DNA of 64,000 nt from Kangiellaceae bacterium (GTDB taxonomy: Bacteria; Pseudomonadota; Gammaproteobacteria; Enterobacterales; Kangiellaceae), in contig JAHRVB010000201.1 in NCBI GenBank assembly GCA_019090895.1, forward strand, positions 1 through 64,000, given 5' to 3'. This document shows, piece after piece, positions 1 to 64,000 of the stretch. Within the stretch, counting starts at the first letter, position 1; each line of letters starts with the position of its first letter. Made by a program: the position numbers and the translations under genes. The notes under the pieces were generated by a model. That model had not been told where the DNA came from. It saw only the letters and a list, made by a program, of their open reading frames with translations, and did no database searches.

Positions 1-312
1 AAACTGGCCTATTATTTACCCAGAGCGATATTTTGTGGAATCCTATTATTTACTCCCATATCGCCTATAGTACCGATTATTTGGTTTCTATTTAACAGCT
101 GGATGTCTGCGATTCAGTACATCGACTACCCTGAAGACAATCATCAACGTAGCTTTAGACAAACCCTTGATAAATTGAGTCGATATCGACGTGGCCCTCT
201 TGGTTTTGGGGTCTTTGTGATGCTTTTCACTATGATTCCGGTGGTAAATATTTTGGTAATGCCCGTTGCAGTAGCTGGCGCAACGAATCTTTGGTATGAC
301 CATTACAGGTAA
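1..312 (+). CDS. cysZ: CysZ/EI24-family membrane protein, C-terminal part
   Basis: The reading frame is open from base 1, so only the last 103 residues are visible and the start lies outside the window. The sequence has hydrophobic stretches around FCGILLFTPISPIV and GFGVFVMLFTMIPVVN, and the segment SAIQYIDYPEDNH followed by PVAVAGATNLW, which match the conserved C-terminus of the EI24/CysZ family. CysZ of E. coli is an inner-membrane sulfate permease feeding cysteine synthesis. Whether this protein carries sulfate cannot be told from the fragment. No cys genes are adjacent, and the next gene is convergent. Confidence 0.8.
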   Translation, partial: KLAYYLPRAIFCGILLFTPISPIVPIIWFLFNSWMSAIQYIDYPEDNHQRSFRQTLDKLSRYRRGPLGFGVFVMLFTMIPVVNILVMPVAVAGATNLWYDHYR

Positions 313-392
313 TAGACTTGATATCGGCCACTAGTGCCATTTTGGTAGGACCACTAGAGTGATTCTTAACGACCCAAGTGTCAGATTAGCAA

Positions 393-1076
393 TTAGTCTT
401 CGAGTTTAAGATGGTCGATTGACGGCTGAACGTGCTTTTCAGGTTCAGATTTCGGCAACAGCCGCTCTCCTGCATCTGCCAAGGATAAGTCACTTGTATC
501 AACGTTACGTTTTTCATACACCTTATCAGGCATAATTTGTGCGCCGGCATCAGCTAAGCTGTAATTCCCTGCCGTCGTTTCATCATCATTGGAAACGACA
601 GTATCTTTAGAAACAACGCCATTGGTAGCTGTACTTTGCGGTTCAGAGTGCGCCGTTGCACGAGTTTGGATTTGTGAGTCAGGTTTAGTATTAATATCGG
701 AACCAGAACTTGCGTTTGAAGCAATATCGCTCGATGCACCGAATGCTGGCTTGTCTACGGCTGTAAAACTTGCTCGACCTGGAGATTGGGTAACAACAGG
801 CTCAGGCCTAGCCACCGGTTTAGATTCGGCCTCCTGTGCTATTTCTACTTCTTTAATAAGTGCTAATGCCCCTGCTTTTTTCAATGCGGACTGATATTTC
901 ATCGCTGTCCCGTAATCTAGGGATTTACGAACAACAACTTCGTTTCCGCCAAACAAACGCTCTACACCCTCTGGGGTCGATTTAAACATAGTGACTAGGT
1001 TGGCTTTAACCTGGTCAATATCCATATTTCGAATAACTTGACCTCTAAAGACCACATCAAATTTTCCATCTATCAT
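393..1076 (-). CDS. Hypothetical protein with SLADAG repeats
   Basis: This 227-residue protein is not assigned to a named family. Residues 5-75 look like a compact folded domain (FDVVFRGQVI, a helix DQVKANLVTMF, then LFGGNEVVVRK and an Ala-rich helix). I recall this as a recurring N-terminal module in proteobacterial hypothetical proteins but cannot name it. Residues 80-170 are Ser/Thr/Pro-rich and probably disordered. Near the C-terminus the motif SLADAG occurs twice (residues 173-178 and 198-203), each followed by a short Leu/Met-Pro segment. There is no signal peptide or membrane segment, so it is probably cytoplasmic. It is transcribed divergently from smrA. Confidence 0.7.
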   Translation of the reverse strand: MIDGKFDVVFRGQVIRNMDIDQVKANLVTMFKSTPEGVERLFGGNEVVVRKSLDYGTAMKYQSALKKAGALALIKEVEIAQEAESKPVARPEPVVTQSPGRASFTAVDKPAFGASSDIASNASSGSDINTKPDSQIQTRATAHSEPQSTATNGVVSKDTVVSNDDETTAGNYSLADAGAQIMPDKVYEKRNVDTSDLSLADAGERLLPKSEPEKHVQPSIDHLKLED

Positions 1077-1228
1077 TACAAAATTCTCGGATTAAACCTG
1101 CTATTTAGTTATTATAGTAATTACCTAATCTAATTGCACACAAACAACTAGAAATACGCCCGGGCGATTGGAATAATTTGGACTACCGCTCACTTTTAAT
1201 CCTCGAATTAGTTGAACAAAAACATTCT

Positions 1229-1804
1229 ATGAACGACGAAAATGACAATTTTACCAATTTTCTTGATGAAATGGACGATGTTAAACAGCTGACCCAAGAC
1301 AAGCACTCTTCGATACAAAAGAGAGAGGACACAGCGTTAAATGATCGTTATAGACAAAAGGCTGCCACTCAGAAAAAAAGCCCTTATGCTAATTTTCTAA
1401 CGGATGGTGATGTTCCGCCTGTCGAACCCAACGAAATCCTAAGCTACAAGTTAAGCGGTATTCAACCTCAGGTATTTAAGAATCTCAGGCAAGCGAAGTA
1501 CCAGTTTGACTATCATCTTGACTTGCATCGATACACGGTTAAAGAAGCAAGGGATGCTATATTTAAGTTAATCAATAGCGCACATATAGAAGATTACCGT
1601 TGTTTCTTAGTCACCCACGGAAAAGGCGAAAGGAGTAAAGAACCAGCAAAACTCAAAGCCTATGTGAACCATTGGCTAAGACAAATAGAACAAATAGTCG
1701 CATTCCACTCTGCAATGCCAAAACATGGCGGCACGGGTTCAACCTATGTATTACTTAAAAAACCAAAGCAGAAGAGAAGAATTAACCAGGCTAAGTATAA
1801 ATAA
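1229..1804 (+). CDS. smrA: SmrA-type Smr-domain protein
   Basis: A 191-residue protein with a C-terminal Smr (small MutS-related) domain, which in this family nicks or binds branched nucleic acids. The N-terminal acidic segment ending in MDDVKQL corresponds to the conserved MxDVKPL box of SmrA/YdaL. The Smr signatures are LDLHRYTVKEA, the THGKG loop and the terminal GGTGSTYVLL strand. The frame continues upstream to a TTG at 1178, but the ATG at 1229 places the acidic DUF-like start where homologues begin, so it is preferred. The protein is expected to be cytoplasmic. No mutS-related partner is nearby. Confidence 0.85.
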   Translation: MNDENDNFTNFLDEMDDVKQLTQDKHSSIQKREDTALNDRYRQKAATQKKSPYANFLTDGDVPPVEPNEILSYKLSGIQPQVFKNLRQAKYQFDYHLDLHRYTVKEARDAIFKLINSAHIEDYRCFLVTHGKGERSKEPAKLKAYVNHWLRQIEQIVAFHSAMPKHGGTGSTYVLLKKPKQKRRINQAKYK

Positions 1805-1905
1805 AGATGGAATTTATTCCCGTTTATTGAGGGAGTATAAAATGCAAGGTATTGAATTGGAATCGGCTCAACGCCGATAAGGATAATTCCCGCAATTTCT
1901 AAGTT

Positions 1906-2277
1906 TTAGTTCTGCAATGCTTTCTTGATCTCTTCTTCATCCAGTGCTTCTTGCGTTTCAACCGTAATATCGCCCATACGGATCACTTCGTATTTTTCGA
2001 CATTTGGCATTCTTTCGGAATTATGCACAATGCCATATTCATCGGTCCAACGATAGATAAGTCGATCTGCTAGTTTGGCAGTCGCGAGACCTCCCACTGA
2101 TATTTCGTCACCAGAAAAGATAATTCCTACATCTTTAATCAGATTTGTGAATCCACCACCATGTTGGTATTTATCCCAAGCGGTCGGTACTTGAGTAAAA
2201 TCTCTTCCGCCGAATAACTGTAATCCAGCGACAACCACGCTAAAGAGGATTAAAATGACTATGAACTTTTTAAACAT
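1906..2277 (-). CDS. Membrane-anchored DUF4124-like protein
   Basis: A 123-residue protein with one N-terminal hydrophobic helix (residues 4-24), which is either an uncleaved anchor or a signal peptide. The segment LIYRWTDEYGIVHNSERMP at about residues 73-91 matches the core of DUF4124, whose usual form is YKWTDxxGxxHYSDxPP. The function of DUF4124 is unknown, and members are generally exported. The gene lies 75 bases downstream of the M56 peptidase gene on the same strand, so it may be co-transcribed with blaI and the peptidase. A second DUF4124 protein lies at 10110-10529. Confidence 0.75.
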   Translation of the reverse strand: MFKKFIVILILFSVVVAGLQLFGGRDFTQVPTAWDKYQHGGGFTNLIKDVGIIFSGDEISVGGLATAKLADRLIYRWTDEYGIVHNSERMPNVEKYEVIRMGDITVETQEALDEEEIKKALQN

Positions 2278-2352
2278 TAGAACTTCCGAGGCAAGTGCCT
2301 AGATAATTTCACAAGTATCCAATAACTTAGCGTATAAGTGCGCCGCAATCAA

Positions 2353-4386
2353 CTAGAATCGTTTTATACGGCTGCCTGTTTGAATAGGGATAATTCTTTT
2401 CTTTTGAGGGGCTTCAAACTCGAATAATACAGAGGTTGAATGTGTTACTTTTCGGCCTGCCAGTATGGCTGGCTCATAACGCCACAGCTTGAGTTTTCGT
2501 TTAATTTCGCGAGCAAATGATCGAACGGTCCCCTCGGCCACGCTGACATTCACCACCGCTCCGTCAGTTCCTATTTCAAAATCTACGTGTACTTTTTGAT
2601 TAACCATTTTTGACCAAGCTCTTCGTGGGTATTTTGGATAGGGTGTAAAGATAGCTTTAGGTTCTGCAAATTTCGTCGCAGATTTGAGATCTAACGAAGC
2701 AACCCTCATCTTAGCTCTATGCTCTTTGGGTACGAAATTTGGTATTGAATACAACTCACCGACTGGCTTCGAAGACATTTCTACGAATAATTCTTCTTCA
2801 ACCCTCGATTTGTTGAACAACCTGTCTTTAATAGCCGTTTTGGGTGCAATATCCGATTTGTTGTTTGTAACACTCAGCTCGGCAATGTTCCCCTGTTTTA
2901 TTGTATTATTTGTAACAAGATCAGAAGCTTTGCTTAATTGTTCACCCAACGCTTGTTTCTTAGATCCAGAACGATTAATAGCTGTCACTAACGGTGCTAC
3001 TTTCGTTGTGGTACTAGAGTCTCTTTCAACTGTAGAGCCAACTGGATGTATAGATCCAGCGTCACCGACAGTTTTAATCGCTTTGTCTGGTTCCAAATTA
3101 TTAGATTCACCTTCAGATTTGAAGGCTATTAACTCAAAAGAGTTGGTATCTTGTAAGCCAATATTTTGAGTAGATTCTTGTACAGAGGCCGAGTCTATCT
3201 TCAGGGTATTCTGAAATGGAGAGGTTACAAAACTAGTTTCTGGTATGGTGGTTTCTTTGTTAATCGTGTAGTTAACTGTCTGGTCTTGTACCACCAAATC
3301 AGTGTAAGAAGCGTTTTGACTGAAGTCTAAAGTCGTAGACAGAGCTGCAAAGCTAAAAGTAAAAACAAACAAGCCAAGTAGAACACTTCTTATCGAGGTG
3401 GCTGGTTTGTACTGACTGTCCAAAATATGTGATATTCGATGTTTAAGCATTCCACCTGATGCTGAGACCGCAACCAGTGAAAGATTACCTTCTCTTAACT
3501 CTTCAGTACCTAACAATGCTTTGGCGAGATTTATCTTAGCGCTTTCGTCGTTTCCAACAACCTCAACCGCTAGTTGATCACATATGTATTCACGCTCATC
3601 CCTTATGACCTTGTTGATCCAATAAACAGTAGGATGGAAGAAAAGACATATCTGTACAATATTTTGCAGTAAGTTGACTGCAAAATCGACGCGTTTGATG
3701 TGCGCCAACTCATGAGCAATGATCAACTCTAAGTGATTTCTTTCTAATCCAATAGTAATTGCTATTGGCAGAAGCACCACTGGTCTTAACCACCCAATTA
3801 CTACAGGAACATTCACCGTTTTTGATTTTAGGATTGTAACCGTTCTGCTAATGTTGTATTTTTTCGAAAGATTATTAACGATATCTTGAACTTCATCACT
3901 GACTTGAGCTACACCTTCTTTGGTTAATTTAAATGTTCGATTTAGGTCCATTACAAATTTCAAACTCATAAAGAAACAACCGAACATCCAAATAACTAAT
4001 ACGTAACTGAGAAACTCTCGATATTCATTTTCTGAGTTATTGAGATTCTTTAGATTGATTTGTCGAGAGTGAACTCCTACGTCTTGCCCTTCTAAATTAT
4101 TATTTCCATCAGACAAAATACTAGATTGGCCCGTTAAATCAGTGACTCGAACTTGGTTAAGGTTTGAACTGTCGACATAATTGAAAGTAATAATTGGTAA
4201 ACAGACAGCGATAACTAGCGCGAAAACGGCGATTCGATACCTTAACTGGAACAAGTTTTTGGGGATCACAGCAAGTACGCCCCACATAATCGCAGCGAGC
4301 AACGCACCTTGCCAAATAAAATGGATCAGTGTTAATGCTATATCTGAGATTAAATGATTCGATAAAAAGCCAAACAGAAGTTCCAT
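2353..4386 (-). CDS. BlaR1-like M56 peptidase fused to a TonB C-terminal domain
   Basis: A 677-residue membrane protein. Hydrophobic helices lie near residues 12-40, 50-68, 125-143 and 333-352. Between helices 3 and 4 sits the M56 zinc-protease motif HELAH (225-229), with the third-ligand region REYICD at 265-270. After helix 4 a long, probably disordered periplasmic region (355-575) leads to a TonB C-terminal-like domain (about 585-660: a YPxRAW start, then VHVDFEIGTDGAV and LKLWRYEPA). In BlaR1/MecR1 the protease domain inactivates the partner repressor when an outer sensor domain detects cell-wall stress. Here the sensor position holds a TonB-like fold instead of a penicillin-binding domain. 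It begins 3 bases after blaI. Confidence 0.9.
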   Translation of the reverse strand: MELLFGFLSNHLISDIALTLIHFIWQGALLAAIMWGVLAVIPKNLFQLRYRIAVFALVIAVCLPIITFNYVDSSNLNQVRVTDLTGQSSILSDGNNNLEGQDVGVHSRQINLKNLNNSENEYREFLSYVLVIWMFGCFFMSLKFVMDLNRTFKLTKEGVAQVSDEVQDIVNNLSKKYNISRTVTILKSKTVNVPVVIGWLRPVVLLPIAITIGLERNHLELIIAHELAHIKRVDFAVNLLQNIVQICLFFHPTVYWINKVIRDEREYICDQLAVEVVGNDESAKINLAKALLGTEELREGNLSLVAVSASGGMLKHRISHILDSQYKPATSIRSVLLGLFVFTFSFAALSTTLDFSQNASYTDLVVQDQTVNYTINKETTIPETSFVTSPFQNTLKIDSASVQESTQNIGLQDTNSFELIAFKSEGESNNLEPDKAIKTVGDAGSIHPVGSTVERDSSTTTKVAPLVTAINRSGSKKQALGEQLSKASDLVTNNTIKQGNIAELSVTNNKSDIAPKTAIKDRLFNKSRVEEELFVEMSSKPVGELYSIPNFVPKEHRAKMRVASLDLKSATKFAEPKAIFTPYPKYPRRAWSKMVNQKVHVDFEIGTDGAVVNVSVAEGTVRSFAREIKRKLKLWRYEPAILAGRKVTHSTSVLFEFEAPQKKRIIPIQTGSRIKRF

Positions 4387-4389
4387 CGC

Positions 4390-4764
4390 TTACTTGCCTT
4401 CAAGTCGATTTAACACCGCTCTTATTTCTTCAATTTCTTTTTTGCTGGATTTTTCAGATAACGCTCGGACCACTAATTGAGATGTGGAACCTGCGAATAC
4501 CTTAGAAACAAGATCATTTACAAATTGACCTTGAGTATCTTCTTTGGTGACAAGTGATGCGTAGATATGAGCTCTTGCGGAAGCGTCTCTTTCCAGCAGA
4601 CCTTTCTCATGCATGATCTGCATGATTTTAAGAACAGTGGTATAACCTGTGGAGTGGGTTTTTCTTAGGGCATTGTGAATGTCCCGTACCGTGCTAGGAC
4701 CTGCTTGCCATAGCACTTGGAGTACTTCGAGTTCAGCACCTGTTGGTTTGACTTTAGTTCTCAT
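4390..4764 (-). CDS. blaI: BlaI/MecI/CopY-family repressor
   Basis: A 124-residue winged-helix repressor. The N-terminal segment PTGAELEVLQVLW and the recognition region STGYTTVLKIMQIMHEKGLL are typical of the BlaI/MecI/CopY family, dimeric DNA-binding proteins that are cleaved or released when the partner M56 protease is activated. The length matches the family. It is the first gene of a two- or three-gene unit with the M56-TonB protein (gap of 3 bases). A dyad lying between the -35 and -10 boxes upstream (4806-4833) suggests autorepression. No beta-lactamase gene is adjacent, so the real stimulus is unknown. Confidence 0.93.
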   Translation of the reverse strand: MRTKVKPTGAELEVLQVLWQAGPSTVRDIHNALRKTHSTGYTTVLKIMQIMHEKGLLERDASARAHIYASLVTKEDTQGQFVNDLVSKVFAGSTSQLVVRALSEKSSKKEIEEIRAVLNRLEGK

Positions 4765-4805
4765 AAGTTCTTATTCTTTTAATTTTCTTTAAGATCTTCT
4801 GCCAC

Positions 4806-4833
4806 AATATACGATTTCACTCGTAGAAGTCAA
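4806..4833 (-). promoter_or_regulatory. Promoter and BlaI-type operator upstream of blaI
   Basis: Read on the minus strand, TTGACT (4833-4828) and TATATT (4811-4806) are separated by 16 bases, a good sigma70-type promoter. The perfect inverted repeat TACGA-N6-TCGTA (4810-4825) fills the spacer and touches the -10 box. The predicted transcript start is about 35 bases before the blaI ATG. A dyad inside the promoter is where BlaI-family repressors bind, so autoregulation is the likely reading. The assignment to BlaI itself is inference. Confidence 0.65.
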
Positions 4834-4917
4834 ATATCGGTTTTTTATCTGCTAAGAACGGCCGCTTTATCACCATACTATTCAGGGGTTCGAGTCAGAT
4901 ACTTAGCCTTTAGCCAG

Positions 4918-5268
4918 CTAAGCTATTTCAGCAAACATATTCCGCCAAACTAGATAGTCCGAATGTTCTGATTCGATTATTTCAAAACCAGCGATTGAAT
5001 CACCTTCGTCATTGATAGTATTCCACTTGACCTGTCCAGTTAGCAAAAATTTATAACCTCCACTCTCAAACGAAATCAAAAGTTCTAGAATTGAATCAAC
5101 TATAAATGGATGCTCCGCTCTGATTTTTAAACCATCTGGCGATATATCTTGAGTCGTACATTCGAGTAAAATATTGTCGGTGGCAGCTTCACGACTTGCT
5201 GATAGGATTTCAATAAATATTGTCTCTTCACGCGTGTGACGCGTTTGTTTTCGTCCATCTATATCCAT
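4918..5268 (-). CDS. PilZ-domain protein (second of a tandem pair)
   Basis: A 116-residue single-domain PilZ protein. The two c-di-GMP-binding signatures are present: an RxxxR box near the N-terminus (RKQTR, residues 6-10) and a D-x-S-x-x-G box (DISPDG). PilZ proteins bind cyclic di-GMP and change motility, surface polysaccharide or other outputs. This one has no attached output domain, so it must act through a partner. It lies 50 bases downstream of another PilZ gene on the same strand and probably arose by tandem duplication followed by divergence. Confidence 0.85.
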   Translation of the reverse strand: MDIDGRKQTRHTREETIFIEILSASREAATDNILLECTTQDISPDGLKIRAEHPFIVDSILELLISFESGGYKFLLTGQVKWNTINDEGDSIAGFEIIESEHSDYLVWRNMFAEIA

Positions 5269-5318
5269 AGTTCCCGCTTTTCTTTTTATAAGGTTTATTT
5301 AAATAATAACCTTGTGTT

Positions 5319-5672
5319 TTATAGGTTTGCTACGAATTTTTTCCAAACCTGAAAATTTGATTGTTGGATATCAACCAATTTAATACCAATAAAATATGTC
5401 GGTAAATCATCTACTTCTAAACACCACTTAACTTGTGCAACAACCTCAATAACCGCCCACATTTCGCCTAAATCAATCTCCATTGGAACCTCTAACCCAA
5501 GCGCTAAAGGCGATTGTGATACGAGTTTTAAGCCACCCGCAGAGATATCCTGACTGCAACATCGAAAGATTTTAGCCGTATTGTCACTAGTCTTGTCAAT
5601 AAAACGAACTTTGACCGCACGCTCTGAGAACTTTCTCCTTTCGCGCCTCAAATCATCTAAGTCATTAGACAT
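5319..5672 (-). CDS. PilZ-domain protein (first of a tandem pair)
   Basis: A 117-residue PilZ protein with an Arg-rich N-terminal box (RRERR, fitting RxxxR) and DISAGGL as the D-x-S-x-x-G motif, so cyclic di-GMP binding is expected. The segment VAQVKWCLEVDDLPTYFIGIKL matches the last beta strands of the barrel and is recognisably similar to the same region of the downstream copy, as is the ending WKKFVAN versus WRNMFAE. No transmembrane segment is present. Its relation to the HD-GYP gene at 16144-17352, some 11 kb away, is only thematic. Confidence 0.85.
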   Translation of the reverse strand: MSNDLDDLRRERRKFSERAVKVRFIDKTSDNTAKIFRCCSQDISAGGLKLVSQSPLALGLEVPMEIDLGEMWAVIEVVAQVKWCLEVDDLPTYFIGIKLVDIQQSNFQVWKKFVANL

Positions 5673-5775
5673 AGCTTCTTCCTATTATGGCCTGAAAGAG
5701 TATTTACCTATGTTATATTATAGATTAGCATTGGATTAATTGCTGTATTCGTTCAGGGCATCGGTAAATACTCAT

Positions 5776-7596
5776 CTAGCTCTGTTTTTCAGCAATATAA
5801 CGGTCGATAAATATCTCCAAAATATCGAGGGGTACTGCACCATTAACAAGCACTACATCGTGGAAGTCTTTGATATCAAATTTATCTCCTAAGGCTTCTT
5901 TGGCTTTGGTTCTCAGCTCCAAGATCTTCATCATGCCTACTTTATAGGCACAGGCTTGACCTGGCATAACAATGTAGCGTTCAATTTCAGAAACCACATC
6001 TGATTTAGCCATTCCGGTATTCTTAACCATATAATCGATGGCTTGTTCACGAGTCCATCGTTTTGAATGGATTCCTGTATCAACCACCAATCTAACTGCT
6101 CTAAATAGCTCCGCTTGCAACCTCCCAACGTTGTCAAAAGCATTGTCTTGGAAACCTAACTCCCATGCTACCCTTTCAGCGTATAACGCCCAACCTTCGA
6201 CATAGGCTGTAAAAGGAGCAAATTTTCGGAATAAAGGAACGTTTTCCAATTCTTGAGCGACACTTATTTGAAAATGATGCCCCGGTACAGCTTCGTGATA
6301 GGCAAGGGTTCTCATACCATATTTAGGTGTCGCTTTAATGTCATATAAATTTGCGTAAAAAACGCCGGGTCGAGAACCATCGATTGCGGGGCCGTTGTAA
6401 TAAGCGCCAGGACTGGTTTTTTCTTTAAACTCAGGGATTCGCTTAACCTCTACGCCCGCTTTGGCTTTCACCCGAAACGCTTTTTCCATGCCGGAGTCAA
6501 TTTCATCTATTATCAATTGGTAATCAGTTAAAATCTGTTGTCTCCCTTCTTGGCTATCGGGATAATAAAACCTTTCATTCTCTGCTAAAACGTTTATAGC
6601 AACTTCAAATCCTTGAGACGTGTCAATAGATTCAGCTTGCAAAATAAGTAGAATTTCAGCTTGAATTCGGTCAACTTCCTTGAGACCTACATTATGAATA
6701 TAATCAGGAGTATAATCTGTTGTTGTAAAGAACCTTAACGCAAGTCGATAGGCATCGTCACCTTGTGGTAATTTCCAAAAGCCATCATCGGTAGTTGCCT
6801 TATCACCTAAACCTTCAAAATAACGCGTCATTTCAACATATGCTGGATACACATTCTCTTCGATTGCTCGCTTGGCGCTAGACAATAATCGCTCTTTATC
6901 CTCGGAAGTAATACCTTCAAGATCGTCAAGTTTGTCATTAAATGAAACGTAAAGGATATTTTCCATTGGGTCAGTAGCGGTAAAGTCCCCCATTTCCTCT
7001 TTTACCCGCTCTATGACAAATTTTGGCGGGATGATACCATTTTGGGTACGTATTTTAAGACCGTCTAAAACTTGGTCGAACTTTCGAGGAAGCTCTTTCA
7101 ATCGAGAAATGTAAAATTCAGCTTCTTCCACATCATTAATTTGATGTTGAGATTCCATAAAAGTAGGAAAACCGTTCTGAACTCCAAACAGCTGGTTAAC
7201 TGGATAATTATGATATTTGAACTTTTCAGCGTCCTTCGCTAATTCTAATAAATAAGTCGCTATCTTCTTAGACATTAACTCTTCTGAGTTAAGTGATTCG
7301 TCGTCGTAAGCATTGAGAACTTGTAATTCACCTGAAAGGTATTCAAAAAACTGCTCTGTCGATTCAGGACTAGCATCGTCTAAGTGGGCGTTGTGGCCAT
7401 TGATACCCATTGACTCTAGAAAGTGCAATGAAGTCAATGTTTCAGGGCTTTCCAAAACCATCTTTAACGCAAATCGATTAAAGAAATGATTGATGTAGAC
7501 GGGCTTTCCATACCAAACATGTGCACCAAACCCAGCAATACCTGCTATTGAAAGCAGTATAATGATAAATAGCCAGATTAGAATTTTCTTAAACAT
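5776..7596 (-). CDS. DUF885-family putative metallopeptidase
   Basis: A 606-residue protein with an N-terminal hydrophobic anchor or signal (residues 4-26), so it is expected in the periplasm or attached to the inner membrane. The zinc-peptidase-like motif YHEAVPGHHFQ (near residue 433) and the following EGWALYAE are the hallmarks of DUF885. The family resembles M32/M2-like metallopeptidases, but substrates are mostly unknown. The length is normal for the family and the frame is intact. The downstream PilZ gene is 103 bases away, so this may be a separate unit. Upstream, the SDR gene lies 13 bases before its start on the same strand, suggesting co-transcription. Confidence 0.88.
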   Translation of the reverse strand: MFKKILIWLFIIILLSIAGIAGFGAHVWYGKPVYINHFFNRFALKMVLESPETLTSLHFLESMGINGHNAHLDDASPESTEQFFEYLSGELQVLNAYDDESLNSEELMSKKIATYLLELAKDAEKFKYHNYPVNQLFGVQNGFPTFMESQHQINDVEEAEFYISRLKELPRKFDQVLDGLKIRTQNGIIPPKFVIERVKEEMGDFTATDPMENILYVSFNDKLDDLEGITSEDKERLLSSAKRAIEENVYPAYVEMTRYFEGLGDKATTDDGFWKLPQGDDAYRLALRFFTTTDYTPDYIHNVGLKEVDRIQAEILLILQAESIDTSQGFEVAINVLAENERFYYPDSQEGRQQILTDYQLIIDEIDSGMEKAFRVKAKAGVEVKRIPEFKEKTSPGAYYNGPAIDGSRPGVFYANLYDIKATPKYGMRTLAYHEAVPGHHFQISVAQELENVPLFRKFAPFTAYVEGWALYAERVAWELGFQDNAFDNVGRLQAELFRAVRLVVDTGIHSKRWTREQAIDYMVKNTGMAKSDVVSEIERYIVMPGQACAYKVGMMKILELRTKAKEALGDKFDIKDFHDVVLVNGAVPLDILEIFIDRYIAEKQS

Positions 7597-7609
7597 AGAA
7601 TTCTCCGTG

Positions 7610-8428
7610 TTATTTTTTTTTGTATATCTTTCTTAATAGTCGATGATATTTGTTAGGAAATAGTCGTCTCGCATGATACGCCAACCAAGGCATGCCAGTG
7701 GCGATTACAACCTCTTCTTTTTTTGAACAAATCGCTTTAATAAGTTTGGCAACCGCTTTATCAACAGGAATACCAGATTCTATTTCTTGATCGGTCCGGT
7801 TAAATTTCGTCATATTGCCAGTCAGCGCATTTTTGCTAATATTTGTTTGTATCCAACCGGGACAGACCACTAGGACCCTAATCCCACTTTCAGCAACTTC
7901 TGCTCTTAAGCAGTCCATAAAACCAATAAGAGCATGTTTAGCGCCGGAATAAGCACTTCGATAAGGGGAACCGACCTTACCCGCTATACTCGCTATATTA
8001 ATGATGGTCCCCTTGCCAATTTCAACCATTTGTTGGGTCACTAATTTCGTTAACTTTATGGTTCCAAAATAATCGACTTCCATTATTCGTCTATCAACCT
8101 CGTCGCACGTATCTAAACATAACGAACGCTGGCTAATTCCTGCATTGTTGACTAAATAATCCACAATTCCTACTTGAGTTTTCACGTAGGTAGTGGCGTC
8201 GCTAATTTGGGAAGATACTGAAAGATCCATTGGTAAAACAAGGTGTTTATCGTTAGCTAATCGATTTTTAAGCATTAGCAATTCACCTTCGTTGCGTGAA
8301 GACAAGATTAATCGAGCGCCTAGTTTAGATAATTGGATAGCTAATTCCTTGCCAATTCCTGAAGAAGCCCCAGTTATCCAGAATACTTTCGATTTGATGT
8401 CCGGATACGATTTTATGTCAGAGTGCAA
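7610..8428 (-). CDS. Short-chain dehydrogenase/reductase
   Basis: A 272-residue classical SDR. The cofactor motif TGASSGIG is near the N-terminus, NNAG follows in the middle, and the catalytic set is S in NIASIAG plus YSGAK (Y-x-x-x-K). The C-terminal basic tail (RRLFPNKYHRLLRKIYKKK) may be membrane-associated, as in the DHRS7-like subgroup of SDRs. The start is a TTG: the frame has no ATG or GTG between the upstream stop and the Rossmann motif, and AAGG lies 10 bases before the TTG. It is followed after 13 bases by the DUF885 gene. The substrate is unknown. Confidence 0.87.
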   Translation of the reverse strand: MHSDIKSYPDIKSKVFWITGASSGIGKELAIQLSKLGARLILSSRNEGELLMLKNRLANDKHLVLPMDLSVSSQISDATTYVKTQVGIVDYLVNNAGISQRSLCLDTCDEVDRRIMEVDYFGTIKLTKLVTQQMVEIGKGTIINIASIAGKVGSPYRSAYSGAKHALIGFMDCLRAEVAESGIRVLVVCPGWIQTNISKNALTGNMTKFNRTDQEIESGIPVDKAVAKLIKAICSKKEEVVIATGMPWLAYHARRLFPNKYHRLLRKIYKKK

Positions 8429-8788
8429 ATTATTATTGCCTTTTCTATTTGTTTCAAAATGAGCTCACTTTGTGTTGTTATAAACAAAAAGCGAAATGTT
8501 TGGAGAGAATTATAAGGTCAGCTAAATCAGATCGCTATCAGATTCGTTAGAAAACTGTAACAAAAGGACGCTTATATCTTAGAATTTACTTTAATATAAT
8601 CCGCTATCTCTTTGTATTAAATAGCTGCCCCTTCCACAGACTTCATTTTCCCTTTAAACTGTGAATTTCGTCTCAAAATCAATACGCCCCTCTGCTATTC
8701 TTATTTCAGTCAGGAAGTTTGCAAATTAAGTTCTTACCAATTATTAAAAGCTTAATATGTGAACTCGCAGTTAATGATGAGGCACACT
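8429..8788. other. Intergenic region between the SDR gene and the small unknown gene
   Basis: These 360 bases separate two divergent genes and hold no convincing gene. A 7-base direct repeat ATCAGAT occurs at 8526-8532 and 8537-8543, an 11-base period, so both copies would face the same side of the helix. No promoter is clear enough to call. Confidence 0.5.
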
Positions 8789-9043
8789 ATGAAGTGGTAT
8801 ACCCAAGATGACGGATTAATATGTTTGGGCACAGATTGCTCAAAACTCGCTAATTTTCACGTTGTTACCGATGTGAAAGCTAAATCGAAAATAGATACTC
8901 TCGTCAGCGAATCTCACATTGCCCTTATTGGTTCATTTCCCGAAGATTGGCGTTCAGACAAGCTGATTGCACAGAAAATTAACAACGCTGCAAAACATTT
9001 TTTCGGACTATCTGATAATCTGAAGGTTGACGCCGTCGCGTAA
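8789..9043 (+). CDS. Hypothetical small protein
   Basis: An 84-residue protein of no family I recognise. The frame runs upstream to a GTG at 8759, with ATGs at 8774 and 8777. The ATG at 8789 is chosen because GAGG sits about 6 bases before it. The protein begins MKWYTQDDGLICLG, then alternates predicted strands (HVVTDV, HIALIGSF) and an alpha-helical part (KLIAQKINNAAKHFFGL). There is no signal peptide or membrane segment. It is followed after 66 bases by a 53-residue ORF with a strong ribosome-binding site, and the two may form a unit. Confidence 0.55.
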   Translation: MKWYTQDDGLICLGTDCSKLANFHVVTDVKAKSKIDTLVSESHIALIGSFPEDWRSDKLIAQKINNAAKHFFGLSDNLKVDAVA

Positions 9044-9109
9044 CTTGCGTTGAGCTTTAATGACTTTGAATTTACAACAAAGAACAATAAAAACATATAA
9101 GGGAATCAA

Positions 9110-9271
9110 ATGTATAAGCAGAATCAAACTGATCAGAAATCAGAAACTTTAAGTCAAAAAGATAAGGAATCAAGCGAAAAGAGTTTGGATAAAGTGCTCG
9201 AGGCCATTAAGAATGAAGCCCATGGATATAAGAATGCTGGAATGACGCATATTTCGTCGCTATTGGCGTAA
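9110..9271 (+). CDS. Hypothetical 53-residue charged protein
   Basis: A short open frame preceded by AAGGGA about 6 bases before the ATG, a strong ribosome-binding site. The product begins MYKQNQTDQKSETLSQKDKE and is very rich in Lys, Gln, Ser and Glu over its first 30 residues. It then has an amphipathic stretch (LDKVLEAIKNEA) and ends ISSLLA. I do not recognise it. The ribosome-binding site and the position 66 bases after another small gene are the support; no homology was tested. Confidence 0.5.
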   Translation: MYKQNQTDQKSETLSQKDKESSEKSLDKVLEAIKNEAHGYKNAGMTHISSLLA

Positions 9272-9408
9272 TTTGTTTAGATAAGCCTAATGGATGGCTT
9301 TAACTATGACATGACTCGTTGTTGCAGGCTGTCGGTATAGGTTCAAAACGAAACACCTGTGCACCAGCAATATTAATCAATGCTAATCCACAAGTGTCAT
9401 AGACTAAA

Positions 9409-9729
9409 TCAAGCTGACGCTATCAACGGCTCTAATTCACTATTTTGATGCATCTCCATAATAATATCGCACCCGCCAATAAGCTCGCCGTTTACCCATA
9501 ATTGTGGAAATGTTGGCCAATTTGCAAATTTTGGAAGTTCACTTCTTATATCAGGGTTTTGCAAGATATCAACATAGGCGAATTCTTTACCACAAGACAT
9601 CAATGCCTGCACTGTTTGAGCCGAGAACCCGCATTGAGGAGCTTCCGGTGAACCTTTCATATAAATAATAACTTTATTTTCTTCAATTTGAGACTTGATT
9701 TTGTCTAACGTTTCCATCTTTTTACTCAC
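9409..9729 (-). CDS. grxD: Monothiol glutaredoxin, Grx4 type
   Basis: A 106-residue glutaredoxin. The active-site motif CGFS follows GSPEAPQ, the signature of class II monothiol glutaredoxins. The glutathione-binding WPTFPQLWVNGELIGGCDI segment is intact. Grx4 carries or delivers [2Fe-2S] clusters, commonly as a BolA or homodimer complex, rather than acting mainly as a thiol reductase. It stands alone here, not with bolA or sodB. A 13-bp palindrome (9740-9752) lies just before its start. Confidence 0.95.
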   Translation of the reverse strand: MSKKMETLDKIKSQIEENKVIIYMKGSPEAPQCGFSAQTVQALMSCGKEFAYVDILQNPDIRSELPKFANWPTFPQLWVNGELIGGCDIIMEMHQNSELEPLIASA

Positions 9730-10109
9730 TTCACTTTAGGCGACTCAGTCGCTTTACTTTAAATTGTTCTGAAAATCTTTCTGATTAGTCGAATAACTCT
9801 ACTCTCCTGGGAGGAATTGTATCGGCTTAAGCGCGGGAAAACTAGTTACATAAAGATTAATTATAAAAAATGGTTTTAATAACAACCACAATGCTAGTCG
9901 CCATTTAAAACCTAATTTTTATACTAGGTGCGAAATAGTCTACTCAAGTCGACAGTACGCAACTCACAGTTGATTGCTTTACGATTAGACTATTTCTCAC
10001 AAAAGATTAAGTTATTGCTACTAAATAGTTGACGCGCTTTTTCGTAATATACGGTGACCGGTTTGAATCATCAAGTCGGTCACTTCACTCCAATGTACAA
10101 GGAAGTACA
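9730..10109. other. Divergent intergenic region between grxD and a DUF4124 gene
   Basis: These 380 bases hold the grxD leader with the palindrome GCGACTCAGTCGC (9740-9752), a strongly AT-rich tract around 9840-9920, and the large inverted repeat at 9928-10000. No gene longer than a few codons with a ribosome-binding site was seen. Confidence 0.55.
9928..10000. repeat. Long inverted repeat with inner hairpin
   Basis: Arms GTGCGAAATAGTCTA (9928-9942) and TAGACTATTTCTCAC (9986-10000) are complementary at 14 of 15 positions, with 43 bases between. Inside lies a second small hairpin, CAACT-CAC-AGTTG (9960-9972). No run of T follows on either strand and no flanking target-site duplication is visible, so it is neither a clear terminator nor a clear insertion element. 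Confidence 0.6.
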
Positions 10110-10529
10110 ATGATAGCAATAATCAATAGAAATTATTTACACCCTACAAGACTCATTTTAGTAGTGACTTTAATATGCTCTTCCTTGTCGCTTACGGTTA
10201 GTTCAAAAGAGATACATCAATGGACCGATTCAAGTGGTCGAATTCATTTTTCGGATATGCCCCCTCAAGATATTTCTTCAATACAATTTCAACGGACTGA
10301 AGTCCAACAAGTAAAGCTCATTAAAACACCCGAAATTAAGTTTTTAAAAATGAAGAAAGTTAATAAAAGTCGAAAACGTAAAACCTCAGCAGTCTCTGCC
10401 TGTAGTAAAATAAAATCACAAATATCAGACATCGAGAAAAGCCTTGTGGTTAAACAAAAAGCAGCTGAATTTGACCGAAAAAATAGACAGTTGCAACAAT
10501 TAAGGTGGAAGAAAATTAAAAGTTGCTAG
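10110..10529 (+). CDS. Exported DUF4124-domain protein
   Basis: A 139-residue protein. The ATG at 10110 is preferred over an upstream TTG (10029) because AAGGAAGT lies just before it and the product then starts with a positively charged stretch and hydrophobic helix (LILVVTLICSSLSLTV), a signal peptide. After it comes the DUF4124 core IHQWTDSSGRIHFSDMPP. The C-terminal half is very rich in Lys, Arg and Gln and probably forms a helix. The function is unknown, as for the family. It precedes tmcA by 96 bases but is not obviously linked to it. Confidence 0.75.
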   Translation: MIAIINRNYLHPTRLILVVTLICSSLSLTVSSKEIHQWTDSSGRIHFSDMPPQDISSIQFQRTEVQQVKLIKTPEIKFLKMKKVNKSRKRKTSAVSACSKIKSQISDIEKSLVVKQKAAEFDRKNRQLQQLRWKKIKSC

Positions 10530-10625
10530 GTATTTTGGGATACACACAGATTTGCTGCTCCTTATTTAGAACAAGAATAGCCATTATTATGTATAATTCT
10601 TCAAAACACTGAATATCACTATCAA

Positions 10626-12800
10626 ATGCAAGAAAATTGGAATAAATCCAGAGATATCAAGATTGTTTGTAGTACAGAAGAAGCGATTAACCTTCTCCGT
10701 CTACAACAGGCAAGAAAATCCCGCTCTCTCTATGTTTCGTCTCTGCCAACACAAGTCAAGAGCATAGAAACTGCTGACTTAGCTAACGAAAATATTCAAC
10801 AATGTAATTATCAACATGTGTACGAGTTCTTGGGGCAAGAATTTAACAATCTTATCTATGACGCCACTTTCTCGTTTGACGCTAATTCATTTTGTGCGGT
10901 GTGTGGTACTTTAGTTGGTGGTGGAACGCTCTATTTAGTCATTACTAAAGAGTTACTAAATCATACAAATAGTCCAAGTTCAACAGTGGCCGTCAAACAA
11001 AACAGCGCCTTGTTAACGAGGCTTGTGTCCTTCAATAACTTAAACTACCACCAAACTAATCACACTGACGACAACTTATCCCTCGAGATTCAAAACGAAC
11101 TCAAACAGTCTTTCTCAATATTAAATTCGTCACTATCGATTAATAGCGGTGATTTGTTCAAAGAACAAAAGTCCATAGTTGAAAAAATCAAGCGTTGCGC
11201 ACTCGGCCACAGCCGGCGTCCTGTTGTAATACAAGCTAATAGAGGGAGAGGAAAATCAGCTGCCCTAGGTATTGCCGTTGCCGAGCTGATCTTCGAAGGA
11301 TTCGAATCCGTTGTGATCACTTGTTCAAAACAAAACCAGAGCTCGATTATATTTAAGCACATCAGGTTGCGTCTCACAGCGCTATTGGAGTCTACTCAAA
11401 GAGTAGAAAACCTTTTATTAGATTCAGTAAAATTCCTTGCACTTGACCAGGTACAGAGTCAAGCGAATAAGGGCTGTTTGCTCATTGTTGAAGAAGCTGG
11501 AACAGTACCCGTTCAAATATTAAAGACGTTTTGTAAGAACTTCAATCGAATTACTTTAGCGACCACCATTGATGGTTACGAAGGCAACGGCCAAGGATTT
11601 GCCATTCGATTTATGGAATTCTTATCCGCTAGATTTCCACAAATGAAACTTTGCAATCTGAATCGACCAATACGATGGGTCGAACACGATCAGCTAGAAA
11701 AACTCATTAATCAATCGTTTATTCTTGATAGTCGAATTAACCTTGATACTTCAGCGAAGACACTTATGGTGTTAAGCAAACCTAATTTATCCGATGTAAC
11801 CTATCAATACATACCAAAAGAAACTCTGAATACCGATGACTACTTACTTCGAGAGATCTACGGACTACTAGTATCAGCACATTATCAAACACGACCCAGT
11901 GATTTAGAACGGATACTCTCAAGCCCAGAAACGAGACTGTTTATTGCCAGCTATCAAAATTCTGTAATTGCCACAGCTCTGGTAAATATTGAAGGAAAGC
12001 TGTTGCCCGAACAAATTGACGCAATTGCTCAAAACAAATTAAGATTAAAAGGTGATCTCCTCCCACAATCGCTGATCGCATATAAAGGCGATTCTACTGC
12101 AGGAATTCATTCTTATTGGCGGGTTATGAGAGTTACGGTTAATCCAAGGTTCCAGCGAAATGGAATCGGACTTAAGCTGTTAGCTCATATCGAATCTGAG
12201 GCGAAGAATAACCATATTGATATTCTTGGTGCTAGTTTTGCTTTGGCGCCTAACGTAGTAAAATTCTGGTACCGGGCTGGATTCAACGCGATACGCATAG
12301 CGCTGACCAAAGATTCGTCTAGCGGATACCATGCTGGAGACTTTCTTCGGCTAATAAATCATTCGAATAAAGGCGCACAAACCACAGTTTTAAACGCCAC
12401 TGAATATTTTAACGATGCATTCAAATATTCAACAGGTAACAGCTTCAAGAAAGTACCAGTTAGCACCATGATAATTATTTTCGAACTTCAAATAGGTATT
12501 CATCAACCAAGAGTTTCTAAAGATGTACTTGATAGATTTCTTACGGAAGCTAAACAATTAGTGCTAAGGAATAGAAGTTATGAAATGGTAGAATGGAGTC
12601 TGTTTAATCTCTGTTTTTCATATTTAGCTGATACCAAATATACTGCTGAGAAATTATCAGTTAATGAAAAAGAAATTCTTTTCGCTAAGTTAATTCAGCA
12701 GAAAGACTGGTTAACTATCATTGATGAGTTTGAATTTGTAGGAATAAAACAAAGCCGAGAAAGTACTCGGCTTGCTATTGCTAAATTGCTGGCTCTTTAG
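10626..12800 (+). CDS. tmcA: tRNA(Met) cytidine acetyltransferase
   Basis: A 724-residue protein that forms N4-acetylcytidine at the wobble base of elongator tRNA-Met, using acetyl-CoA and ATP. After an N-terminal domain, the RecA-like helicase module shows Walker A GRGKSA (about residues 206-211) and Walker B LLIVEEAG. The GNAT domain has VNPRFQRNGIGLKLL, the acetyl-CoA loop, and is followed by LGASFALAPNVVKFWYRAGF. The C-terminal tail is the tRNA-binding region. The family length in E. coli is about 670, so this copy is somewhat longer. The 3' end carries a hairpin (12752-12773) that may serve the convergent gene. Confidence 0.95.
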   Translation: MQENWNKSRDIKIVCSTEEAINLLRLQQARKSRSLYVSSLPTQVKSIETADLANENIQQCNYQHVYEFLGQEFNNLIYDATFSFDANSFCAVCGTLVGGGTLYLVITKELLNHTNSPSSTVAVKQNSALLTRLVSFNNLNYHQTNHTDDNLSLEIQNELKQSFSILNSSLSINSGDLFKEQKSIVEKIKRCALGHSRRPVVIQANRGRGKSAALGIAVAELIFEGFESVVITCSKQNQSSIIFKHIRLRLTALLESTQRVENLLLDSVKFLALDQVQSQANKGCLLIVEEAGTVPVQILKTFCKNFNRITLATTIDGYEGNGQGFAIRFMEFLSARFPQMKLCNLNRPIRWVEHDQLEKLINQSFILDSRINLDTSAKTLMVLSKPNLSDVTYQYIPKETLNTDDYLLREIYGLLVSAHYQTRPSDLERILSSPETRLFIASYQNSVIATALVNIEGKLLPEQIDAIAQNKLRLKGDLLPQSLIAYKGDSTAGIHSYWRVMRVTVNPRFQRNGIGLKLLAHIESEAKNNHIDILGASFALAPNVVKFWYRAGFNAIRIALTKDSSSGYHAGDFLRLINHSNKGAQTTVLNATEYFNDAFKYSTGNSFKKVPVSTMIIIFELQIGIHQPRVSKDVLDRFLTEAKQLVLRNRSYEMVEWSLFNLCFSYLADTKYTAEKLSVNEKEILFAKLIQQKDWLTIIDEFEFVGIKQSRESTRLAIAKLLAL
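12743..12773 (-). terminator. Candidate terminator of the DUF481 gene inside the tmcA 3' end
   Basis: Stem AAGCCGAG (12752-12759) pairs with CTCGGCTT (12766-12773) across a 6-base loop. Read on the minus strand the stem is followed by TGTTTTATT, so it can end transcription coming from the DUF481 gene 31 bases upstream. On the plus strand no T run follows, so it should not stop tmcA. It lies wholly inside tmcA codons. Confidence 0.55.
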
Positions 12801-12803
12801 TTC

Positions 12804-13574
12804 CTAAAAGTTGTAAACAACGGTCACCGCTGTCACTGTGTCTAAATCTTCCGCATCACCGCGGACTTCAGACTGGTGTGTTGCAGTGAGGGACAATTTT
12901 AGCGCTAAGTTTTCGGCTACATTAGCACTCAATCCTGAGTAAGACTTAGTGACGGTACTATCTTCACCAATATCGGTTGATAGCTTTTGCTCAAATTTTG
13001 AGCTCTTAGTAATTTGCCATTCATAAGCCGCTGAAAGTCTCGCAATTGACTCGCCAATGCTTTCTTCCGGCAATAACAGAGTCGCTTTCTTTTTGGTTTC
13101 TCGATAACCAAGACCAAGCTCTAAATCTAATTTAGACGTTTCTGATGGTTTGAATCCAAAACCTCGACCAATAGCAATTGAAGCCTGGTAGTCATTATCT
13201 GAAAACCGGTCATCTTCATAGTTGGCCAAAACAAAAGCATAGCCTGTCTCTGAGTATTTATAGTCTGTCTTGCCTTCTATGAAATACTTCTCAGCATTGG
13301 TTTTCACATCTGATGTAGTGGAGTCTTCAGCAGATCCAAATATGCTCTTAATGTCAATTGCATGACGCCATTTTTCCACTTCGTAGACTGCTGAAAAACC
13401 GCCATTAATACTGGTTGTCTCCGTGTTTCCCGAGGTAGCGACATAACCAAACTCGACATTAGCCTTCCAGTTTGGCGTTTCGGGCGTTTTCTCCTCCGCT
13501 AAGACAAATTGACTCGCTAGGGTTGTGGCCAAAACGAGTAACTGACATCCTTGTTTCATGTAAATAATTTTCAT
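12804..13574 (-). CDS. DUF481 outer-membrane barrel protein
   Basis: A 256-residue protein of the DUF481 (YdiY-like) family. A signal peptide ends at FVLA before EEKTPE. The mature part starts WKANVEFGYVATSGNTETTSIN, the typical first strand of the family, and continues as alternating strands to a terminal aromatic (VTVVYNF), the usual signal for outer-membrane insertion. Two ATGs (13574 and 13559) are possible starts. The role of DUF481 proteins is not established. It is followed by tmcA convergently, with only 3 bases between stops, and preceded by another barrel gene on the same strand. Confidence 0.88.
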   Translation of the reverse strand: MKIIYMKQGCQLLVLATTLASQFVLAEEKTPETPNWKANVEFGYVATSGNTETTSINGGFSAVYEVEKWRHAIDIKSIFGSAEDSTTSDVKTNAEKYFIEGKTDYKYSETGYAFVLANYEDDRFSDNDYQASIAIGRGFGFKPSETSKLDLELGLGYRETKKKATLLLPEESIGESIARLSAAYEWQITKSSKFEQKLSTDIGEDSTVTKSYSGLSANVAENLALKLSLTATHQSEVRGDAEDLDTVTAVTVVYNF

Positions 13575-13665
13575 AAAGATTCCTTTACTTAAACTCTAAT
13601 TAGATTGTGTGAAATTTTTGCGCATATTAACAGCCATAAGACTCTAATTAAAGAGTGATTGGTGT

Positions 13666-15903
13666 TTATAACTGCCAAGCATAAGAAAATTTGACAAAGA
13701 AGGTTCTATCGGTGCGTTCCAAGCTTTGTAATTGGGAAGTTTCCACCGCTTCGTCAGAATAACCAGCATAGAACAATGTAAATGGATTAACTTTATAAGA
13801 ATACAATAATTGAGTCGCTAAATTAGCCGTATCTCCTTCTTTAAAAGACTGCAGTGTAAGGCGGATAGAGTTGTTTATGTTGATTTGATAAGCAGCCCTA
13901 AGATTAGCAATGTGGACCTTATATATTCGTTCATCATCCACAGTCAATTCTTCATTGATATAATCTAGAGTAAAACGCCAGTGATCGTTTAGTTGGTACC
14001 TGACTCTTGGAGTGAAGTTCTTGATTCTTCCCGTTTCAGCAGTAAAGAATTCGATTTCATCGCCCCAGTAATAATCGATATTCAAGTTCATGGGAGCTAA
14101 CGGGGTGAATTCTAAGTATGCGCCATAATTATCGGTTGTAAACTCGTTATCCAATAACGCCTGAACACTGTTTACCCCGGTATTCTGCTGAACAAAACTT
14201 CGCTTTTTATGGTTAAAGTACAAACCAAAAGTTGACTGATATATTGCATCAACTTCAATGCCGTAAGAGTTTTCTTTGTTGAGTGAAGTTCCCTGAATGT
14301 CAGATTCAAGTCGACCTAAATAGTCAATGGTTACTTTCTTCCACCACTGATTTTGATCCGTTGGATACCAGTTTCGAGCCAATTGCACAGAGCTCGAGAT
14401 CCAATTACTTCTACTTACAAATCCTGAATCCGCTCTAAATCCTTGTTCAAATCGATGATGTGTCAGAACAGCAGTCCAATCTCTTGTTTGGTGGGTGTAG
14501 TTAAATGAATAGGCGTTACCGGATTGCTCCACCTCTTGAGGATATTGATTGGTTATACTATCGGGATTACGCGTATCAGTCGCAATAACCTGAAACTTGA
14601 AGTAACCGGAAGAGTTGAGCCAATATTTACCATCGAAAGAAGCTAACTCATTATCGTAGTTGTCAGATTTTCTACCGGTGTAAGTAAAACCAAAATTTCC
14701 ATTTTCTCCAGAATCATATCGATATCTGAGAATTTGGTTTTGACTTTCCTCATCGACCATTCGAATTAACCGAGAACTCTGGTTATCACTCAACAGAAAG
14801 TTTGTGTCTTTATCTTTTAAGGAAATAAATCCATAGCTGTGATCACCTGACTTTCCAGTCAATTTAACCCCGTACTCAGGCTCGGTAAATAGCTTGGTAT
14901 ATATTAACCGACTCCAGTTTGAAAAATAATCAGTCCCATCGAGGAAAAATGCTCTTTTCTCCGATGTAAATATAGCAAATCGTTTGTTGTTTTCTAACTG
15001 TATGGAATCCGCTTCGACCTGTGAAAAATCTGGGTTAACCGTTGCATTTAAAAATATATTTTGGTTAATACCCCAACGAAGATCCAAACTCCCTCTCTCT
15101 TTTGTGTCACCATTTATCCAGTCTGGATTATCAGTTATGTCTCTGGAATCACTTTTAGCAAATGTAACCGCCGGAATAAGAGTGATGTTGCTAGCAGGTG
15201 TTGTGTTTGCGAAACCTTGTATTTGTTGATACTGACATAGGTCACAATCATTATTTCTGTCATCTTTAACATTGGAAAGTAGATGTTTAACGTCTCGAGG
15301 CCAGACTCTACTCAGCTTAATTTTCCATCTTTTAGTGTCTTTCTTGTCTTCAAACCTCAAGGATTTAAGTGGAATAGCCATTTCAATAACATAACCATCA
15401 TTATGGAGTTTACCGGTACTTTCCCAAATTGAATCCCAACCTGAATCCTCGCTTTCTGTGACTTCATCGATAATCGAATCCGCTTGAACACCGATTGCAT
15501 TCACTGAAAATTTATAAGCTTTTCTCGAATCGCTAAAAGTATCTAGTGAAATACTGACGAAATCACTATCTTCGATATCGTCGCGTTCTGAAAGATAAGC
15601 TTGAATATTTGCAGGAGTGGAATCTTCAGCTTTAAAGCCTACATACAGGAATAAACCATCTTCTATCAAATAGGCTATGGTCCCAGTACCCGCAGCAATA
15701 TTCTCACCAGGTGAGACTTCATAATTTAGGCTGATTTTAAGAGCTTGAAGCCACGCGTCTTCTTCTAGACTTCCATCGAGGTGAATGTTTTGATGTGTAC
15801 GAGGGATTTCGTTGTTTGAATGAGCTTCTAGCTTTGCCGAGGTCGTCCCAGAATATAAAGATAAAATGAGCGCTAAGCATCCCGCTAACGATGGTTTAAA
15901 CAT
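13666..15903 (-). CDS. CBM9-like/DUF5916 outer-membrane protein
   Basis: A 745-residue exported protein with a signal peptide ending near TTSA (residue 23). Residues about 35-220 form a carbohydrate-binding family 9-like domain (IHLDGSLEEDAWLQAL, then DSDFVSISLDTFSDSRKAYKF split by SVNAIGVQAD). The remainder is the DUF5916 region, rich in alternating strands such as FNHKKR and YAGYSDEA, and ends in FVKFSYAWQL, a terminal aromatic expected for an outer-membrane barrel. The substrate is unknown. It lies 92 bases upstream of the DUF481 gene on the same strand. No glycoside hydrolase or TonB receptor is adjacent. Confidence 0.85.
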   Translation of the reverse strand: MFKPSLAGCLALILSLYSGTTSAKLEAHSNNEIPRTHQNIHLDGSLEEDAWLQALKISLNYEVSPGENIAAGTGTIAYLIEDGLFLYVGFKAEDSTPANIQAYLSERDDIEDSDFVSISLDTFSDSRKAYKFSVNAIGVQADSIIDEVTESEDSGWDSIWESTGKLHNDGYVIEMAIPLKSLRFEDKKDTKRWKIKLSRVWPRDVKHLLSNVKDDRNNDCDLCQYQQIQGFANTTPASNITLIPAVTFAKSDSRDITDNPDWINGDTKERGSLDLRWGINQNIFLNATVNPDFSQVEADSIQLENNKRFAIFTSEKRAFFLDGTDYFSNWSRLIYTKLFTEPEYGVKLTGKSGDHSYGFISLKDKDTNFLLSDNQSSRLIRMVDEESQNQILRYRYDSGENGNFGFTYTGRKSDNYDNELASFDGKYWLNSSGYFKFQVIATDTRNPDSITNQYPQEVEQSGNAYSFNYTHQTRDWTAVLTHHRFEQGFRADSGFVSRSNWISSSVQLARNWYPTDQNQWWKKVTIDYLGRLESDIQGTSLNKENSYGIEVDAIYQSTFGLYFNHKKRSFVQQNTGVNSVQALLDNEFTTDNYGAYLEFTPLAPMNLNIDYYWGDEIEFFTAETGRIKNFTPRVRYQLNDHWRFTLDYINEELTVDDERIYKVHIANLRAAYQININNSIRLTLQSFKEGDTANLATQLLYSYKVNPFTLFYAGYSDEAVETSQLQSLERTDRTFFVKFSYAWQL

Positions 15904-16143
15904 TTAACTTGGCTTTCCTTGAGTTCTCTTATGGAGCATATTTTAACTAAAGTCTAATCGGATAGTTAGGACAGTTAAGTGATTGAAGTCAAATACCTTT
16001 TACCCAGCTGCGTAAACTACCATTTAATAAAGTTATGTCAATTGTTGTATTCCCTAAATATACACACTATCACATTATATCGTAATCAATTAAGTCTAAA
16101 TGTTGGTTTCGGAACCTAGCCTTAACCGAGAGACTTACCCACG

Positions 16144-17352
16144 CTATCCTTCCAGTAAGATGAACTCAAGTACTTTTTTCATATCTAAATTGAAATCCTC
16201 AGCCCGTACTCCTTTTTCAATATGTTTTTGCTCATCTAAGGCTAAGTCTATGTTCTTAGCCTTCAAGAAATGCTCTTGACTGGTACTGTAAAAGACCTTG
16301 ACCTTCGGTCTAATCGGGTCATCACTGTTTCTACTTTCAACAACAGCGAGATGCTCAGAGTCTAATTTCACTAACGAGCCAATCGGATACACTCCCATAC
16401 ATTTGATAAAACTACCGACTAGTTTTTGATCCAACAGGTCGTTCTTAGCCATGTCCATCAAGATTGCGAATGCTTTAACATGTGCCATACCGTTTTTATA
16501 AACTCGATTGGCTGTAAGGGCGTCAAAAATATCGCATATGGTAATCATGCGCGAATATTGAGGGATTTGATCACTGTTCAAATTGAACGGATAACCAGTG
16601 CCATCCAATTTTTCATGATGATGAGCCGCGACCTCTCTGCTTAATTTCGCAATCCCTTTCATTCCGTCGATGATCTTAACGCTATGATTTACATGCGTTT
16701 TTATGACTTCGAACTCTTCAGTGGTTAAGCGCCCTGGCTTATTAAGTATCTCGGGTGCAATCTTAATTTTCCCTACATCATGTAAAAAAGCCCCAATTGC
16801 CAGTTGTTTCGCAGTTTCAATATCAATTTTTAGATGTCGGCCAAAGATAGACATCAATATTGCAACAGAGGTAGAGTGCTCTAGTAAATACTCATCCTTT
16901 TCTCTAATATTGATAATACAGGCCAGCGCGTCTGGATTTTCAAAAACTGCTTCCGTGGTTTCAGACGTGATATCTTGAATGGGTTGTAGATCGATGTCTC
17001 TGCCAGCAATAATGTCGTCCAATACCTTACGCTGGATTGCTTTTGACTTCTCAAACGTTTCTTTCGCCTTGGCAATAGACTCAGCTAAACTCTGTTTGGG
17101 CTTACGTTTAGCGCTAGATTGATTCTTCGCTGTTTTTGTCGTCGGCATAACGACCGAAGAGTCTTCTTTTGATTCAAGAACTTTACCGGTATCAATTAAA
17201 ACCCTCTCCACACCCGCATCAATGAGCTCTTCTATATTGTGTAATGTCCTAACCCAGCCTTGTTTTTTAAGCTTATTGCCTCCCTTTTGTTTTACTATCC
17301 CAACAACATAACTTCCAACGCTTACTCTAGCGATGTCTTTTTCTACGATCAT
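16144..17352 (-). CDS. HD-GYP domain protein with N-terminal DUF3391
   Basis: A 402-residue protein. Residues 1-110 match DUF3391, the N-terminal region often found before HD-GYP domains, and 88-115 is a probable helix linking them. The HD-GYP domain contains HDVGK (191-195) and HHEKLDGTGYP (245-255), so the metal ligands and the GYP loop are intact. HD-GYP enzymes hydrolyse cyclic di-GMP to GMP or pGpG. No signal peptide or receiver domain is present, so it is a soluble enzyme with an unknown input. Two PilZ receptors for the same messenger are about 11 kb away. Confidence 0.92.
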   Translation of the reverse strand: MIVEKDIARVSVGSYVVGIVKQKGGNKLKKQGWVRTLHNIEELIDAGVERVLIDTGKVLESKEDSSVVMPTTKTAKNQSSAKRKPKQSLAESIAKAKETFEKSKAIQRKVLDDIIAGRDIDLQPIQDITSETTEAVFENPDALACIINIREKDEYLLEHSTSVAILMSIFGRHLKIDIETAKQLAIGAFLHDVGKIKIAPEILNKPGRLTTEEFEVIKTHVNHSVKIIDGMKGIAKLSREVAAHHHEKLDGTGYPFNLNSDQIPQYSRMITICDIFDALTANRVYKNGMAHVKAFAILMDMAKNDLLDQKLVGSFIKCMGVYPIGSLVKLDSEHLAVVESRNSDDPIRPKVKVFYSTSQEHFLKAKNIDLALDEQKHIEKGVRAEDFNLDMKKVLEFILLEG

Positions 17353-17505
17353 AAATAAAACACCCCATCGATAAATGATTTAGCGGAATTAAATTATTTC
17401 GCTTGAATGAGATATTACCGTTGATTAGCGGCAAAAACTACTTTAATACTGACACTGAGTTGACTCTAGGAGATTATTTTGGGAAAGTGACTTTGAAATA
17501 GTGTG

Positions 17506-19320
17506 CTAAAGCTTCTGCAAATGCCTATTCGTTGCACTCATATCTGGTTCGAACTTATGGAGATCATAAACCTCAATCCAATCTCCGGCCATTTTTGTGC
17601 CAATGCTCTTTTTAAGCTGACTCTTGACCGGAGTAAATTGAAATAATGAAGTTTGCTGTTCTGCATAATGCTTAACTTTCTCAGACACATATATATGTCC
17701 TGAATCTGCCATCGATTCAAGTCGCGATGCCATGCTAACTGCGGTACCTTCTAGGTCTGATTGCTCAGTAACTTCATTGTGCACAATAGTAACTTCACCC
17801 AAATCAATACCGATCCGTAATTCAAATTCAGCGGCCATTAGTACATGTCGGATCATCCAAGCGCATTCTACAGCGGCTTTCGCGCTCTTAAATGTAGCTC
17901 TCAATGAATCACCTTCCATATTAGGGTAACTTGCATTCCACTTTGCTAGAATAGGTTTCAATAATCCTCTAAATAAAGAGAGTTTCTCAGAAATTATCGC
18001 GTCACTCCATTGAGTAAATCCCTTAAGATCAATGAACAATACGCTAAAGTTTCTTACCTGATCAATTTCATATTCTGTGGCTAACTCTAATAATCTCGGC
18101 CAAAATTTATCTTTGATTCCAGCGACAGCTTCATGCAATTCTTTTTGCATACTCTTGTCGGCTCTCATTGCCAGTTGAGCATTTTGAATTCGTCTTGCTT
18201 CTTCTTTTAGCGAATTTTCGAGTTCTTTAACTGAATAATGACCCACTTCATCGACAACTAGTCTAACCAGTGCCCCACCTGCAACGTCCTTTACTGATTT
18301 AAGACGTAACGACACTCCCCAATGATGAGCCTGGAGGTGTTCGATTAATATCGGCAAAGTCGCAATTTCATTGGCTGTTAATCTGAACTCATATTTTAAG
18401 TCTATCGTTAATGACTCAGCATACATTTTCTCAAATTCATGAGCTGCGTATATCGTCTTGTTAGTCGCACCTTGATCCCAATATGCATACTCACAACAAA
18501 TATCCGATATATCCCAACCGATTGAGTTGATATTAAATAGAGTCGTGTCGGTTATGTTCGCTTTAGCAAGGTTTGATTCGGATAAATTAGTTCCACTTAA
18601 ATTACAACCCGTTAAATTAGCTGAATATAGATTAGCACCGGCTAAATTGAGCGCCGAAAGATTAACCTCGGTCAAATTCGCATGTTTAAATTGGCACTTA
18701 TCTAAAATTGTTGCTGCGAGTAATGTAGAAGTCAAATTAGCATGATTAAATATCGCACGTCTCAAATCCGCACCTCTTAAATCTGCACGTTTTAGGCTCG
18801 CATGACTCAAATCTTTGCCTGCCAGATTTTGTTTCCTTAGGTCACAGCCATCAAGCACAATCCCCCTTAAATCAATAGATTGTAGGTCTATATGTGTAAG
18901 ATCGGTGTTAACTATGATTGTTTTTCTGAACAGAGCAGTGAGAAAGTTAACTTCGACTAGATTGCATTTACGAAACGCAGTATTTTCCAAAATAGACGCG
19001 ATGAGTTTAGCTTGATTAAAGTCACATGAAACAAATCCTGAGTCGGAAAGGTTGGTCGAAATCAAATTGGTTGCTACGAACTGACAATGATTAAAATGGC
19101 AATTGATAAAATTAACGTTTGATAAATCCAAGCCTGATAAATCAACGTTATGAAACTCCTCATCTTCAAAAACGATGTCTCTTTGTCGATTTGATTCTTT
19201 CCATTGAGGCCATATAGCAGGATCGAGTAGACTCAACGCATCGTTTAACGCTGTAGGTTCTATATATGTGGAAGATTCAGCTTGATCGTTGTTCAAGCTA
19301 TTCAAATTATTATAATTCAT
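17506..19320 (-). CDS. Pentapeptide-repeat protein fused to a class III nucleotide-cyclase-like domain
   Basis: A 604-residue cytoplasmic protein in three parts. From about residue 51 to 261 every fifth residue is Leu, Phe or Ile with no break in register, giving about 42 pentapeptide repeats, roughly ten coils of a four-sided beta-helix. Residues 270-395 are a region I do not recognise. Residues 424-580 resemble a class III cyclase: metal-binding D431 (FIDLKGFT) and D471 (MEGD), D522 at the purine-specifying position and R533 (ASRLE) are kept. The usual substrate Lys is N467 and the transition-state Asn is S529. It may have altered specificity or be a regulatory pseudoenzyme. No neighbour explains its role. 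Confidence 0.85.
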   Translation of the reverse strand: MNYNNLNSLNNDQAESSTYIEPTALNDALSLLDPAIWPQWKESNRQRDIVFEDEEFHNVDLSGLDLSNVNFINCHFNHCQFVATNLISTNLSDSGFVSCDFNQAKLIASILENTAFRKCNLVEVNFLTALFRKTIIVNTDLTHIDLQSIDLRGIVLDGCDLRKQNLAGKDLSHASLKRADLRGADLRRAIFNHANLTSTLLAATILDKCQFKHANLTEVNLSALNLAGANLYSANLTGCNLSGTNLSESNLAKANITDTTLFNINSIGWDISDICCEYAYWDQGATNKTIYAAHEFEKMYAESLTIDLKYEFRLTANEIATLPILIEHLQAHHWGVSLRLKSVKDVAGGALVRLVVDEVGHYSVKELENSLKEEARRIQNAQLAMRADKSMQKELHEAVAGIKDKFWPRLLELATEYEIDQVRNFSVLFIDLKGFTQWSDAIISEKLSLFRGLLKPILAKWNASYPNMEGDSLRATFKSAKAAVECAWMIRHVLMAAEFELRIGIDLGEVTIVHNEVTEQSDLEGTAVSMASRLESMADSGHIYVSEKVKHYAEQQTSLFQFTPVKSQLKKSIGTKMAGDWIEVYDLHKFEPDMSATNRHLQKL

Positions 19321-19529
19321 TATTCTAGTTTTTGTTCTACTACCCTGTCAGCGTATCCATAAATTTTGGTGTGAGTCGATTGTTAAGCTTTTGCATCCCT
19401 TAATTTTTGACCCATCCGTAGAATTAGAACACTATTTAACTTATATTTCAATAAGTAACAGATAGTTATTAATATCGATTCTAGATAAAAACTTGCAGTA
19501 GCGCTAGATTTATGGAATAAGACTTATGT

Positions 19530-20402
19530 CTATTCGGAGTCATATTGTTCGAATTTGTTGAATCGAATCATCGAAGATAACTCTTCACCGTACAATGCAC
19601 CTTTTTCTGAATATCTATCAAGTTTAGTCACTAATTCGTAAGGAGTCGCTTGTTGCATTTTTAATTCTCGAAACTCGCCAAAAGCAGCTCCGCGCGCTAA
19701 AACACGGTAATAGTCTTTAACTGATGCTCTCAGTGATGGGTATTTCTTCACCCAAATAGTTTTTTTACCGCGCTTTTCTCCTGCAGCGATACGAGGTTCG
19801 TTAGCGTCGAATGACCATACTCCAAAGATATTGTTTGCTTCTATAAAAAAACGAGAAGTTCCCCAAGCACTTTCCATTGCCGCCTGCGCAAGCGCTATAC
19901 TCTTAGGATGGGGTTTCATCGCTGTAAGTAACTCACTATTGGTAGACGCCTTGTAACTAATCAAAAGGTCAGCAGTATCCTTACCTTCTTCAATTAAAAT
20001 CTCGGTCTCATTATATTGCCTAATCAGCTCTTCATAAACGCTTTCAACGGCAGGTACTAATAGGAATTTAAAACGTTCCTTCTTTTCAGCAACGGTCATA
20101 TTTTCAGGTACAATAGCCGCTAAATATTTAGCAGAAGTTCGTTGGTCTTGTTTGCTAGAATGTTCTCTTGAGTCATTAACAGTAGCAGTAACTTTATCAG
20201 CATCCTTTGTGTCGACGCTGGTATCGCTTTCAAGGTTGCTATTCTCATTAGGAGACTTGAGCTTTTGATTCTTTCCAGTTTCTTTTTTATCCTTTTTCTC
20301 TTCTAATGGTTCTTCTACAGGTGGATTTTCGTTACTACAACCCATAACAAGAAAGGAAATGGAAAGCATAAATACAATTAGAAAATTAATTTTACTAGTC
20401 AA
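19530..20402 (-). CDS. Bax-like glucosaminidase lipoprotein
   Basis: A 290-residue protein with a lipoprotein signal (hydrophobic residues 7-20, lipobox LVMGC, Cys22). A low-complexity Glu/Lys/Ser linker follows to residue 80. The C-terminal 200 residues match the Bax family of the glucosaminidase superfamily: IALAQAAMESAWGTSRF (with the expected catalytic Glu), NNIFGVWSF and a WVKKYPSLRASVKDYYRVL segment. It probably cleaves peptidoglycan glycan strands while tethered to a membrane. The residue after Cys is Ser, which favours outer-membrane sorting. The gene lies 107 bases downstream of uvrB on the same strand, but the two are probably independent. Confidence 0.88.
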   Translation of the reverse strand: MTSKINFLIVFMLSISFLVMGCSNENPPVEEPLEEKKDKKETGKNQKLKSPNENSNLESDTSVDTKDADKVTATVNDSREHSSKQDQRTSAKYLAAIVPENMTVAEKKERFKFLLVPAVESVYEELIRQYNETEILIEEGKDTADLLISYKASTNSELLTAMKPHPKSIALAQAAMESAWGTSRFFIEANNIFGVWSFDANEPRIAAGEKRGKKTIWVKKYPSLRASVKDYYRVLARGAAFGEFRELKMQQATPYELVTKLDRYSEKGALYGEELSSMIRFNKFEQYDSE

Positions 20403-20509
20403 TCCGTTACACCCATTAAATAATTACTGTCCATAAATATTAGTCGAATTAATACGACTTGTTTCATTAATTGTCTTATTCAATACAGCTCAATTGAGAA
20501 AGTCGATTG

Positions 20510-22519
20510 CTATTTAAATATAGCCTGCCTTAAAAGCCCTATTTCATCTCTTATTTTTGCAGCGGATTCAAATTCCAGATTCTTAGCAGCTTCCATCATC
20601 TTTTTTTCCAGCTCTTTAATAGCTTTACTCGCTTGGGCTGGAGTTTTAACCTGGTATTTTGCTGAATGCTCAGCAACTCTTCGCTCTTTACTTAAGTTGG
20701 CAACACTGAATTTCTCGCCAGTTTGCATCACATCTCCGATTGATTTGACGACGCCTTTAGGTATGATTCCGTGTTTTAGATTATGTTCATGCTGTATTTC
20801 CCTTCTTCGATTCGTTTCGCCTATCGCCCGCTCCATGGAACCTGTCATTTTATCGGCATACAAAATGGCTTTTCCTGAAAGGTTTCGAGCTGCTCTCCCG
20901 ATGGTTTGGATCAATGATCTTTCAGAGCGCAAAAACCCTTCTTTATCAGCGTCCAAAATTGCCACTAAAGAGACTTCTGGCATATCTAGTCCTTCTCGAA
21001 GTAAATTTATTCCGACTATTACATCAAAGAGTCCTTTCCTTAGGTCTTGTATAATTTCAATTCTCTCAACGGTGTCAATATCCGAATGTAGATACCTAAC
21101 TCGCGCGCCATGTTCGGTTAAATACTCAGTGAGATCCTCCGCCATTCGCTTGGTTAAAGTAGTAACCAGAACTCTTTCATCGAGCTTTACCCGTTTATTG
21201 ATTTCTGATAACAAATCATCGACTTGAGTCCCAACAGGCCTAACTTCTATTTCCGGGTCTAGTAAACCTGTTGGCCTTACCACCTGATCGATGATCTCAC
21301 CCGAGTGCTCTTTCTCGTAATTAGCTGGGGTTGCGGACACGAATATGGTTTGCGGCGCTAGCTTCTCAAACTCCTCAAATCGAAGTGGCCGATTATCTAA
21401 AGCTGATGGTAGCCGAAAACCATATTCAACCAAGTTTTCTTTACGCGACCGGTCTCCTTTGTACATAGCACCAATTTGCGATACCATCACATGAGATTCG
21501 TCAATGATTAAGAGCGCATTGTCAGGTAAATAATCAAAAAGCGTCGGAGGGTGTTCGCCAGGTGCTCTTCCTGATATAAATCGGGAATAGTTTTCAATAC
21601 CCGAGCAATACCCCAACTCTTGCATCATTTCTATATCAAATTTTATTCTTTGCTCTAACCTCTGATATTCTACTAATTTGTTGAGGTCTTTCAGCTGAGC
21701 TAATCTACCAACGAGTTCCAATTTAATATGCTCGATCGCATCTAAAATAGTTTGTCTTGCGGTGACATAATGTGATTTGGGGTAAATGGTGATCTTGGGC
21801 ACTTTTTTATATATTTCACCAGTCAATGGGTCGAATTGTTGAAGGTTCTCTACATCTTCATCGAACAATTCTATTCTTATTGCATTTCGCTCGGACTCCG
21901 CCGGAAATATATCAATAACATCACCTCTAACACGATAGGTCCCTCGTTGAAGATCAACATCATTACGGGTGAATTGTAACTCTGCGAGTTTGGATAAAAT
22001 TTCCCTTTGTTTTATTTGGTCGCCTAATTTTAGATGCATTACCATACTATGAAATTGTTTAGGATCCCCGAGCCCATAGATTGCGGATACCGAAGCTACA
22101 ATAATTGAATCCTTCCGCTCAAGTAACGAGCGTGTCGCTGATAACCTCATTTGTTCAATATGATCATTAATCGAAGCATCTTTTTCGATAAAAGTATCGC
22201 TGCTCGCTACATAAGCTTCCGGCTGGTAATAATCATAATATGAGACAAAAAATTCTACTGCATTATTGGGGAAAAACTCTTTCATTTCGCCATAAAGTTG
22301 TGCCGCGAGAGTCTTGTTTGGCGCTAGAATAATGGTTGGTCTACCAGTATTTTGAATGACATTAGCGACAGTGAAGGTTTTACCTGAGCCTGTAACGCCC
22401 AATAGGGTTTGATGACTCAATCCGTCGTCCAAGCCTTCGATGAGTTTGGCTATTGCATTAGGCTGATCACCTGCAGGTTTAAATGGGGACTTGAGCGCAA
22501 AGCGATGCTCTTCGTTCAT
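20510..22519 (-). CDS. uvrB: Excinuclease ABC subunit B
   Basis: A 669-residue UvrB, close to the usual length. Walker A is GVTGSGKT, the beta-hairpin region contains [10 protein letters not shown], the helicase motif II is LLIIDESHV, and motif VI is QTIGRAARN. The C-terminal UVR helix ([20 protein letters not shown]) needed for UvrC contact is complete. UvrB loads at DNA damage with UvrA and recruits UvrC for nucleotide excision repair. I looked for the LexA-type CTG-N10-CAG dyad in the 175 bases upstream and saw none, so SOS control of the usual kind is not supported here. Confidence 0.98.
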
Positions 22520-22626
22520 TTTTGTTTACTACTCCGTCATAATATTTCAATTGTATCGACCCTTCTTTTGGTTAACTTACAACAATGAAACGTAAGTTCT
22601 TATACCGCCATATAGTCATCTGTTCT

Positions 22627-22648
22627 ATCACATTCTAACCACTGTGAT
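22627..22648. promoter_or_regulatory. Dyad in the uvrB-aspartate aminotransferase divergent region
   Basis: Perfect 6-base arms ATCACA (22627-22632) and TGTGAT (22643-22648) are separated by 10 bases. It lies 47 bases before the aminotransferase start and 108 bases before uvrB. The arms are those of a CRP site but in the reverse order, so I would not call it a CRP site. A repressor or activator operator is possible. Confidence 0.35.
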
Positions 22649-22694
22649 GTACAATTACCATTTTAATATCCTTAGTAAAAATAGGAACAATGTT

Positions 22695-23885
22695 GTGGAA
22701 ATTAAGCTCTCAGACCGAATAAAAAAAGTAAAACCCTCTAGCACTCTAGCGGTTGCTGCTAAAGCGGCCGAGCTAAGAGCGCAGGGTAAAGATATTATTG
22801 GTCTCGGTACAGGCGAACCAGATTTTGATACTCCAACATTTATAAAGCAGGCAGCCATCGATGCTATCAATAATGGAGCCACAAAATATACAGCTGTCGA
22901 CGGAACAGCTTCTCTTAAGAACGCCATCATTGAAAAATTTTCGAGAGATAATCGACTCGAATACAGCCCAAGTCAAATACTAGTTTCGAGTGGCGGTAAA
23001 CAGAGTTTTTTCAACTTATGTCAAGCTTTCTTAAATCCCGGGGACGAAGTAATCATCCCCGCTCCCTACTGGGTATCTTATCCAGATATGGTATTGCTGG
23101 CTGATGCTGAACCGGTAATCATTAATACTCATATAGACAATAATCTTAAAATAACGCCTGAGCAACTTGAAGATGCTATAACAGAGAAAACTAAATTATT
23201 TGTTATCAACAGCCCGAGTAATCCAACTGGAGTTGCATATAACGAAGAAGAATTAAAAGCACTGAGTCAGGTACTTTTACGTCATCCGAATATACTCATC
23301 GCCACTGATGATATGTATGAACATATAATTTGGACAAAAGAAGGTTTTGTAAATATATTAAATACCTGCTCTGAATTGTATAGCCGATGCATTGTTCTTA
23401 ATGGTGTATCTAAAGCCTACGCGATGACCGGTTGGAGAATCGGATATGCAGCGGGTCCCGAAAATTTGATCAAAGCAATGAAAAAAGTCCAATCTCAAAG
23501 CACATCCAATCCTGCATCGATTTCCCAAGCTGCTGCAGAACAAGCTTTAATGGGCGATCAAAGTTGTATCGAAATAATGTTAACTGAATTTAAAAAACGC
23601 CATGATTATGTTGTTGAAGCTCTCAATAGTATCAAAGGAGTGAGATGTTTAGAAAGTGACGGTACTTTTTACGCTTTTCCAGATGTATCCGACCTGATCA
23701 AAACAACTGGCTGCCAAGATGATTCAGAATTTGCTGAATTGTTAATTGAAAAAGTCGGTTTAGCGTTGGTTCCTGGGAGCGCTTTTGGGTCACCAGGACA
23801 CTTAAGGCTTTCCTACGCAGCATCAATGGAGACATTGAAAGATGCCATTAATAGACTAAGGAAAGTTTCTAATAGCTTTGACTGA
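22695..23885 (+). CDS. Aspartate aminotransferase, class I (type I-gamma like)
   Basis: A 396-residue PLP enzyme. The GTG at 22695 is preferred to upstream starts because AGGA lies 8 bases before it and the product then begins VEIKLSDRIKKVKPSSTLAV, the usual N-terminus of this family. Key elements are GLGTGEPDFDTP, SPSNPTG, the PLP lysine in NGVSKAYAMTGWRIGYAAG and FGSPGHLRLSYA near the C-terminus. It should interconvert aspartate and oxaloacetate, though the substrate could include aromatic acids. It is transcribed divergently from uvrB, as in several gammaproteobacteria. Confidence 0.93.
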   Translation: MEIKLSDRIKKVKPSSTLAVAAKAAELRAQGKDIIGLGTGEPDFDTPTFIKQAAIDAINNGATKYTAVDGTASLKNAIIEKFSRDNRLEYSPSQILVSSGGKQSFFNLCQAFLNPGDEVIIPAPYWVSYPDMVLLADAEPVIINTHIDNNLKITPEQLEDAITEKTKLFVINSPSNPTGVAYNEEELKALSQVLLRHPNILIATDDMYEHIIWTKEGFVNILNTCSELYSRCIVLNGVSKAYAMTGWRIGYAAGPENLIKAMKKVQSQSTSNPASISQAAAEQALMGDQSCIEIMLTEFKKRHDYVVEALNSIKGVRCLESDGTFYAFPDVSDLIKTTGCQDDSEFAELLIEKVGLALVPGSAFGSPGHLRLSYAASMETLKDAINRLRKVSNSFD

Positions 23886-23981
23886 GGATCACAGTTTGGT
23901 TGATTTTCATCCAAAACATTGCTCTTAGACGATTGATTTTACATGGGAATGCAAAAAACTATAAAAAATGGGAATTGATGG

Positions 23982-24010
23982 TTGACCGCCTCATATTCAT
24001 CCACTATTAT
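23982..24010 (+). promoter_or_regulatory. Promoter of tRNA-Asn
   Basis: TTGACC (23982-23987) and TATTAT (24005-24010) are separated by exactly 17 bases. The bases after the -10 box are AGCGCTCC, a G+C-rich discriminator as expected for stringently controlled stable-RNA promoters. The tRNA begins 29 bases after the -10 box. Confidence 0.7.
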
Positions 24011-24038
24011 AGCGCTCCTCTGTTACAGAGGCTGTAGT

Positions 24039-24115
24039 TCCCCCTTAGCTCAGTTGGTTAGAGCGACGGACTGTTAATCCGCAGGTCCCCCGTTCGAGTC
24101 GGGGAGGGGGAGCCA
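24039..24115 (+). tRNA. tRNA-Asn (GTT)
   Basis: A complete 77-base cloverleaf including encoded CCA. The acceptor stem TCCCCCT (24039-24045) pairs with AGGGGGA (24105-24111), then discriminator G and CCA. The D arm has AGCTCAGTTGGTTAGAGC, the T arm GTTCGAGTC, and the anticodon loop is CTGTTAA, giving anticodon GTT for Asn. One A-C mismatch closes the anticodon stem. A promoter lies upstream and a terminator 26 bases downstream, so it is a single-gene unit. Confidence 0.97.
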
Positions 24116-24140
24116 AATTTGGTTCTAGAGACCTTTTAGA

Positions 24141-24167
24141 AAGCTCCTTTTTAGGAGCTTTTTTTTA
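24141..24167 (+). terminator. Rho-independent terminator after tRNA-Asn
   Basis: Stem AAGCTCC (24141-24147) pairs with GGAGCTT (24154-24160) across a short T-rich loop and runs directly into a tract of T. It is a strong intrinsic terminator for the tRNA transcript. Confidence 0.9.
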
Positions 24168-24354
24168 CCATTTTTTTACCTCACTATACTCTGGAACAAA
24201 ATCCCCTCATTGACAACTCAACATATTTAATCCGAGCCCTCTCCCTTTCTACTAGTCACTTAGATATAACAAAGAATTCTGCACTCAAGCACTAAATGAA
24301 TTATATTCAATTCCTATAAAATTTATTAAACTACTGTGTCAAATAATTACAGAC

Positions 24355-24383
24355 GTGAAATGCATCATCCTGCTCACTATAAT
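24355..24383 (+). promoter_or_regulatory. Candidate promoter of the rhombosortase gene
   Basis: GTGAAA (24355-24360) lies 17 bases before a perfect TATAAT (24378-24383). A second TATAAT is at 24390-24395, only 9 bases before the ATG. Either would give a very short leader, and no Shine-Dalgarno sequence is visible before the start. Confidence 0.4.
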
Positions 24384-24404
24384 TTTGGTTATAATATTTA
24401 AAAT

Positions 24405-25022
24405 ATGAAACTCAATTTATTGAATCTGAAAGAAACTTATCAACTTTTAATAGCATCACATTGGCCCACTATTTTAATTACCGTTGTAACCGCCATGATA
24501 ATGTTAACCTTTGATACTTCTATTCTAATGCTTAGATATGAGAAAACAGCTGTCAATGATGGTGATTTATTGCGGCTTTTTACCGCAAATCTATGCCACA
24601 GCAACTGGAATCATTGGATACTTAATATTGCTGGGTTGTGGTTAATGGAATTATTTTTTAAACCCGTGTTATCGACAATTCAAAGAAATTCATTACTCGT
24701 ATTTTGTATGCTTGGAAGTGTTACTTTCTTACATTTATTCATGAATCTTACTTGGTACGTTGGACTCTCAGGTGCATTACACGGCTTTCTTGTTGGAGGT
24801 GCTATGTTAACTTGGTCTACTGCTAAGAAGTTAAATTCAGCGATTCTATTGATTGTTGTTGCCAAGCTTTTTATAGAGTATTTCTGGCAGATTAATCAAT
24901 CGACAGAAAACTTAATCAATGCCAATGTGATTGAGGAAGCTCACACCTTTGGCGCGTTATCAGCTGTCATCTATTTTGGTTTGTATTTAGTGTTAAAAAA
25001 GTTTCAGAGCGTAATAGAGTAG
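24405..25022 (+). CDS. rrtA: Rhombosortase
   Basis: A 205-residue multi-pass inner-membrane protein of the rhomboid superfamily. The characteristic features are LTANLCHSNWNHWILN near residue 66-80 in variant form (LFTANLCHSNWNHWILNIAG), the catalytic-serine segment GLSGALHGFLVGG in a central helix, and EEAHTFGALSA with the catalytic His near the C-terminus. Rhombosortases process proteins with a GlyGly-CTERM tail, typically secreted proteases, at the cell surface. None of the complete proteins in this window shows such a tail, so substrates must lie elsewhere. It is a single gene flanked by a tRNA and a convergent comEA-like gene. Confidence 0.85.
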   Translation: MKLNLLNLKETYQLLIASHWPTILITVVTAMIMLTFDTSILMLRYEKTAVNDGDLLRLFTANLCHSNWNHWILNIAGLWLMELFFKPVLSTIQRNSLLVFCMLGSVTFLHLFMNLTWYVGLSGALHGFLVGGAMLTWSTAKKLNSAILLIVVAKLFIEYFWQINQSTENLINANVIEEAHTFGALSAVIYFGLYLVLKKFQSVIE

Positions 25023-25074
25023 AGAGCTCTGAAATTTGAATGGCAAACCCTTGTTCTAAATTGAGACGACCTTG

Positions 25075-25386
25075 TTAAAGGCTTATTTTACTATGGTTTT
25101 TGGCTATCGTTGCAACGCCAATGCCTTTTACACTCGCGAGTTCTTCAACGGCTTTAAAACTACCATGCTTATTCCTGTAATCTACAATGGACTGCGCCTT
25201 CTTTAGTCCGATGCCTTTTAACACACTCGCGATTTCCTTGGCGTCTGCTTTGTTTAAATTGACCGTTGTACCCTGTGCTTGTTCCTTGGAAATCTTGACC
25301 TCTTTTGGTGGAGATTTCGCATAGGCTAGATTAGCCCCCATAAAAGTGAGTATAAGTGGCAGTAAAAAGTAAGAAATGCTTTTCAT
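25075..25386 (-). CDS. ComEA-like helix-hairpin-helix protein
   Basis: A 103-residue exported protein. The ATG at 25386 has AAGGAG 7 bases before it and gives a proper signal peptide ending in AYA, so it replaces the longer upstream frame. The mature part has two helix-hairpin-helix units (IASVLKGIGLKKAQSIVDYR and LASVKGIGVATIAK) preceded by VNLNKADAKE, the ComEA signature. ComEA binds incoming DNA in the periplasm during transformation; short HhH proteins of this kind are widespread and not all are competence factors. No other com gene is in the window. Confidence 0.9.
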   Translation of the reverse strand: MKSISYFLLPLILTFMGANLAYAKSPPKEVKISKEQAQGTTVNLNKADAKEIASVLKGIGLKKAQSIVDYRNKHGSFKAVEELASVKGIGVATIAKNHSKISL

Positions 25387-25510
25387 TAGTTTGCTCCTTG
25401 CAAGATTAGAATAGTCCAATAATGGTGTTATCTTCATTCGTTAGATTAAGGGACTTCGTTAACCCAACTAATTAAGACAAATGGATGATAATGAGAAAGC
25501 GCTAGACTTA

Positions 25511-26218
25511 CTAGTCGAAGGCAAGAGTTTCAGAAATATCGCACAAAGCTTGTAGCGGATCTTGCGATCGAGTAATAGGACGACCAATAACTAAGTAACT
25601 AGCGCCGGAATCAATTGCTTTTTTAGGCGTCATAATTCTTGATTGATCGCCAGCTGAGCTCCCTTCAGGTCTAATACCTGGCGTCACCAGCTTAAACTCT
25701 TTCCCAAAACGTTTGGACAAAGTCATTGCTTCAACTGCTGAACAGACGACCCCATCCATACCATTTTTTTCGGCCAATGAGGCTAGATGACAAACTTGTT
25801 CAGCAATTTCACGGCTAAAACCTAGCGAGCCAAACTGCTCTTGGTCCATGCTGGTTAGAACCGTCACAGCGGTTATTAGAGGCCTATTCTCACCGTAAGA
25901 ATTCAAAGCTTCTCTAGCTGCCCTCATCATTTCTTCACCGCCACTAGCATGGACGTTTACCATCCACACACCTAGTTCTGCGGCCGCCTTACATGCCTGC
26001 GCTACGGTATTTGGAATATCGTGAAATTTTAAATCGAGAAATACATCAAAACCTTTTTCAACCAGTTCCTTTACCCAACTAGGCCCGAATAAAGTGAACA
26101 TTTGTTTACCCACTTTAAGTTTACAATATTTTGGGTCTATCTTATTAACGAGTGCCCTTGCGTCCCCTAAATCAGAAAAGTCCAGAGCTACTATTATTGG
26201 TGTATCAACTTGTTTCAT
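25511..26218 (-). CDS. pyrF: Orotidine 5'-phosphate decarboxylase
   Basis: A 235-residue class I enzyme catalysing the last step of UMP synthesis. The ATG at 26218 is chosen over an upstream TTG. It starts [17 protein letters not shown], with the catalytic [11 protein letters not shown] segment and the phosphate-binding [10 protein letters not shown] and YLVIGRPIT. It lies 89 bases downstream of lapB on the same strand, the conserved lapA-lapB-pyrF order known from E. coli and relatives. No other pyr gene is in the window. Confidence 0.97.
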
Positions 26219-26307
26219 GAAATTGCCTAAATTAGTATTGTCTTGAGTCAAAATATTTCTATTTAATATTTGAAAATGCCACGCGCTGTTTCAATGTAGA
26301 AGACAAG

Positions 26308-27483
26308 TCACTCGCCCTCTATCCCTTTTATCGGTTTAACCTCACCCCACTTTCTACAGCTAGGACATTGCCAAAAAAGAGTTTTCGAATCGAACCCACA
26401 TTGACGACAATGATAATTTGGTTTGTTTTTAAGCAATTGATTAACAACTTCAAATAACATCTCTAAACTGGGTTTAGCATTCTCGTTAGCATGTTGAATG
26501 TGTAACTTAATGAGTTTTAATAGACCTCGAATGGAAGGATGGGAATCCATTTTTTGGACAATAAAATCAGCCGCTTGTTTGTCACCTTGTTGTCGTTGTA
26601 ACGCATCGGCATAAGCCAAGATTGTTGAGTTTCCAGAACCATGAGAGAGTGCATCGCTAAGAAACTGCATTAAACCTTTATGATCACCCAGTTTTTCAAA
26701 ACTATTCGTCAGTGTATCGATAGCCTCAGTTAAAAAAGCAACATCTTGTTTTAACAACTCTCTATAACACTTGATAGCCTGTTTATAGCGAGCTTTCGAA
26801 TAATGGATTTCAGCACTTATTAACGTCGCTCTTACACAATTCTTATCTGCACTATAAGCTTTCTTTATATAATTTAAAGCATCTCGATAAACATTATCTT
26901 TCAGCGCGCTTTCTGCCAATTCACAGTAAAAATGGGAGATTTCAGCTTTATGATCTTGATTGCTTGGTGTGTCTAACCTGGCTGCCGTATTAATCGCATT
27001 GTTCCAGTCTTTAGTCTGCTGGTAGATGATTAAAAGTTGAGAAAGGCTGTCATTCTTATGGTTGAAATTAACTGACAATTCTTTGAATATATTCTCTGCA
27101 CGGTCTAGCAATCCTGCTCCCATATAATCATAGCCCAGCTCTAACAAAGCTTGTTTTCGATCATCTTGGCTTAAGGAAGGTCTTGCGATTAAGTTCTGAT
27201 GTATTCTGATAGCGCGATCTACTTCTCCTCTTTTACGAAACAAGTTTCCAAGCGCTAAGTGTGTTTCAACCGTTTCTGAGTCGATCTCCAACATGCTAAC
27301 AAATGTATCGATCGCTTTATCGGATTGTTCGTTTAAAAGGTAGTTAAGTCCTGTAAAATAAGTCTTTGATAGACCCTGACTACGCCCGGTTGAATTATTG
27401 GACTCACTTTTCTTACCATGGCGAAATCCAGTGTACCAAGCGACTGGTAGCAGTAGTATGAATATAAAAAGAATTTCATTCAT
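26308..27483 (-). CDS. lapB: Lipopolysaccharide assembly protein LapB
   Basis: A 391-residue protein. The ATG at 27483 gives the usual start (MNEILFIFILLLPVAWYTGF), an N-terminal membrane anchor. The middle is a series of tetratricopeptide repeats, and the C-terminus is a rubredoxin-like zinc ribbon (CRQC then CPSC). LapB with FtsH controls LpxC turnover and so the rate of lipopolysaccharide synthesis. The neighbours lapA upstream (61 bases) and pyrF downstream match the conserved order. Confidence 0.96.
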   Translation of the reverse strand: MNEILFIFILLLPVAWYTGFRHGKKSESNNSTGRSQGLSKTYFTGLNYLLNEQSDKAIDTFVSMLEIDSETVETHLALGNLFRKRGEVDRAIRIHQNLIARPSLSQDDRKQALLELGYDYMGAGLLDRAENIFKELSVNFNHKNDSLSQLLIIYQQTKDWNNAINTAARLDTPSNQDHKAEISHFYCELAESALKDNVYRDALNYIKKAYSADKNCVRATLISAEIHYSKARYKQAIKCYRELLKQDVAFLTEAIDTLTNSFEKLGDHKGLMQFLSDALSHGSGNSTILAYADALQRQQGDKQAADFIVQKMDSHPSIRGLLKLIKLHIQHANENAKPSLEMLFEVVNQLLKNKPNYHCRQCGFDSKTLFWQCPSCRKWGEVKPIKGIEGE

Positions 27484-27543
27484 GTTTAATGAAGACCATG
27501 AGTGATAAAACACATGAAATTAAAGATATGTAGATTACAGATT

Positions 27544-27930
27544 TTAATAGTCATTCTTGATCGGGAGCGAGCGTAAGTTAGACACTTCCTTTTCTTTTAT
27601 AGCCAGACTTCGTCTAGCGTTAGCCAACCGAATTTTGGTTGAAATCAAATTTGAAAAAAGAAATCCAAATCCAGTGAGCAACCCACCTATAAAAACACTG
27701 ACTAAAACCCAATTTAATGGCAGGTTGATGTTTCCTCCAAAATAATTGATTTCAACAGAAGCATCATTTTGCGCGAAAAATAGCGCGGAAATAACGAGAA
27801 CCAATATAAAAAGGATGGTTATGAGTAGCTTCTTCAACAGATGATACCTAGCAGTTGCAGTAGAAAATTTTGGCGTGTACTTTTGCACCAATGACATGCT
27901 AATTCTAACCCAGTAGATTATTTTACCCAA
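27544..27930 (-). CDS. lapA: Lipopolysaccharide assembly protein LapA
   Basis: A small protein with two membrane segments (KLLITILFILVLVISALFFAQN and LNWVLVSVFIGGLLTGFGFLF) and a short coiled segment at the end, matching the LapA domain. The listed start is the longest, a TTG; an ATG at 27897 or a TTG immediately before KKLLIT would give the family's normal length of about 95-110 residues, and the start is uncertain. LapA is thought to work with LapB in lipopolysaccharide assembly. It is separated from ihfB by a terminator-like hairpin. Confidence 0.85.
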   Translation of the reverse strand: MGKIIYWVRISMSLVQKYTPKFSTATARYHLLKKLLITILFILVLVISALFFAQNDASVEINYFGGNINLPLNWVLVSVFIGGLLTGFGFLFSNLISTKIRLANARRSLAIKEKEVSNLRSLPIKNDY

Positions 27931-28011
27931 GTAGATTAATCTAATTGATACTCGTTAACCGTCAATATGACTCAGTATTTAATGTTAATCGGTTATAGAA
28001 TAAATAGGCAT

Positions 28012-28038
28012 AAAAAAAGCACATCATCAGATATGCTT
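28012..28038 (-). terminator. Terminator after ihfB
   Basis: On the minus strand AAGCATAT (28038-28031) pairs with ATGTGCTT (28024-28017) with one G-T wobble and is followed by a run of seven T. It lies 26 bases past the ihfB stop and would reduce readthrough into lapA. Confidence 0.75.
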
Positions 28039-28064
28039 TCTAGATAGTCTTACTTTTAATACGG

Positions 28065-28358
28065 CTAATCCGCAGTAATACTCTCATTGACTCGATCTCT
28101 CAACTCTTTCCCCGGCTTGAAATGTGGTACGTACTTCCCTTCCAATTTAACAGATTGACCTGTTTTTGGGTTTCTTCCGACTCTAGGAGCTCGATAATGA
28201 AGAGAAAAACTCCCAAAGCCACGAATTTCTATTCTTTCCCCTTGAGCAAGAGACTGAGCCATATGCTCGAGTAAATTTTTTACGACTAACTCCACGTCCT
28301 TTAAGGATAATTGTGTTTGCCTAGCGGCTAGCCTTTCTATTAACTCAGACTTTGTCAT
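28065..28358 (-). CDS. ihfB: Integration host factor subunit beta
   Basis: A 97-residue member of the HU/IHF family. It begins [11 protein letters not shown], has the beta-arm segment [10 protein letters not shown] and the DNA-intercalating P in that arm, and ends [12 protein letters not shown]. The beta assignment rests on its place directly downstream of rpsA, the conserved arrangement, and on the IEIRGFGSF segment typical of IhfB. It bends DNA as a heterodimer with IhfA. Confidence 0.96.
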
Positions 28359-28431
28359 TCAGACATTCCTTCATAATGTAAGAAGCAAATAAACTATTGA
28401 TAGTACAATAGTCAATTTATCACCAAAAAGC

Positions 28432-28474
28432 AAAAAAAAATGTCCAAAATCAATAGATTAAGGACATTTTTTAA
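28432..28474 (-). terminator. Terminator between rpsA and ihfB
   Basis: On the minus strand AAAAAATGTCC pairs with GGACATTTTTT across a 16-base loop, with a T-rich tract after the stem (about 28440-28432). It lies 43 bases past the rpsA stop. Because the stem also has A residues before it, it may act in both directions. Confidence 0.75.
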
Positions 28475-28516
28475 AACAAAACTAGCCTAATTAGTTGTAA
28501 ACTAGGTGAGGAATAA

Positions 28517-30190
28517 TTAATCCTGGTCTAGCTGTTCTTTTAACAAATCACCCAATGTAGCAGGCGCATTACTTTCGCCGTCTTTACTAAATTCTGCGAC
28601 AGCTTCTGCTTCTTCTTGCTTATATTTTGCTTTGATAGACAATGTTATGCCACGATTTTTCTTGTCTACAGCTGTAAATTTAGCTTCAACTGTATCGCCT
28701 TCTTTAAAGTGTTTCGTTGCATCTTCTACTCTTTCTTCACTGATTTCAGCAGCTCTTAAATATCCTTCAACATTATCGGTTAAAATGATTTTCGCGCCTT
28801 TTGCATCAACACTAACAACAGTTCCAGTAACAATAGTGCCTTTAGCGTTCTCTGCAATAAATTGCGCAAATGGGTCAGACTCAACTTGTTTGATACCCAG
28901 TGAAATACGCTCTCTTTCTGCATCTACAGAAAGAACAACGGCTTCTACTTCGTCGCCTTTGTTAAATTCTCTTACTGCTTCTTCGCCTGTTAGTGACCAA
29001 GAAATATCAGATAAATGCACTAAACCGTCAATGCCGCCTTCTAAACCGATAAAGATACCGAAGTCAGTAATCGATTTGATGTTTCCAGCGACCTTATCAT
29101 TCTTGTTGAATTTACTTGCAAACTCGCTCCAAGGATTAGCAATACATTGCTTAAGACCAAGAGAAATTCGACGACGCTCTTCATCAATATCAAGAACCAT
29201 GACTTCAACTTCATCACCTAAGTTAACAACTTTGCTTGGGTGGATATTTTTGTTAGTCCAATCCATTTCAGATACATGAACGAGGCCTTCAACACCTTCT
29301 TCAATTTCTACAAAACAACCATAATCAGTAAGATTGGTCACTCTTCCGAATAAACGCGCGCCTTCTGGGTAACGTCGGTTCAAATCAGCCCATGGATCTT
29401 CGCCAAGTTGTTTAATTCCAAGTGATACTCGTGAACGTTCACGATCATATTTAAGTACTTTGACGTCAATCTCATCACCAACTTGTACAACTTCAGATGG
29501 ATGCTTAACACGTTTCCAAGCCATATCTGTGATATGTAGTAATCCGTCAACACCACCTAAGTCTACGAATGCACCGTAATCTGTAAGGTTTTTAACAATA
29601 CCTTTAGCAACAGCACCTTCTTCTAGTTTCTCTAATAATTCTTCTCTTTCAGCAGAATTTTCAGCTTCTATAACTTGACGACGAGATACAACGACATTGT
29701 TTCTCTTCTGATCGAGTTTGATAACCTTAAATTCTAGGTCTTTACCTTCAAGATGTGCTGTGTCACGAACTGGGCGTACATCAACTAAAGAGCCCGGCAG
29801 AAATGCGCGTACATCTTTGATTTCGACAGTGAATCCACCTTTAACTTTACCAGTGATAACACCAATAACAGTATCATTAGCTTCACAAGCTTTTTCCAAC
29901 TCTACCCATGTCGCAAAGCGCTTAGCTTTTTCACGTGATAATTGAGTAGTACCGTATCCATCTTCAATAGCATCGAGTGCGACATCAACAGAATCGCCTA
30001 CTTCAACTTCAACTTCACCCTTTTCGTTTAAGAACTGGCTAATTGAAATAACGCCTTCAGATTTTAAACCAGCATTAACAGTTACAGTTTCACTATCAAT
30101 CGCTACTACGGTTCCAGATACAATTGCGCCAGGGCGCATCTCAGTTTCTTTGATACTCTGTTCAAATAACTCTGCGAAATTTTCGCTCAT
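28517..30190 (-). CDS. rpsA: 30S ribosomal protein S1
   Basis: A 557-residue protein, the same length as E. coli S1, built of six S1 motifs. Four near-identical repeats in the C-terminal half show [18 protein letters not shown] and [19 protein letters not shown] type segments. The first two motifs are the ribosome-binding, diverged ones. S1 binds mRNA leaders at initiation. It is preceded by cmk and followed by ihfB, as in most gammaproteobacteria. It probably has its own promoter in the 282-base gap upstream. Confidence 0.98.
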
Positions 30191-30357
30191 CTTAATTTAC
30201 CTAAAAAACAAAACGACATTCTGCTATAAAAACAATGTTTTATATTAAATATGGTCTTGTAAGTTACAAACTCCAAAATACATCCGGTAATTTTGGGATT
30301 ATTAATAAAAGTCAGTTAATTCCTTTAACTAACATAAAGAGCCTATACCCACTAATG

Positions 30358-30386
30358 AGTTTAGACGTGTCCAAAAACATAATCAA
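30358..30386 (-). promoter_or_regulatory. Candidate rpsA promoter
   Basis: On the minus strand TTGATT (30386-30381) and TAAACT (30363-30358) are separated by 17 bases, 168 bases before the rpsA start. A hairpin AAGACC-N7-GGTCTT (30405-30423) lies just upstream, between cmk and this promoter, without a T run. Confidence 0.4.
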
Positions 30387-30472
30387 AATCTTGCTTATCT
30401 CGATAAGACCATTAACAGGTCTTACCCAAACGAAATTTTCAAACCCCACTCATTTAAAACCACTAAATGACT

Positions 30473-31192
30473 TCATTTCGATGTGAAATTCGGTGCTTTT
30501 TCTCTAATGTATTCAAGTACTTGTTCAAATACTTGTTCTATATTTAATTCTGAACTATCAACAATAAAAGCGTCTGCTGCAGGCACTAAAGGGGCTACAG
30601 GACGCATTTGGTCGCGCTTATCGCGCGCTTGTATGCTCAATAAAAGCGCGCGCATGTTAGCACCAACGCCTTGTTTTATCAACTGTTCATAGCGTCTTTT
30701 TGCTCTGCATTCGGCGCTAGCGGTAAGGAATATTTTAATCACTGCATGCTTAAAAACCACAGTTCCCATATCTCGACCATCTGCAATTAATCCTGGCGCG
30801 ATAGCAAAATCTTTTTGTCGCGCTAACAAAGCATCTCTCACTGCCGGAATTGCAGCTACTTTAGAAGCGGCTTGACCCGCATCATCTGTACGAATACTCT
30901 TTGCGAGATTTTCTCCATTTAGAAAAGGTTCGACCTGCTTAGACTGTTGGTTCACTTTAAAATCAACATCCAAACTTCTCGCAGTCAAAGTGATTTTTTC
31001 GCCGCTCTCATTAGAAAGCTCATCGACCGTCAGATCAATCCCTTCTAGTTGTGAAGCTACGCCCAATATTCGGTATAGGGCACCGCTATCCAAGATATTC
31101 CAATCGAAATATTCAGCAAGTAGCTGAGTGAGAGTCCCCTTTCCAGCCCCAGAGGGCCCGTCGACCGTAATTATATTCGTGGTGTTACACAT
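30473..31192 (-). CDS. cmk: Cytidylate kinase
   Basis: A 239-residue kinase phosphorylating CMP and dCMP. The P-loop is GPSGAGKGTL, the CMP-binding region has DSGALYR and DGRDMGTVVF, and the lid carries the RRYEQL and RDKRD segments. The conserved neighbours are hisC upstream (31 bases) and rpsA downstream. Between hisC and cmk, many gammaproteobacteria carry tyrA-aroA or aroA; here nothing intervenes. Confidence 0.97.
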   Translation of the reverse strand: MCNTTNIITVDGPSGAGKGTLTQLLAEYFDWNILDSGALYRILGVASQLEGIDLTVDELSNESGEKITLTARSLDVDFKVNQQSKQVEPFLNGENLAKSIRTDDAGQAASKVAAIPAVRDALLARQKDFAIAPGLIADGRDMGTVVFKHAVIKIFLTASAECRAKRRYEQLIKQGVGANMRALLLSIQARDKRDQMRPVAPLVPAADAFIVDSSELNIEQVFEQVLEYIREKAPNFTSK

Positions 31193-31223
31193 AAACTAGA
31201 TTTGCCTGACTTAACTAAAATAC

Positions 31224-32324
31224 TCAACTTAAAATTTGAGTAAGGGAATCGACGTATTTTTGATTTTCGAACTCTAATCCGATGCTAATTCTTAAATGAT
31301 TGGGCATCGAATAATTTGCAACAGGCCTAACGATAACGCCTTTAAGCAGCAATTTTTGGTAAATTGGCATTGCATTTTGCCCCATATCAACGGTAAGGAA
31401 ATTACCGGCCGAGGGGATATATTTCAGATCTAGCTCTTCACAATTTCCAATTAACTGCTGCATTCCACCTTTGTTCACTTCAATTGCTTTTTGTAAGTAA
31501 GCCTCATCATTCAAAACTGCAATCCCAGCGGCCAACGAGAAACTATTAACATTAAATGGCTGACGAACTCTATTTAGTAAGCCACAGATTTCCTCACTGG
31601 TTACTGCATAGCCAAGTCTCAACGATGCCAAACCATATGCTTTGGAAAATGTTCTTGTCACGACCAGATTTTCGAACTCGCTTAACCATTCAATGGTGTT
31701 TGGTATGGAATCATCCGTCACATATTCGGTGTAGGCTTCATCAATGACCACAATTACATTCTTCGGTACTTTTCTGACAAATGCTTTTAATTCCGACTCT
31801 CCAAGCCACGTTCCTGTTGGGTTGTTTGGATTGGCAACAAAAATCATCCGTGTTTTATCGGTGATAGCTTCAAGCATTTTTGGTAGATCATTGCCCCATT
31901 CTTTTGCTGGAACTTCGACCAAAGTTGCTCCCAGTGATTGGGCGACTATCGGATAGACACAAAATGCATGCTGCGCAAAAATGACTTCATGATGAGACTG
32001 AACATATACTTTCGCTATCATCTCTAATACATCATTTGAGCCGTTTCCTAGAGTGATTTGGTTTGGGCTAACATCAATTTTTTCACTGATTGCAGCTTTC
32101 AAATAATGGCCGTTTGCATCGGGATAACGGCAACCATCTGTAAACTCCTTTTCTATCGCTATTTTTACTTGCTCACTTAGGCCAATAGGGTTCTCGTTAC
32201 TAGCAAGTTTAACAATATTAGAAATCCCCAGCTCTCTTTCGAGCTCGCTCACTGGCTTACCTGCAAGATAGGGGTGTAATTTTTGAATACCTGGATTGGC
32301 TAATTCGAAATAGTCGCAAGACAT
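31224..32324 (-). CDS. hisC: Histidinol-phosphate aminotransferase
   Basis: A 366-residue PLP enzyme of the HisC type. Features are ASNENPIGLS near the N-terminus, ANPNNPTGTW, the PLP lysine in TRTFSKAYGLASLRLGY, and NHLRISIG at the end. It can serve in histidine synthesis and, in this genomic setting, as an aromatic amino-acid transaminase (the HisC2 situation in Pseudomonas). No other his gene is in the window. It lies 108 bases downstream of serC and 31 bases upstream of cmk. Confidence 0.93.
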   Translation of the reverse strand: MSCDYFELANPGIQKLHPYLAGKPVSELERELGISNIVKLASNENPIGLSEQVKIAIEKEFTDGCRYPDANGHYLKAAISEKIDVSPNQITLGNGSNDVLEMIAKVYVQSHHEVIFAQHAFCVYPIVAQSLGATLVEVPAKEWGNDLPKMLEAITDKTRMIFVANPNNPTGTWLGESELKAFVRKVPKNVIVVIDEAYTEYVTDDSIPNTIEWLSEFENLVVTRTFSKAYGLASLRLGYAVTSEEICGLLNRVRQPFNVNSFSLAAGIAVLNDEAYLQKAIEVNKGGMQQLIGNCEELDLKYIPSAGNFLTVDMGQNAMPIYQKLLLKGVIVRPVANYSMPNHLRISIGLEFENQKYVDSLTQILS

Positions 32325-32432
32325 AAATCCACCTTGATGTTAATTAGCTCCCGGCTACGAACCGGTGAGCCATTCAGTTTAGTGATAGATAAAGAGGGTT
32401 GTATTTTAGTGCGTTTAAATACCAGAAAATAA

Positions 32433-33524
32433 CTACCCGTAAGAACGCTTAAACTCTTTCATAAATTCTGTGAGCGATGCCACACCATCGAGCGGAATTG
32501 CATTATATAGACTCGCCCGCATTCCGCCAACAGAACGATGCCCTTCCAAACCGACCAATTTATTTTCCTTAGCTTCTTGTAAAAATAAACTATTGAGTGA
32601 ATCATCTTTTAACATAAATGGAATATTCATTCGTGAGCGATCTTTCACCGCAATAGGATTACGATAAAAGTCATCTTGATCTATACAGGAATACAGCAAT
32701 TGGGATTTCTCAATCGCTGCGCGCTCCATGGCTTCGACGCCGCCCTGCTCTATTAACCAATCGAACACTAATCCAGCTAAATACCACGAGTATGTGGCTG
32801 GTGTGTTTATCATAGACCCGTTCTTAGCTTGTGCTTCGTAGTTAAATACACTCGGTGCATTTTCGAACTGCATACGGCTAAACATTTCTCGTTTAACAAT
32901 AACAATGGTCAATCCAGCAGGACCTATATTTTTTTGTGCACCTGCATAAATAAAATCAAAATCAGCTATATCAACTTGCTCAGATAAAATACAAGAAGAC
33001 AAGTCGGCAACTAGAGCCCCTTCACTAGAAGGTATATTTCGATACCAAAGACCTTCGATGGTTTCATTGGGTGTGTAATGAGTATAAGCAGCGCCGTGCA
33101 AGCGTTCAACCTTATCTAACTCGAGAAGTGAACGATTCCCATCGGCATCGATTTCCATCATATTAATTGCCTTAATATCACCAAATCGTGTTGCTTCTTT
33201 CGCTGCTTTATTACTCCAAATCCCGTTACACAAGTATTCGGCTTGATTACCAGAATGCAGTAACGACATAGGAATATTTGAAAATTGCAATGTAGCACCA
33301 CCATGCAAAAATAACACAGCATGCTCATCACCAATATTTAGTAATTCCCTGAAATTTGCTTCAGCCGCATCTGCCATCGCTTGGTATTCAGCCGAACGAT
33401 GGCTAATTTCCATCACAGAGACACCAAGTCCCTGCCAATCCAGCAACTCGACCTGTGCTTTTTCAAGCACCTGCCTAGGCAAAGCTGCAGGCCCCGCGCA
33501 AAAATTGTAAGTGGGATTACTCAC
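32433..33524 (-). CDS. serC: Phosphoserine aminotransferase
   Basis: A 363-residue enzyme of serine and pyridoxal phosphate synthesis. The GTG at 33524 gives the canonical N-terminus ([16 protein letters not shown]), and AAGGAAG lies 5 bases before it. The PLP lysine is in [19 protein letters not shown]. Its first 8 bases overlap the end of gyrA (GTGAGTAA), implying translational coupling. The longer ATG frame further upstream is wholly inside gyrA and is not needed. Confidence 0.96.
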
Positions 33525-36174
33525 TTGAACTTCCTTCGTCAGCATCATCCTGCGATGCTTCATTCGCACTATCTACTGGTTTTCCCTCACTGCTTAGTGT
33601 ATTGGGTGTATCTGTAGAGCCTTCAGAATCTTCTTCTTGCTCAGTTTCGAGTTCATCGATTCTTTGTAAACCAACGAGAGTTTCGTCCTCTTGTAAACGA
33701 ATAAGGCGAACACCTTGAGTGTTTCTTCCCATAATACGAATTTCGTCAACACGAGTACGAACTAACGTGCCGCCTTTACTAATCAGCATAATCTCATCGC
33801 CATCTTCGACTCGTACAGCACTGATCGCTTTTCCGTTCCTTTCGCTCAAAGTAATGGAAATAACGCCTTGTCCACCGCGACCTCGAACAGGATGTTCAGT
33901 CATATTTGTTCTTTTTCCGTACCCATTTTCAGTTACCGTCAGAATTTGACTGTTATCATCTGCACGAACTAACGCGATCACTTGATTTTCTTCCGCTATC
34001 CGCATACCGCGCACACCACGAGCTGTTCGCCCCATTTGTCTTACGTTGCTTTCATGGAATCGTATAACTTTTCCTGCATCGCTAAACAGCATCAACTCAT
34101 CTTCACCATTGGTTACAACAGTACCGATTAACTCATCACCTTCATCTAACCTCAGAGCGATAATTCCATTAGATCTTGGTCGAGAGAACTGCTCAAGGGA
34201 GGTTTTCTTAACGGTTCCACTAGAGGTCGCCATAAATACAAACTCATCTTCTTTGTATTCTTTTACTTGTAGAATACTAGTGATTCGCTCGCCCTCATCT
34301 AATGGAAGAATATTGACGATTGGTTTACCTCTCGCTCCCCGACTTGCGAGTGGTAGCTCAAACGTACGTAACCAATAGACTTTACCGACGCTAGAGAAAC
34401 ATAAAATAGTTGCATGGGTTGAAACGACCAGCAATTTCTCAATGAAATCTTCTTCTTTCATTTTAGTTGCAGACTTACCCTTTCCACCTCTTCGTTGCGC
34501 TTCGTATAGCGCTAGTGGTTGATATTTGACATAGCCTTCATGGGACAAAGTCACCACTACGTCTTCTTCAGGGATTAAGTCTTCAATCAACAAATCAGCT
34601 GAACTATTGGTAATCTCGGTGCGTCTCTCGTCACCAAAACTTTCCTGAATTTCAACTAGTTCTTCTCGAATGACTTCCATCAATCGAACGATACTATTGA
34701 GTATTTCTAACAATTCTGCGATAAGAGCAATTAGGCCCTTGTAATCGTTGATTATTTTCTCATGCTCTAAACCTGTCAATTTATGCAGTTTTAAATCTAA
34801 GATTGCTTGTGCTTGAACAGGAGATAAATGATATTCTCCGTCAATCAGTCCGTGTTTATCGTCTAAGTCATCCGGACGGCATGCGTCAGATCCGGCGCTA
34901 TCTAGCATTGCTAGAATGGCACTAGCGTCCCACCCTTTAGCAACTAATTGCTCTTTAGCTGTCGCAGGGCTTTCCGCTTTTTTGATTAACTCAATAATTT
35001 CATCAATATTAGCCAATGCGAGCGCCAATCCTTCTAGCACATGCGCTTTTTCTCTTGCTTTGCGCAGGTCAAAAATAGTTCTACGTATAACAACTTCTTT
35101 TCTGTGTTTGACAAAAGCTTCTAACATTTCTTTAAGTGTAAAGAGCTTTGGTTGCCGATCTTGCAATGCAACCATATTGATACCAAACACTGTTTGCATT
35201 TGAGATTGGGAATAAAGATTATTCATCAAAACTTCGGCATTTTCACCACGGCGAAGCTCAATGACCATTCTCATTCCATCTTTATCGGATTCATCTCTTA
35301 ATCCGGTGACACCTTCTATTTTCTTATCTTTTACAAGCTCTGCTATTTTCTCTATTAGCCGTGCTTTATTAACTTGGTAAGGCAGTTCGGTAACCACAAT
35401 ACTTTCTTTGCTATTCTTAGGATCCGTTTCGATATGGTGACGCGCACGAATATAGATCCTACCTTTACCCGTTTGATAAGCTTGTAATATTCCAGCTCGA
35501 CCATTAATGATTCCTTCGGTAGGAAAATCAGGTCCAGGAATAAATTCCATAATTTCTTCTAATGTGAGCTCTGGATTTTCTATCAGCGCTAAGCACGCTC
35601 CAATGACTTCATTCATATTGTGAGGCGGAATATTAGTTGCCATTCCAACAGCAATACCTGAAGACCCATTAACTAATAGATTGGGTACACGAGTAGGTAG
35701 AACTTGTGGTTCAGATTCTGAACCATCATAGTTCTCGTCCCAGTCGACGGTTTCTTTGTCAAGGTCGCTGAGCAATTGATGAGCCAGCTTATCCATTCGA
35801 ACTTCGGTATAGCGCATTGCAGCCGGAGAATCCCCATCTACAGACCCGAAATTCCCTTGACCATCAACAAGCATATAACGCAGCGAAAAAGGTTGGGCCA
35901 TTCGAACAATGGTATCGTAGACAGCAGTATCACCATGAGGATGGTACTTACCGATCACATCACCAACTACACGAGCCGATTTTTTATAGGGCTTGTTATA
36001 GTCATTAGACAAGACATTCATTGCGAACAAAACACGTCGATGCACGGGCTTTAAACCGTCTCTCACATCTGGAAGTGCACGCCCTACGATTACACTCATC
36101 GCATAGTCGAGATAGGAGACTTTTAATTCGTCTTCAATGTTGATTGGTAGAACTTCTTTTGCGAACTCACCCAT
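33517..36174 (-). CDS. gyrA: DNA gyrase subunit A
   Basis: An 885-residue GyrA. The catalytic tyrosine is Y122 (AAMRYTEVR). The quinolone-resistance region reads [10 protein letters not shown], with Thr at position 83 and Asp at 87; Thr83 is a natural residue in several genera and not by itself a resistance change. The C-terminal GyrA box is QRRGGKGKS. The last 35 or so residues are an acidic, Ser-rich tail. It introduces negative supercoils with GyrB. The region upstream carries a perfect 15-bp palindrome, and serC overlaps its 3' end. Confidence 0.99.
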
Positions 36175-36632
36175 AAACAGCCATTATTCCTTATCTTATT
36201 GATTTTTTTGGTCTTAATTGGCAATATCCATCGATATTAAACCCGCCAACTAAACACCCATATGGAATTATTTGCAAGCCATGCGATAAACGCATTAGCA
36301 GCCAAATTTTAGCCGCAAATGATACCATAAAAACTAGTACTAAGATGAACAATATTTCATTCAAATTCGATATTCGCCAGTAGTTTGATTAATCGCTGAA
36401 CAGGCTGTTCAAATAGTAACCAGAGAGATGGTGTTTTCAATCGATTTCGCTTTGTTTCTAAACAAAAAACGAGTCACTTTGTGGTTAGCTTAGAACCCGT
36501 CCTGGACACTATTTAAGCTATTGTTTTCAGAGTCGACAAACAAATATAACATTTAACTACAGACAGAGCTTGAAACTCAGTAGAATGCGAGTTTCTAGCC
36601 AAACAAAATTAAACAGACTTCGGAATATTAAA
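36175..36632. other. Divergent intergenic region between gyrA and mtaD
   Basis: These 458 bases contain no convincing gene, only short frames such as one of 21 codons near 36429. Two dyads stand out: ATGCG-N5-CGCAT (36281-36295) and the perfect 15-bp palindrome TGAACAGGCTGTTCA (36397-36411). Promoters for both flanking genes must be here, but I could not assign them with confidence. Confidence 0.5.
36397..36411. promoter_or_regulatory. Perfect 15-bp palindrome upstream of gyrA and mtaD
   Basis: TGAACAG-G-CTGTTCA is a perfect dyad with 7-base arms. It is 223 bases before gyrA and 222 bases before mtaD, close to the midpoint of the gap. It resembles an operator for a helix-turn-helix dimer, but no regulator is identified. 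Confidence 0.4.
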
Positions 36633-38024
36633 ATGAGTTCAACACCAATAGAGTCTAAGAACGCGACGTTCGGAATAAGGCCGGAATGGATCATTCCACT
36701 TATATCAACTCCAGCACACATTAGTACTCTACCTAATCAATCTGAAACAACAAATTCCGCATGGCTCGAAAACAAAACGGTAGTAGTTAAAGACGACATT
36801 ATTTTCGATTTACTGAATAACAGTGAGTTTGACAAGCGTTTTCCAGATTGCCCAGTAATACAACTGGATGGCATGGCCCTACTACCAGGTTTAATCAACG
36901 CACATTGCCATGCTGCAATGAATCTACTTCGAGGATACTCCGATGATCTCCCTTTACACCAGTGGCTAGAAACCGCTATTTGGCCGGTTGAAGCGAAGTT
37001 TGTTGATGAGCAATTTGTCTACGATGGAACACAACTAGCCATCGCTGAGCATATCCGTAGTGGGACGACTTGTTTCCAGGACATGTATTTTATGCCGGAA
37101 CAAGTAGCAAAAGCTGTTCAACAGGGTGGAATTAGGGCCAACGTAGGACTTATGGTTGTCGATTCACTAACTGTTTGGGCGAGAAACGCCGATGAGTGCA
37201 TAAGCAAAGGAATCGCTGTTTACGACCAATTTAAGCACGATTCTAAATTGACGTTTAGTTTTGCTCCACATGCTCCTTACACTGTTAGTGAACTAACGCT
37301 ACAAAAAGTATCAACTCTCAGTTTTGAATTATCGCTAAATATCCAAATGCACATCCACGAAACCGCTAGAGAAGTGGCTGATTTTGAAAAAATGCACGGT
37401 ATGAGTCCGCTGGCACAAATGTATAAAAATGGCCTTCTTACTCCACAACTCAATGCTATCCACATGACCCAACTAGCCCCTCATGAGATCGATTGGTTAG
37501 CTGAAACAGGCACTCACGTTATACATTGCCCTCAATCGAATATGAAGCTATCGAGTGGTATTTGTCCCGTAGACAAGCTTATCAACGCTGGAGTCAATAT
37601 TGCTATCGGAACCGACGGAGCAGCCAGTAATAACGATTTGGATATGTTTGCAGAGATGCAATCCGCTGCCCTGTTGGCAAAGGCCGATTCAATGAATCCA
37701 GAGAGTTTTTCTGCATATCAGGCACTTTATGCGGCGACAATGGGCGGAGCAAGAGCGCTTGGACTAGACCATAAAATAGGTTCCATTGAAATTGGTAAAC
37801 AAGCAGACCTCATTGCGGTTGATCTCAATACAATTGAGACTCAACCGGTATACAATCCGATTTCTCAGATCGTATATGCCGCTTCACGAGAACATGTGAA
37901 GGATGTATGGGTCGCAGGAAAACAACTTCTTAACAATAGAAAGCTGACTCAAATGAGTGAGAGCAAGCTAATTCATATCGCCAAATCATGGAAATCAAAA
38001 ATACAAGGCCTATCAAATGATTAA
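36633..38024 (+). CDS. mtaD: 5-methylthioadenosine/S-adenosylhomocysteine deaminase
   Basis: A 463-residue amidohydrolase of the TRZ/ATZ family. The ATG at 36633 is preferred to the one at 36570 because the extra N-terminus lacks conservation with the family. Metal ligands are NAHCHA, the H in [15 protein letters not shown], and [10 protein letters not shown]. MtaD deaminates methylthioadenosine or S-adenosylhomocysteine to the inosine forms. It overlaps ubiG by 8 bases (ATGATTAA), the conserved mtaD-ubiG arrangement of Pseudomonas and relatives. Confidence 0.92.
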
Positions 38025-38727
38025 TACAGCTAACGTCGATCCAGTAGAAATTAAGAAGTTTTCCGACTTGGCCTCTCGTTGGTGGGATAAAGAAAGTGAA
38101 TTCAAACCACTCCACGAAATTAATCCTTTAAGACTAGAATATATTGAACAAAACTCTAAAGGTCTAACTAATAAACACATATTAGATGTGGGTTGTGGTG
38201 GTGGTATCTTGGCAGATTCAATGGCCGAAAAAGGAGCAAAAGTAACCGGAATTGATATGGGAAAAGCCCCTCTTTCTGTCGCAAAACTACATCAATTGGA
38301 ATCAGGACAATCTGTAGAATACCAACAGATCACAGCCGAAGAAAAAGCCGCTTCATCAGCTAGCCATTTCGATGTTGTGACTTGTATGGAAATGCTAGAG
38401 CATGTACCGTCACCTGAATCAGTTATAGAGGCTTGCTCAAAACTAGTTAAAGATGATGGTGACATATTCATATCGACAATAAACAGAACCGCTAAAGCTT
38501 ATGCTTTTGCGATCGTTGGCGCAGAATATGTTTTGAAAATGCTTCCTAAAGGAACTCATAACTACCAAAAATTTATCAAGCCTTCAGAAATTGATAAATG
38601 GGCCAGAAAATATGACCTAGAACTAAAACATATCATAGGAATGCACTACAATCCACTGACAAAAAACTATTCCTTAGGCAAAGGTGTCGATGTAAATTAT
38701 ATTATGCATTTTAAAAAGTTTGGTTAG
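38017..38727 (+). CDS. ubiG: Ubiquinone biosynthesis O-methyltransferase
   Basis: A 236-residue S-adenosylmethionine methyltransferase that makes both O-methylations in ubiquinone synthesis. Motifs include [19 protein letters not shown] at the start, the SAM-binding [15 protein letters not shown], the CMEMLEHVP segment, and the membrane-association part [13 protein letters not shown]. The coupled mtaD upstream could clear S-adenosylhomocysteine produced by this reaction, an attractive but inferred link. Confidence 0.97.
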
Positions 38728-38801
38728 TACTCTCGTTGGATTAGTTATCAATCAACGCCGTTTTCATGAAACGAAATTAGTATTATCCAAGATAACTTAA
38801 A

Positions 38802-40862
38802 TTACCGTAGCTTTGAGTCAGAACTCATTTGAAAAATAACGCCGCTACCGTCCTCGCGGTTGATAGCTTTAACTTCGAACCGATGGAAATCGGCTATTAA
38901 TTTAACGAGGTACAGTCCTAAACCCAAGTTTGTCCCCGAAGCCTGTTTTGTATTCCGAATTGATACTAGAGACTGAAATATTCTTTTCTTCATTTTTTCT
39001 GGTATCAATTGACCACTATTTTCAACGTATACTACAGTTCCAGATTTCGAATTCTTAGCACCAATAATTATTGGTTCACCTACTTCAGAAAAATCCATTG
39101 CATTGGATATTAACTTATCAATCATTTCAGAAAATAAATCAATCGATAGTTCCACCTTCAAAGCGTGTTTTGAGCCTACAAATTGAAATTCAAAGTGTTG
39201 GAACGATGCTTGGTATCCTTGAACCATCCTTTCCATTAATTGATTTATATCGACCCACTCAGTCTCAGCGGACTGCATCGCCTCTTTTACTCCAGACGCC
39301 TGTTTCATTCGATTTATGATTTCACCTAATCGCTGGTTACCTTCAATCGCTCGATTTATTAGCTCTTGGTCTTCATTCGAACTACAGTTTAAAGATAAAT
39401 TATCAAGTGACGAACGTACTATTGCAATTGGCGTTCTAAGTTCGTGAGATAATCTTGCCGCAAGTTTTTCCAAATAATCATTGTATTCATATAGCTTATC
39501 GCTCATATGCGAAAACGAGCGATACAAATCGTTAATTTCATCACCACTTTCGACAGACAATTGTAACGGAGAACTAATACGCCCTTGGTAGTCGACAACT
39601 TTTTCTATTTCGTTATTTAGAAACTTGATTCGATTAACTGTTCTTTTTACATACCAAAAAACCGTCCAAATGACTAAGACGAACACTACTAGAATAATAC
39701 CAAACATTTTGAGTAACGCTTTTTGTTGTAGAACCTGTACTCGCGCAACATTTTCTTCTAAAAGCAATACACCTTTCACTTCTCCTAAAATTTGTACCGG
39801 ATGCGCAGCTATCGCCACTGCATTATTCGAGGTGCCAAAATATTCTAATCGCGTTGAGGCGATTCCTTTCATAGCGCGGACGATGCCTTCAGAATCTAAA
39901 TGGAGATTGTTTTCTCTTGGGTCGCTGACTATTTCATTTTGATTGCTTAGAATCCAATTCATTAACGAGTTCCGGCTGAAGGTAATTTTATTGGTATTTA
40001 AATCACCGCTCGATGCTAATACACGTCCAAAATGGTCGATTAACCAAATCCGTTGAGCGGGTTTTAGTTTTAAGTTCTCAAAATAATTTGAAAATTGCTT
40101 AGAAGGCCAAACCATAGGATTCCAATCGTAAATACTCGAGCTATTTAACGCTCGATATTCTTTTGCTCCTTGTCTATCTATATCCTTATGTACTACTTTT
40201 ATTTGACGCGGCTTAATACCGGAAGGAAATTTCACTTCAATGCTGAAACCTCCTGAGCGGGATAACCAAAATGCTTTGTAACGCCAATCATTTTTAGCGA
40301 CACTATTAATAATTGTTTTAACGGCAAACTCCCCCGCTCCTGTCGGCTCCAACAAAAGGTAATGATAACTTCCATTGTGATCGACAAACTCTATCTCAAT
40401 ACTGTCAGACAACCCGTTATCTTCCATTAGTGGAAATATTAATTCATCATCAACAATAGACATAGAAATCACCAAACTGTTTTTATGGCTTCCTAATAAT
40501 AACGACAATTCCGAGTTATCATTTTTAAAAGTCGAGCGATTTAATTCATGCCCTTGCCACTCATCAAAATATCCGTCCGGAACAAACGAGGGACCAAGAG
40601 GAAAAACGAATAACTCTTTGCCAATAAAATTATTGGAGTCGGGAAGAAGGCTCTCTGTGAACCAATCTGGCTGAATAACTAAACCATTGGCAATCAGTTG
40701 AGACGATAATGCTAGATTATCTCGTAGACTATCTACCAACGTCCTCTCTATTTCCTTCAGTAGGCCAATTGATGCCAATGGAACGATTAAAATCAACAGA
40801 ACTATTGAAGTGATCTTTTTACCAAGGGACCACTGTGTTGGAATGAATAATCGTTTTATCAT
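38802..40862 (-). CDS. pdsS: Histidine kinase of the proteobacterial dedicated sortase system
   Basis: A 686-residue sensor kinase. The ATG at 40862 is chosen because it gives MIKRLFIPTQWSLGKKI and a first membrane helix at about 14-34; the longer frame would overlap pdsR. The large periplasmic region contains a CBM9-like fold (PDGYFDEWQG, DSIEIEFVDHNGSYHYLLLEP), followed by a second helix, a HAMP-like linker, a HisKA domain with the phosphorylatable His473 (SHELRTPIAIV), and a HATPase domain ending LGLGLYLVKLI. It matches the known kinase of marine proteobacterial sortase clusters. It lies 19 bases past pdsR. No sortase is adjacent. Confidence 0.8.
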   Translation of the reverse strand: MIKRLFIPTQWSLGKKITSIVLLILIVPLASIGLLKEIERTLVDSLRDNLALSSQLIANGLVIQPDWFTESLLPDSNNFIGKELFVFPLGPSFVPDGYFDEWQGHELNRSTFKNDNSELSLLLGSHKNSLVISMSIVDDELIFPLMEDNGLSDSIEIEFVDHNGSYHYLLLEPTGAGEFAVKTIINSVAKNDWRYKAFWLSRSGGFSIEVKFPSGIKPRQIKVVHKDIDRQGAKEYRALNSSSIYDWNPMVWPSKQFSNYFENLKLKPAQRIWLIDHFGRVLASSGDLNTNKITFSRNSLMNWILSNQNEIVSDPRENNLHLDSEGIVRAMKGIASTRLEYFGTSNNAVAIAAHPVQILGEVKGVLLLEENVARVQVLQQKALLKMFGIILVVFVLVIWTVFWYVKRTVNRIKFLNNEIEKVVDYQGRISSPLQLSVESGDEINDLYRSFSHMSDKLYEYNDYLEKLAARLSHELRTPIAIVRSSLDNLSLNCSSNEDQELINRAIEGNQRLGEIINRMKQASGVKEAMQSAETEWVDINQLMERMVQGYQASFQHFEFQFVGSKHALKVELSIDLFSEMIDKLISNAMDFSEVGEPIIIGAKNSKSGTVVYVENSGQLIPEKMKKRIFQSLVSIRNTKQASGTNLGLGLYLVKLIADFHRFEVKAINREDGSGVIFQMSSDSKLR

Positions 40863-40881
40863 TTGCGAAAGAGATAAAAGC

Positions 40882-41574
40882 CTAAGGCTTCCACCGGTAC
40901 CCCATGCCGTAAACAGTTTCAATTTTATCAAAACTATCTTCGAGAGCGACAAACTTCTTTCGTAATCGTTTAATATGAGAGGTAACCGTACTATCATCAA
41001 CAACTGCTTTTGCAGCTTCCATTAGTTGCTCCCTCGTTCTAACGTGGCCAGGCCGTCTAGCTAAAGCATTGAGAATCCAAAATTCAGTGAGTGTCGTTTC
41101 TATCATTTGATTTTTCCAACTGACAGTTAACCGGTTAGAGTCCAACAAAAGTCCATCGACTTCAACATGATCATCGTCTTTATTAAAATTTTGTTCTAAT
41201 GCTTCAATCCTTCTAAATAACGCGGATATACGAACCATTATCTGAGTCAAACTTATGTCCTTAGTTAAATAGTCATCAGCCCCTAACCTTAATCCTGAAA
41301 TAGTATCAAATTCACTATCGAGAGCCGTTAAGAAAATTATTGGAAGAGACGCTGATTGGGCTCTTAAATATCGGCAGAGCTCAAACCCCCCTTCAGGGTC
41401 GTCACCTAGACCGACATCTAATATAGCTAAATCGGGCAACCTCGTTTGAAAAGCTAATAGAGCATCTTGTTTGTTTTCATAGGCCATTACCTCGTATCCT
41501 TGCTTGCGCAGGGAAAGCGAGTAGTTCTCTCTTATCGCTAATTCATCCTCTACCAATGCTATTCTTTTTCCCAC
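40882..41574 (-). CDS. pdsR: Response regulator of the proteobacterial dedicated sortase system
   Basis: A 230-residue OmpR-type regulator. The receiver has the acidic pair ED at 9-11, phosphoacceptor Asp53 (LAILDVGLG) and the conserved Lys in DDYLTKDIS. The C-terminal winged helix contains TLTEFWILNALARRPGHVRTREQLME and VTSHIKRLRKKF. It is first in an operon with pdsS. The family assignment follows from the kinase and the divergent pdsO, since such regulators alone are hard to separate from other OmpR members. Confidence 0.82.
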   Translation of the reverse strand: MGKRIALVEDELAIRENYSLSLRKQGYEVMAYENKQDALLAFQTRLPDLAILDVGLGDDPEGGFELCRYLRAQSASLPIIFLTALDSEFDTISGLRLGADDYLTKDISLTQIMVRISALFRRIEALEQNFNKDDDHVEVDGLLLDSNRLTVSWKNQMIETTLTEFWILNALARRPGHVRTREQLMEAAKAVVDDSTVTSHIKRLRKKFVALEDSFDKIETVYGMGYRWKP

Positions 41575-41857
41575 GACATACCACCTAATAATTTGTTGAC
41601 CAATTCAACGATATTTTCATGACACATTTATAGCACTAATTCGAATCCAATATCAGTGCATTCCTCAAAAGACATAATTCTGCCACATTTTGACGGCAAA
41701 ACAACCTGTTCCCTTCACTCCTTGGCCTAGTTAGTGGTTTTTAATAGCACTGTGTTTGGCAATATCGAATTACCTAAGTAAGCAAGGATGATAAACCGCT
41801 AGGGATGGCCAACTTATCAAACTAATAAAACCATTTAAAAATTAACGAGGAACTATC

Positions 41858-42556
41858 ATGAAAAAAGCAATCGCAATGACAATATTGACCGCAACTATCG
41901 CATCAACAATCCCAGAGGCTCGCGCAGAATCAAGCACAGAAGAGAATGTGGGTTTTCTATCGGGGGCAGTAACAGGAGCGGCAGTTGGCGGGCCTATCGG
42001 TTTTTTTGTCGGTGGAATCGTCGGAGTATTGGTTGGAGAGCAAGTGGAGAAAGCAAATAAACTGGACCAAACAGAACAAGTATTAATTCAAAAAGAAGCT
42101 GAATTCAATGCGGTAGAAAGTGAACTAGCATTTGTTAAAGAGCAAGTCGACAAAGCTCAAGACGAAATAAAAACGACAAACCAGTGGATTACGGAAGGAT
42201 TAAAATTAGATCTAATGTTTACAACCAATTCCATTGAACTATCTCCCAAAGATGAAGAAATAATCAATCGTTTAGTGAGTTTGTTAGTTCAGTTTCCAGA
42301 AATTAGAATTAAATTGGATGGCTATGCTGATCCTAGAGGACTAGAACAAACAAATCTAGAACTATCATTGGCCAGAGCGGAAGCGGTTAAAACAGCCGTT
42401 ACAGAACAAGGAATCGATTCTTCTCGCTTATTAATTCAAGCCCATGGCGAACAAGAATCTACTAATGACGTGTCTGACCCTGATTCTTATGCTTTCGACC
42501 GACGAGTTAGTGTGAATTTCTTAATCGAGCAACCTTCAACCTTAGCGCAGAACTAA
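41858..42556 (+). CDS. pdsO: Sortase-associated OmpA-like protein PdsO
   Basis: A 232-residue exported protein. A signal peptide ends in ARA near residue 23. Residues 30-60 form a glycine-zipper membrane segment (GAVTGAAVGGPIGFFVGG), then a coiled coil (about 65-105), then an OmpA peptidoglycan-binding domain with ANLRA-like DGYADPRG and LSLARAEAVK. That order is the PdsO family. It is divergent from pdsR, sharing a 283-base control region, and has AGGA before its start. It is followed by a strong terminator, so the neighbouring sortase gene expected in such clusters is not part of this transcript. Confidence 0.85.
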   Translation: MKKAIAMTILTATIASTIPEARAESSTEENVGFLSGAVTGAAVGGPIGFFVGGIVGVLVGEQVEKANKLDQTEQVLIQKEAEFNAVESELAFVKEQVDKAQDEIKTTNQWITEGLKLDLMFTTNSIELSPKDEEIINRLVSLLVQFPEIRIKLDGYADPRGLEQTNLELSLARAEAVKTAVTEQGIDSSRLLIQAHGEQESTNDVSDPDSYAFDRRVSVNFLIEQPSTLAQN

Positions 42557-42594
42557 AACGATAAATCACAACGATTTTTCTCCTCTCTACCCTT

Positions 42595-42626
42595 GAGCAC
42601 ATTGATCGAATGGTGTGCTCTTTTTT
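42595..42626 (+). terminator. Terminator after pdsO
   Basis: Stem GAGCACA (42595-42601) pairs with TGTGCTC (42614-42620) across a 12-base loop and is followed by six T (42621-42626). It lies 39 bases past the pdsO stop. Confidence 0.9.
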
Positions 42627-42785
42627 ATCCACACCTATCCTGCAAATTAATCAAAGCATGGAATATTTCCGGTTAAGGGCCTATGCTTAAACTATAGCAG
42701 CGTCAATTATGTGGTGATTTTTAGGCCATACCCGTTCGTTACACGTTGTTTCGTCGTATAGACCTAGATTTGTTAGTGGTATGTT

Positions 42786-45020
42786 ATGAAGTTTATGGCA
42801 TTTAGAAGTCGAATCAGATTAAGTCGTCTTGCTTGTTTAGTACTTAGCATGCAGCTTTATGGTTGCGCTACTAAGACAGAATCAACAGCTAACGAGCAGC
42901 TAAGTTTTGACCAACAACTAATACCCTCTTCAACCCCAGTGGAGATCCTAGTACCGGAATTACCCCATCAACACTCTATTACCGTTCAACCTTTGAAAAA
43001 AAAGTATCTCAATCTCCCCCTCGCAGCACCTAAGTTTGATAGCTTAGACTCACATTTACTTAAGTATAGAACTTGGTTTTTGGCCGCTCAACAGGAGCTT
43101 CAAAAAGGAAATATTAGGATTGTCGAAGAGTATTTAATCAAGCTTGCTCATTACCCACTAGCTCCATACTTAAAGAGAGATTTATTAATTTATAAACTGA
43201 AACTCAGAGACAATCCAATACAAATAGAATATGAAGTCGAACATTTTCTTCATCAACGGCAAACGGAAGTCGCTAGTAGAAAGCTACGCACTGCTTGGTT
43301 GGATTATCTCTATGTTCATAACCGAACGAATAAATTTTTCCAATATTATCAACCCGGTTTAAACTTGAAACAAAGATGTCGCTTTCTTGAACATAAACTT
43401 CAATCCACAACCGAACCTCTATCCCAAGAACATTCAGATCTTAAATATGCCATTGAGACAATCTGGTTATCGGCCCATTCAATACCCCGCTATTGTGATC
43501 CCGTTATAAAACGATGGAAACAACGAGGAGGACTTCACGAAAGTTTAATTTGGCGAAGAATGCTACTAGCTTCGAGAGCTGGAAACTTTCAACTAGTTAG
43601 ATATTTGAATCAACTACGACGGATTGGCTTTCAAAAATCAGGGGATTTATTGGTCGATATACAACGTAAGCCCAGATTATTGAATCAAATGCCGTTTCAA
43701 ATAGACAGAGACCCTTACAAAAGAGACATAGCAAATAACGTGCTCAATAAACTAGCTTGGTTAGCACCCAATCAAGCTATAAAAGCCTGGAAGAAATTCG
43801 ACCAAGAGCTAATGATGACAAAACGTCAAACCTCGCGTTTGAAGAGAACTATCGGTCTATCACTTGCACTCAATACAGCACCAGAATCAAAAGACTGGTT
43901 AAAAACGTCTTTTTCTTCTTCCCAATTGATGCAGGGCGAATTGGTTGATACTTCAGTCGACCAATGGCTTCTATCGAATGCAATCAACTCAAAGGATTGG
44001 CCGCTAATATTAAGGATTTCAAGCGAAAGAAGCGATTTAATTAAAGATAGGGATAAGTGGCAATACTGGCAGTCAGTTGCAGCCTTTTCAATTAAAGATC
44101 ACAAAGCCTCACACTCGCTCTTAAGCACACTCGCAAAAAAGCGCAGTTATTATGGATTTCTAGCGGCCACTCAACTTAATCAACGTCCATCACTCAACTT
44201 AAAAAAAGAAAATATTAATGCGAGCACTATTGTTGACTTAGCGTTAGCCAACGAAGCGATAAACGCCAAAGAACTCTTTACATTAGAAAGGAGGACTGAT
44301 GCTCGAAGAGAATGGAATCAATTCATGTCTAAACTACCTAAATCTGACTACATAATCGCCGCCTATTTGGCTCACGATTGGGGATGGGAGCATCAAAGTA
44401 TTCTCGCTTTTGCAAAAAGTAAAATAATTGATGATGTCGAAAAGCGGTTTCCTCTACCATCTCACCAAGAATATAAAAATGCGACCCAGCAATATAATGT
44501 CCCGCTTAGCTGGGCTTACGCAGTTACAAGACAAGAAAGTGCATTTAAACCCGATGCTACTTCGACCGCTGGCGCACAAGGGCTTATGCAACTGACTCCT
44601 GCTACCGCACGCCACGTCGCAAGACAAAAATTAAAAGCATCAAATGTCGCTGGGTTAACTTATCAACAAATAAAACAACAAAGACTGCTCCACGACCCTA
44701 GCTTAAATATTAAATTGGGTGTCGCTCACCTCAAACAGATGCTTAGCTATTATCGCGGAAACCCTATTTTGGCAACCGCCGCTTATAACGCTGGAGCTCG
44801 CAGGGTCGACCAATGGTTGAAGGACAATAAAATATCTAACAGTAAAATATGGATAGAACAAATCCCCTACAAAGAAACACGAGAATACGTAAAAAATGTA
44901 CTAACCTACCAAGAAATCTATTCTCAACTCGCACAAACAAACGATGGTTTCCTTGCAAATTTAGACAACATTGTGATCCCTACCAATATCAAATCTCGAC
45001 CGCTAACAAATGCAAGATAA
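42786..45020 (+). CDS. slt: Lipoprotein soluble-type lytic transglycosylase (Slt family)
   Basis: A 744-residue protein. The N-terminal signal ends in a lipobox (QLYGC), so this Slt is probably lipid-anchored, unlike the soluble periplasmic E. coli Slt70. The first 580 residues are alpha-helical and rich in short repeats, matching the ring-shaped U and L domains. The C-terminal SLT domain shows YAVTRQESAFKPDATSTAGAQGLMQ interrupted here as catalytic Glu in RQESAF, then GVAHL and AAYNAGARRV. It cleaves peptidoglycan to anhydromuropeptides. No trpR follows, unlike the E. coli context. Confidence 0.93.
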   Translation: MKFMAFRSRIRLSRLACLVLSMQLYGCATKTESTANEQLSFDQQLIPSSTPVEILVPELPHQHSITVQPLKKKYLNLPLAAPKFDSLDSHLLKYRTWFLAAQQELQKGNIRIVEEYLIKLAHYPLAPYLKRDLLIYKLKLRDNPIQIEYEVEHFLHQRQTEVASRKLRTAWLDYLYVHNRTNKFFQYYQPGLNLKQRCRFLEHKLQSTTEPLSQEHSDLKYAIETIWLSAHSIPRYCDPVIKRWKQRGGLHESLIWRRMLLASRAGNFQLVRYLNQLRRIGFQKSGDLLVDIQRKPRLLNQMPFQIDRDPYKRDIANNVLNKLAWLAPNQAIKAWKKFDQELMMTKRQTSRLKRTIGLSLALNTAPESKDWLKTSFSSSQLMQGELVDTSVDQWLLSNAINSKDWPLILRISSERSDLIKDRDKWQYWQSVAAFSIKDHKASHSLLSTLAKKRSYYGFLAATQLNQRPSLNLKKENINASTIVDLALANEAINAKELFTLERRTDARREWNQFMSKLPKSDYIIAAYLAHDWGWEHQSILAFAKSKIIDDVEKRFPLPSHQEYKNATQQYNVPLSWAYAVTRQESAFKPDATSTAGAQGLMQLTPATARHVARQKLKASNVAGLTYQQIKQQRLLHDPSLNIKLGVAHLKQMLSYYRGNPILATAAYNAGARRVDQWLKDNKISNSKIWIEQIPYKETREYVKNVLTYQEIYSQLAQTNDGFLANLDNIVIPTNIKSRPLTNAR

Positions 45021-45211
45021 CGATTAGCTTTGATGAAAATCAATTTTCATTCCAATGCTCATTGTCGAGGGTTGCATTTTAATTATTAAAACAGCTAAAA
45101 ACCTCAATTTAAAGAGCAATTCAATCCTTCTCATTTAGCTCATTATGTACAATGATTAGAGAGTTGTAGATGCAAATCCTCAACTTAAGAAAACGTACGG
45201 AGAACGCTAAC

Positions 45212-45499
45212 ATGATGTCAGGACAAGTCACTGCGGAAATAGGACATTGGTACCGCCTATACAATAAGAGCGATCGTTTTGAAGTAGTCGCGATCGATTA
45301 TGATGATCAGATGATTGAAATTCAAAAATTCGATGGCGATATAGAGGAAATGGAATTCAATGGTTGGAAAGTTCTCTTTCCAATCGAAATTTCTCCGCCA
45401 GAAGATTGGACCGGTCCATACGAAATTGAGTCCGAAGACTCCGCTTTTAATGCCTATGCTAAGAATGAAGCGCTTCTTCAATTAAAAGGTTCTAACTAA
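45212..45499 (+). CDS. DUF6763-like small protein
   Basis: A 95-residue acidic protein. Residues GHWYRL, RFEVVAIDYDDQMIEIQKFDGDIEE and PPEDWTGPYEIE are typical of the small DUF6763-type proteins found in many gammaproteobacteria. The ATG at 45212 has GGAG about 9 bases before it and is preferred to the one at 45170. The function is unknown. It has no signal peptide and sits alone between slt and purM. Confidence 0.75.
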   Translation: MMSGQVTAEIGHWYRLYNKSDRFEVVAIDYDDQMIEIQKFDGDIEEMEFNGWKVLFPIEISPPEDWTGPYEIESEDSAFNAYAKNEALLQLKGSN

Positions 45500-45705
45500 T
45501 CAGAAGCTACGAATCCTTAGTCATTCATCGATGCCCTCAGGGATAAGGTCCAAACTCCATGAGATTTGAGGGTCGAAAGAGCCTTAAACACACCTTTATT
45601 TACAACCTATATTCGGCCAAATAAACCTCTAAATTGCTCGATCTAAACGATTAGCCTGTGTAAAATAGCGCCAAATTTAGTTCTGCTAAACAAGGGTACA
45701 AACAA

Positions 45706-46743
45706 ATGTCAGAAAACACCAAGAAATCATTGAGTTACAAAGATGCAGGCGTCGACATCGAAGCAGGCAATCAGCTGGTCGAGAGAATCAAAAGTGTCGC
45801 AAAAGCGACCAAACGACCAGAAGTAACTTCTAACTTAGGTGGATTTGGCGCCATGTTCGAATTGCCAACTGGCTATGACCAACCAGTACTTGTTTCTGGT
45901 ACCGACGGTGTGGGTACTAAACTTCGATTAGCTATTGACGCAGGAATCCACGATAAAGTGGGTATCGATCTCGTTGCGATGTGTGTGAACGATCTTATCG
46001 TTCAAGGTGCTGAACCGCTATTCTTCTTAGATTATTATGCGACAGGCAAGCTGGACATCGATACGGCTGCAAGTGTCGTAACGGGAATCGGTGAAGGTTG
46101 TAAACAAGCTAATTGTTCGCTTATTGGTGGTGAGACAGCAGAAATGCCTGGCATGTATGAAGGTGAAGACTATGATTTAGCTGGTTTTTGTGTCGGTATC
46201 GTAGAAAAGTCAAAGGTCATTGATGGAACTCAGGTTGCAACTGGGGACCAGCTAATAGGACTAGCGTCTAGCGGCCCACATTCTAATGGATATTCGCTTA
46301 TTCGAAAAATTATTGAGGTATCTAAGGCTGAACTCGATCAACCCTTTGATGGTAAAACACTCGCTGAAACACTGCTTGAACCAACACGGATATATGTTAA
46401 GCCAATACTTAAACTAATTGATAAAGTAAACGTTAAAGCGTTATCACATATTACTGGTGGCGGATTACTAGAAAATATTCCTCGTGTTTTACCTGAAAAT
46501 GCGTGTGCTGAAATTATAGAGTCGAGTTGGACAAAACCAGCTATCTTCGATTGGCTACAAGAAAAAGGAAATGTTGAGAGTAATGAAATGTATAAGACGT
46601 TTAACTGTGGTGTTGGCATGGTGTTAGTGGTGTCACAAGAAGAATTGCAAACAGCCATTGAGCTGTTAAATGCAAGCGGTGAACAAGCCTGGCATTTGGG
46701 TCAAATCGTTTCAAAAGAAGAGCAACAAGTCACTTTTAAGTAA
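45706..46743 (+). CDS. purM: Phosphoribosylformylglycinamidine cyclo-ligase
   Basis: A 345-residue AIR synthetase. It begins [15 protein letters not shown], has the conserved [22 protein letters not shown] and [13 protein letters not shown], and ends with [10 protein letters not shown]. It closes the imidazole ring in de novo purine synthesis using ATP. purN follows on the same strand 164 bases on, a conserved pair, but here the gap holds two stem-loops. Confidence 0.98.
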
Positions 46744-46831
46744 AAACCGTTTGTATTACTAACTGTTACTGATTCGACAACTATCTAGTTCGCATCGACC
46801 TCTGGTAGTAACGTTTTTGAATACTAGATTG

Positions 46832-46884
46832 GCCAATTTATGATTGGCTCAGTAGGTCAATCGTTGTATTTATCCATACAACGA
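46832..46884 (+). promoter_or_regulatory. Two stem-loops in the purM-purN gap
   Basis: The first, GCCAAT (46832-46837) with ATTGGC (46843-46848), has a 5-base loop. The second, TCGTTGTAT (46861-46869) with ATACAACGA (46876-46884), is a perfect 9-bp stem with a 6-base loop that ends 23 bases before the purN ATG. Neither is followed by a T run, so they are not intrinsic terminators. They may modulate processing or translation of purN. Confidence 0.45.
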
Positions 46885-46907
46885 CCAAAGCCCAGAAGGC
46901 CAATAAG

Positions 46908-47582
46908 ATGAATAGTTCAGAATCTAAACCTGAGAGCGTAACTAGTCAAAAAAAGAACATTGTGGTATTAATTTCCGGAAGTGGCTCAAACTTGCAAGCA
47001 TTTATTGAAGCCCAAAAGAACTCTGGATTTAATGGCTCTATAAAGGCGGTTATTAGCAACAAAGAAGATGTTTATGGCTTAGAGCGAGCGAAACAAGCCA
47101 ATATTCCTGCTATCTGTATTCCTCACAAAGAATACTCTACTCGAGAGCGTTTTGATTTAGCACTCGCTAACGCTATCAATCAATATTCTCCTGACCTAAT
47201 AATCTTGGCGGGTTTTATGAGAATCCTCACTCCTGACTTTGTAAAAAACTACAAAGGAAAATTATTGAACATTCACCCGTCTTTGTTGCCCAAATACCCA
47301 GGTCTCCATACACATCGAAAAGCAATAGAAAATGGCGACAAGTTACACGGAACAACAGTACACTTTGTGACAGAGGAGCTAGATGGAGGACCGTTAGTGG
47401 GTCAGGGCTCTACGGTTATTCAAGCCAATGACTCAGAAGAGTCATTAAATAAACGGATACAAACTTTAGAACATAAACTTTATCCGTATATTGCTAAGTT
47501 ATTTCTTTCGGGCGCAATTAGCCTAAATGAGGATGTCGTCTATTTTGAAAATAAGCAGCTGGAACAAGTCATTTCCATTTAA
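46908..47582 (+). CDS. purN: Phosphoribosylglycinamide formyltransferase
   Basis: A 224-residue GART transformylase. It has VLISGSGSNLQAFIE, the substrate loop LAGFMRILTPDFV, the catalytic Asn/His/Asp set in LLNIHPSLLPKYPGLHTH and the Asp in FVTEELDGGPLVGQG. It adds a formyl group to GAR in purine synthesis. AGAAGG precedes the ATG. The DUF3108 gene follows 31 bases later, a common arrangement in Pseudomonas-like species. Confidence 0.97.
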   Translation: MNSSESKPESVTSQKKNIVVLISGSGSNLQAFIEAQKNSGFNGSIKAVISNKEDVYGLERAKQANIPAICIPHKEYSTRERFDLALANAINQYSPDLIILAGFMRILTPDFVKNYKGKLLNIHPSLLPKYPGLHTHRKAIENGDKLHGTTVHFVTEELDGGPLVGQGSTVIQANDSEESLNKRIQTLEHKLYPYIAKLFLSGAISLNEDVVYFENKQLEQVISI

Positions 47583-47613
47583 AACTCAATATCTAAGAAT
47601 CAGGAAAGTGAGT

Positions 47614-48495
47614 ATGGATTCAAAGAACAGAGCTTTACCGTTTACCGGAATGGGTAAAATATCGATTAAATTCGTCGCCTTGGGATTGCTCTTCTGCGGT
47701 ATTTCGGCTCCGCTAACAGCGCATCAAACAACTGAGTTCGACAAAAAACAATCACTCTCGAATAAACAATCAGATATCCTCCAAGAGACAATCAACTTCG
47801 AAACCACACGCACTACAACTAATGCAAACCCGTGGCTATTTCTACATCCCTATTCCGCAATTTATAAAGTAGTTTCTGATGGAAACGACTTAGGGCAAGC
47901 TATCAGACGCTTGCAATTACAAGACGACCAATGGGAACTCAGTTCGACAGCCACATTGAGCAAGTACTTTGTAAAGCTCAAGAATTTCGAGTCTTCAAAA
48001 TTCGAAATAGAGAACAAAAAACTAATTACCAACGAGTTTTTAAGCAAAACTAAAATCACTTTTAAAAAAGAAAAGAAGATGAAACAAATCTTTGATTGGG
48101 ATAATGGAATCGAGATCGGTAGCCGAGGTAAGAAGAAATGGCGTTTGACCCATGACGAAACAGTATTTGATAGGGTCAGTCATTTACTCCAATTGAGAGC
48201 TGATTTAATTGCAAACAAGGCTCAATTTATCTATCAAGTCAGTTACAAAGGTAAGCTTCAAACATTCCAGTACATCAACGAACTAAGAGAGAGTTTAAGT
48301 ACCGAACTCGGAAAGATGGACACCATAAAATTAACAAGAACAAAGTCAAATGGCGATATATTTAGCTTGTGGCTAAGTCCTTCGTTGAACTATTTTCCAG
48401 TTAAAATAGCACAACTAGAAAAAGACAAAGCAGAAGTAATTATGATACTTAAATCTCTTGAATACGTTGAAACAACGATTGAACCTTATAAGTAG
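47614..48495 (+). CDS. DUF3108 periplasmic protein
   Basis: A 293-residue protein. The ATG at 47614 has AGGAAAG before it and yields a signal peptide (KFVALGLLFCGISAPLTAH), so the longer frame overlapping purN is not used. The remainder matches DUF3108: PYSAIYKVVSDGNDLGQAIRRLQ and SSTATLSKYFVKLKNFESSKFEIEN split by the usual EGVL-like turn, and the end ...YFPVKIAQLEKDKAEVIM. The domain adopts a lipocalin-like barrel and its role is unknown. The gene is often beside purN, so it is probably a co-transcribed but functionally unrelated gene. Confidence 0.85.
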   Translation: MDSKNRALPFTGMGKISIKFVALGLLFCGISAPLTAHQTTEFDKKQSLSNKQSDILQETINFETTRTTTNANPWLFLHPYSAIYKVVSDGNDLGQAIRRLQLQDDQWELSSTATLSKYFVKLKNFESSKFEIENKKLITNEFLSKTKITFKKEKKMKQIFDWDNGIEIGSRGKKKWRLTHDETVFDRVSHLLQLRADLIANKAQFIYQVSYKGKLQTFQYINELRESLSTELGKMDTIKLTRTKSNGDIFSLWLSPSLNYFPVKIAQLEKDKAEVIMILKSLEYVETTIEPYK

Positions 48496-48554
48496 GATTT
48501 GGCTCTCGATTCAAGTAGGTGCATATCAATAACATCTAAGCACAAAAGTTATAG

Positions 48555-49097
48555 CTAATTATTTTTCGCTATTAAGGTTTTGACAACTTTAGAAGTACTT
48601 CTCATCCCAGCTGATTTCCCAAAAGCTAAGGCATCAGAAGAAGACCGCTGTTTTAACTTAAATTCTCTATATGCTAATAATCCGCCAACCCTATTACTGC
48701 TAGCACAATGAACGAGTACCGGTAGAGTTAGATTATTCAGTGCTCGATCAAGTTGCTTTGCATTATCTAAGTTGATCTCGCTCCCGCCAGCAACGGGAAT
48801 CGAAATATACTTCATTCCTAGTTTTTCAACCGCTTCTTTCTCGTCAAACTCTGAAAACTCACCATTACCACGCAAGTTGATAATGAGTTTAGTGCCTGCC
48901 TCTGCCAGCCTTGATAGATCCAAGAGACTTGGCTGCCCTCCTGTAATCAAGTTCTTTGCTGGGTTCGCAGTATGGCTCATATCAAGAGTATCCAACTCTA
49001 ACCCCGGTTTCAGTTGTTCTGCTCCTGCTGCAGAAGAAATTACAAAAAGAAGCCCACCAATTAATAATCCTATCGACTTACATACACTTCTGTTCAT
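48555..49097 (-). CDS. Exported DSP-type phosphatase-like protein
   Basis: A 180-residue protein with a signal peptide (SIGLLIGGLLFVISSAAGA, cleaved near AGA-EQ). The mature part is a DSP-type tyrosine phosphatase fold related to the DUF442 beta-lactamase hydrolase-like group: LITGGQPSLLDLSRL, then INLRGNGEFSEFDEKEAVEKLG, and the P-loop VHCASSNRVG (C-x5-R). The catalytic Cys and Arg are kept. As an exported phosphatase it may act on periplasmic phosphate esters; the substrate is unknown. Confidence 0.8.
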   Translation of the reverse strand: MNRSVCKSIGLLIGGLLFVISSAAGAEQLKPGLELDTLDMSHTANPAKNLITGGQPSLLDLSRLAEAGTKLIINLRGNGEFSEFDEKEAVEKLGMKYISIPVAGGSEINLDNAKQLDRALNNLTLPVLVHCASSNRVGGLLAYREFKLKQRSSSDALAFGKSAGMRSTSKVVKTLIAKNN

Positions 49098-49279
49098 ATT
49101 TCGTCTCTCATTAAGTATGATGATTAGCTAAAAAACACTAATTATGTCGTTACTTGCCATTATTGCAGAGCTGCATTCGTATTCTTTGGCTAAATTCTAG
49201 TGCAAAAGTAGGCTGCTCACCAGTGTTTTCGAGCATAAGCTCGCTCTCAGGTTTGCCCTGTAAATATTGAGCTTTATTG

Positions 49280-49320
49280 TCCTAAGTCAATAACGAGTGA
49301 AAATCGAATTGACTTAAGGA
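49280..49320. repeat. Inverted repeat upstream of the Yip1 gene
   Basis: Arms TCCTAAGTCAAT (49280-49291) and ATTGACTTAAGGA (49308-49320) are complementary with one extra base, separated by 16 bases. It lies 57 bases before the start of the Yip1-family gene, a likely operator position. No T run follows. Confidence 0.5.
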
Positions 49321-49377
49321 ACGAGCATCGCTTACCCTTTGATTTGATAAATGTGGACAATTAATAGGAACTGCACT

Positions 49378-49983
49378 ATGTCTTTAACCAGCGCATTTGC
49401 ACTGATGTATGCCCCTACAAAAGAGTGGCGCAACATTAGCAAGAATAAACAGAGCATAAGTCGACTCTACTTAACTTTTTTGGTGTTTTTTGCCGCAATC
49501 CCACCGGCATCGGCCTTTATCGGTAGTACTTATGTAGGCTGGCAAATTGGCGGAGGTGAAATTCATAGATTAACAACTGAAAGTGCGTTGTATTTGTCTA
49601 TTGTCGCTTATATCGCAATAATGGTTGCAGTTTTGGTACTGTCCTTATTTGTTCGTTGGATGGCAAAGACCTATGGAGCCAATCCTACTCTTTCTGAATG
49701 TCTAAATTTAACCGCTTATAGTTTTACGCCTCTTTTTCTTGTCGGGCTGTTGGGCGCGTTCCCGATATTATGGTTGGATATGTTGGTCAGTCTTATTGCC
49801 ATCGCCATGTCAGTCAACTTACTTTTTAAAGGTGTTCCTCAATTGATGGGAATCAATGAGGAAAAGGCGTTTCTATTCTCTAGCTCAATTCTTACGGTAG
49901 CAATGGTTAGCTTAGTGGGAATGCTTGCGATTACTGTAATATTTTGGGGGTCTGGCTTATCTCCTGTTTTCCAAACAATGTAA
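49378..49983 (+). CDS. Yip1-family membrane protein
   Basis: A 201-residue protein with about five hydrophobic helices (LYLTFLVFFAAIPPASAFIG and AVLVLSLFVRWM among them) matching the bacterial YIP1 family (Pfam Yip1). The ATG at 49378 has AGGA about 9 bases before it. It is probably an inner-membrane protein of unknown function. It is followed by ccoS on the same strand after 70 bases, but they are not a usual pair. Confidence 0.8.
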   Translation: MSLTSAFALMYAPTKEWRNISKNKQSISRLYLTFLVFFAAIPPASAFIGSTYVGWQIGGGEIHRLTTESALYLSIVAYIAIMVAVLVLSLFVRWMAKTYGANPTLSECLNLTAYSFTPLFLVGLLGAFPILWLDMLVSLIAIAMSVNLLFKGVPQLMGINEEKAFLFSSSILTVAMVSLVGMLAITVIFWGSGLSPVFQTM

Positions 49984-50053
49984 GTTCTCTATGTTCAAGA
50001 ATAAACCCATGAAGATACTCATTAATTAGTATATTAATATTAAGGCTGAAAAA

Positions 50054-50218
50054 TTGGACATCATTTATTGGTTAATCCCACTCTCAATCATCATTCTTAT
50101 GGTCGCAGTCGCTTTTTTCTTTTGGGCGGTCCGCAATGGCCAGTTCGACGATTTAGATTCGCCCGCGGTGAATATACTATTTGATGACGATTCCAACCGA
50201 GTAAAATCCAATGAGTAG
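50054..50218 (+). CDS. ccoS: Cytochrome oxidase cbb3 maturation protein CcoS
   Basis: A 54-residue protein with one membrane helix (IIYWLIPLSIIILMVAVAFFFWAV) followed by NGQFDDLDSPAVNILFDDD, the CcoS signature; the Gln-Phe-Asp-Asp-Leu-Asp box is diagnostic. CcoS is required to assemble the cbb3-type oxidase. It starts at a TTG, with no ATG in frame before it. Its last 8 bases overlap the next gene (ATGAGTAG). The ccoN-ccoI genes are not in the window, so its cluster has been separated. Confidence 0.9.
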   Translation: MDIIYWLIPLSIIILMVAVAFFFWAVRNGQFDDLDSPAVNILFDDDSNRVKSNE

Positions 50219-50873
50219 TAACTACCGGTATATGCTGTATTCCACAGTTTTTCTGCTCGTATCGGTACTTAGTGAGTCCGTTATGGCGAATTCGAAACTT
50301 ACTGTAAATGAAGATTTTAATGTTATTTCAGTTAATGGTACTAGCGTTGAACAAAAGCTATTTACCAATAACAACCAAGTCTCGTTAAAGTCAGGAATCA
50401 ACAAAATAGCGTTAATTTTTGAAGTGGTGTACGAAAATGATGATGATTTCGACATCATAAAATCAGATGCTTTTGTGATTAGTTTTTATGCAAAAAATCA
50501 CGCACAGTATTTGTTAAAATACTTAAAGTCCGCAAACTCGCGTGCCGCAAGAAAGTACGCATTGAATCCTATTTTTTCGATAGAAGACATCGACGGGCGT
50601 TTGATCCAGAACAAAAGTAGGTTGTTGGAATCAAATTCCGAGAGTTTTGTTAATCAGCAAACTAAACCAAGCCTAATGGGACAAACTAGATTACTGATCA
50701 CCAGTGATAAAACGCCTCAAGGAAACAAAAATAAAAGTCCAGAAGACCTACGTGCAATTAACTCGAATCAGGATGTAGACCCGGTCGAGATGCTAGAGCA
50801 CTGGTGGTTACAAGCTTCACCAAAACAACGAAAATCGTTCTTGGATAAAATTGAGACGTTGGAAAAGGAATAA
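50211..50873 (+). CDS. DUF2057 (YccT-like) exported protein
   Basis: A 220-residue exported protein with a signal peptide ending near VMAN. The N-terminal mature part LTVNEDFNVISVNGTSVEQKLF and the C-terminal MLEHWWLQASPKQRKSFLDKI are recognisable DUF2057 features; YccT of E. coli (CsgI) modulates curli assembly. Its start overlaps the ccoS stop by 8 bases and it precedes the TauE/SafE gene by 2 bases, so the three are almost certainly co-transcribed. A role in cytochrome oxidase assembly is not established. Confidence 0.8.
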   Translation: MSSNYRYMLYSTVFLLVSVLSESVMANSKLTVNEDFNVISVNGTSVEQKLFTNNNQVSLKSGINKIALIFEVVYENDDDFDIIKSDAFVISFYAKNHAQYLLKYLKSANSRAARKYALNPIFSIEDIDGRLIQNKSRLLESNSESFVNQQTKPSLMGQTRLLITSDKTPQGNKNKSPEDLRAINSNQDVDPVEMLEHWWLQASPKQRKSFLDKIETLEKE

Positions 50874-50875
50874 TT

Positions 50876-51559
50876 TTGGAAACGGTTACGTTATCGGGCG
50901 CTGTGCTTTTGGGCTTATTAGGTGCGGGGCATTGTCTGGCAATGTGCGGTGGTATTATTACGTCCCTCTCGATCACTTCGTCAGCAGCTAAATATAGGTC
51001 CAATTGGTCATTGGTCCTTCTGTATCAAGTCGGCCGAATTACTAGTTACACTTTCTTCGGTGCTGTTGTAGGCTGGATAGGGTTAGAGTTTAATCAGCTT
51101 TCCGCTCTACCAATTTTAAAAACCCTCTCCGGACTACTGTTAATCGCTATGGCGCTTTACATCAATCAGTGGTGGTATGGATTATCTTATCTAGAAAAAG
51201 CCGGTAAGTTGATATGGAAAAGAATTAGTCCTCTCAGTAAAAATCTGCTGCCGGTAAAGAACCACAAGCAAGCATTATTACTGGGTGGGTTATGGGGATG
51301 GTTACCCTGCGGTTTAGTCTACACCAGTTTAGGCTTTGCTCTTTCATTAGGAAACAGTCTTTCTAGTGCAGCATTTATGTTTTGTTTTGGCATCGGGACA
51401 CTACCAGCGACTCTTTTTGCGGGTAGTGCAAGCCTTTCAATTAAAAAGCTACTAAATAAACCCGGTATTCGTTTAGTTTCATCTCTTTTTTTCCTAGTGA
51501 TGGGAATATATACATTGTATGTCATCTACATCGGAGGCGAAGCGGCTCACCATCACTAA
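50876..51559 (+). CDS. Sulfite exporter TauE/SafE-family membrane protein
   Basis: A 227-residue protein with about six membrane helices. The N-terminal GHCLAMCGG motif (Cys and His near the membrane face) is typical of the group found beside ccoS in cbb3 oxidase clusters, and the C-terminus ends in HHH. It starts with a TTG that has AAGGA 7 bases before it. The group is annotated as sulfite or thiol exporters; a role in copper or heme handling for the oxidase is an inference from context. Confidence 0.85.
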   Translation: METVTLSGAVLLGLLGAGHCLAMCGGIITSLSITSSAAKYRSNWSLVLLYQVGRITSYTFFGAVVGWIGLEFNQLSALPILKTLSGLLLIAMALYINQWWYGLSYLEKAGKLIWKRISPLSKNLLPVKNHKQALLLGGLWGWLPCGLVYTSLGFALSLGNSLSSAAFMFCFGIGTLPATLFAGSASLSIKKLLNKPGIRLVSSLFFLVMGIYTLYVIYIGGEAAHHH

Positions 51560-51640
51560 CTCGCTAAATCTAATTCATCGAGTTCTTGTAACCGAATCTC
51601 AGTAAATAAATTATCCCAAAATCAATAATATTGATGCTAT

Positions 51641-51669
51641 TCTCTAGTTAGAATAATAAAACTTAGAGA
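51641..51669 (+). repeat. Hairpin before the TerB-like gene
   Basis: TCTCTAGTT (51641-51649) pairs with AACTTAGAGA (51660-51669) with one bulge and a 10-base loop. It ends 9 bases before the TTG start, so it covers the ribosome-binding region. A separate perfect dyad ATCAAT-AAT-ATTGAT lies at 51621-51635. Confidence 0.45.
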
Positions 51670-51678
51670 TTACAATCA

Positions 51679-52650
51679 TTGGCTAATTTCGATCAAACCA
51701 TAGAAACACTTGTTGTCGCATCTGTAGCCGTTGGATTTCTTACAACCTACCTAACTCTTAATAAACTATGGTCCCGAAAAAGCGACGAGAACGTGGCTAA
51801 GAGCGTTTCAGTATTTGCATCCATTCTGGGCATTTTGTCGACCATTCCTTTTCTGATTAAGTATGGTTGGATTGATGCGGAGTATAAAGGTGCTATTAAA
51901 GCCCTCGTCGGCATCATAGCAGGCAGCGTCTTTTTATTAATCGGTAGTGGTTTCTGGGTTCGCGATAAACAAAAACCTCTAAGCCTTTGGACCAAACTAA
52001 AAAGAGCGATCAAATTAGAAACCAATGAAGCCGGCGATTTAGTTAAGGCATTAATAAAACCTACTGGTGCCGACAAAATGCTAGAAATACTAAAGCAACT
52101 CGCACTAATTGATAATAAAGTTTCAGAAAAGGAATTTGAATTCATAGAAATATTTGCTAAAACTTGGTATATCCCATTTCAGCGATGTGATTTGACTAAT
52201 AACGAGAATCAAAATACAGAGCAATCTTTAGATTCAAATTATCTAGAATTAAGAAACTCTGTTATAAAGTATATAGATATTAGTCCTCCCACTGCTCAAG
52301 CAACTCACCTAAGAGATGTACTTAACGCTCTCGCAAATGCAGACAAAATGATCTCTGATGAAGAAAAATTTATTCTTGCTGAAGTAAATTCCATGCTTGC
52401 CGACTACTCTAGTAACAGTACACAACTTAAAGAATATCAGGTATTAGTTGCCCCGCAAGATGAGGACCAAGTGGACATGCTGAAGAATTTATTACCGGAG
52501 CTTGTCATCAGTTCAGTTAGTGGCGGAAAAGGATATTTGGTTGGCAGTTTTTTCTCACTTGACTTCGCGAAAATGGTATGCAAAAAATATCGAAGTCTGA
52601 ATTTGTTTACGGCTATAGAATCAAGTAGTTCAATTACCAAAAATCGTTAG
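51679..52650 (+). CDS. Membrane TerB-like protein with a SPOR-like tail
   Basis: A 323-residue protein starting at TTG. Three hydrophobic helices lie within residues 8-98. Residues 125-160 (MLEILKQLALIDNKVSEKEFEFIEIFAK) and 215-240 (LANADKMISDEEKFILAEVN) look like the acidic TerB fold that binds metals in tellurite-resistance families. Residues 265-318 (YQVLVAPQD, GYLVGSFFSLDFAKMVC) resemble a SPOR domain, which usually binds peptidoglycan. Which compartment each part occupies is unclear. No ter genes are adjacent. Confidence 0.65.
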   Translation: MANFDQTIETLVVASVAVGFLTTYLTLNKLWSRKSDENVAKSVSVFASILGILSTIPFLIKYGWIDAEYKGAIKALVGIIAGSVFLLIGSGFWVRDKQKPLSLWTKLKRAIKLETNEAGDLVKALIKPTGADKMLEILKQLALIDNKVSEKEFEFIEIFAKTWYIPFQRCDLTNNENQNTEQSLDSNYLELRNSVIKYIDISPPTAQATHLRDVLNALANADKMISDEEKFILAEVNSMLADYSSNSTQLKEYQVLVAPQDEDQVDMLKNLLPELVISSVSGGKGYLVGSFFSLDFAKMVCKKYRSLNLFTAIESSSSITKNR

Positions 52651-52690
52651 GTAAATAGAACTCATAACTAAGTATTTTGTATTTCTCTCG

Positions 52691-53749
52691 CTACTGAACT
52701 CGTTGTAGATTTATTTGCGCACTTTCCAAACTTGCGCGAATTTTACTCGGTACTTTTTGCTTAGCCTGAAGTATTGCTTCTTCGATGGCACAAACAGTAG
52801 CATGCACATTAGCGCTACCATGACTCTTTATAACAACCCCTCGCAGGCCAATTAAACACGCGCCATTATAGCGCTCTGGATTAATCTCATCTTTAAACAG
52901 ATTAAGCATGGGTTTAGCTAACAAGCCAATTAGTTTTGTCCACCAGTTTCTTTGAAAGGCATGTTTGATTTTTTCTAGTAAGAACTCACTTAATCCTTCC
53001 GAAGCCTTCAATACATTATTACCGGTGAACCCATCAGTGACAATCACTTGATAATCACCACTAAAGATTTGATTACCCTCTACGAAGCCAATATATTCGA
53101 CATCATCTAATTTATTGATCAATGCCGCTGCTTGCCTTAATTTTTGCGAGCCTTTTATCTCCTCTTCCCCAACATTAAGTAATCCGACTTTAGGAGAGTT
53201 AACTCCATCTAAACCTTTACACAATTCATTCCCCATAATGGCGAATTGGGCCAATCGTTTTTCATTACATTCGACATTGGCCCCCAGATCCAATAAATAA
53301 ACCTGTCCGTTTTTACTGGTTGGTAATGCGGAAATAATCGCGGGCCGGTCGATCCCAGGTAACATTTTTAGAACAAAACGCGAGACAGCCATCAGAGCCC
53401 CCGTGTTGCCAGCACTAACACACGCATGCGCACGTCCATCTCGAACCGATTCTAGGGCTAATCGCATCGAAGAAGATTTTTTATTTTTTAATGCTAGGGA
53501 GGGTTTGTCTGTCATCAGCACGTCATCATCAGATTGATGTAGGCTGATTTTTGTTCGATCATTGAACTTTAGTGTATTAAGCTCTGATTCGATATTTTCG
53601 AGTTGGCCAAATAGTTGGAAGTCGACAGTATCGCCAGTGGCAGGTTTCTCTTTCGTTCGATTATCTAGCACATACTTAATGGCTGGAATCGTAACTGAGG
53701 GGCCAAAATCGCCCCCCATGCAATCAATTGCTATCGTTATATTAGCCAT
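52691..53749 (-). CDS. plsX: Phosphate acyltransferase PlsX
   Basis: A 352-residue enzyme making acyl-phosphate from acyl-ACP for phospholipid synthesis. It starts ITIAIDCMGGDFGPSVT, has ACVSAGNTGALMA and VTDGFTGNNVLKASEG. It is downstream of rpmF and yceD in the conserved order yceD-rpmF-plsX. The fatty-acid genes fabH, fabD, fabG and acpP that usually follow are absent; the next gene is convergent. Confidence 0.97.
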   Translation of the reverse strand: MANITIAIDCMGGDFGPSVTIPAIKYVLDNRTKEKPATGDTVDFQLFGQLENIESELNTLKFNDRTKISLHQSDDDVLMTDKPSLALKNKKSSSMRLALESVRDGRAHACVSAGNTGALMAVSRFVLKMLPGIDRPAIISALPTSKNGQVYLLDLGANVECNEKRLAQFAIMGNELCKGLDGVNSPKVGLLNVGEEEIKGSQKLRQAAALINKLDDVEYIGFVEGNQIFSGDYQVIVTDGFTGNNVLKASEGLSEFLLEKIKHAFQRNWWTKLIGLLAKPMLNLFKDEINPERYNGACLIGLRGVVIKSHGSANVHATVCAIEEAILQAKQKVPSKIRASLESAQINLQRVQ

Positions 53750-53819
53750 AATGACTAAAGGACAAACAAATTCTAGATTTTTTCAAATTTGATTAATATT
53801 CAAAAAAGAATAAATCGAA

Positions 53820-53990
53820 TTAAACTACTTTACGACCACGGTAAAAACCATCTTCAGTCATATTATGACGTAAATGTAATTCACCTGTTGTTTCATCTTC
53901 AGACAAGGTCGAAGTATTAGATACTAGTGCATCGTGTGAACGTCTCATTCCGCGACGAGCGCGAGATTTTTTACTTTTTTGAACTGCCAT
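53820..53990 (-). CDS. rpmF: 50S ribosomal protein L32
   Basis: A 56-residue protein, [20 protein letters not shown] onward, the invariant start of L32. The central [23 protein letters not shown] and the end YRGRKVV complete it. The four zinc-binding cysteines of some L32 versions are absent, as in E. coli. It sits between yceD and plsX, the usual place. Confidence 0.98.
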
Positions 53991-54057
53991 TGGAATAACT
54001 CCTAAGTTTTACAATAATATAAATCAGTTACTCGACTAGCTCATAGGCTAATCAAAT

Positions 54058-54588
54058 CTATTTTTTGTTAAAATTTACGTTTTCAAGAACCTTAAAAGGA
54101 TTCTTTTTGGTTTCAGCTTCTTTTGGTAATTCACCATAAGACATCTGAATGCCTAAATCTTTACTCGCCTTGTTGGCGATAAGAGGAAGCGAAAGGATTA
54201 ATTCATCCTCAATGACTTCTTTTATGTCAACTTGACCATCGTCAACTAAAAGAGGCTCATATTCCTCATCTAAATCTACAATCTGCTCTTCTTTAATAAC
54301 AGTACAATACAATACACTGGCATCAACTTGGTATTCAATTGGCTCAAAGCTGGTTTGGCATTGTAAAACCACATCAGCGATTATATGCGCTTCTACCAAA
54401 CAACGATTCCGATTGTCCTGCCGACCACTCAAGTGAACTTCAATAAAACCTTCATTTGAAAATAACAGACCATCCAGTCGTTCAAAATCTTTAACTTGCC
54501 ACCTATACTTTAACTCCCCTTCTTTTTTAGCCAGTTTTCTTGGCTGAATCAGGGTTTTAAGGTCAGTTTTGTTCTCAGTCTTAATCAT
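54058..54588 (-). CDS. yceD: YceD (DUF177) 23S rRNA accumulation protein
   Basis: A 176-residue protein of the DUF177/YceD family. It has the CLVEAHIIADVVLQCQTSFEPIEY segment (Cys residues typical of the family) and the acidic end VDIKEVIEDELILSLPLI. YceD in E. coli affects 23S rRNA accumulation. It is 67 bases upstream of rpmF on the same strand, the conserved pair. Confidence 0.94.
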   Translation of the reverse strand: MIKTENKTDLKTLIQPRKLAKKEGELKYRWQVKDFERLDGLLFSNEGFIEVHLSGRQDNRNRCLVEAHIIADVVLQCQTSFEPIEYQVDASVLYCTVIKEEQIVDLDEEYEPLLVDDGQVDIKEVIEDELILSLPLIANKASKDLGIQMSYGELPKEAETKKNPFKVLENVNFNKK

Positions 54589-54712
54589 AGGCGCGCGATT
54601 CTACCCAAAAGTATGTTAAAAGGCAAAACTAATCGTCTCAAAAACCGCATTATCGTCCCCTTATGGCTTATATATACTATGTATTGAACGGTAGTTTGAT
54701 ATTGAGTACCTT

Positions 54713-55063
54713 TTACTCTTCACCTAACAGGTCTTCAATAAGCATCACAGGTTCTATTTCGACACCCTCTAAGTGTTCATCCCAATTAATTCCTACGTAT
54801 AGTTCATCTTCTTCCATGCCATGTAACCAAGCATCAATAAAATCATCAATTCTCACTGGGTTAGGTTTGTAATCGCCCCAATCGTCGATGCAAACCACTT
54901 TAGCTGCCTTTTCAGTAGACCAGAAAGGCATGACTTGAGTGCCTTCAAATTGTATAGATTCACACAGCGCAAATCCGTCTTTATTTTGTAGATTCCAAAC
55001 TACTTCTAATTCAATGGCATGCTCTATGAATTCTTCATAGCGCTCTCTGAATGAGTTAGACAT
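54713..55063 (-). CDS. DUF2750 protein
   Basis: A 116-residue acidic protein matching DUF2750: VVWNLQNKDGFALCESIQFEGTQVMPFWS, then DDWGDYKPNPVRIDDFIDAWLHGMEED and VGINWDEHLEGVEIEP. Such proteins are common in gammaproteobacteria and their role is not established. It is divergent from the ABC exporter gene, with 55 bases between their starts. Confidence 0.88.
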   Translation of the reverse strand: MSNSFRERYEEFIEHAIELEVVWNLQNKDGFALCESIQFEGTQVMPFWSTEKAAKVVCIDDWGDYKPNPVRIDDFIDAWLHGMEEDELYVGINWDEHLEGVEIEPVMLIEDLLGEE

Positions 55064-55118
55064 TTTTGACCTTAATTTTGGATGATTTTGTTCAAGAGCA
55101 CCATTCTAACAGATTAAT

Positions 55119-56972
55119 ATGAGTATAATGACAAATAGTCCTCCCAAAATCGAATCGAACGCTATGCGCCCTCAGCCTATTCCAGAATCAAATCAAGTCG
55201 AAAACTGGCGCACACTAAAGTACCTTTTACCCTACCTATCGGAGTTTAAAGGTAGGATTTTTCTCGCATTTATTTTCCTAATTTCAGCCAAGCTTGCAAG
55301 TATCGCCCTTCCCTTAATTATGGGAAATATAGTCGATCAAATGAATGCTAATGACCAAACGCCAGACACTATCGATAGAATCTGGATATTTATACCAGCA
55401 ACACTTGTCATTCTTTATGGGCTGCTGCGACTATTAAATGTACTTTTTGGTGAAATAAGGGATACCTTATTTGGTCGAGTTACTGAACGCGCGATGCGTC
55501 GGGTAGGCTATCGTGTATTTAAACACTTGCATAAGCTTGACCTAGATTTTCACCTCAATCGAAAAACAGGTGGTTTATCGAGAGATATAGAGCGCGGAGT
55601 GAGTGGTATAAGTTTTTTGATGCGATTTATGATTTTTAATATTCTTCCTACTTTACTAGAAATAATGTTAGTTATTTGGATCTTTTACTCACAGTTTGGC
55701 GCAAAATTCGCGTTAGTCACATTCGCATCTATTCTAGCTTACATCTCATTTTCTGTTCTAGTCACCAATTGGCGAAATAGATTCTTAAGAGCCGCAAATA
55801 AAGCAGACTCGGAAAGCAATAGTAGAGCTATTGATAGTCTACTCAACTATGAAACCGTCAAATATTATACAAACGAAGAATTTGAAGCGAAACGATATGA
55901 CGACGACCTTGCAAAGTGGGAAAGAGCAAGAAGACAAAATCGATTGTCTTTATTTGCACTGAACTCAGGTCAGGCTTTTATAATAAGCGCATCTATGACC
56001 GTTATGATGTACCTAGCGGCCCTTGACGTTAAAAATGAGATACTAACTGCGGGTAACTTTGTAACAATTAACGGACTAATGATGGGTATTTTTATCCCTC
56101 TCAACTTTTTAGGCTTCGTCTATAGAGAAATTAAAATGTCCCTCATAAATATTGAAGATATGTTTAAGCTTCTCAATGTAACGCCAAAAATAGCCGATAG
56201 CGAAACGGCTGAGCCAATGCAGTTAACCAATGGAAATATACGATTTGAAGCGGTCGACTTCAGTTATGTCGAAAATAGACAGATTCTAAAGAACATCAAT
56301 TTCGAAGTGAAATCTGGTGAAACGATCGCTTTAGTTGGCTCGAGTGGCTCAGGAAAATCCACTACGATCAAAATGTTGTTTCGCTTCTATGACCCTTCCG
56401 CCGGAAGAATATTGATCGATGGGCAAGATATTAAAGAAGTTACCCAGCACTCGCTGAGAAAAGTGATAGGTATAGTCCCACAAGAGACAGTTTTATTTAA
56501 CGACACTATTTTTGAAAACATTCGCTATGGACGACCAAATGCAACACAAAAAGAAGTTTTGGATGCTATCAAGATGGCGCACTTAGATGACTTTATTACA
56601 CAGTTACCAGAAGGAACAAAAACCATTGTAGGTGAACGTGGATTAAAACTATCAGGTGGAGAAAAGCAGCGAGTTGCAATCGCTAGAACAATATTAAAAA
56701 AACCACCTATATTAGTATTTGATGAGGCAACATCGTCTCTTGATAGCCGTTCCGAAAAAGGTATTCTAACGTCGATCAATGAATTGAGTAAAACAACAAC
56801 TAGCTTAATTATCGCTCATAGGTTATCAACAATTGTAAACGCTGACAAAATAATAGTATTTGAAAAAGGAGCAATAGTGGAGCAAGGTAACCATGCTGAA
56901 CTACTGAGGTTAAAACAACATTATTTTGAGCTTTGGCAAGCGCAACAAAAAGAACCGTCCGTCAATGAGTAA
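55119..56972 (+). CDS. Atm1-like ABC exporter (fused permease-ATPase)
   Basis: A 617-residue half-transporter. Six membrane helices lie within residues 40-310. The characteristic ETVKYYTNEEFEAKRYDDDL and LNSGQAFIISASMTVMMYLAA segments place it in the Atm1/HMT1 group, which exports glutathione-linked or heavy-metal compounds in bacteria. The nucleotide domain has Walker A GSSGSGKST, signature LSGGEKQR and Walker B ILVFDEATSSLD. It overlaps yceF by 8 bases (ATGAGTAA). Confidence 0.92.
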   Translation: MSIMTNSPPKIESNAMRPQPIPESNQVENWRTLKYLLPYLSEFKGRIFLAFIFLISAKLASIALPLIMGNIVDQMNANDQTPDTIDRIWIFIPATLVILYGLLRLLNVLFGEIRDTLFGRVTERAMRRVGYRVFKHLHKLDLDFHLNRKTGGLSRDIERGVSGISFLMRFMIFNILPTLLEIMLVIWIFYSQFGAKFALVTFASILAYISFSVLVTNWRNRFLRAANKADSESNSRAIDSLLNYETVKYYTNEEFEAKRYDDDLAKWERARRQNRLSLFALNSGQAFIISASMTVMMYLAALDVKNEILTAGNFVTINGLMMGIFIPLNFLGFVYREIKMSLINIEDMFKLLNVTPKIADSETAEPMQLTNGNIRFEAVDFSYVENRQILKNINFEVKSGETIALVGSSGSGKSTTIKMLFRFYDPSAGRILIDGQDIKEVTQHSLRKVIGIVPQETVLFNDTIFENIRYGRPNATQKEVLDAIKMAHLDDFITQLPEGTKTIVGERGLKLSGGEKQRVAIARTILKKPPILVFDEATSSLDSRSEKGILTSINELSKTTTSLIIAHRLSTIVNADKIIVFEKGAIVEQGNHAELLRLKQHYFELWQAQQKEPSVNE

Positions 56973-57549
56973 ATTGATTTTGGCGTCGAGTTCTCCGTAT
57001 CGTAGAGAGCTTCTCGCACGATTGAACATCCCATTTGAGTGGCATTCACCAGATATTGATGAAACGCCTTTCGATGACGAGTCAGGAGAATCGCTTGTGA
57101 GAAGGTTGTCAATAGCAAAGGCCAACGCCATTGCTTCATCGTTCCCTAAAAATTATGTTATCGGCTCCGATCAAGTCGCTGTATTTGATAACAAAATCAT
57201 CGGCAAACCATACACTCATGAAAAAGCCAGTATGCAATTAGCAGAATTCTCAGGCAATACCATATCGTTCATAACCGGTTTATTTTTAGTTAATCAATCA
57301 CAACAAGAATACTATTATCAAGAGAGTGTTGTTCAAGTAAAATTTAGAAGTTTAAGCGCTATTCAAATTGAAAACTATTTGAAGATGGACATGCCTTATG
57401 ATTGTGCGGGAAGTTTTAAAGTCGAGTCTGCCGGTATTTCGTTGTTTGAATCGATAATCAGCGACGACCCCACTAGTTTAGAGGGACTCCCGTTGATCGC
57501 ACTGTGTAATCTTTTTGAACGTTCCCGTTTTCAGCCTTATAATCTGTGA
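56965..57549 (+). CDS. yceF: Maf-like 7-methyl-GTP pyrophosphatase YceF
   Basis: A 194-residue nucleotide pyrophosphatase of the Maf family. It begins MSKLILASSSPYRRELL, has PDIDETPFDDESG and the catalytic-base segment VIGSDQVAVFD. Its sequence fits the YceF group, which hydrolyses 7-methyl-GTP as a house-cleaning enzyme. In E. coli yceF lies divergent to yceD-rpmF-plsX; here an ABC exporter and a DUF2750 gene have come between. It overlaps the ABC gene, so the two are translationally coupled. Confidence 0.9.
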   Translation: MSKLILASSSPYRRELLARLNIPFEWHSPDIDETPFDDESGESLVRRLSIAKANAIASSFPKNYVIGSDQVAVFDNKIIGKPYTHEKASMQLAEFSGNTISFITGLFLVNQSQQEYYYQESVVQVKFRSLSAIQIENYLKMDMPYDCAGSFKVESAGISLFESIISDDPTSLEGLPLIALCNLFERSRFQPYNL

Positions 57550-57588
57550 ATAGATAATTCTACCGGCCAGTAAGCTATAAGTTGCCGA

Positions 57589-58494
57589 TTAATTCAATCG
57601 TTCTTCGTTATTCCGACTATTCCACTGCACAATAACTATTCCTACAATCATAAATACCATCCCACCAACTTCAAAGGCATTCAAATAATCACCGAGTATA
57701 GGCATAGCAAAAAGCGCTGTAAAAACAAGTGCCGACATTGCTATCAAACTCGCTTCATAAGCTTTTAGATGTTGCATTACTTGACTAAAAACTAACATCA
57801 CTATTGCATTTGCAACGAGACCATTGGCAAAAATAATCATCCAATTTTTTGGTGAAATCGGAGCTAATGGAACATCAGATACCAAGCCATATGCAACTAA
57901 TGGAATACTGCCCACGGTGATGGAGATCGTAGCGATCTGATTATGAGAGTACTTATTACCCTTAATTAAATGAAGATGCCGTAATAAAATATTGGTAAGA
58001 GCCAAACACAGGACTGCACCAGAGACAGACATTAACCCAACTAGCCCGCCGTCTTTTGGTTGGTCACAAAAGAAAATCCACAAGCCTAGAATAGCGACTC
58101 CAGCACCAACTATTTGCACAACTCGGGGCTTCTCTTTGAGTATCAGTGCACTTAGCAACATCGTTACAATACCTACAAAATTCATCAAGTAAGCATGGGT
58201 AGTCACCGGTAGTAAATTAAGGGAATAAATGAATAGGAAGCGTACCAACAAATAATTAAGTAAGCCAATACCAACGACCATTATCAACGCTTTCGTTGCG
58301 CCTCGAACAAATAAAGTTTCTTTCTTTACAACTAGTGTGTAGAACAACATCACGCCACTGGCGACTAACATTTGCAACCAAATGAAAGAATAGAAAGGTA
58401 CCTCAGTTAACGCGACTTTGGCATAAGTTATCACTAGCGCGGCAGCAGCCATCGTCACTAATAATTTCATTACTGCGATAGCACGGTTCGTCAT
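57589..58494 (-). CDS. DMT-superfamily transporter (EamA)
   Basis: A 301-residue protein with about ten membrane helices in two EamA halves (each of about five). It starts MTNRAIAVMKLLVTMAAAALVITYAKVALTE and ends MVFMIVGIVIVQWN. The superfamily exports or imports small organic solutes, but the substrate cannot be predicted. It is convergent with yceF and stands 74 bases downstream of a HAD-hydrolase gene on the same strand. Confidence 0.9.
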   Translation of the reverse strand: MTNRAIAVMKLLVTMAAAALVITYAKVALTEVPFYSFIWLQMLVASGVMLFYTLVVKKETLFVRGATKALIMVVGIGLLNYLLVRFLFIYSLNLLPVTTHAYLMNFVGIVTMLLSALILKEKPRVVQIVGAGVAILGLWIFFCDQPKDGGLVGLMSVSGAVLCLALTNILLRHLHLIKGNKYSHNQIATISITVGSIPLVAYGLVSDVPLAPISPKNWMIIFANGLVANAIVMLVFSQVMQHLKAYEASLIAMSALVFTALFAMPILGDYLNAFEVGGMVFMIVGIVIVQWNSRNNEERLN

Positions 58495-58568
58495 AATAAT
58501 ATTCTTTTATTTGATAATTAGTAGTCATTTCAATTGACTTCTCCGTGCGGAATAGTCAGTCTGGAATC

Positions 58569-59264
58569 TTAATCCAAACAAATTATACCTTTTGTCTGAC
58601 AGTTTATTTTGTTCGTTAATTCTTCAAGTTGGTCTAAAATAAAGATCGGATTCAACAAAGCTAATTCATCTTTGGTATTAGCTCCACTCGTTAACCCAAC
58701 AGCATCAACTCCAGCCTGTTGAGCCATTCCAAGATCGTGGACGCTATCACCAATCACTAACGTCTCATCGATTGAGTGCCCAGCGCTGTTGAGTAAACGA
58801 TTAACCATTTCTGGATGGGGTTTCGATTGTGCTTCATCGGCACAAATTGAAACATTAAAATAGTCTAGCATTGACACAGAACTCAATGCTCTATTAAGTC
58901 CGGCCCTTGCCTTTCCTGTTGCAACTGCGAAGGAAACTTCATGAGTCTTGAGGCTTTCAAGGAGCGGCATGGTCCCTTTAAATAGCGGACTGGGAGTTTG
59001 GTCGAGTTCGACGTAATATTGGCGATAAACATCTTTGACATGACTTCGATGCTCTTCTCCTGCTTCTGGGAAAATCCGCTCAATCACTGCATCCATACTT
59101 AATCCGATGATGCCTTTAACTTGCTCAACAGACGGTATTTCATAACCAATGACTTCTGCAGTTTTTTGCATACACGAGACGATTCTCGCGGTCGAATCCA
59201 TCAATGTACCGTCCCAATCAAAGATAATAAATTTATATTCCTTTAGGGGGTTTCTCTTGTTCAT
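58569..59264 (-). CDS. HAD-IA family hydrolase (phosphoglycolate phosphatase-like)
   Basis: A 231-residue protein. Motif I is FDWDGTLMDS with the nucleophile Asp, motif II is VATGKARAGL, and motif III/IV is VIGDSVHDLGMA. The cap is of the type I family seen in Gph-like enzymes. It lies 19 bases downstream of rluC on the same strand, which matches the rluC-HAD arrangement of Pseudomonas and Shewanella. Its substrate is not known. Confidence 0.92.
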   Translation of the reverse strand: MNKRNPLKEYKFIIFDWDGTLMDSTARIVSCMQKTAEVIGYEIPSVEQVKGIIGLSMDAVIERIFPEAGEEHRSHVKDVYRQYYVELDQTPSPLFKGTMPLLESLKTHEVSFAVATGKARAGLNRALSSVSMLDYFNVSICADEAQSKPHPEMVNRLLNSAGHSIDETLVIGDSVHDLGMAQQAGVDAVGLTSGANTKDELALLNPIFILDQLEELTNKINCQTKGIICLD

Positions 59265-59283
59265 TGTTGTACCGCTTTATTAT

Positions 59284-60240
59284 TTAGTTATTTATAGTTC
59301 TTAATTGTTTAAGCACTGAGTTCATTTTCGCCGGAGTAGGCGCTTCAACCGTTACCAATTCTTCTGTTTGCGGAAGAGTAAAACTTAACCGACGAGCATG
59401 CAGCATGAAAGTCTTAATCTTCAGCTTGTTAATAATATTTTTGTCTTGTTCAATTTCACTGTATTTTTCATCCCCGAGTAGTGGACAAAAACAGTGTCTT
59501 GCGTGAACTCTTATTTGATGCGTACGCCCAGTCACAGGCTTTGCAACAACCAATGTGAATTGACCGAGTTCTTCCTCAATAAAGAAACGAGTTTCTGAAG
59601 CTTTACCGGATGTATCGACCAACACGATACGTTCGCCAGACTTTCTTTCAGTCTTTAATAACGGAACATCTACACGAGTCTTGTCTTTAGGCCACTGACC
59701 TGAAACGATCGCAAGATACTCCTTATTCATTTTTCGATGACGAAGTTGATTTTGAAAATGGACTAGAAATGATCGACGCTTTGCTATAAGAATGCAACCA
59801 GAGGTATCTCTGTCTAACCGGTGGACTAGTTCAAGAAACTTTTCCTTCGGTCTCAGTGCCCGAAGCCCTTCAATTAATCCAAACGACAGCCCACTTCCAC
59901 CATGTACAGCAATTCCGGAGGGTTTATTAATCACTAGGAACTGCTTGGTTTCTAATATAATAGAATTTTCGAGTTGTTTCACTTGTTTAAAATTAACAAT
60001 ATCAGGATTGTCAATTTTTTCAGAAACTCGAATAGGAGGAATACGAATGATATCGCCGGATTGGAGTTTATAAACCGCTTTAACTCGCCCTTTATTTACT
60101 CTGATTTCACCCTTTCGGATAATTCGGTAAACACGACTTTTAGGCACTCCTTTTAAATGAGTGATCAGATAATTGTCGATTCTTTGGCCTTGGTGTTCAG
60201 AATCAATGGTCCAAAACTGAGCTTTATCAAATGATGTCAA
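59284..60240 (-). CDS. rluC: 23S rRNA pseudouridine synthase RluC
   Basis: A 318-residue pseudouridine synthase. The N-terminal S4-like domain (QRIDNYLITHLKGVPKSRVYRIIRKGEIRVNKGRVK) precedes the catalytic domain with the active-site Asp in LVHRLDRDTSGC. In E. coli RluC modifies positions 955, 2504 and 2580 of 23S rRNA. The rne gene that usually lies divergently upstream is not in the window, where hicB and fadH are found instead. Confidence 0.95.
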   Translation of the reverse strand: MTSFDKAQFWTIDSEHQGQRIDNYLITHLKGVPKSRVYRIIRKGEIRVNKGRVKAVYKLQSGDIIRIPPIRVSEKIDNPDIVNFKQVKQLENSIILETKQFLVINKPSGIAVHGGSGLSFGLIEGLRALRPKEKFLELVHRLDRDTSGCILIAKRRSFLVHFQNQLRHRKMNKEYLAIVSGQWPKDKTRVDVPLLKTERKSGERIVLVDTSGKASETRFFIEEELGQFTLVVAKPVTGRTHQIRVHARHCFCPLLGDEKYSEIEQDKNIINKLKIKTFMLHARRLSFTLPQTEELVTVEAPTPAKMNSVLKQLRTINN

Positions 60241-60335
60241 AACGAAGAGTTACTATTGATTAATCTAAGAAGGGATTATCCGGCAAAACAAACTTTGAAG
60301 CGAACTTTTGCCAGATTATTTTTAAAAATTTATTA

Positions 60336-60683
60336 TTATGCGACGTCGTCTTTAAAGAAATCGCCCAAATGTTCATTGATACGTCGATTAAGCCATATTT
60401 CCATACTTGAGCCTTCCCTTTTAGCTGCACGCATAACTTCTGATTGTTTATCAGCGGCAAGGCTAATCGAGTAGTTTCCAATAAATGGGATAGAGTCTTG
60501 ACCACTATGTTCATGGTGAAGTAAACAGTAATCATCAACACATTTAACAAAATTTCGCTTAATTTCTTCCGCTGTTTTCCCGTCAAATTCCAGCAAATCA
60601 AGAGAATTTAGAACTTCCCCTGTTAGCATCGATCGTCGATCGTCGAACTCGATTTTTCCTATAAATCCTTTGTGTAACAACAT
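60336..60683 (-). CDS. HicB-family antitoxin-like protein, solitary
   Basis: A 115-residue protein with the HicB fold (KGFIGKIEFDDRRSMLTGEVLN, LLEFDGKTAEEIKRNFVKCVDDYCLLHHE) and a C-terminal ribbon-helix-helix-like DNA-binding part (SMEIWLNRRINEHL). The ATG at 60683 has GGAG about 8 bases before it and is preferred to an upstream TTG or GTG. A HicA toxin of the usual 55-80 residues was not seen on either side, so it may act alone as a transcription regulator. Confidence 0.82.
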   Translation of the reverse strand: MLLHKGFIGKIEFDDRRSMLTGEVLNSLDLLEFDGKTAEEIKRNFVKCVDDYCLLHHEHSGQDSIPFIGNYSISLAADKQSEVMRAAKREGSSMEIWLNRRINEHLGDFFKDDVA

Positions 60684-60922
60684 AAATACACTCCAAACAA
60701 CTACAACGCAGTGGATATCAGTACCCACCTCCCAATGTCTATCAATAAATATAGCAGCTAATTAAACTTTGGCAGGGTAATTCTAAATAAAATTTCATTC
60801 TGTTTAAGAGTATAGGTTTTTATGCGTATTTACCATTAAACTCGCCTTGACAAATCACTTAACCTTTCACTAATAACACGTTGTTATATATGTATTTATT
60901 TATTTTTGCTTGAATCGAATGT

Positions 60923-62974
60923 TTACAAAATCGCCGCTAACTTGGCGCCTTGACGGATAGCACGTTTTGCATCCAATTCCAAAGCGACATCAGCACCACC
61001 TATCAGGTGAACGTTAGCCAATTTAGAATTTAATTCGTCATATAGTACTCTATTGGAGACTTGTCCAGCACATAACACGACATGCTCAACTTCCAAGCAA
61101 ATATCCTTGTCATCGATTTGTACATGCAACCCATGATCATCTATTTTGATATAATTGACGTCATTAATCATTTTAACTTTCTTATGTTTTAAGCTCAAAC
61201 GATGAGTCCATCCAGAGGTCTTGCCTAATCCAACTCCCACTTTGGTTCTTTTTCTTTGTAATAAGTAGACTTTTCGTTTTGAGGGTTCTACTTGTGCCTT
61301 TGTCGCTAATCCACCTCTATTTTCGTATTCAGTATCTATACCCCACTCTTTATTCCAAGCCTTAGAGTCGATGGCTAAAGATTGTTCGTGAGTAAGAAAT
61401 TCAGCCACATCGAAACCAATACCGCCCGCACCAATGATTGCCACAGATTCTCCCACCTTTGCTTTATGTTTTAACACATCAACGTAGGATAGAACTTTTG
61501 AATGAGTTACCCCTTCTAGTTCTGGAATGCGGGGGGTTATACCCGTCGCAACTACCAGCTCATCAAAATTGTATTTTTCCAACTTGCTGGAGTCGATTAA
61601 GCAATTTAACTCAACCGTGACTGCTAATTTATTGAGCATATTTTCGAAATACCGAATAGTTTCGAAGAATTCTTCTTTGCCAGGCACTTGATTAGCAATA
61701 TTGAGTTGTCCACCGATCTTATCGGCACCATCAAAGAGAGTCACTTTATGTCCTCGCTGAGCAGCATAAACTGAAAATGCCATACCCGCAGGACCTGCAC
61801 CTATGACAGCAATATTCTTTACATTCGCAGTTGTCGTAAAGTTAAGTAATGTTTCTTCGCATGCCCTAGGGTTAACCAAGCAGCTCACCAATTTATTTTT
61901 GAACACATGATCGAGGCAAGCTTGATTACAAGCAATACAGGTATTAATTAATCTTGCTTCATCCCGTTTAGCCTTTGCCATAAATTCAGCATCTGCGAGA
62001 AAAGGTCTCGCCATTGAAACCATGTCTGCTTGACCAGAACTTAAAACCTGCTCGGCAGTTTCCGGTGCGTTTATCCGATTAGTCGTAATCAAGGGTATAT
62101 TGATATGCTTCTTTAGCTTGGCGGTAACCCAAGTAAAATTAGCCCTGGGCACAGACGTTACAATGGTAGGAATTCTAGCTTCATGCCAACCGATACCGGT
62201 ATTTATTATCGAGGCGCCAGCGGCCTCTATTGCGATGCCAAGCTCAACCACCTCATCCCAGCTACTGCCCTGCTCTACTAGGTCCAACATCGACAATCGA
62301 TAGATAATTATAAAATTCTCATCAGTCGCATCACGAACAGCTTTAACGATGGCGAGAGGAAGTCGGATCCGGTTTGCGAACGAACCACCCCAGTCATCAG
62401 TTCGTTTGTTCGTTTTACTAACAATAAATTGATTAATTAAATATCCTTCAGATCCCATGATTTCAACGCCATCATATCCTGCTCGCTTGGCTAATTTTGA
62501 GCAATTAGCAAAATCTTTAATAGTTTTATTAATTCCTCTTTTACTCAACGCTTTTGGTTTAAAGGGGGTAATTGGAGATTTAATCGCTGATGGCGCAACG
62601 CTAAATGGATGGTATCCGTATCGACCCGTATGCAGAATCTGCATGGCAATTTTACCTCCCACAGAGTGAACGGCACTTGTGACTTTACGATGTTTAGACA
62701 CTTGCCAAGGAAAACTCAGCTGGCTTCCAAATGGCGATACCCTTCCAGCGAGATTTGGAGAAATTCCTCCAGTCACGATTAACCCTACTCCCCCTTCGGC
62801 TCGTTCTTTGTAGTATTGCGCTAATCGATCAAATCCACCTTTTTTCTCTTCAAGTCCAGTATGCATTGAGCCCATAATCGCTCGATTAGCGAGGGTGTGA
62901 TTATGAACTTCTAGTGGTTTAAAAAGTTCAGGATATCGTTGATTCACTAACTTAGTTGTTGAAGTACTCATCAA
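60923..62974 (-). CDS. fadH: 2,4-dienoyl-CoA reductase (NADPH), FMN/FAD/4Fe-4S
   Basis: A 683-residue flavoprotein. Residues 1-350 form the FMN-binding old-yellow-enzyme barrel; CIACNQAC and a later Cys bind the 4Fe-4S cluster near residues 345-365; the C-terminal half binds FAD and NADPH (IGAGPAGMAFSVYAAQRGH and VAIIGAGGIGFDVAEFL). It reduces 2,4-dienoyl-CoA intermediates in unsaturated fatty-acid degradation. The length is typical (E. coli FadH 672). It stands alone, divergent from sppA. Confidence 0.95.
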   Translation of the reverse strand: MMSTSTTKLVNQRYPELFKPLEVHNHTLANRAIMGSMHTGLEEKKGGFDRLAQYYKERAEGGVGLIVTGGISPNLAGRVSPFGSQLSFPWQVSKHRKVTSAVHSVGGKIAMQILHTGRYGYHPFSVAPSAIKSPITPFKPKALSKRGINKTIKDFANCSKLAKRAGYDGVEIMGSEGYLINQFIVSKTNKRTDDWGGSFANRIRLPLAIVKAVRDATDENFIIIYRLSMLDLVEQGSSWDEVVELGIAIEAAGASIINTGIGWHEARIPTIVTSVPRANFTWVTAKLKKHINIPLITTNRINAPETAEQVLSSGQADMVSMARPFLADAEFMAKAKRDEARLINTCIACNQACLDHVFKNKLVSCLVNPRACEETLLNFTTTANVKNIAVIGAGPAGMAFSVYAAQRGHKVTLFDGADKIGGQLNIANQVPGKEEFFETIRYFENMLNKLAVTVELNCLIDSSKLEKYNFDELVVATGITPRIPELEGVTHSKVLSYVDVLKHKAKVGESVAIIGAGGIGFDVAEFLTHEQSLAIDSKAWNKEWGIDTEYENRGGLATKAQVEPSKRKVYLLQRKRTKVGVGLGKTSGWTHRLSLKHKKVKMINDVNYIKIDDHGLHVQIDDKDICLEVEHVVLCAGQVSNRVLYDELNSKLANVHLIGGADVALELDAKRAIRQGAKLAAIL

Positions 62975-63198
62975 TTATTTCCATGATTTTTTATTAGTAG
63001 CCATTATAACTAAATCTGAGCGCTTTAAAGTAAGATTTTCTAACACTTTACATTACTGCGCATATTCCCTATATATCAATGCGTTAGCAACTAAACATAG
63101 ACCCTGCCGAGGATCCAAAAGAATACTACTAACATTTTAATTTTTATTGGTATAAGCTTGTTCAATACCAACGTTATTCGATGAACAAAGGACTCTAA

Positions 63199-64000
63199 AT
63201 GACCAAGATATTCAAGAACTTGTGGTACGGACTTGATTTAAGCCGTAGAATTTTTCTTAATTTTATATTTTTTCTACTTATCATCTTATTGATTACCGCA
63301 ATTGCCAATTCGGGCGGAAAAGTGACCGTTGAAAATGGTGTAGCAATGGTGCTTCAGCCTAATGGAGTTATCGTCGAACAGCTAACCTATAGTGACCCTG
63401 TTGACAAAGCTATGCAGGAAGCGACAGGAAGCCAAGATGCGCCTGAAACATCACTTTATGATCTAATCGATGCCATAGAAAATGCTAAAGACGATAAGCG
63501 TATCACTAGTTTAGTTATTTCTACCAACTACATGTGGGGGGCTGGAGTCACCAAACTACAAGATTTAGCCGCTGCCATTCAAGATTTCAAAACCAGTGAA
63601 AAGAAAGTCATTGCCTACGGAGATAACTTCTCTCAATCTCAATACTATTTAGCATCACAAGCAGATGAAGTAATTCTGAGCTCACAAGGTAGCGTCTTCT
63701 TAACCGGTTTCGCTCGAGTGGGCACTTATTTCAAATCATTCCTTGATAAGCTAGGCGTTAATGTCCATGTGTTTAAAGTGGGAACTTTCAAATCAGCTGT
63801 TGAACCATTTATTAGAGATAATATGTCCGACGAGGCTAAGGAAGCTAATCGAGCTTGGATGGGTGATCTTTGGGACGAATTCCAACAAGATGTTGCTACC
63901 AGACGTTCACTAACAACTGATGATATTGCGAGTTACATCAACAATTACAAAGAAAACCTGGCTTCAAACCAAGGGGATACCGCCAAACTTGCGCTCGACG
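63199..64000 (+). CDS. sppA: Signal peptide peptidase SppA, 67K type (5' part)
   Basis: The frame starts at ATG 63199 and is still open at the window end, so 267 residues are visible. The first helix (IFLNFIFFLLIILLITAIA) is the membrane anchor. The segment GTFKSAVEPFIRDNMSDEA carries the general-base Lys of the family; the catalytic Ser is in the second half, beyond the window. SppA degrades leftover signal peptides as a tetramer in the periplasm. The upstream neighbour fadH is divergent. Confidence 0.95.
   Translation, partial: MTKIFKNLWYGLDLSRRIFLNFIFFLLIILLITAIANSGGKVTVENGVAMVLQPNGVIVEQLTYSDPVDKAMQEATGSQDAPETSLYDLIDAIENAKDDKRITSLVISTNYMWGAGVTKLQDLAAAIQDFKTSEKKVIAYGDNFSQSQYYLASQADEVILSSQGSVFLTGFARVGTYFKSFLDKLGVNVHVFKVGTFKSAVEPFIRDNMSDEAKEANRAWMGDLWDEFQQDVATRRSLTTDDIASYINNYKENLASNQGDTAKLALD

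Follow-up and report, generated by a model that had tools for sequence, protein, structure and literature searches.

A pentapeptide-repeat rod joined to a class III nucleotide cyclase domain in the Kangiellaceae

Introduction

Pentapeptide-repeat proteins, among them Qnr, MfpA and HetL, form a four-sided right-handed beta-helix of pentads and are stand-alone proteins. Their familiar roles are those of binding scaffolds and DNA mimics, and no pentapeptide rod is known to serve as the input of a nucleotide cyclase. In class III cyclases the active sites form between two subunits. The mammalian enzymes need a base-specifying Lys and a transition-state Asn, both of which are replaced in the protein described here. 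Several established cyclases lack the Asn, including Rv1900c, where His replaces it and which has been reported to use both ATP and GTP (PMC4886424). Ma1120 is an active adenylyl cyclase with Ala at the same site, and in guanylate cyclases the first base site is Glu and the second can be Cys, Ser, Thr, His, Ala or Gly (PMC4215837). Bacterial TRADD-N is an RRM-like adaptor that occurs together with repeats and effectors in the same proteins (PMC8195603).

We analyzed a gene in a 64,000-nucleotide stretch of DNA (the window) from a marine bacterium of the family Kangiellaceae. Its product joins a pentapeptide rod to a class III cyclase domain. The enzyme class is known but this architecture is unusual for it, and a literature search found no paper with pentapeptide repeats and a nucleotide cyclase in one protein. 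An earlier note on this DNA had described the anatomy, aligned the catalytic residues and inferred either changed nucleotide specificity or a signalling pseudoenzyme. The anatomy and the alignment stand; the inference is not supported.

Overall architecture

The gene (17506..19320, minus strand, as are all its features below) encodes 604 residues from an ATG start, in which a rod is followed by a ferredoxin-like middle domain, then by signalling helices and finally by a class III cyclase. Pfam recognises two families in the protein, Pentapeptide (PF00805) at E 1e-35 and Guanylate_cyc (PF00211) at 42.3 bits, where the cut-off is 21.9 bits. An AlphaFold2 model built from 29 orthologs has a mean pLDDT of 83.5, with the rod mostly above 90 and the cyclase mostly between 75 and 92; the full-length pTM is 0.50, and the mutual arrangement of the domains is not fixed by the model. 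Residues 1–50 (19171..19320) form a variable N-terminus, disordered up to residue 24 in the model and ending in a short capping helix (residues 37–43) in which W40 is conserved.

The rod (residues 51–265, 18526..19170) consists of 43 pentapeptide repeats in a single register. Leu, Phe or Ile occupies every fifth position from residue 51 to 261; the earlier note was right that the register never shifts, and its count of 42 becomes 43 pentads. The profile match and the coils of the model both fit a tandem array of A(D/N)LXX pentads in one constant register. About ten coils of beta-helix had been predicted; the 43 pentads correspond to approximately 10.75 coils, and the model shows a regular coil with one short helical kink at residues 146–148. 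The rod is 215 residues long in 36 of 39 orthologs. The interval between residue 51 and W269 measures 218 residues in these 36 and 208 in three orthologs from a neighbouring family (f13), which have two pentads fewer in the same register. Beyond W269 the spacing is invariant: the intervals W269–D431, D431–R533 and R533–585 have identical lengths in all 39. The conservation of 43 in-register pentads by nearly all orthologs is far beyond chance. With a net charge of -5 the rod is mildly negative, and it scores far short of the gyrase-protecting families, at 69.6 against an NCBIfam cut-off of 360 for MfpA and 61.2 against 240 for Qnr. It shares the four-sided helix of Qnr, MfpA and HetL, but is fused to a cyclase.

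Between rod and cyclase lies a 125-residue region that the earlier note could assign to no family, and Pfam likewise gives only single weak matches to unrelated families. Its core (residues 304–360, 18241..18411) is a beta-alpha-beta-beta plait of the ferredoxin/RRM-like kind, without a sequence family. When the domain was folded alone from 25 sequences, the core reached a pLDDT of about 90 and the order of elements was beta-alpha-beta-beta-alpha. Foldseek returned no match under E 0.05 for the isolated domain; the best match in VIA had a Z of 8.6 (MscS and HMG-CoA reductase domains), which places the similarity at the level of the common alpha-beta plait. A profile of the domain recovered only the window's own copy among 398 genomes across the phylum, and no relative on viral contigs. 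Among 395 genomes of the order, only the window family and the families f13 and f14 have the domain. The earlier note had proposed to look for region 270–395 in other proteins. One gammaproteobacterial protein (G520, locus L051; the same gene as L073:1213-3144) has a rod and the middle domain followed by an unrelated C-terminus instead of a cyclase, so the middle domain keeps company with the rod.

Residues 361–420 (18061..18240) lead into the cyclase. In the model, two helices (364–385 and 389–418) sit here between the plait and the cyclase domain, in the position taken by the transducer helix of other bacterial class III cyclases.

The cyclase domain

Residues 421–590 (17551..18060) form a class III nucleotide cyclase domain, as the earlier note had proposed, by profile, alignment, model and fold match. 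The closest structures are Ma1120 (5d0h; Z 22.7 over 158 residues, 1.9 Å) and Rv1900c (1ybu; Z 22.0); these structural matches span the cyclase domain only. Four catalytic residues are invariant in all 39 orthologs: the two metal-binding aspartates, D431 (18028..18030) and D471 (17908..17910), the base-specifying, adenine-type D522 (17755..17757) and the transition-state R533 (17722..17724). At the site of the base-specifying Lys stands N467 (17920..17922), also invariant in 39 of 39. The transition-state Asn is replaced by S529 (17734..17736) in the window protein and eight other orthologs, and is present as Asn in the remaining 30. All six residues lie at the positions first reported.

The substitution of the Lys and the Asn is genuine and no artefact of shifted positions, because the same columns hold in Rv1900c (1ybt) and in the 39 orthologs. 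In the phmmer alignment, Asn of Rv1900c lies opposite N467 and His opposite S529. Neither of the missing residues defines the class: both are usual members of the active site, yet Rv1900c has no Lys, and Rv1900c and Ma1120 have no Asn. The corresponding residues of Rv1900c, N342 and H402, are reportedly dispensable. Since these two precedents are active, N467 and S529 are both compatible with what functional adenylate cyclases carry at these sites.

Rv1900c (LipJ) is similar to the window protein in its class III fold, the N-x-x-G-D motif at the Lys site, the Asp and Arg, and a transition-state site other than Asn. It differs in having an N-terminal alpha/beta hydrolase where the window protein has the rod, and His where the family has Asn or Ser; the LipJ model scores 41.4 bits on the window protein, far below its cut-off of 800. 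Ma1120 (5d0h/4wp9), the best structural match, is likewise active without the Asn, but it keeps the Lys and has other regulatory parts.

The Asn at the adenine-reading Lys site raises the question whether the enzyme is a guanylate or dual cyclase. N467 is invariant across the family, and Rv1900c, which also has Asn here, reportedly uses GTP as well as ATP (PMC4886424). At both base sites, however, the window protein departs from the residues of guanylate cyclases given in the Introduction (PMC4215837), and its adenine-type D522 is invariant, which argues against a guanylate cyclase. The conserved regulator in the same genomes, CRP, also has a cAMP pocket. We therefore consider a change of nucleotide specificity unlikely.

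Distribution and inheritance

The C-terminal 324 residues were found in 36 of the 40 genomes of the window family, in all six genera and with one full ortholog each; four genomes of the family do not have the gene. Four further genomes, belonging to f13 and f14, carry this region, and hardly any beyond them. The gene tree follows the genera, and the gene thus looks vertically inherited. On plasmids, only ordinary class III cyclases were found, at most 33% identical among the matches listed.

The inheritance bears on a possible role in counter-invader signalling against phages, by analogy with proteins that fuse repeats, a TRADD-N adaptor and an effector. Such proteins contain pentapeptide-type repeats, the RRM-like TRADD-N and, in one known case, a nucleotide cyclase (PMC8195603). 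They resemble the window protein in combining repeats, an RRM-like adaptor and an output domain; the middle domain has a topology of this general kind, and L051 joins the rod and middle domain to a different C-terminus. TRADD-N folds as beta-alpha-beta-beta-alpha-beta and the middle domain shows beta-alpha-beta-beta-alpha, a common fold. Pfam gives no TRADD-N match, and TRADD-N does not appear in the lists of fold matches for the middle domain, an absence that does not argue against membership. Where TRADD-N has a tiny residue and a Ser between strands 2 and 3, most orthologs have G-x-A/S/T in the turn, but the glycine-serine motif is not clearly present. Domain order and lineages differ as well. 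Unlike defence genes, the window gene is present in single copy and inherited with the genera, its output domain is never exchanged in 39 orthologs and its length is nearly constant. A defence function is very improbable on these grounds.

Neighbouring genes

By coordinates, 30 of 36 cyclase-bearing genomes have, directly downstream of the cyclase gene and on the same strand, a gene for a PD40 (TolB-like) propeller (for example L057:6876-7763 and L061:6633-7583). A hydrophobic N-terminal stretch suggests that the propeller is exported. Neither the window genus nor G003 has this gene next to the cyclase, and one genome (G006, L149:3817-4680) has the propeller gene with neither the cyclase gene nor CyaA. 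These exceptions rule out an obligate partnership; the propeller is a frequent companion of the cyclase. In the window, the gene directly downstream (16144-17352) encodes an HD-GYP (DUF3391) protein, likely a cyclic-di-GMP phosphodiesterase; in the sister genus g2 the propeller gene intervenes between the two.

Evolution of position 529

All nine Ser529 forms belong to the window genus (g1) and g2. Position 529 requires two changes on the gene tree, and the simplest histories are a change from Asn to Ser at the base of g1 and g2 with one reversal in G001 (L011), which lies inside the clade and has Asn, or two parallel gains. S529 is a recent change within g1 and g2, and one Ser lineage has probably reverted. 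The branch leading to the clade is long (1.27 changes per column) and could reflect a change of function. Every genome in which Ser529 was seen also encodes CyaA. This would fit a relaxed need for the enzyme, but the genomes form a single clade.

We asked whether the cyclase domain of the window clade may be non-catalytic and instead act, on its scaffold, as an output that dimerises or binds nucleotide. The loss of the transition-state Asn in nine orthologs of two genera, all with CyaA, and the long branch are both consistent with such a pseudoenzyme. Yet no member of the Ser clade has lost either metal Asp or the Arg, one lineage inside it has Asn, and enzymes with Ala or His at this site are active (PMC4215837, PMC4886424). 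The cyclase also has the lowest or nearly lowest nonsynonymous distance of all domains in most ortholog pairs, including those compared within the Ser clade: there, leaving aside one near-identical pair, the values are 0.08–0.12 for the cyclase versus 0.18–0.45 for the rod. Because most synonymous distances are saturated, dN/dS was taken from close pairs only; its value in the cyclase domain is 0.006 for L008/L009, a close pair with Ser. The cyclase domain is under purifying selection, and loss of catalysis in this clade appears unlikely. The precedents in active Rv1900c and Ma1120, the Asn529 of 30 out of 39 orthologs and the CRP kept in genus g5, described below, all speak against the earlier choice between altered specificity and a pseudoenzyme.

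cAMP supply and CRP

Class I CyaA (PF01295) is encoded in 17 of the 40 family genomes and in none of the 20 genomes of one genus, g5, which is probably Kangiella (genomes of 2.3–2.9 Mb). In 19 of these 20 exactly one protein matches PF00211, the rod cyclase; the twentieth genome is 55% complete. In g5 the open frame of the CYTH protein spans approximately 400–520 residues, and the one scanned combines CYTH with CHAD, which is the inorganic triphosphatase type and not a short class IV cyclase. The rod cyclase is thus the only candidate adenylate cyclase found in g5 among classes I, III and IV. The window genome differs in having five PF00211 proteins, namely the rod cyclase and four other class III proteins, and its genus also has CyaA.

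The 19 g5 genomes encode a CRP that is 62–64% identical to E. coli CRP and keeps G72, E73, R83, S/T84, R124, T128 and S129, all of the residues that contact cAMP. CRP is also present in the window genome (61%) and in two close relatives, at 61–64% across these three. The use of the E. coli reference sequence rests on the alignment. As the sole candidate found in g5, the rod cyclase therefore probably drives this genus's main cAMP-dependent gene switch. The region upstream of the gene contains no CRP-type site with at least 9 of 10 matches, either in the window or at 19 other loci, and thus no feedback link was found.

Elsewhere in the family's genomes, a class III cyclase frame of about 1480 residues (L151:4807-9252) lies beside a Crp-family gene of about 230 residues (3149-3844). 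By coordinates, the same two genes recur side by side in several genomes of g3 and g6.

Discussion

The rod protein is probably an active class III adenylate cyclase controlled by its rod and by a transducer domain of ferredoxin-like fold. We picture a cytosolic, homodimeric enzyme in which the long pentapeptide rod, of fixed length, would serve as the input end. The rod would bind some partner, and binding would rearrange the pair of ferredoxin-like middle domains together with the helices that follow them. The changed dimer geometry would then open or close the composite active sites that the two cyclase domains form at their interface. ATP would be the substrate, and the product, cAMP, would act through CRP, which is present throughout the family where it was looked for. 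The replacement of Asn by Ser at position 529 would be tolerated and may lower or tune turnover.

The place of the enzyme in cAMP supply would vary between genera. In the window genus it would be one input among several, next to CyaA and four other class III proteins; in g5 it would be the sole source of cAMP. We suggest, tentatively, that the fixed-length beta-helix of 43 pentads is a cyclase sensor working through a transducer domain not described before, and that in one whole genus it may be the only switch feeding cAMP to CRP.

If this model is right, g5 uses a rod-controlled class III cyclase where its relatives use CyaA, and CRP-dependent control in that genus would be set by whatever ligand the rod binds. 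With one cyclase gene per genome, g5 offers a simple system for a knockout. The part most worth following is that a rod-controlled enzyme is apparently the only source of cAMP in one genus.
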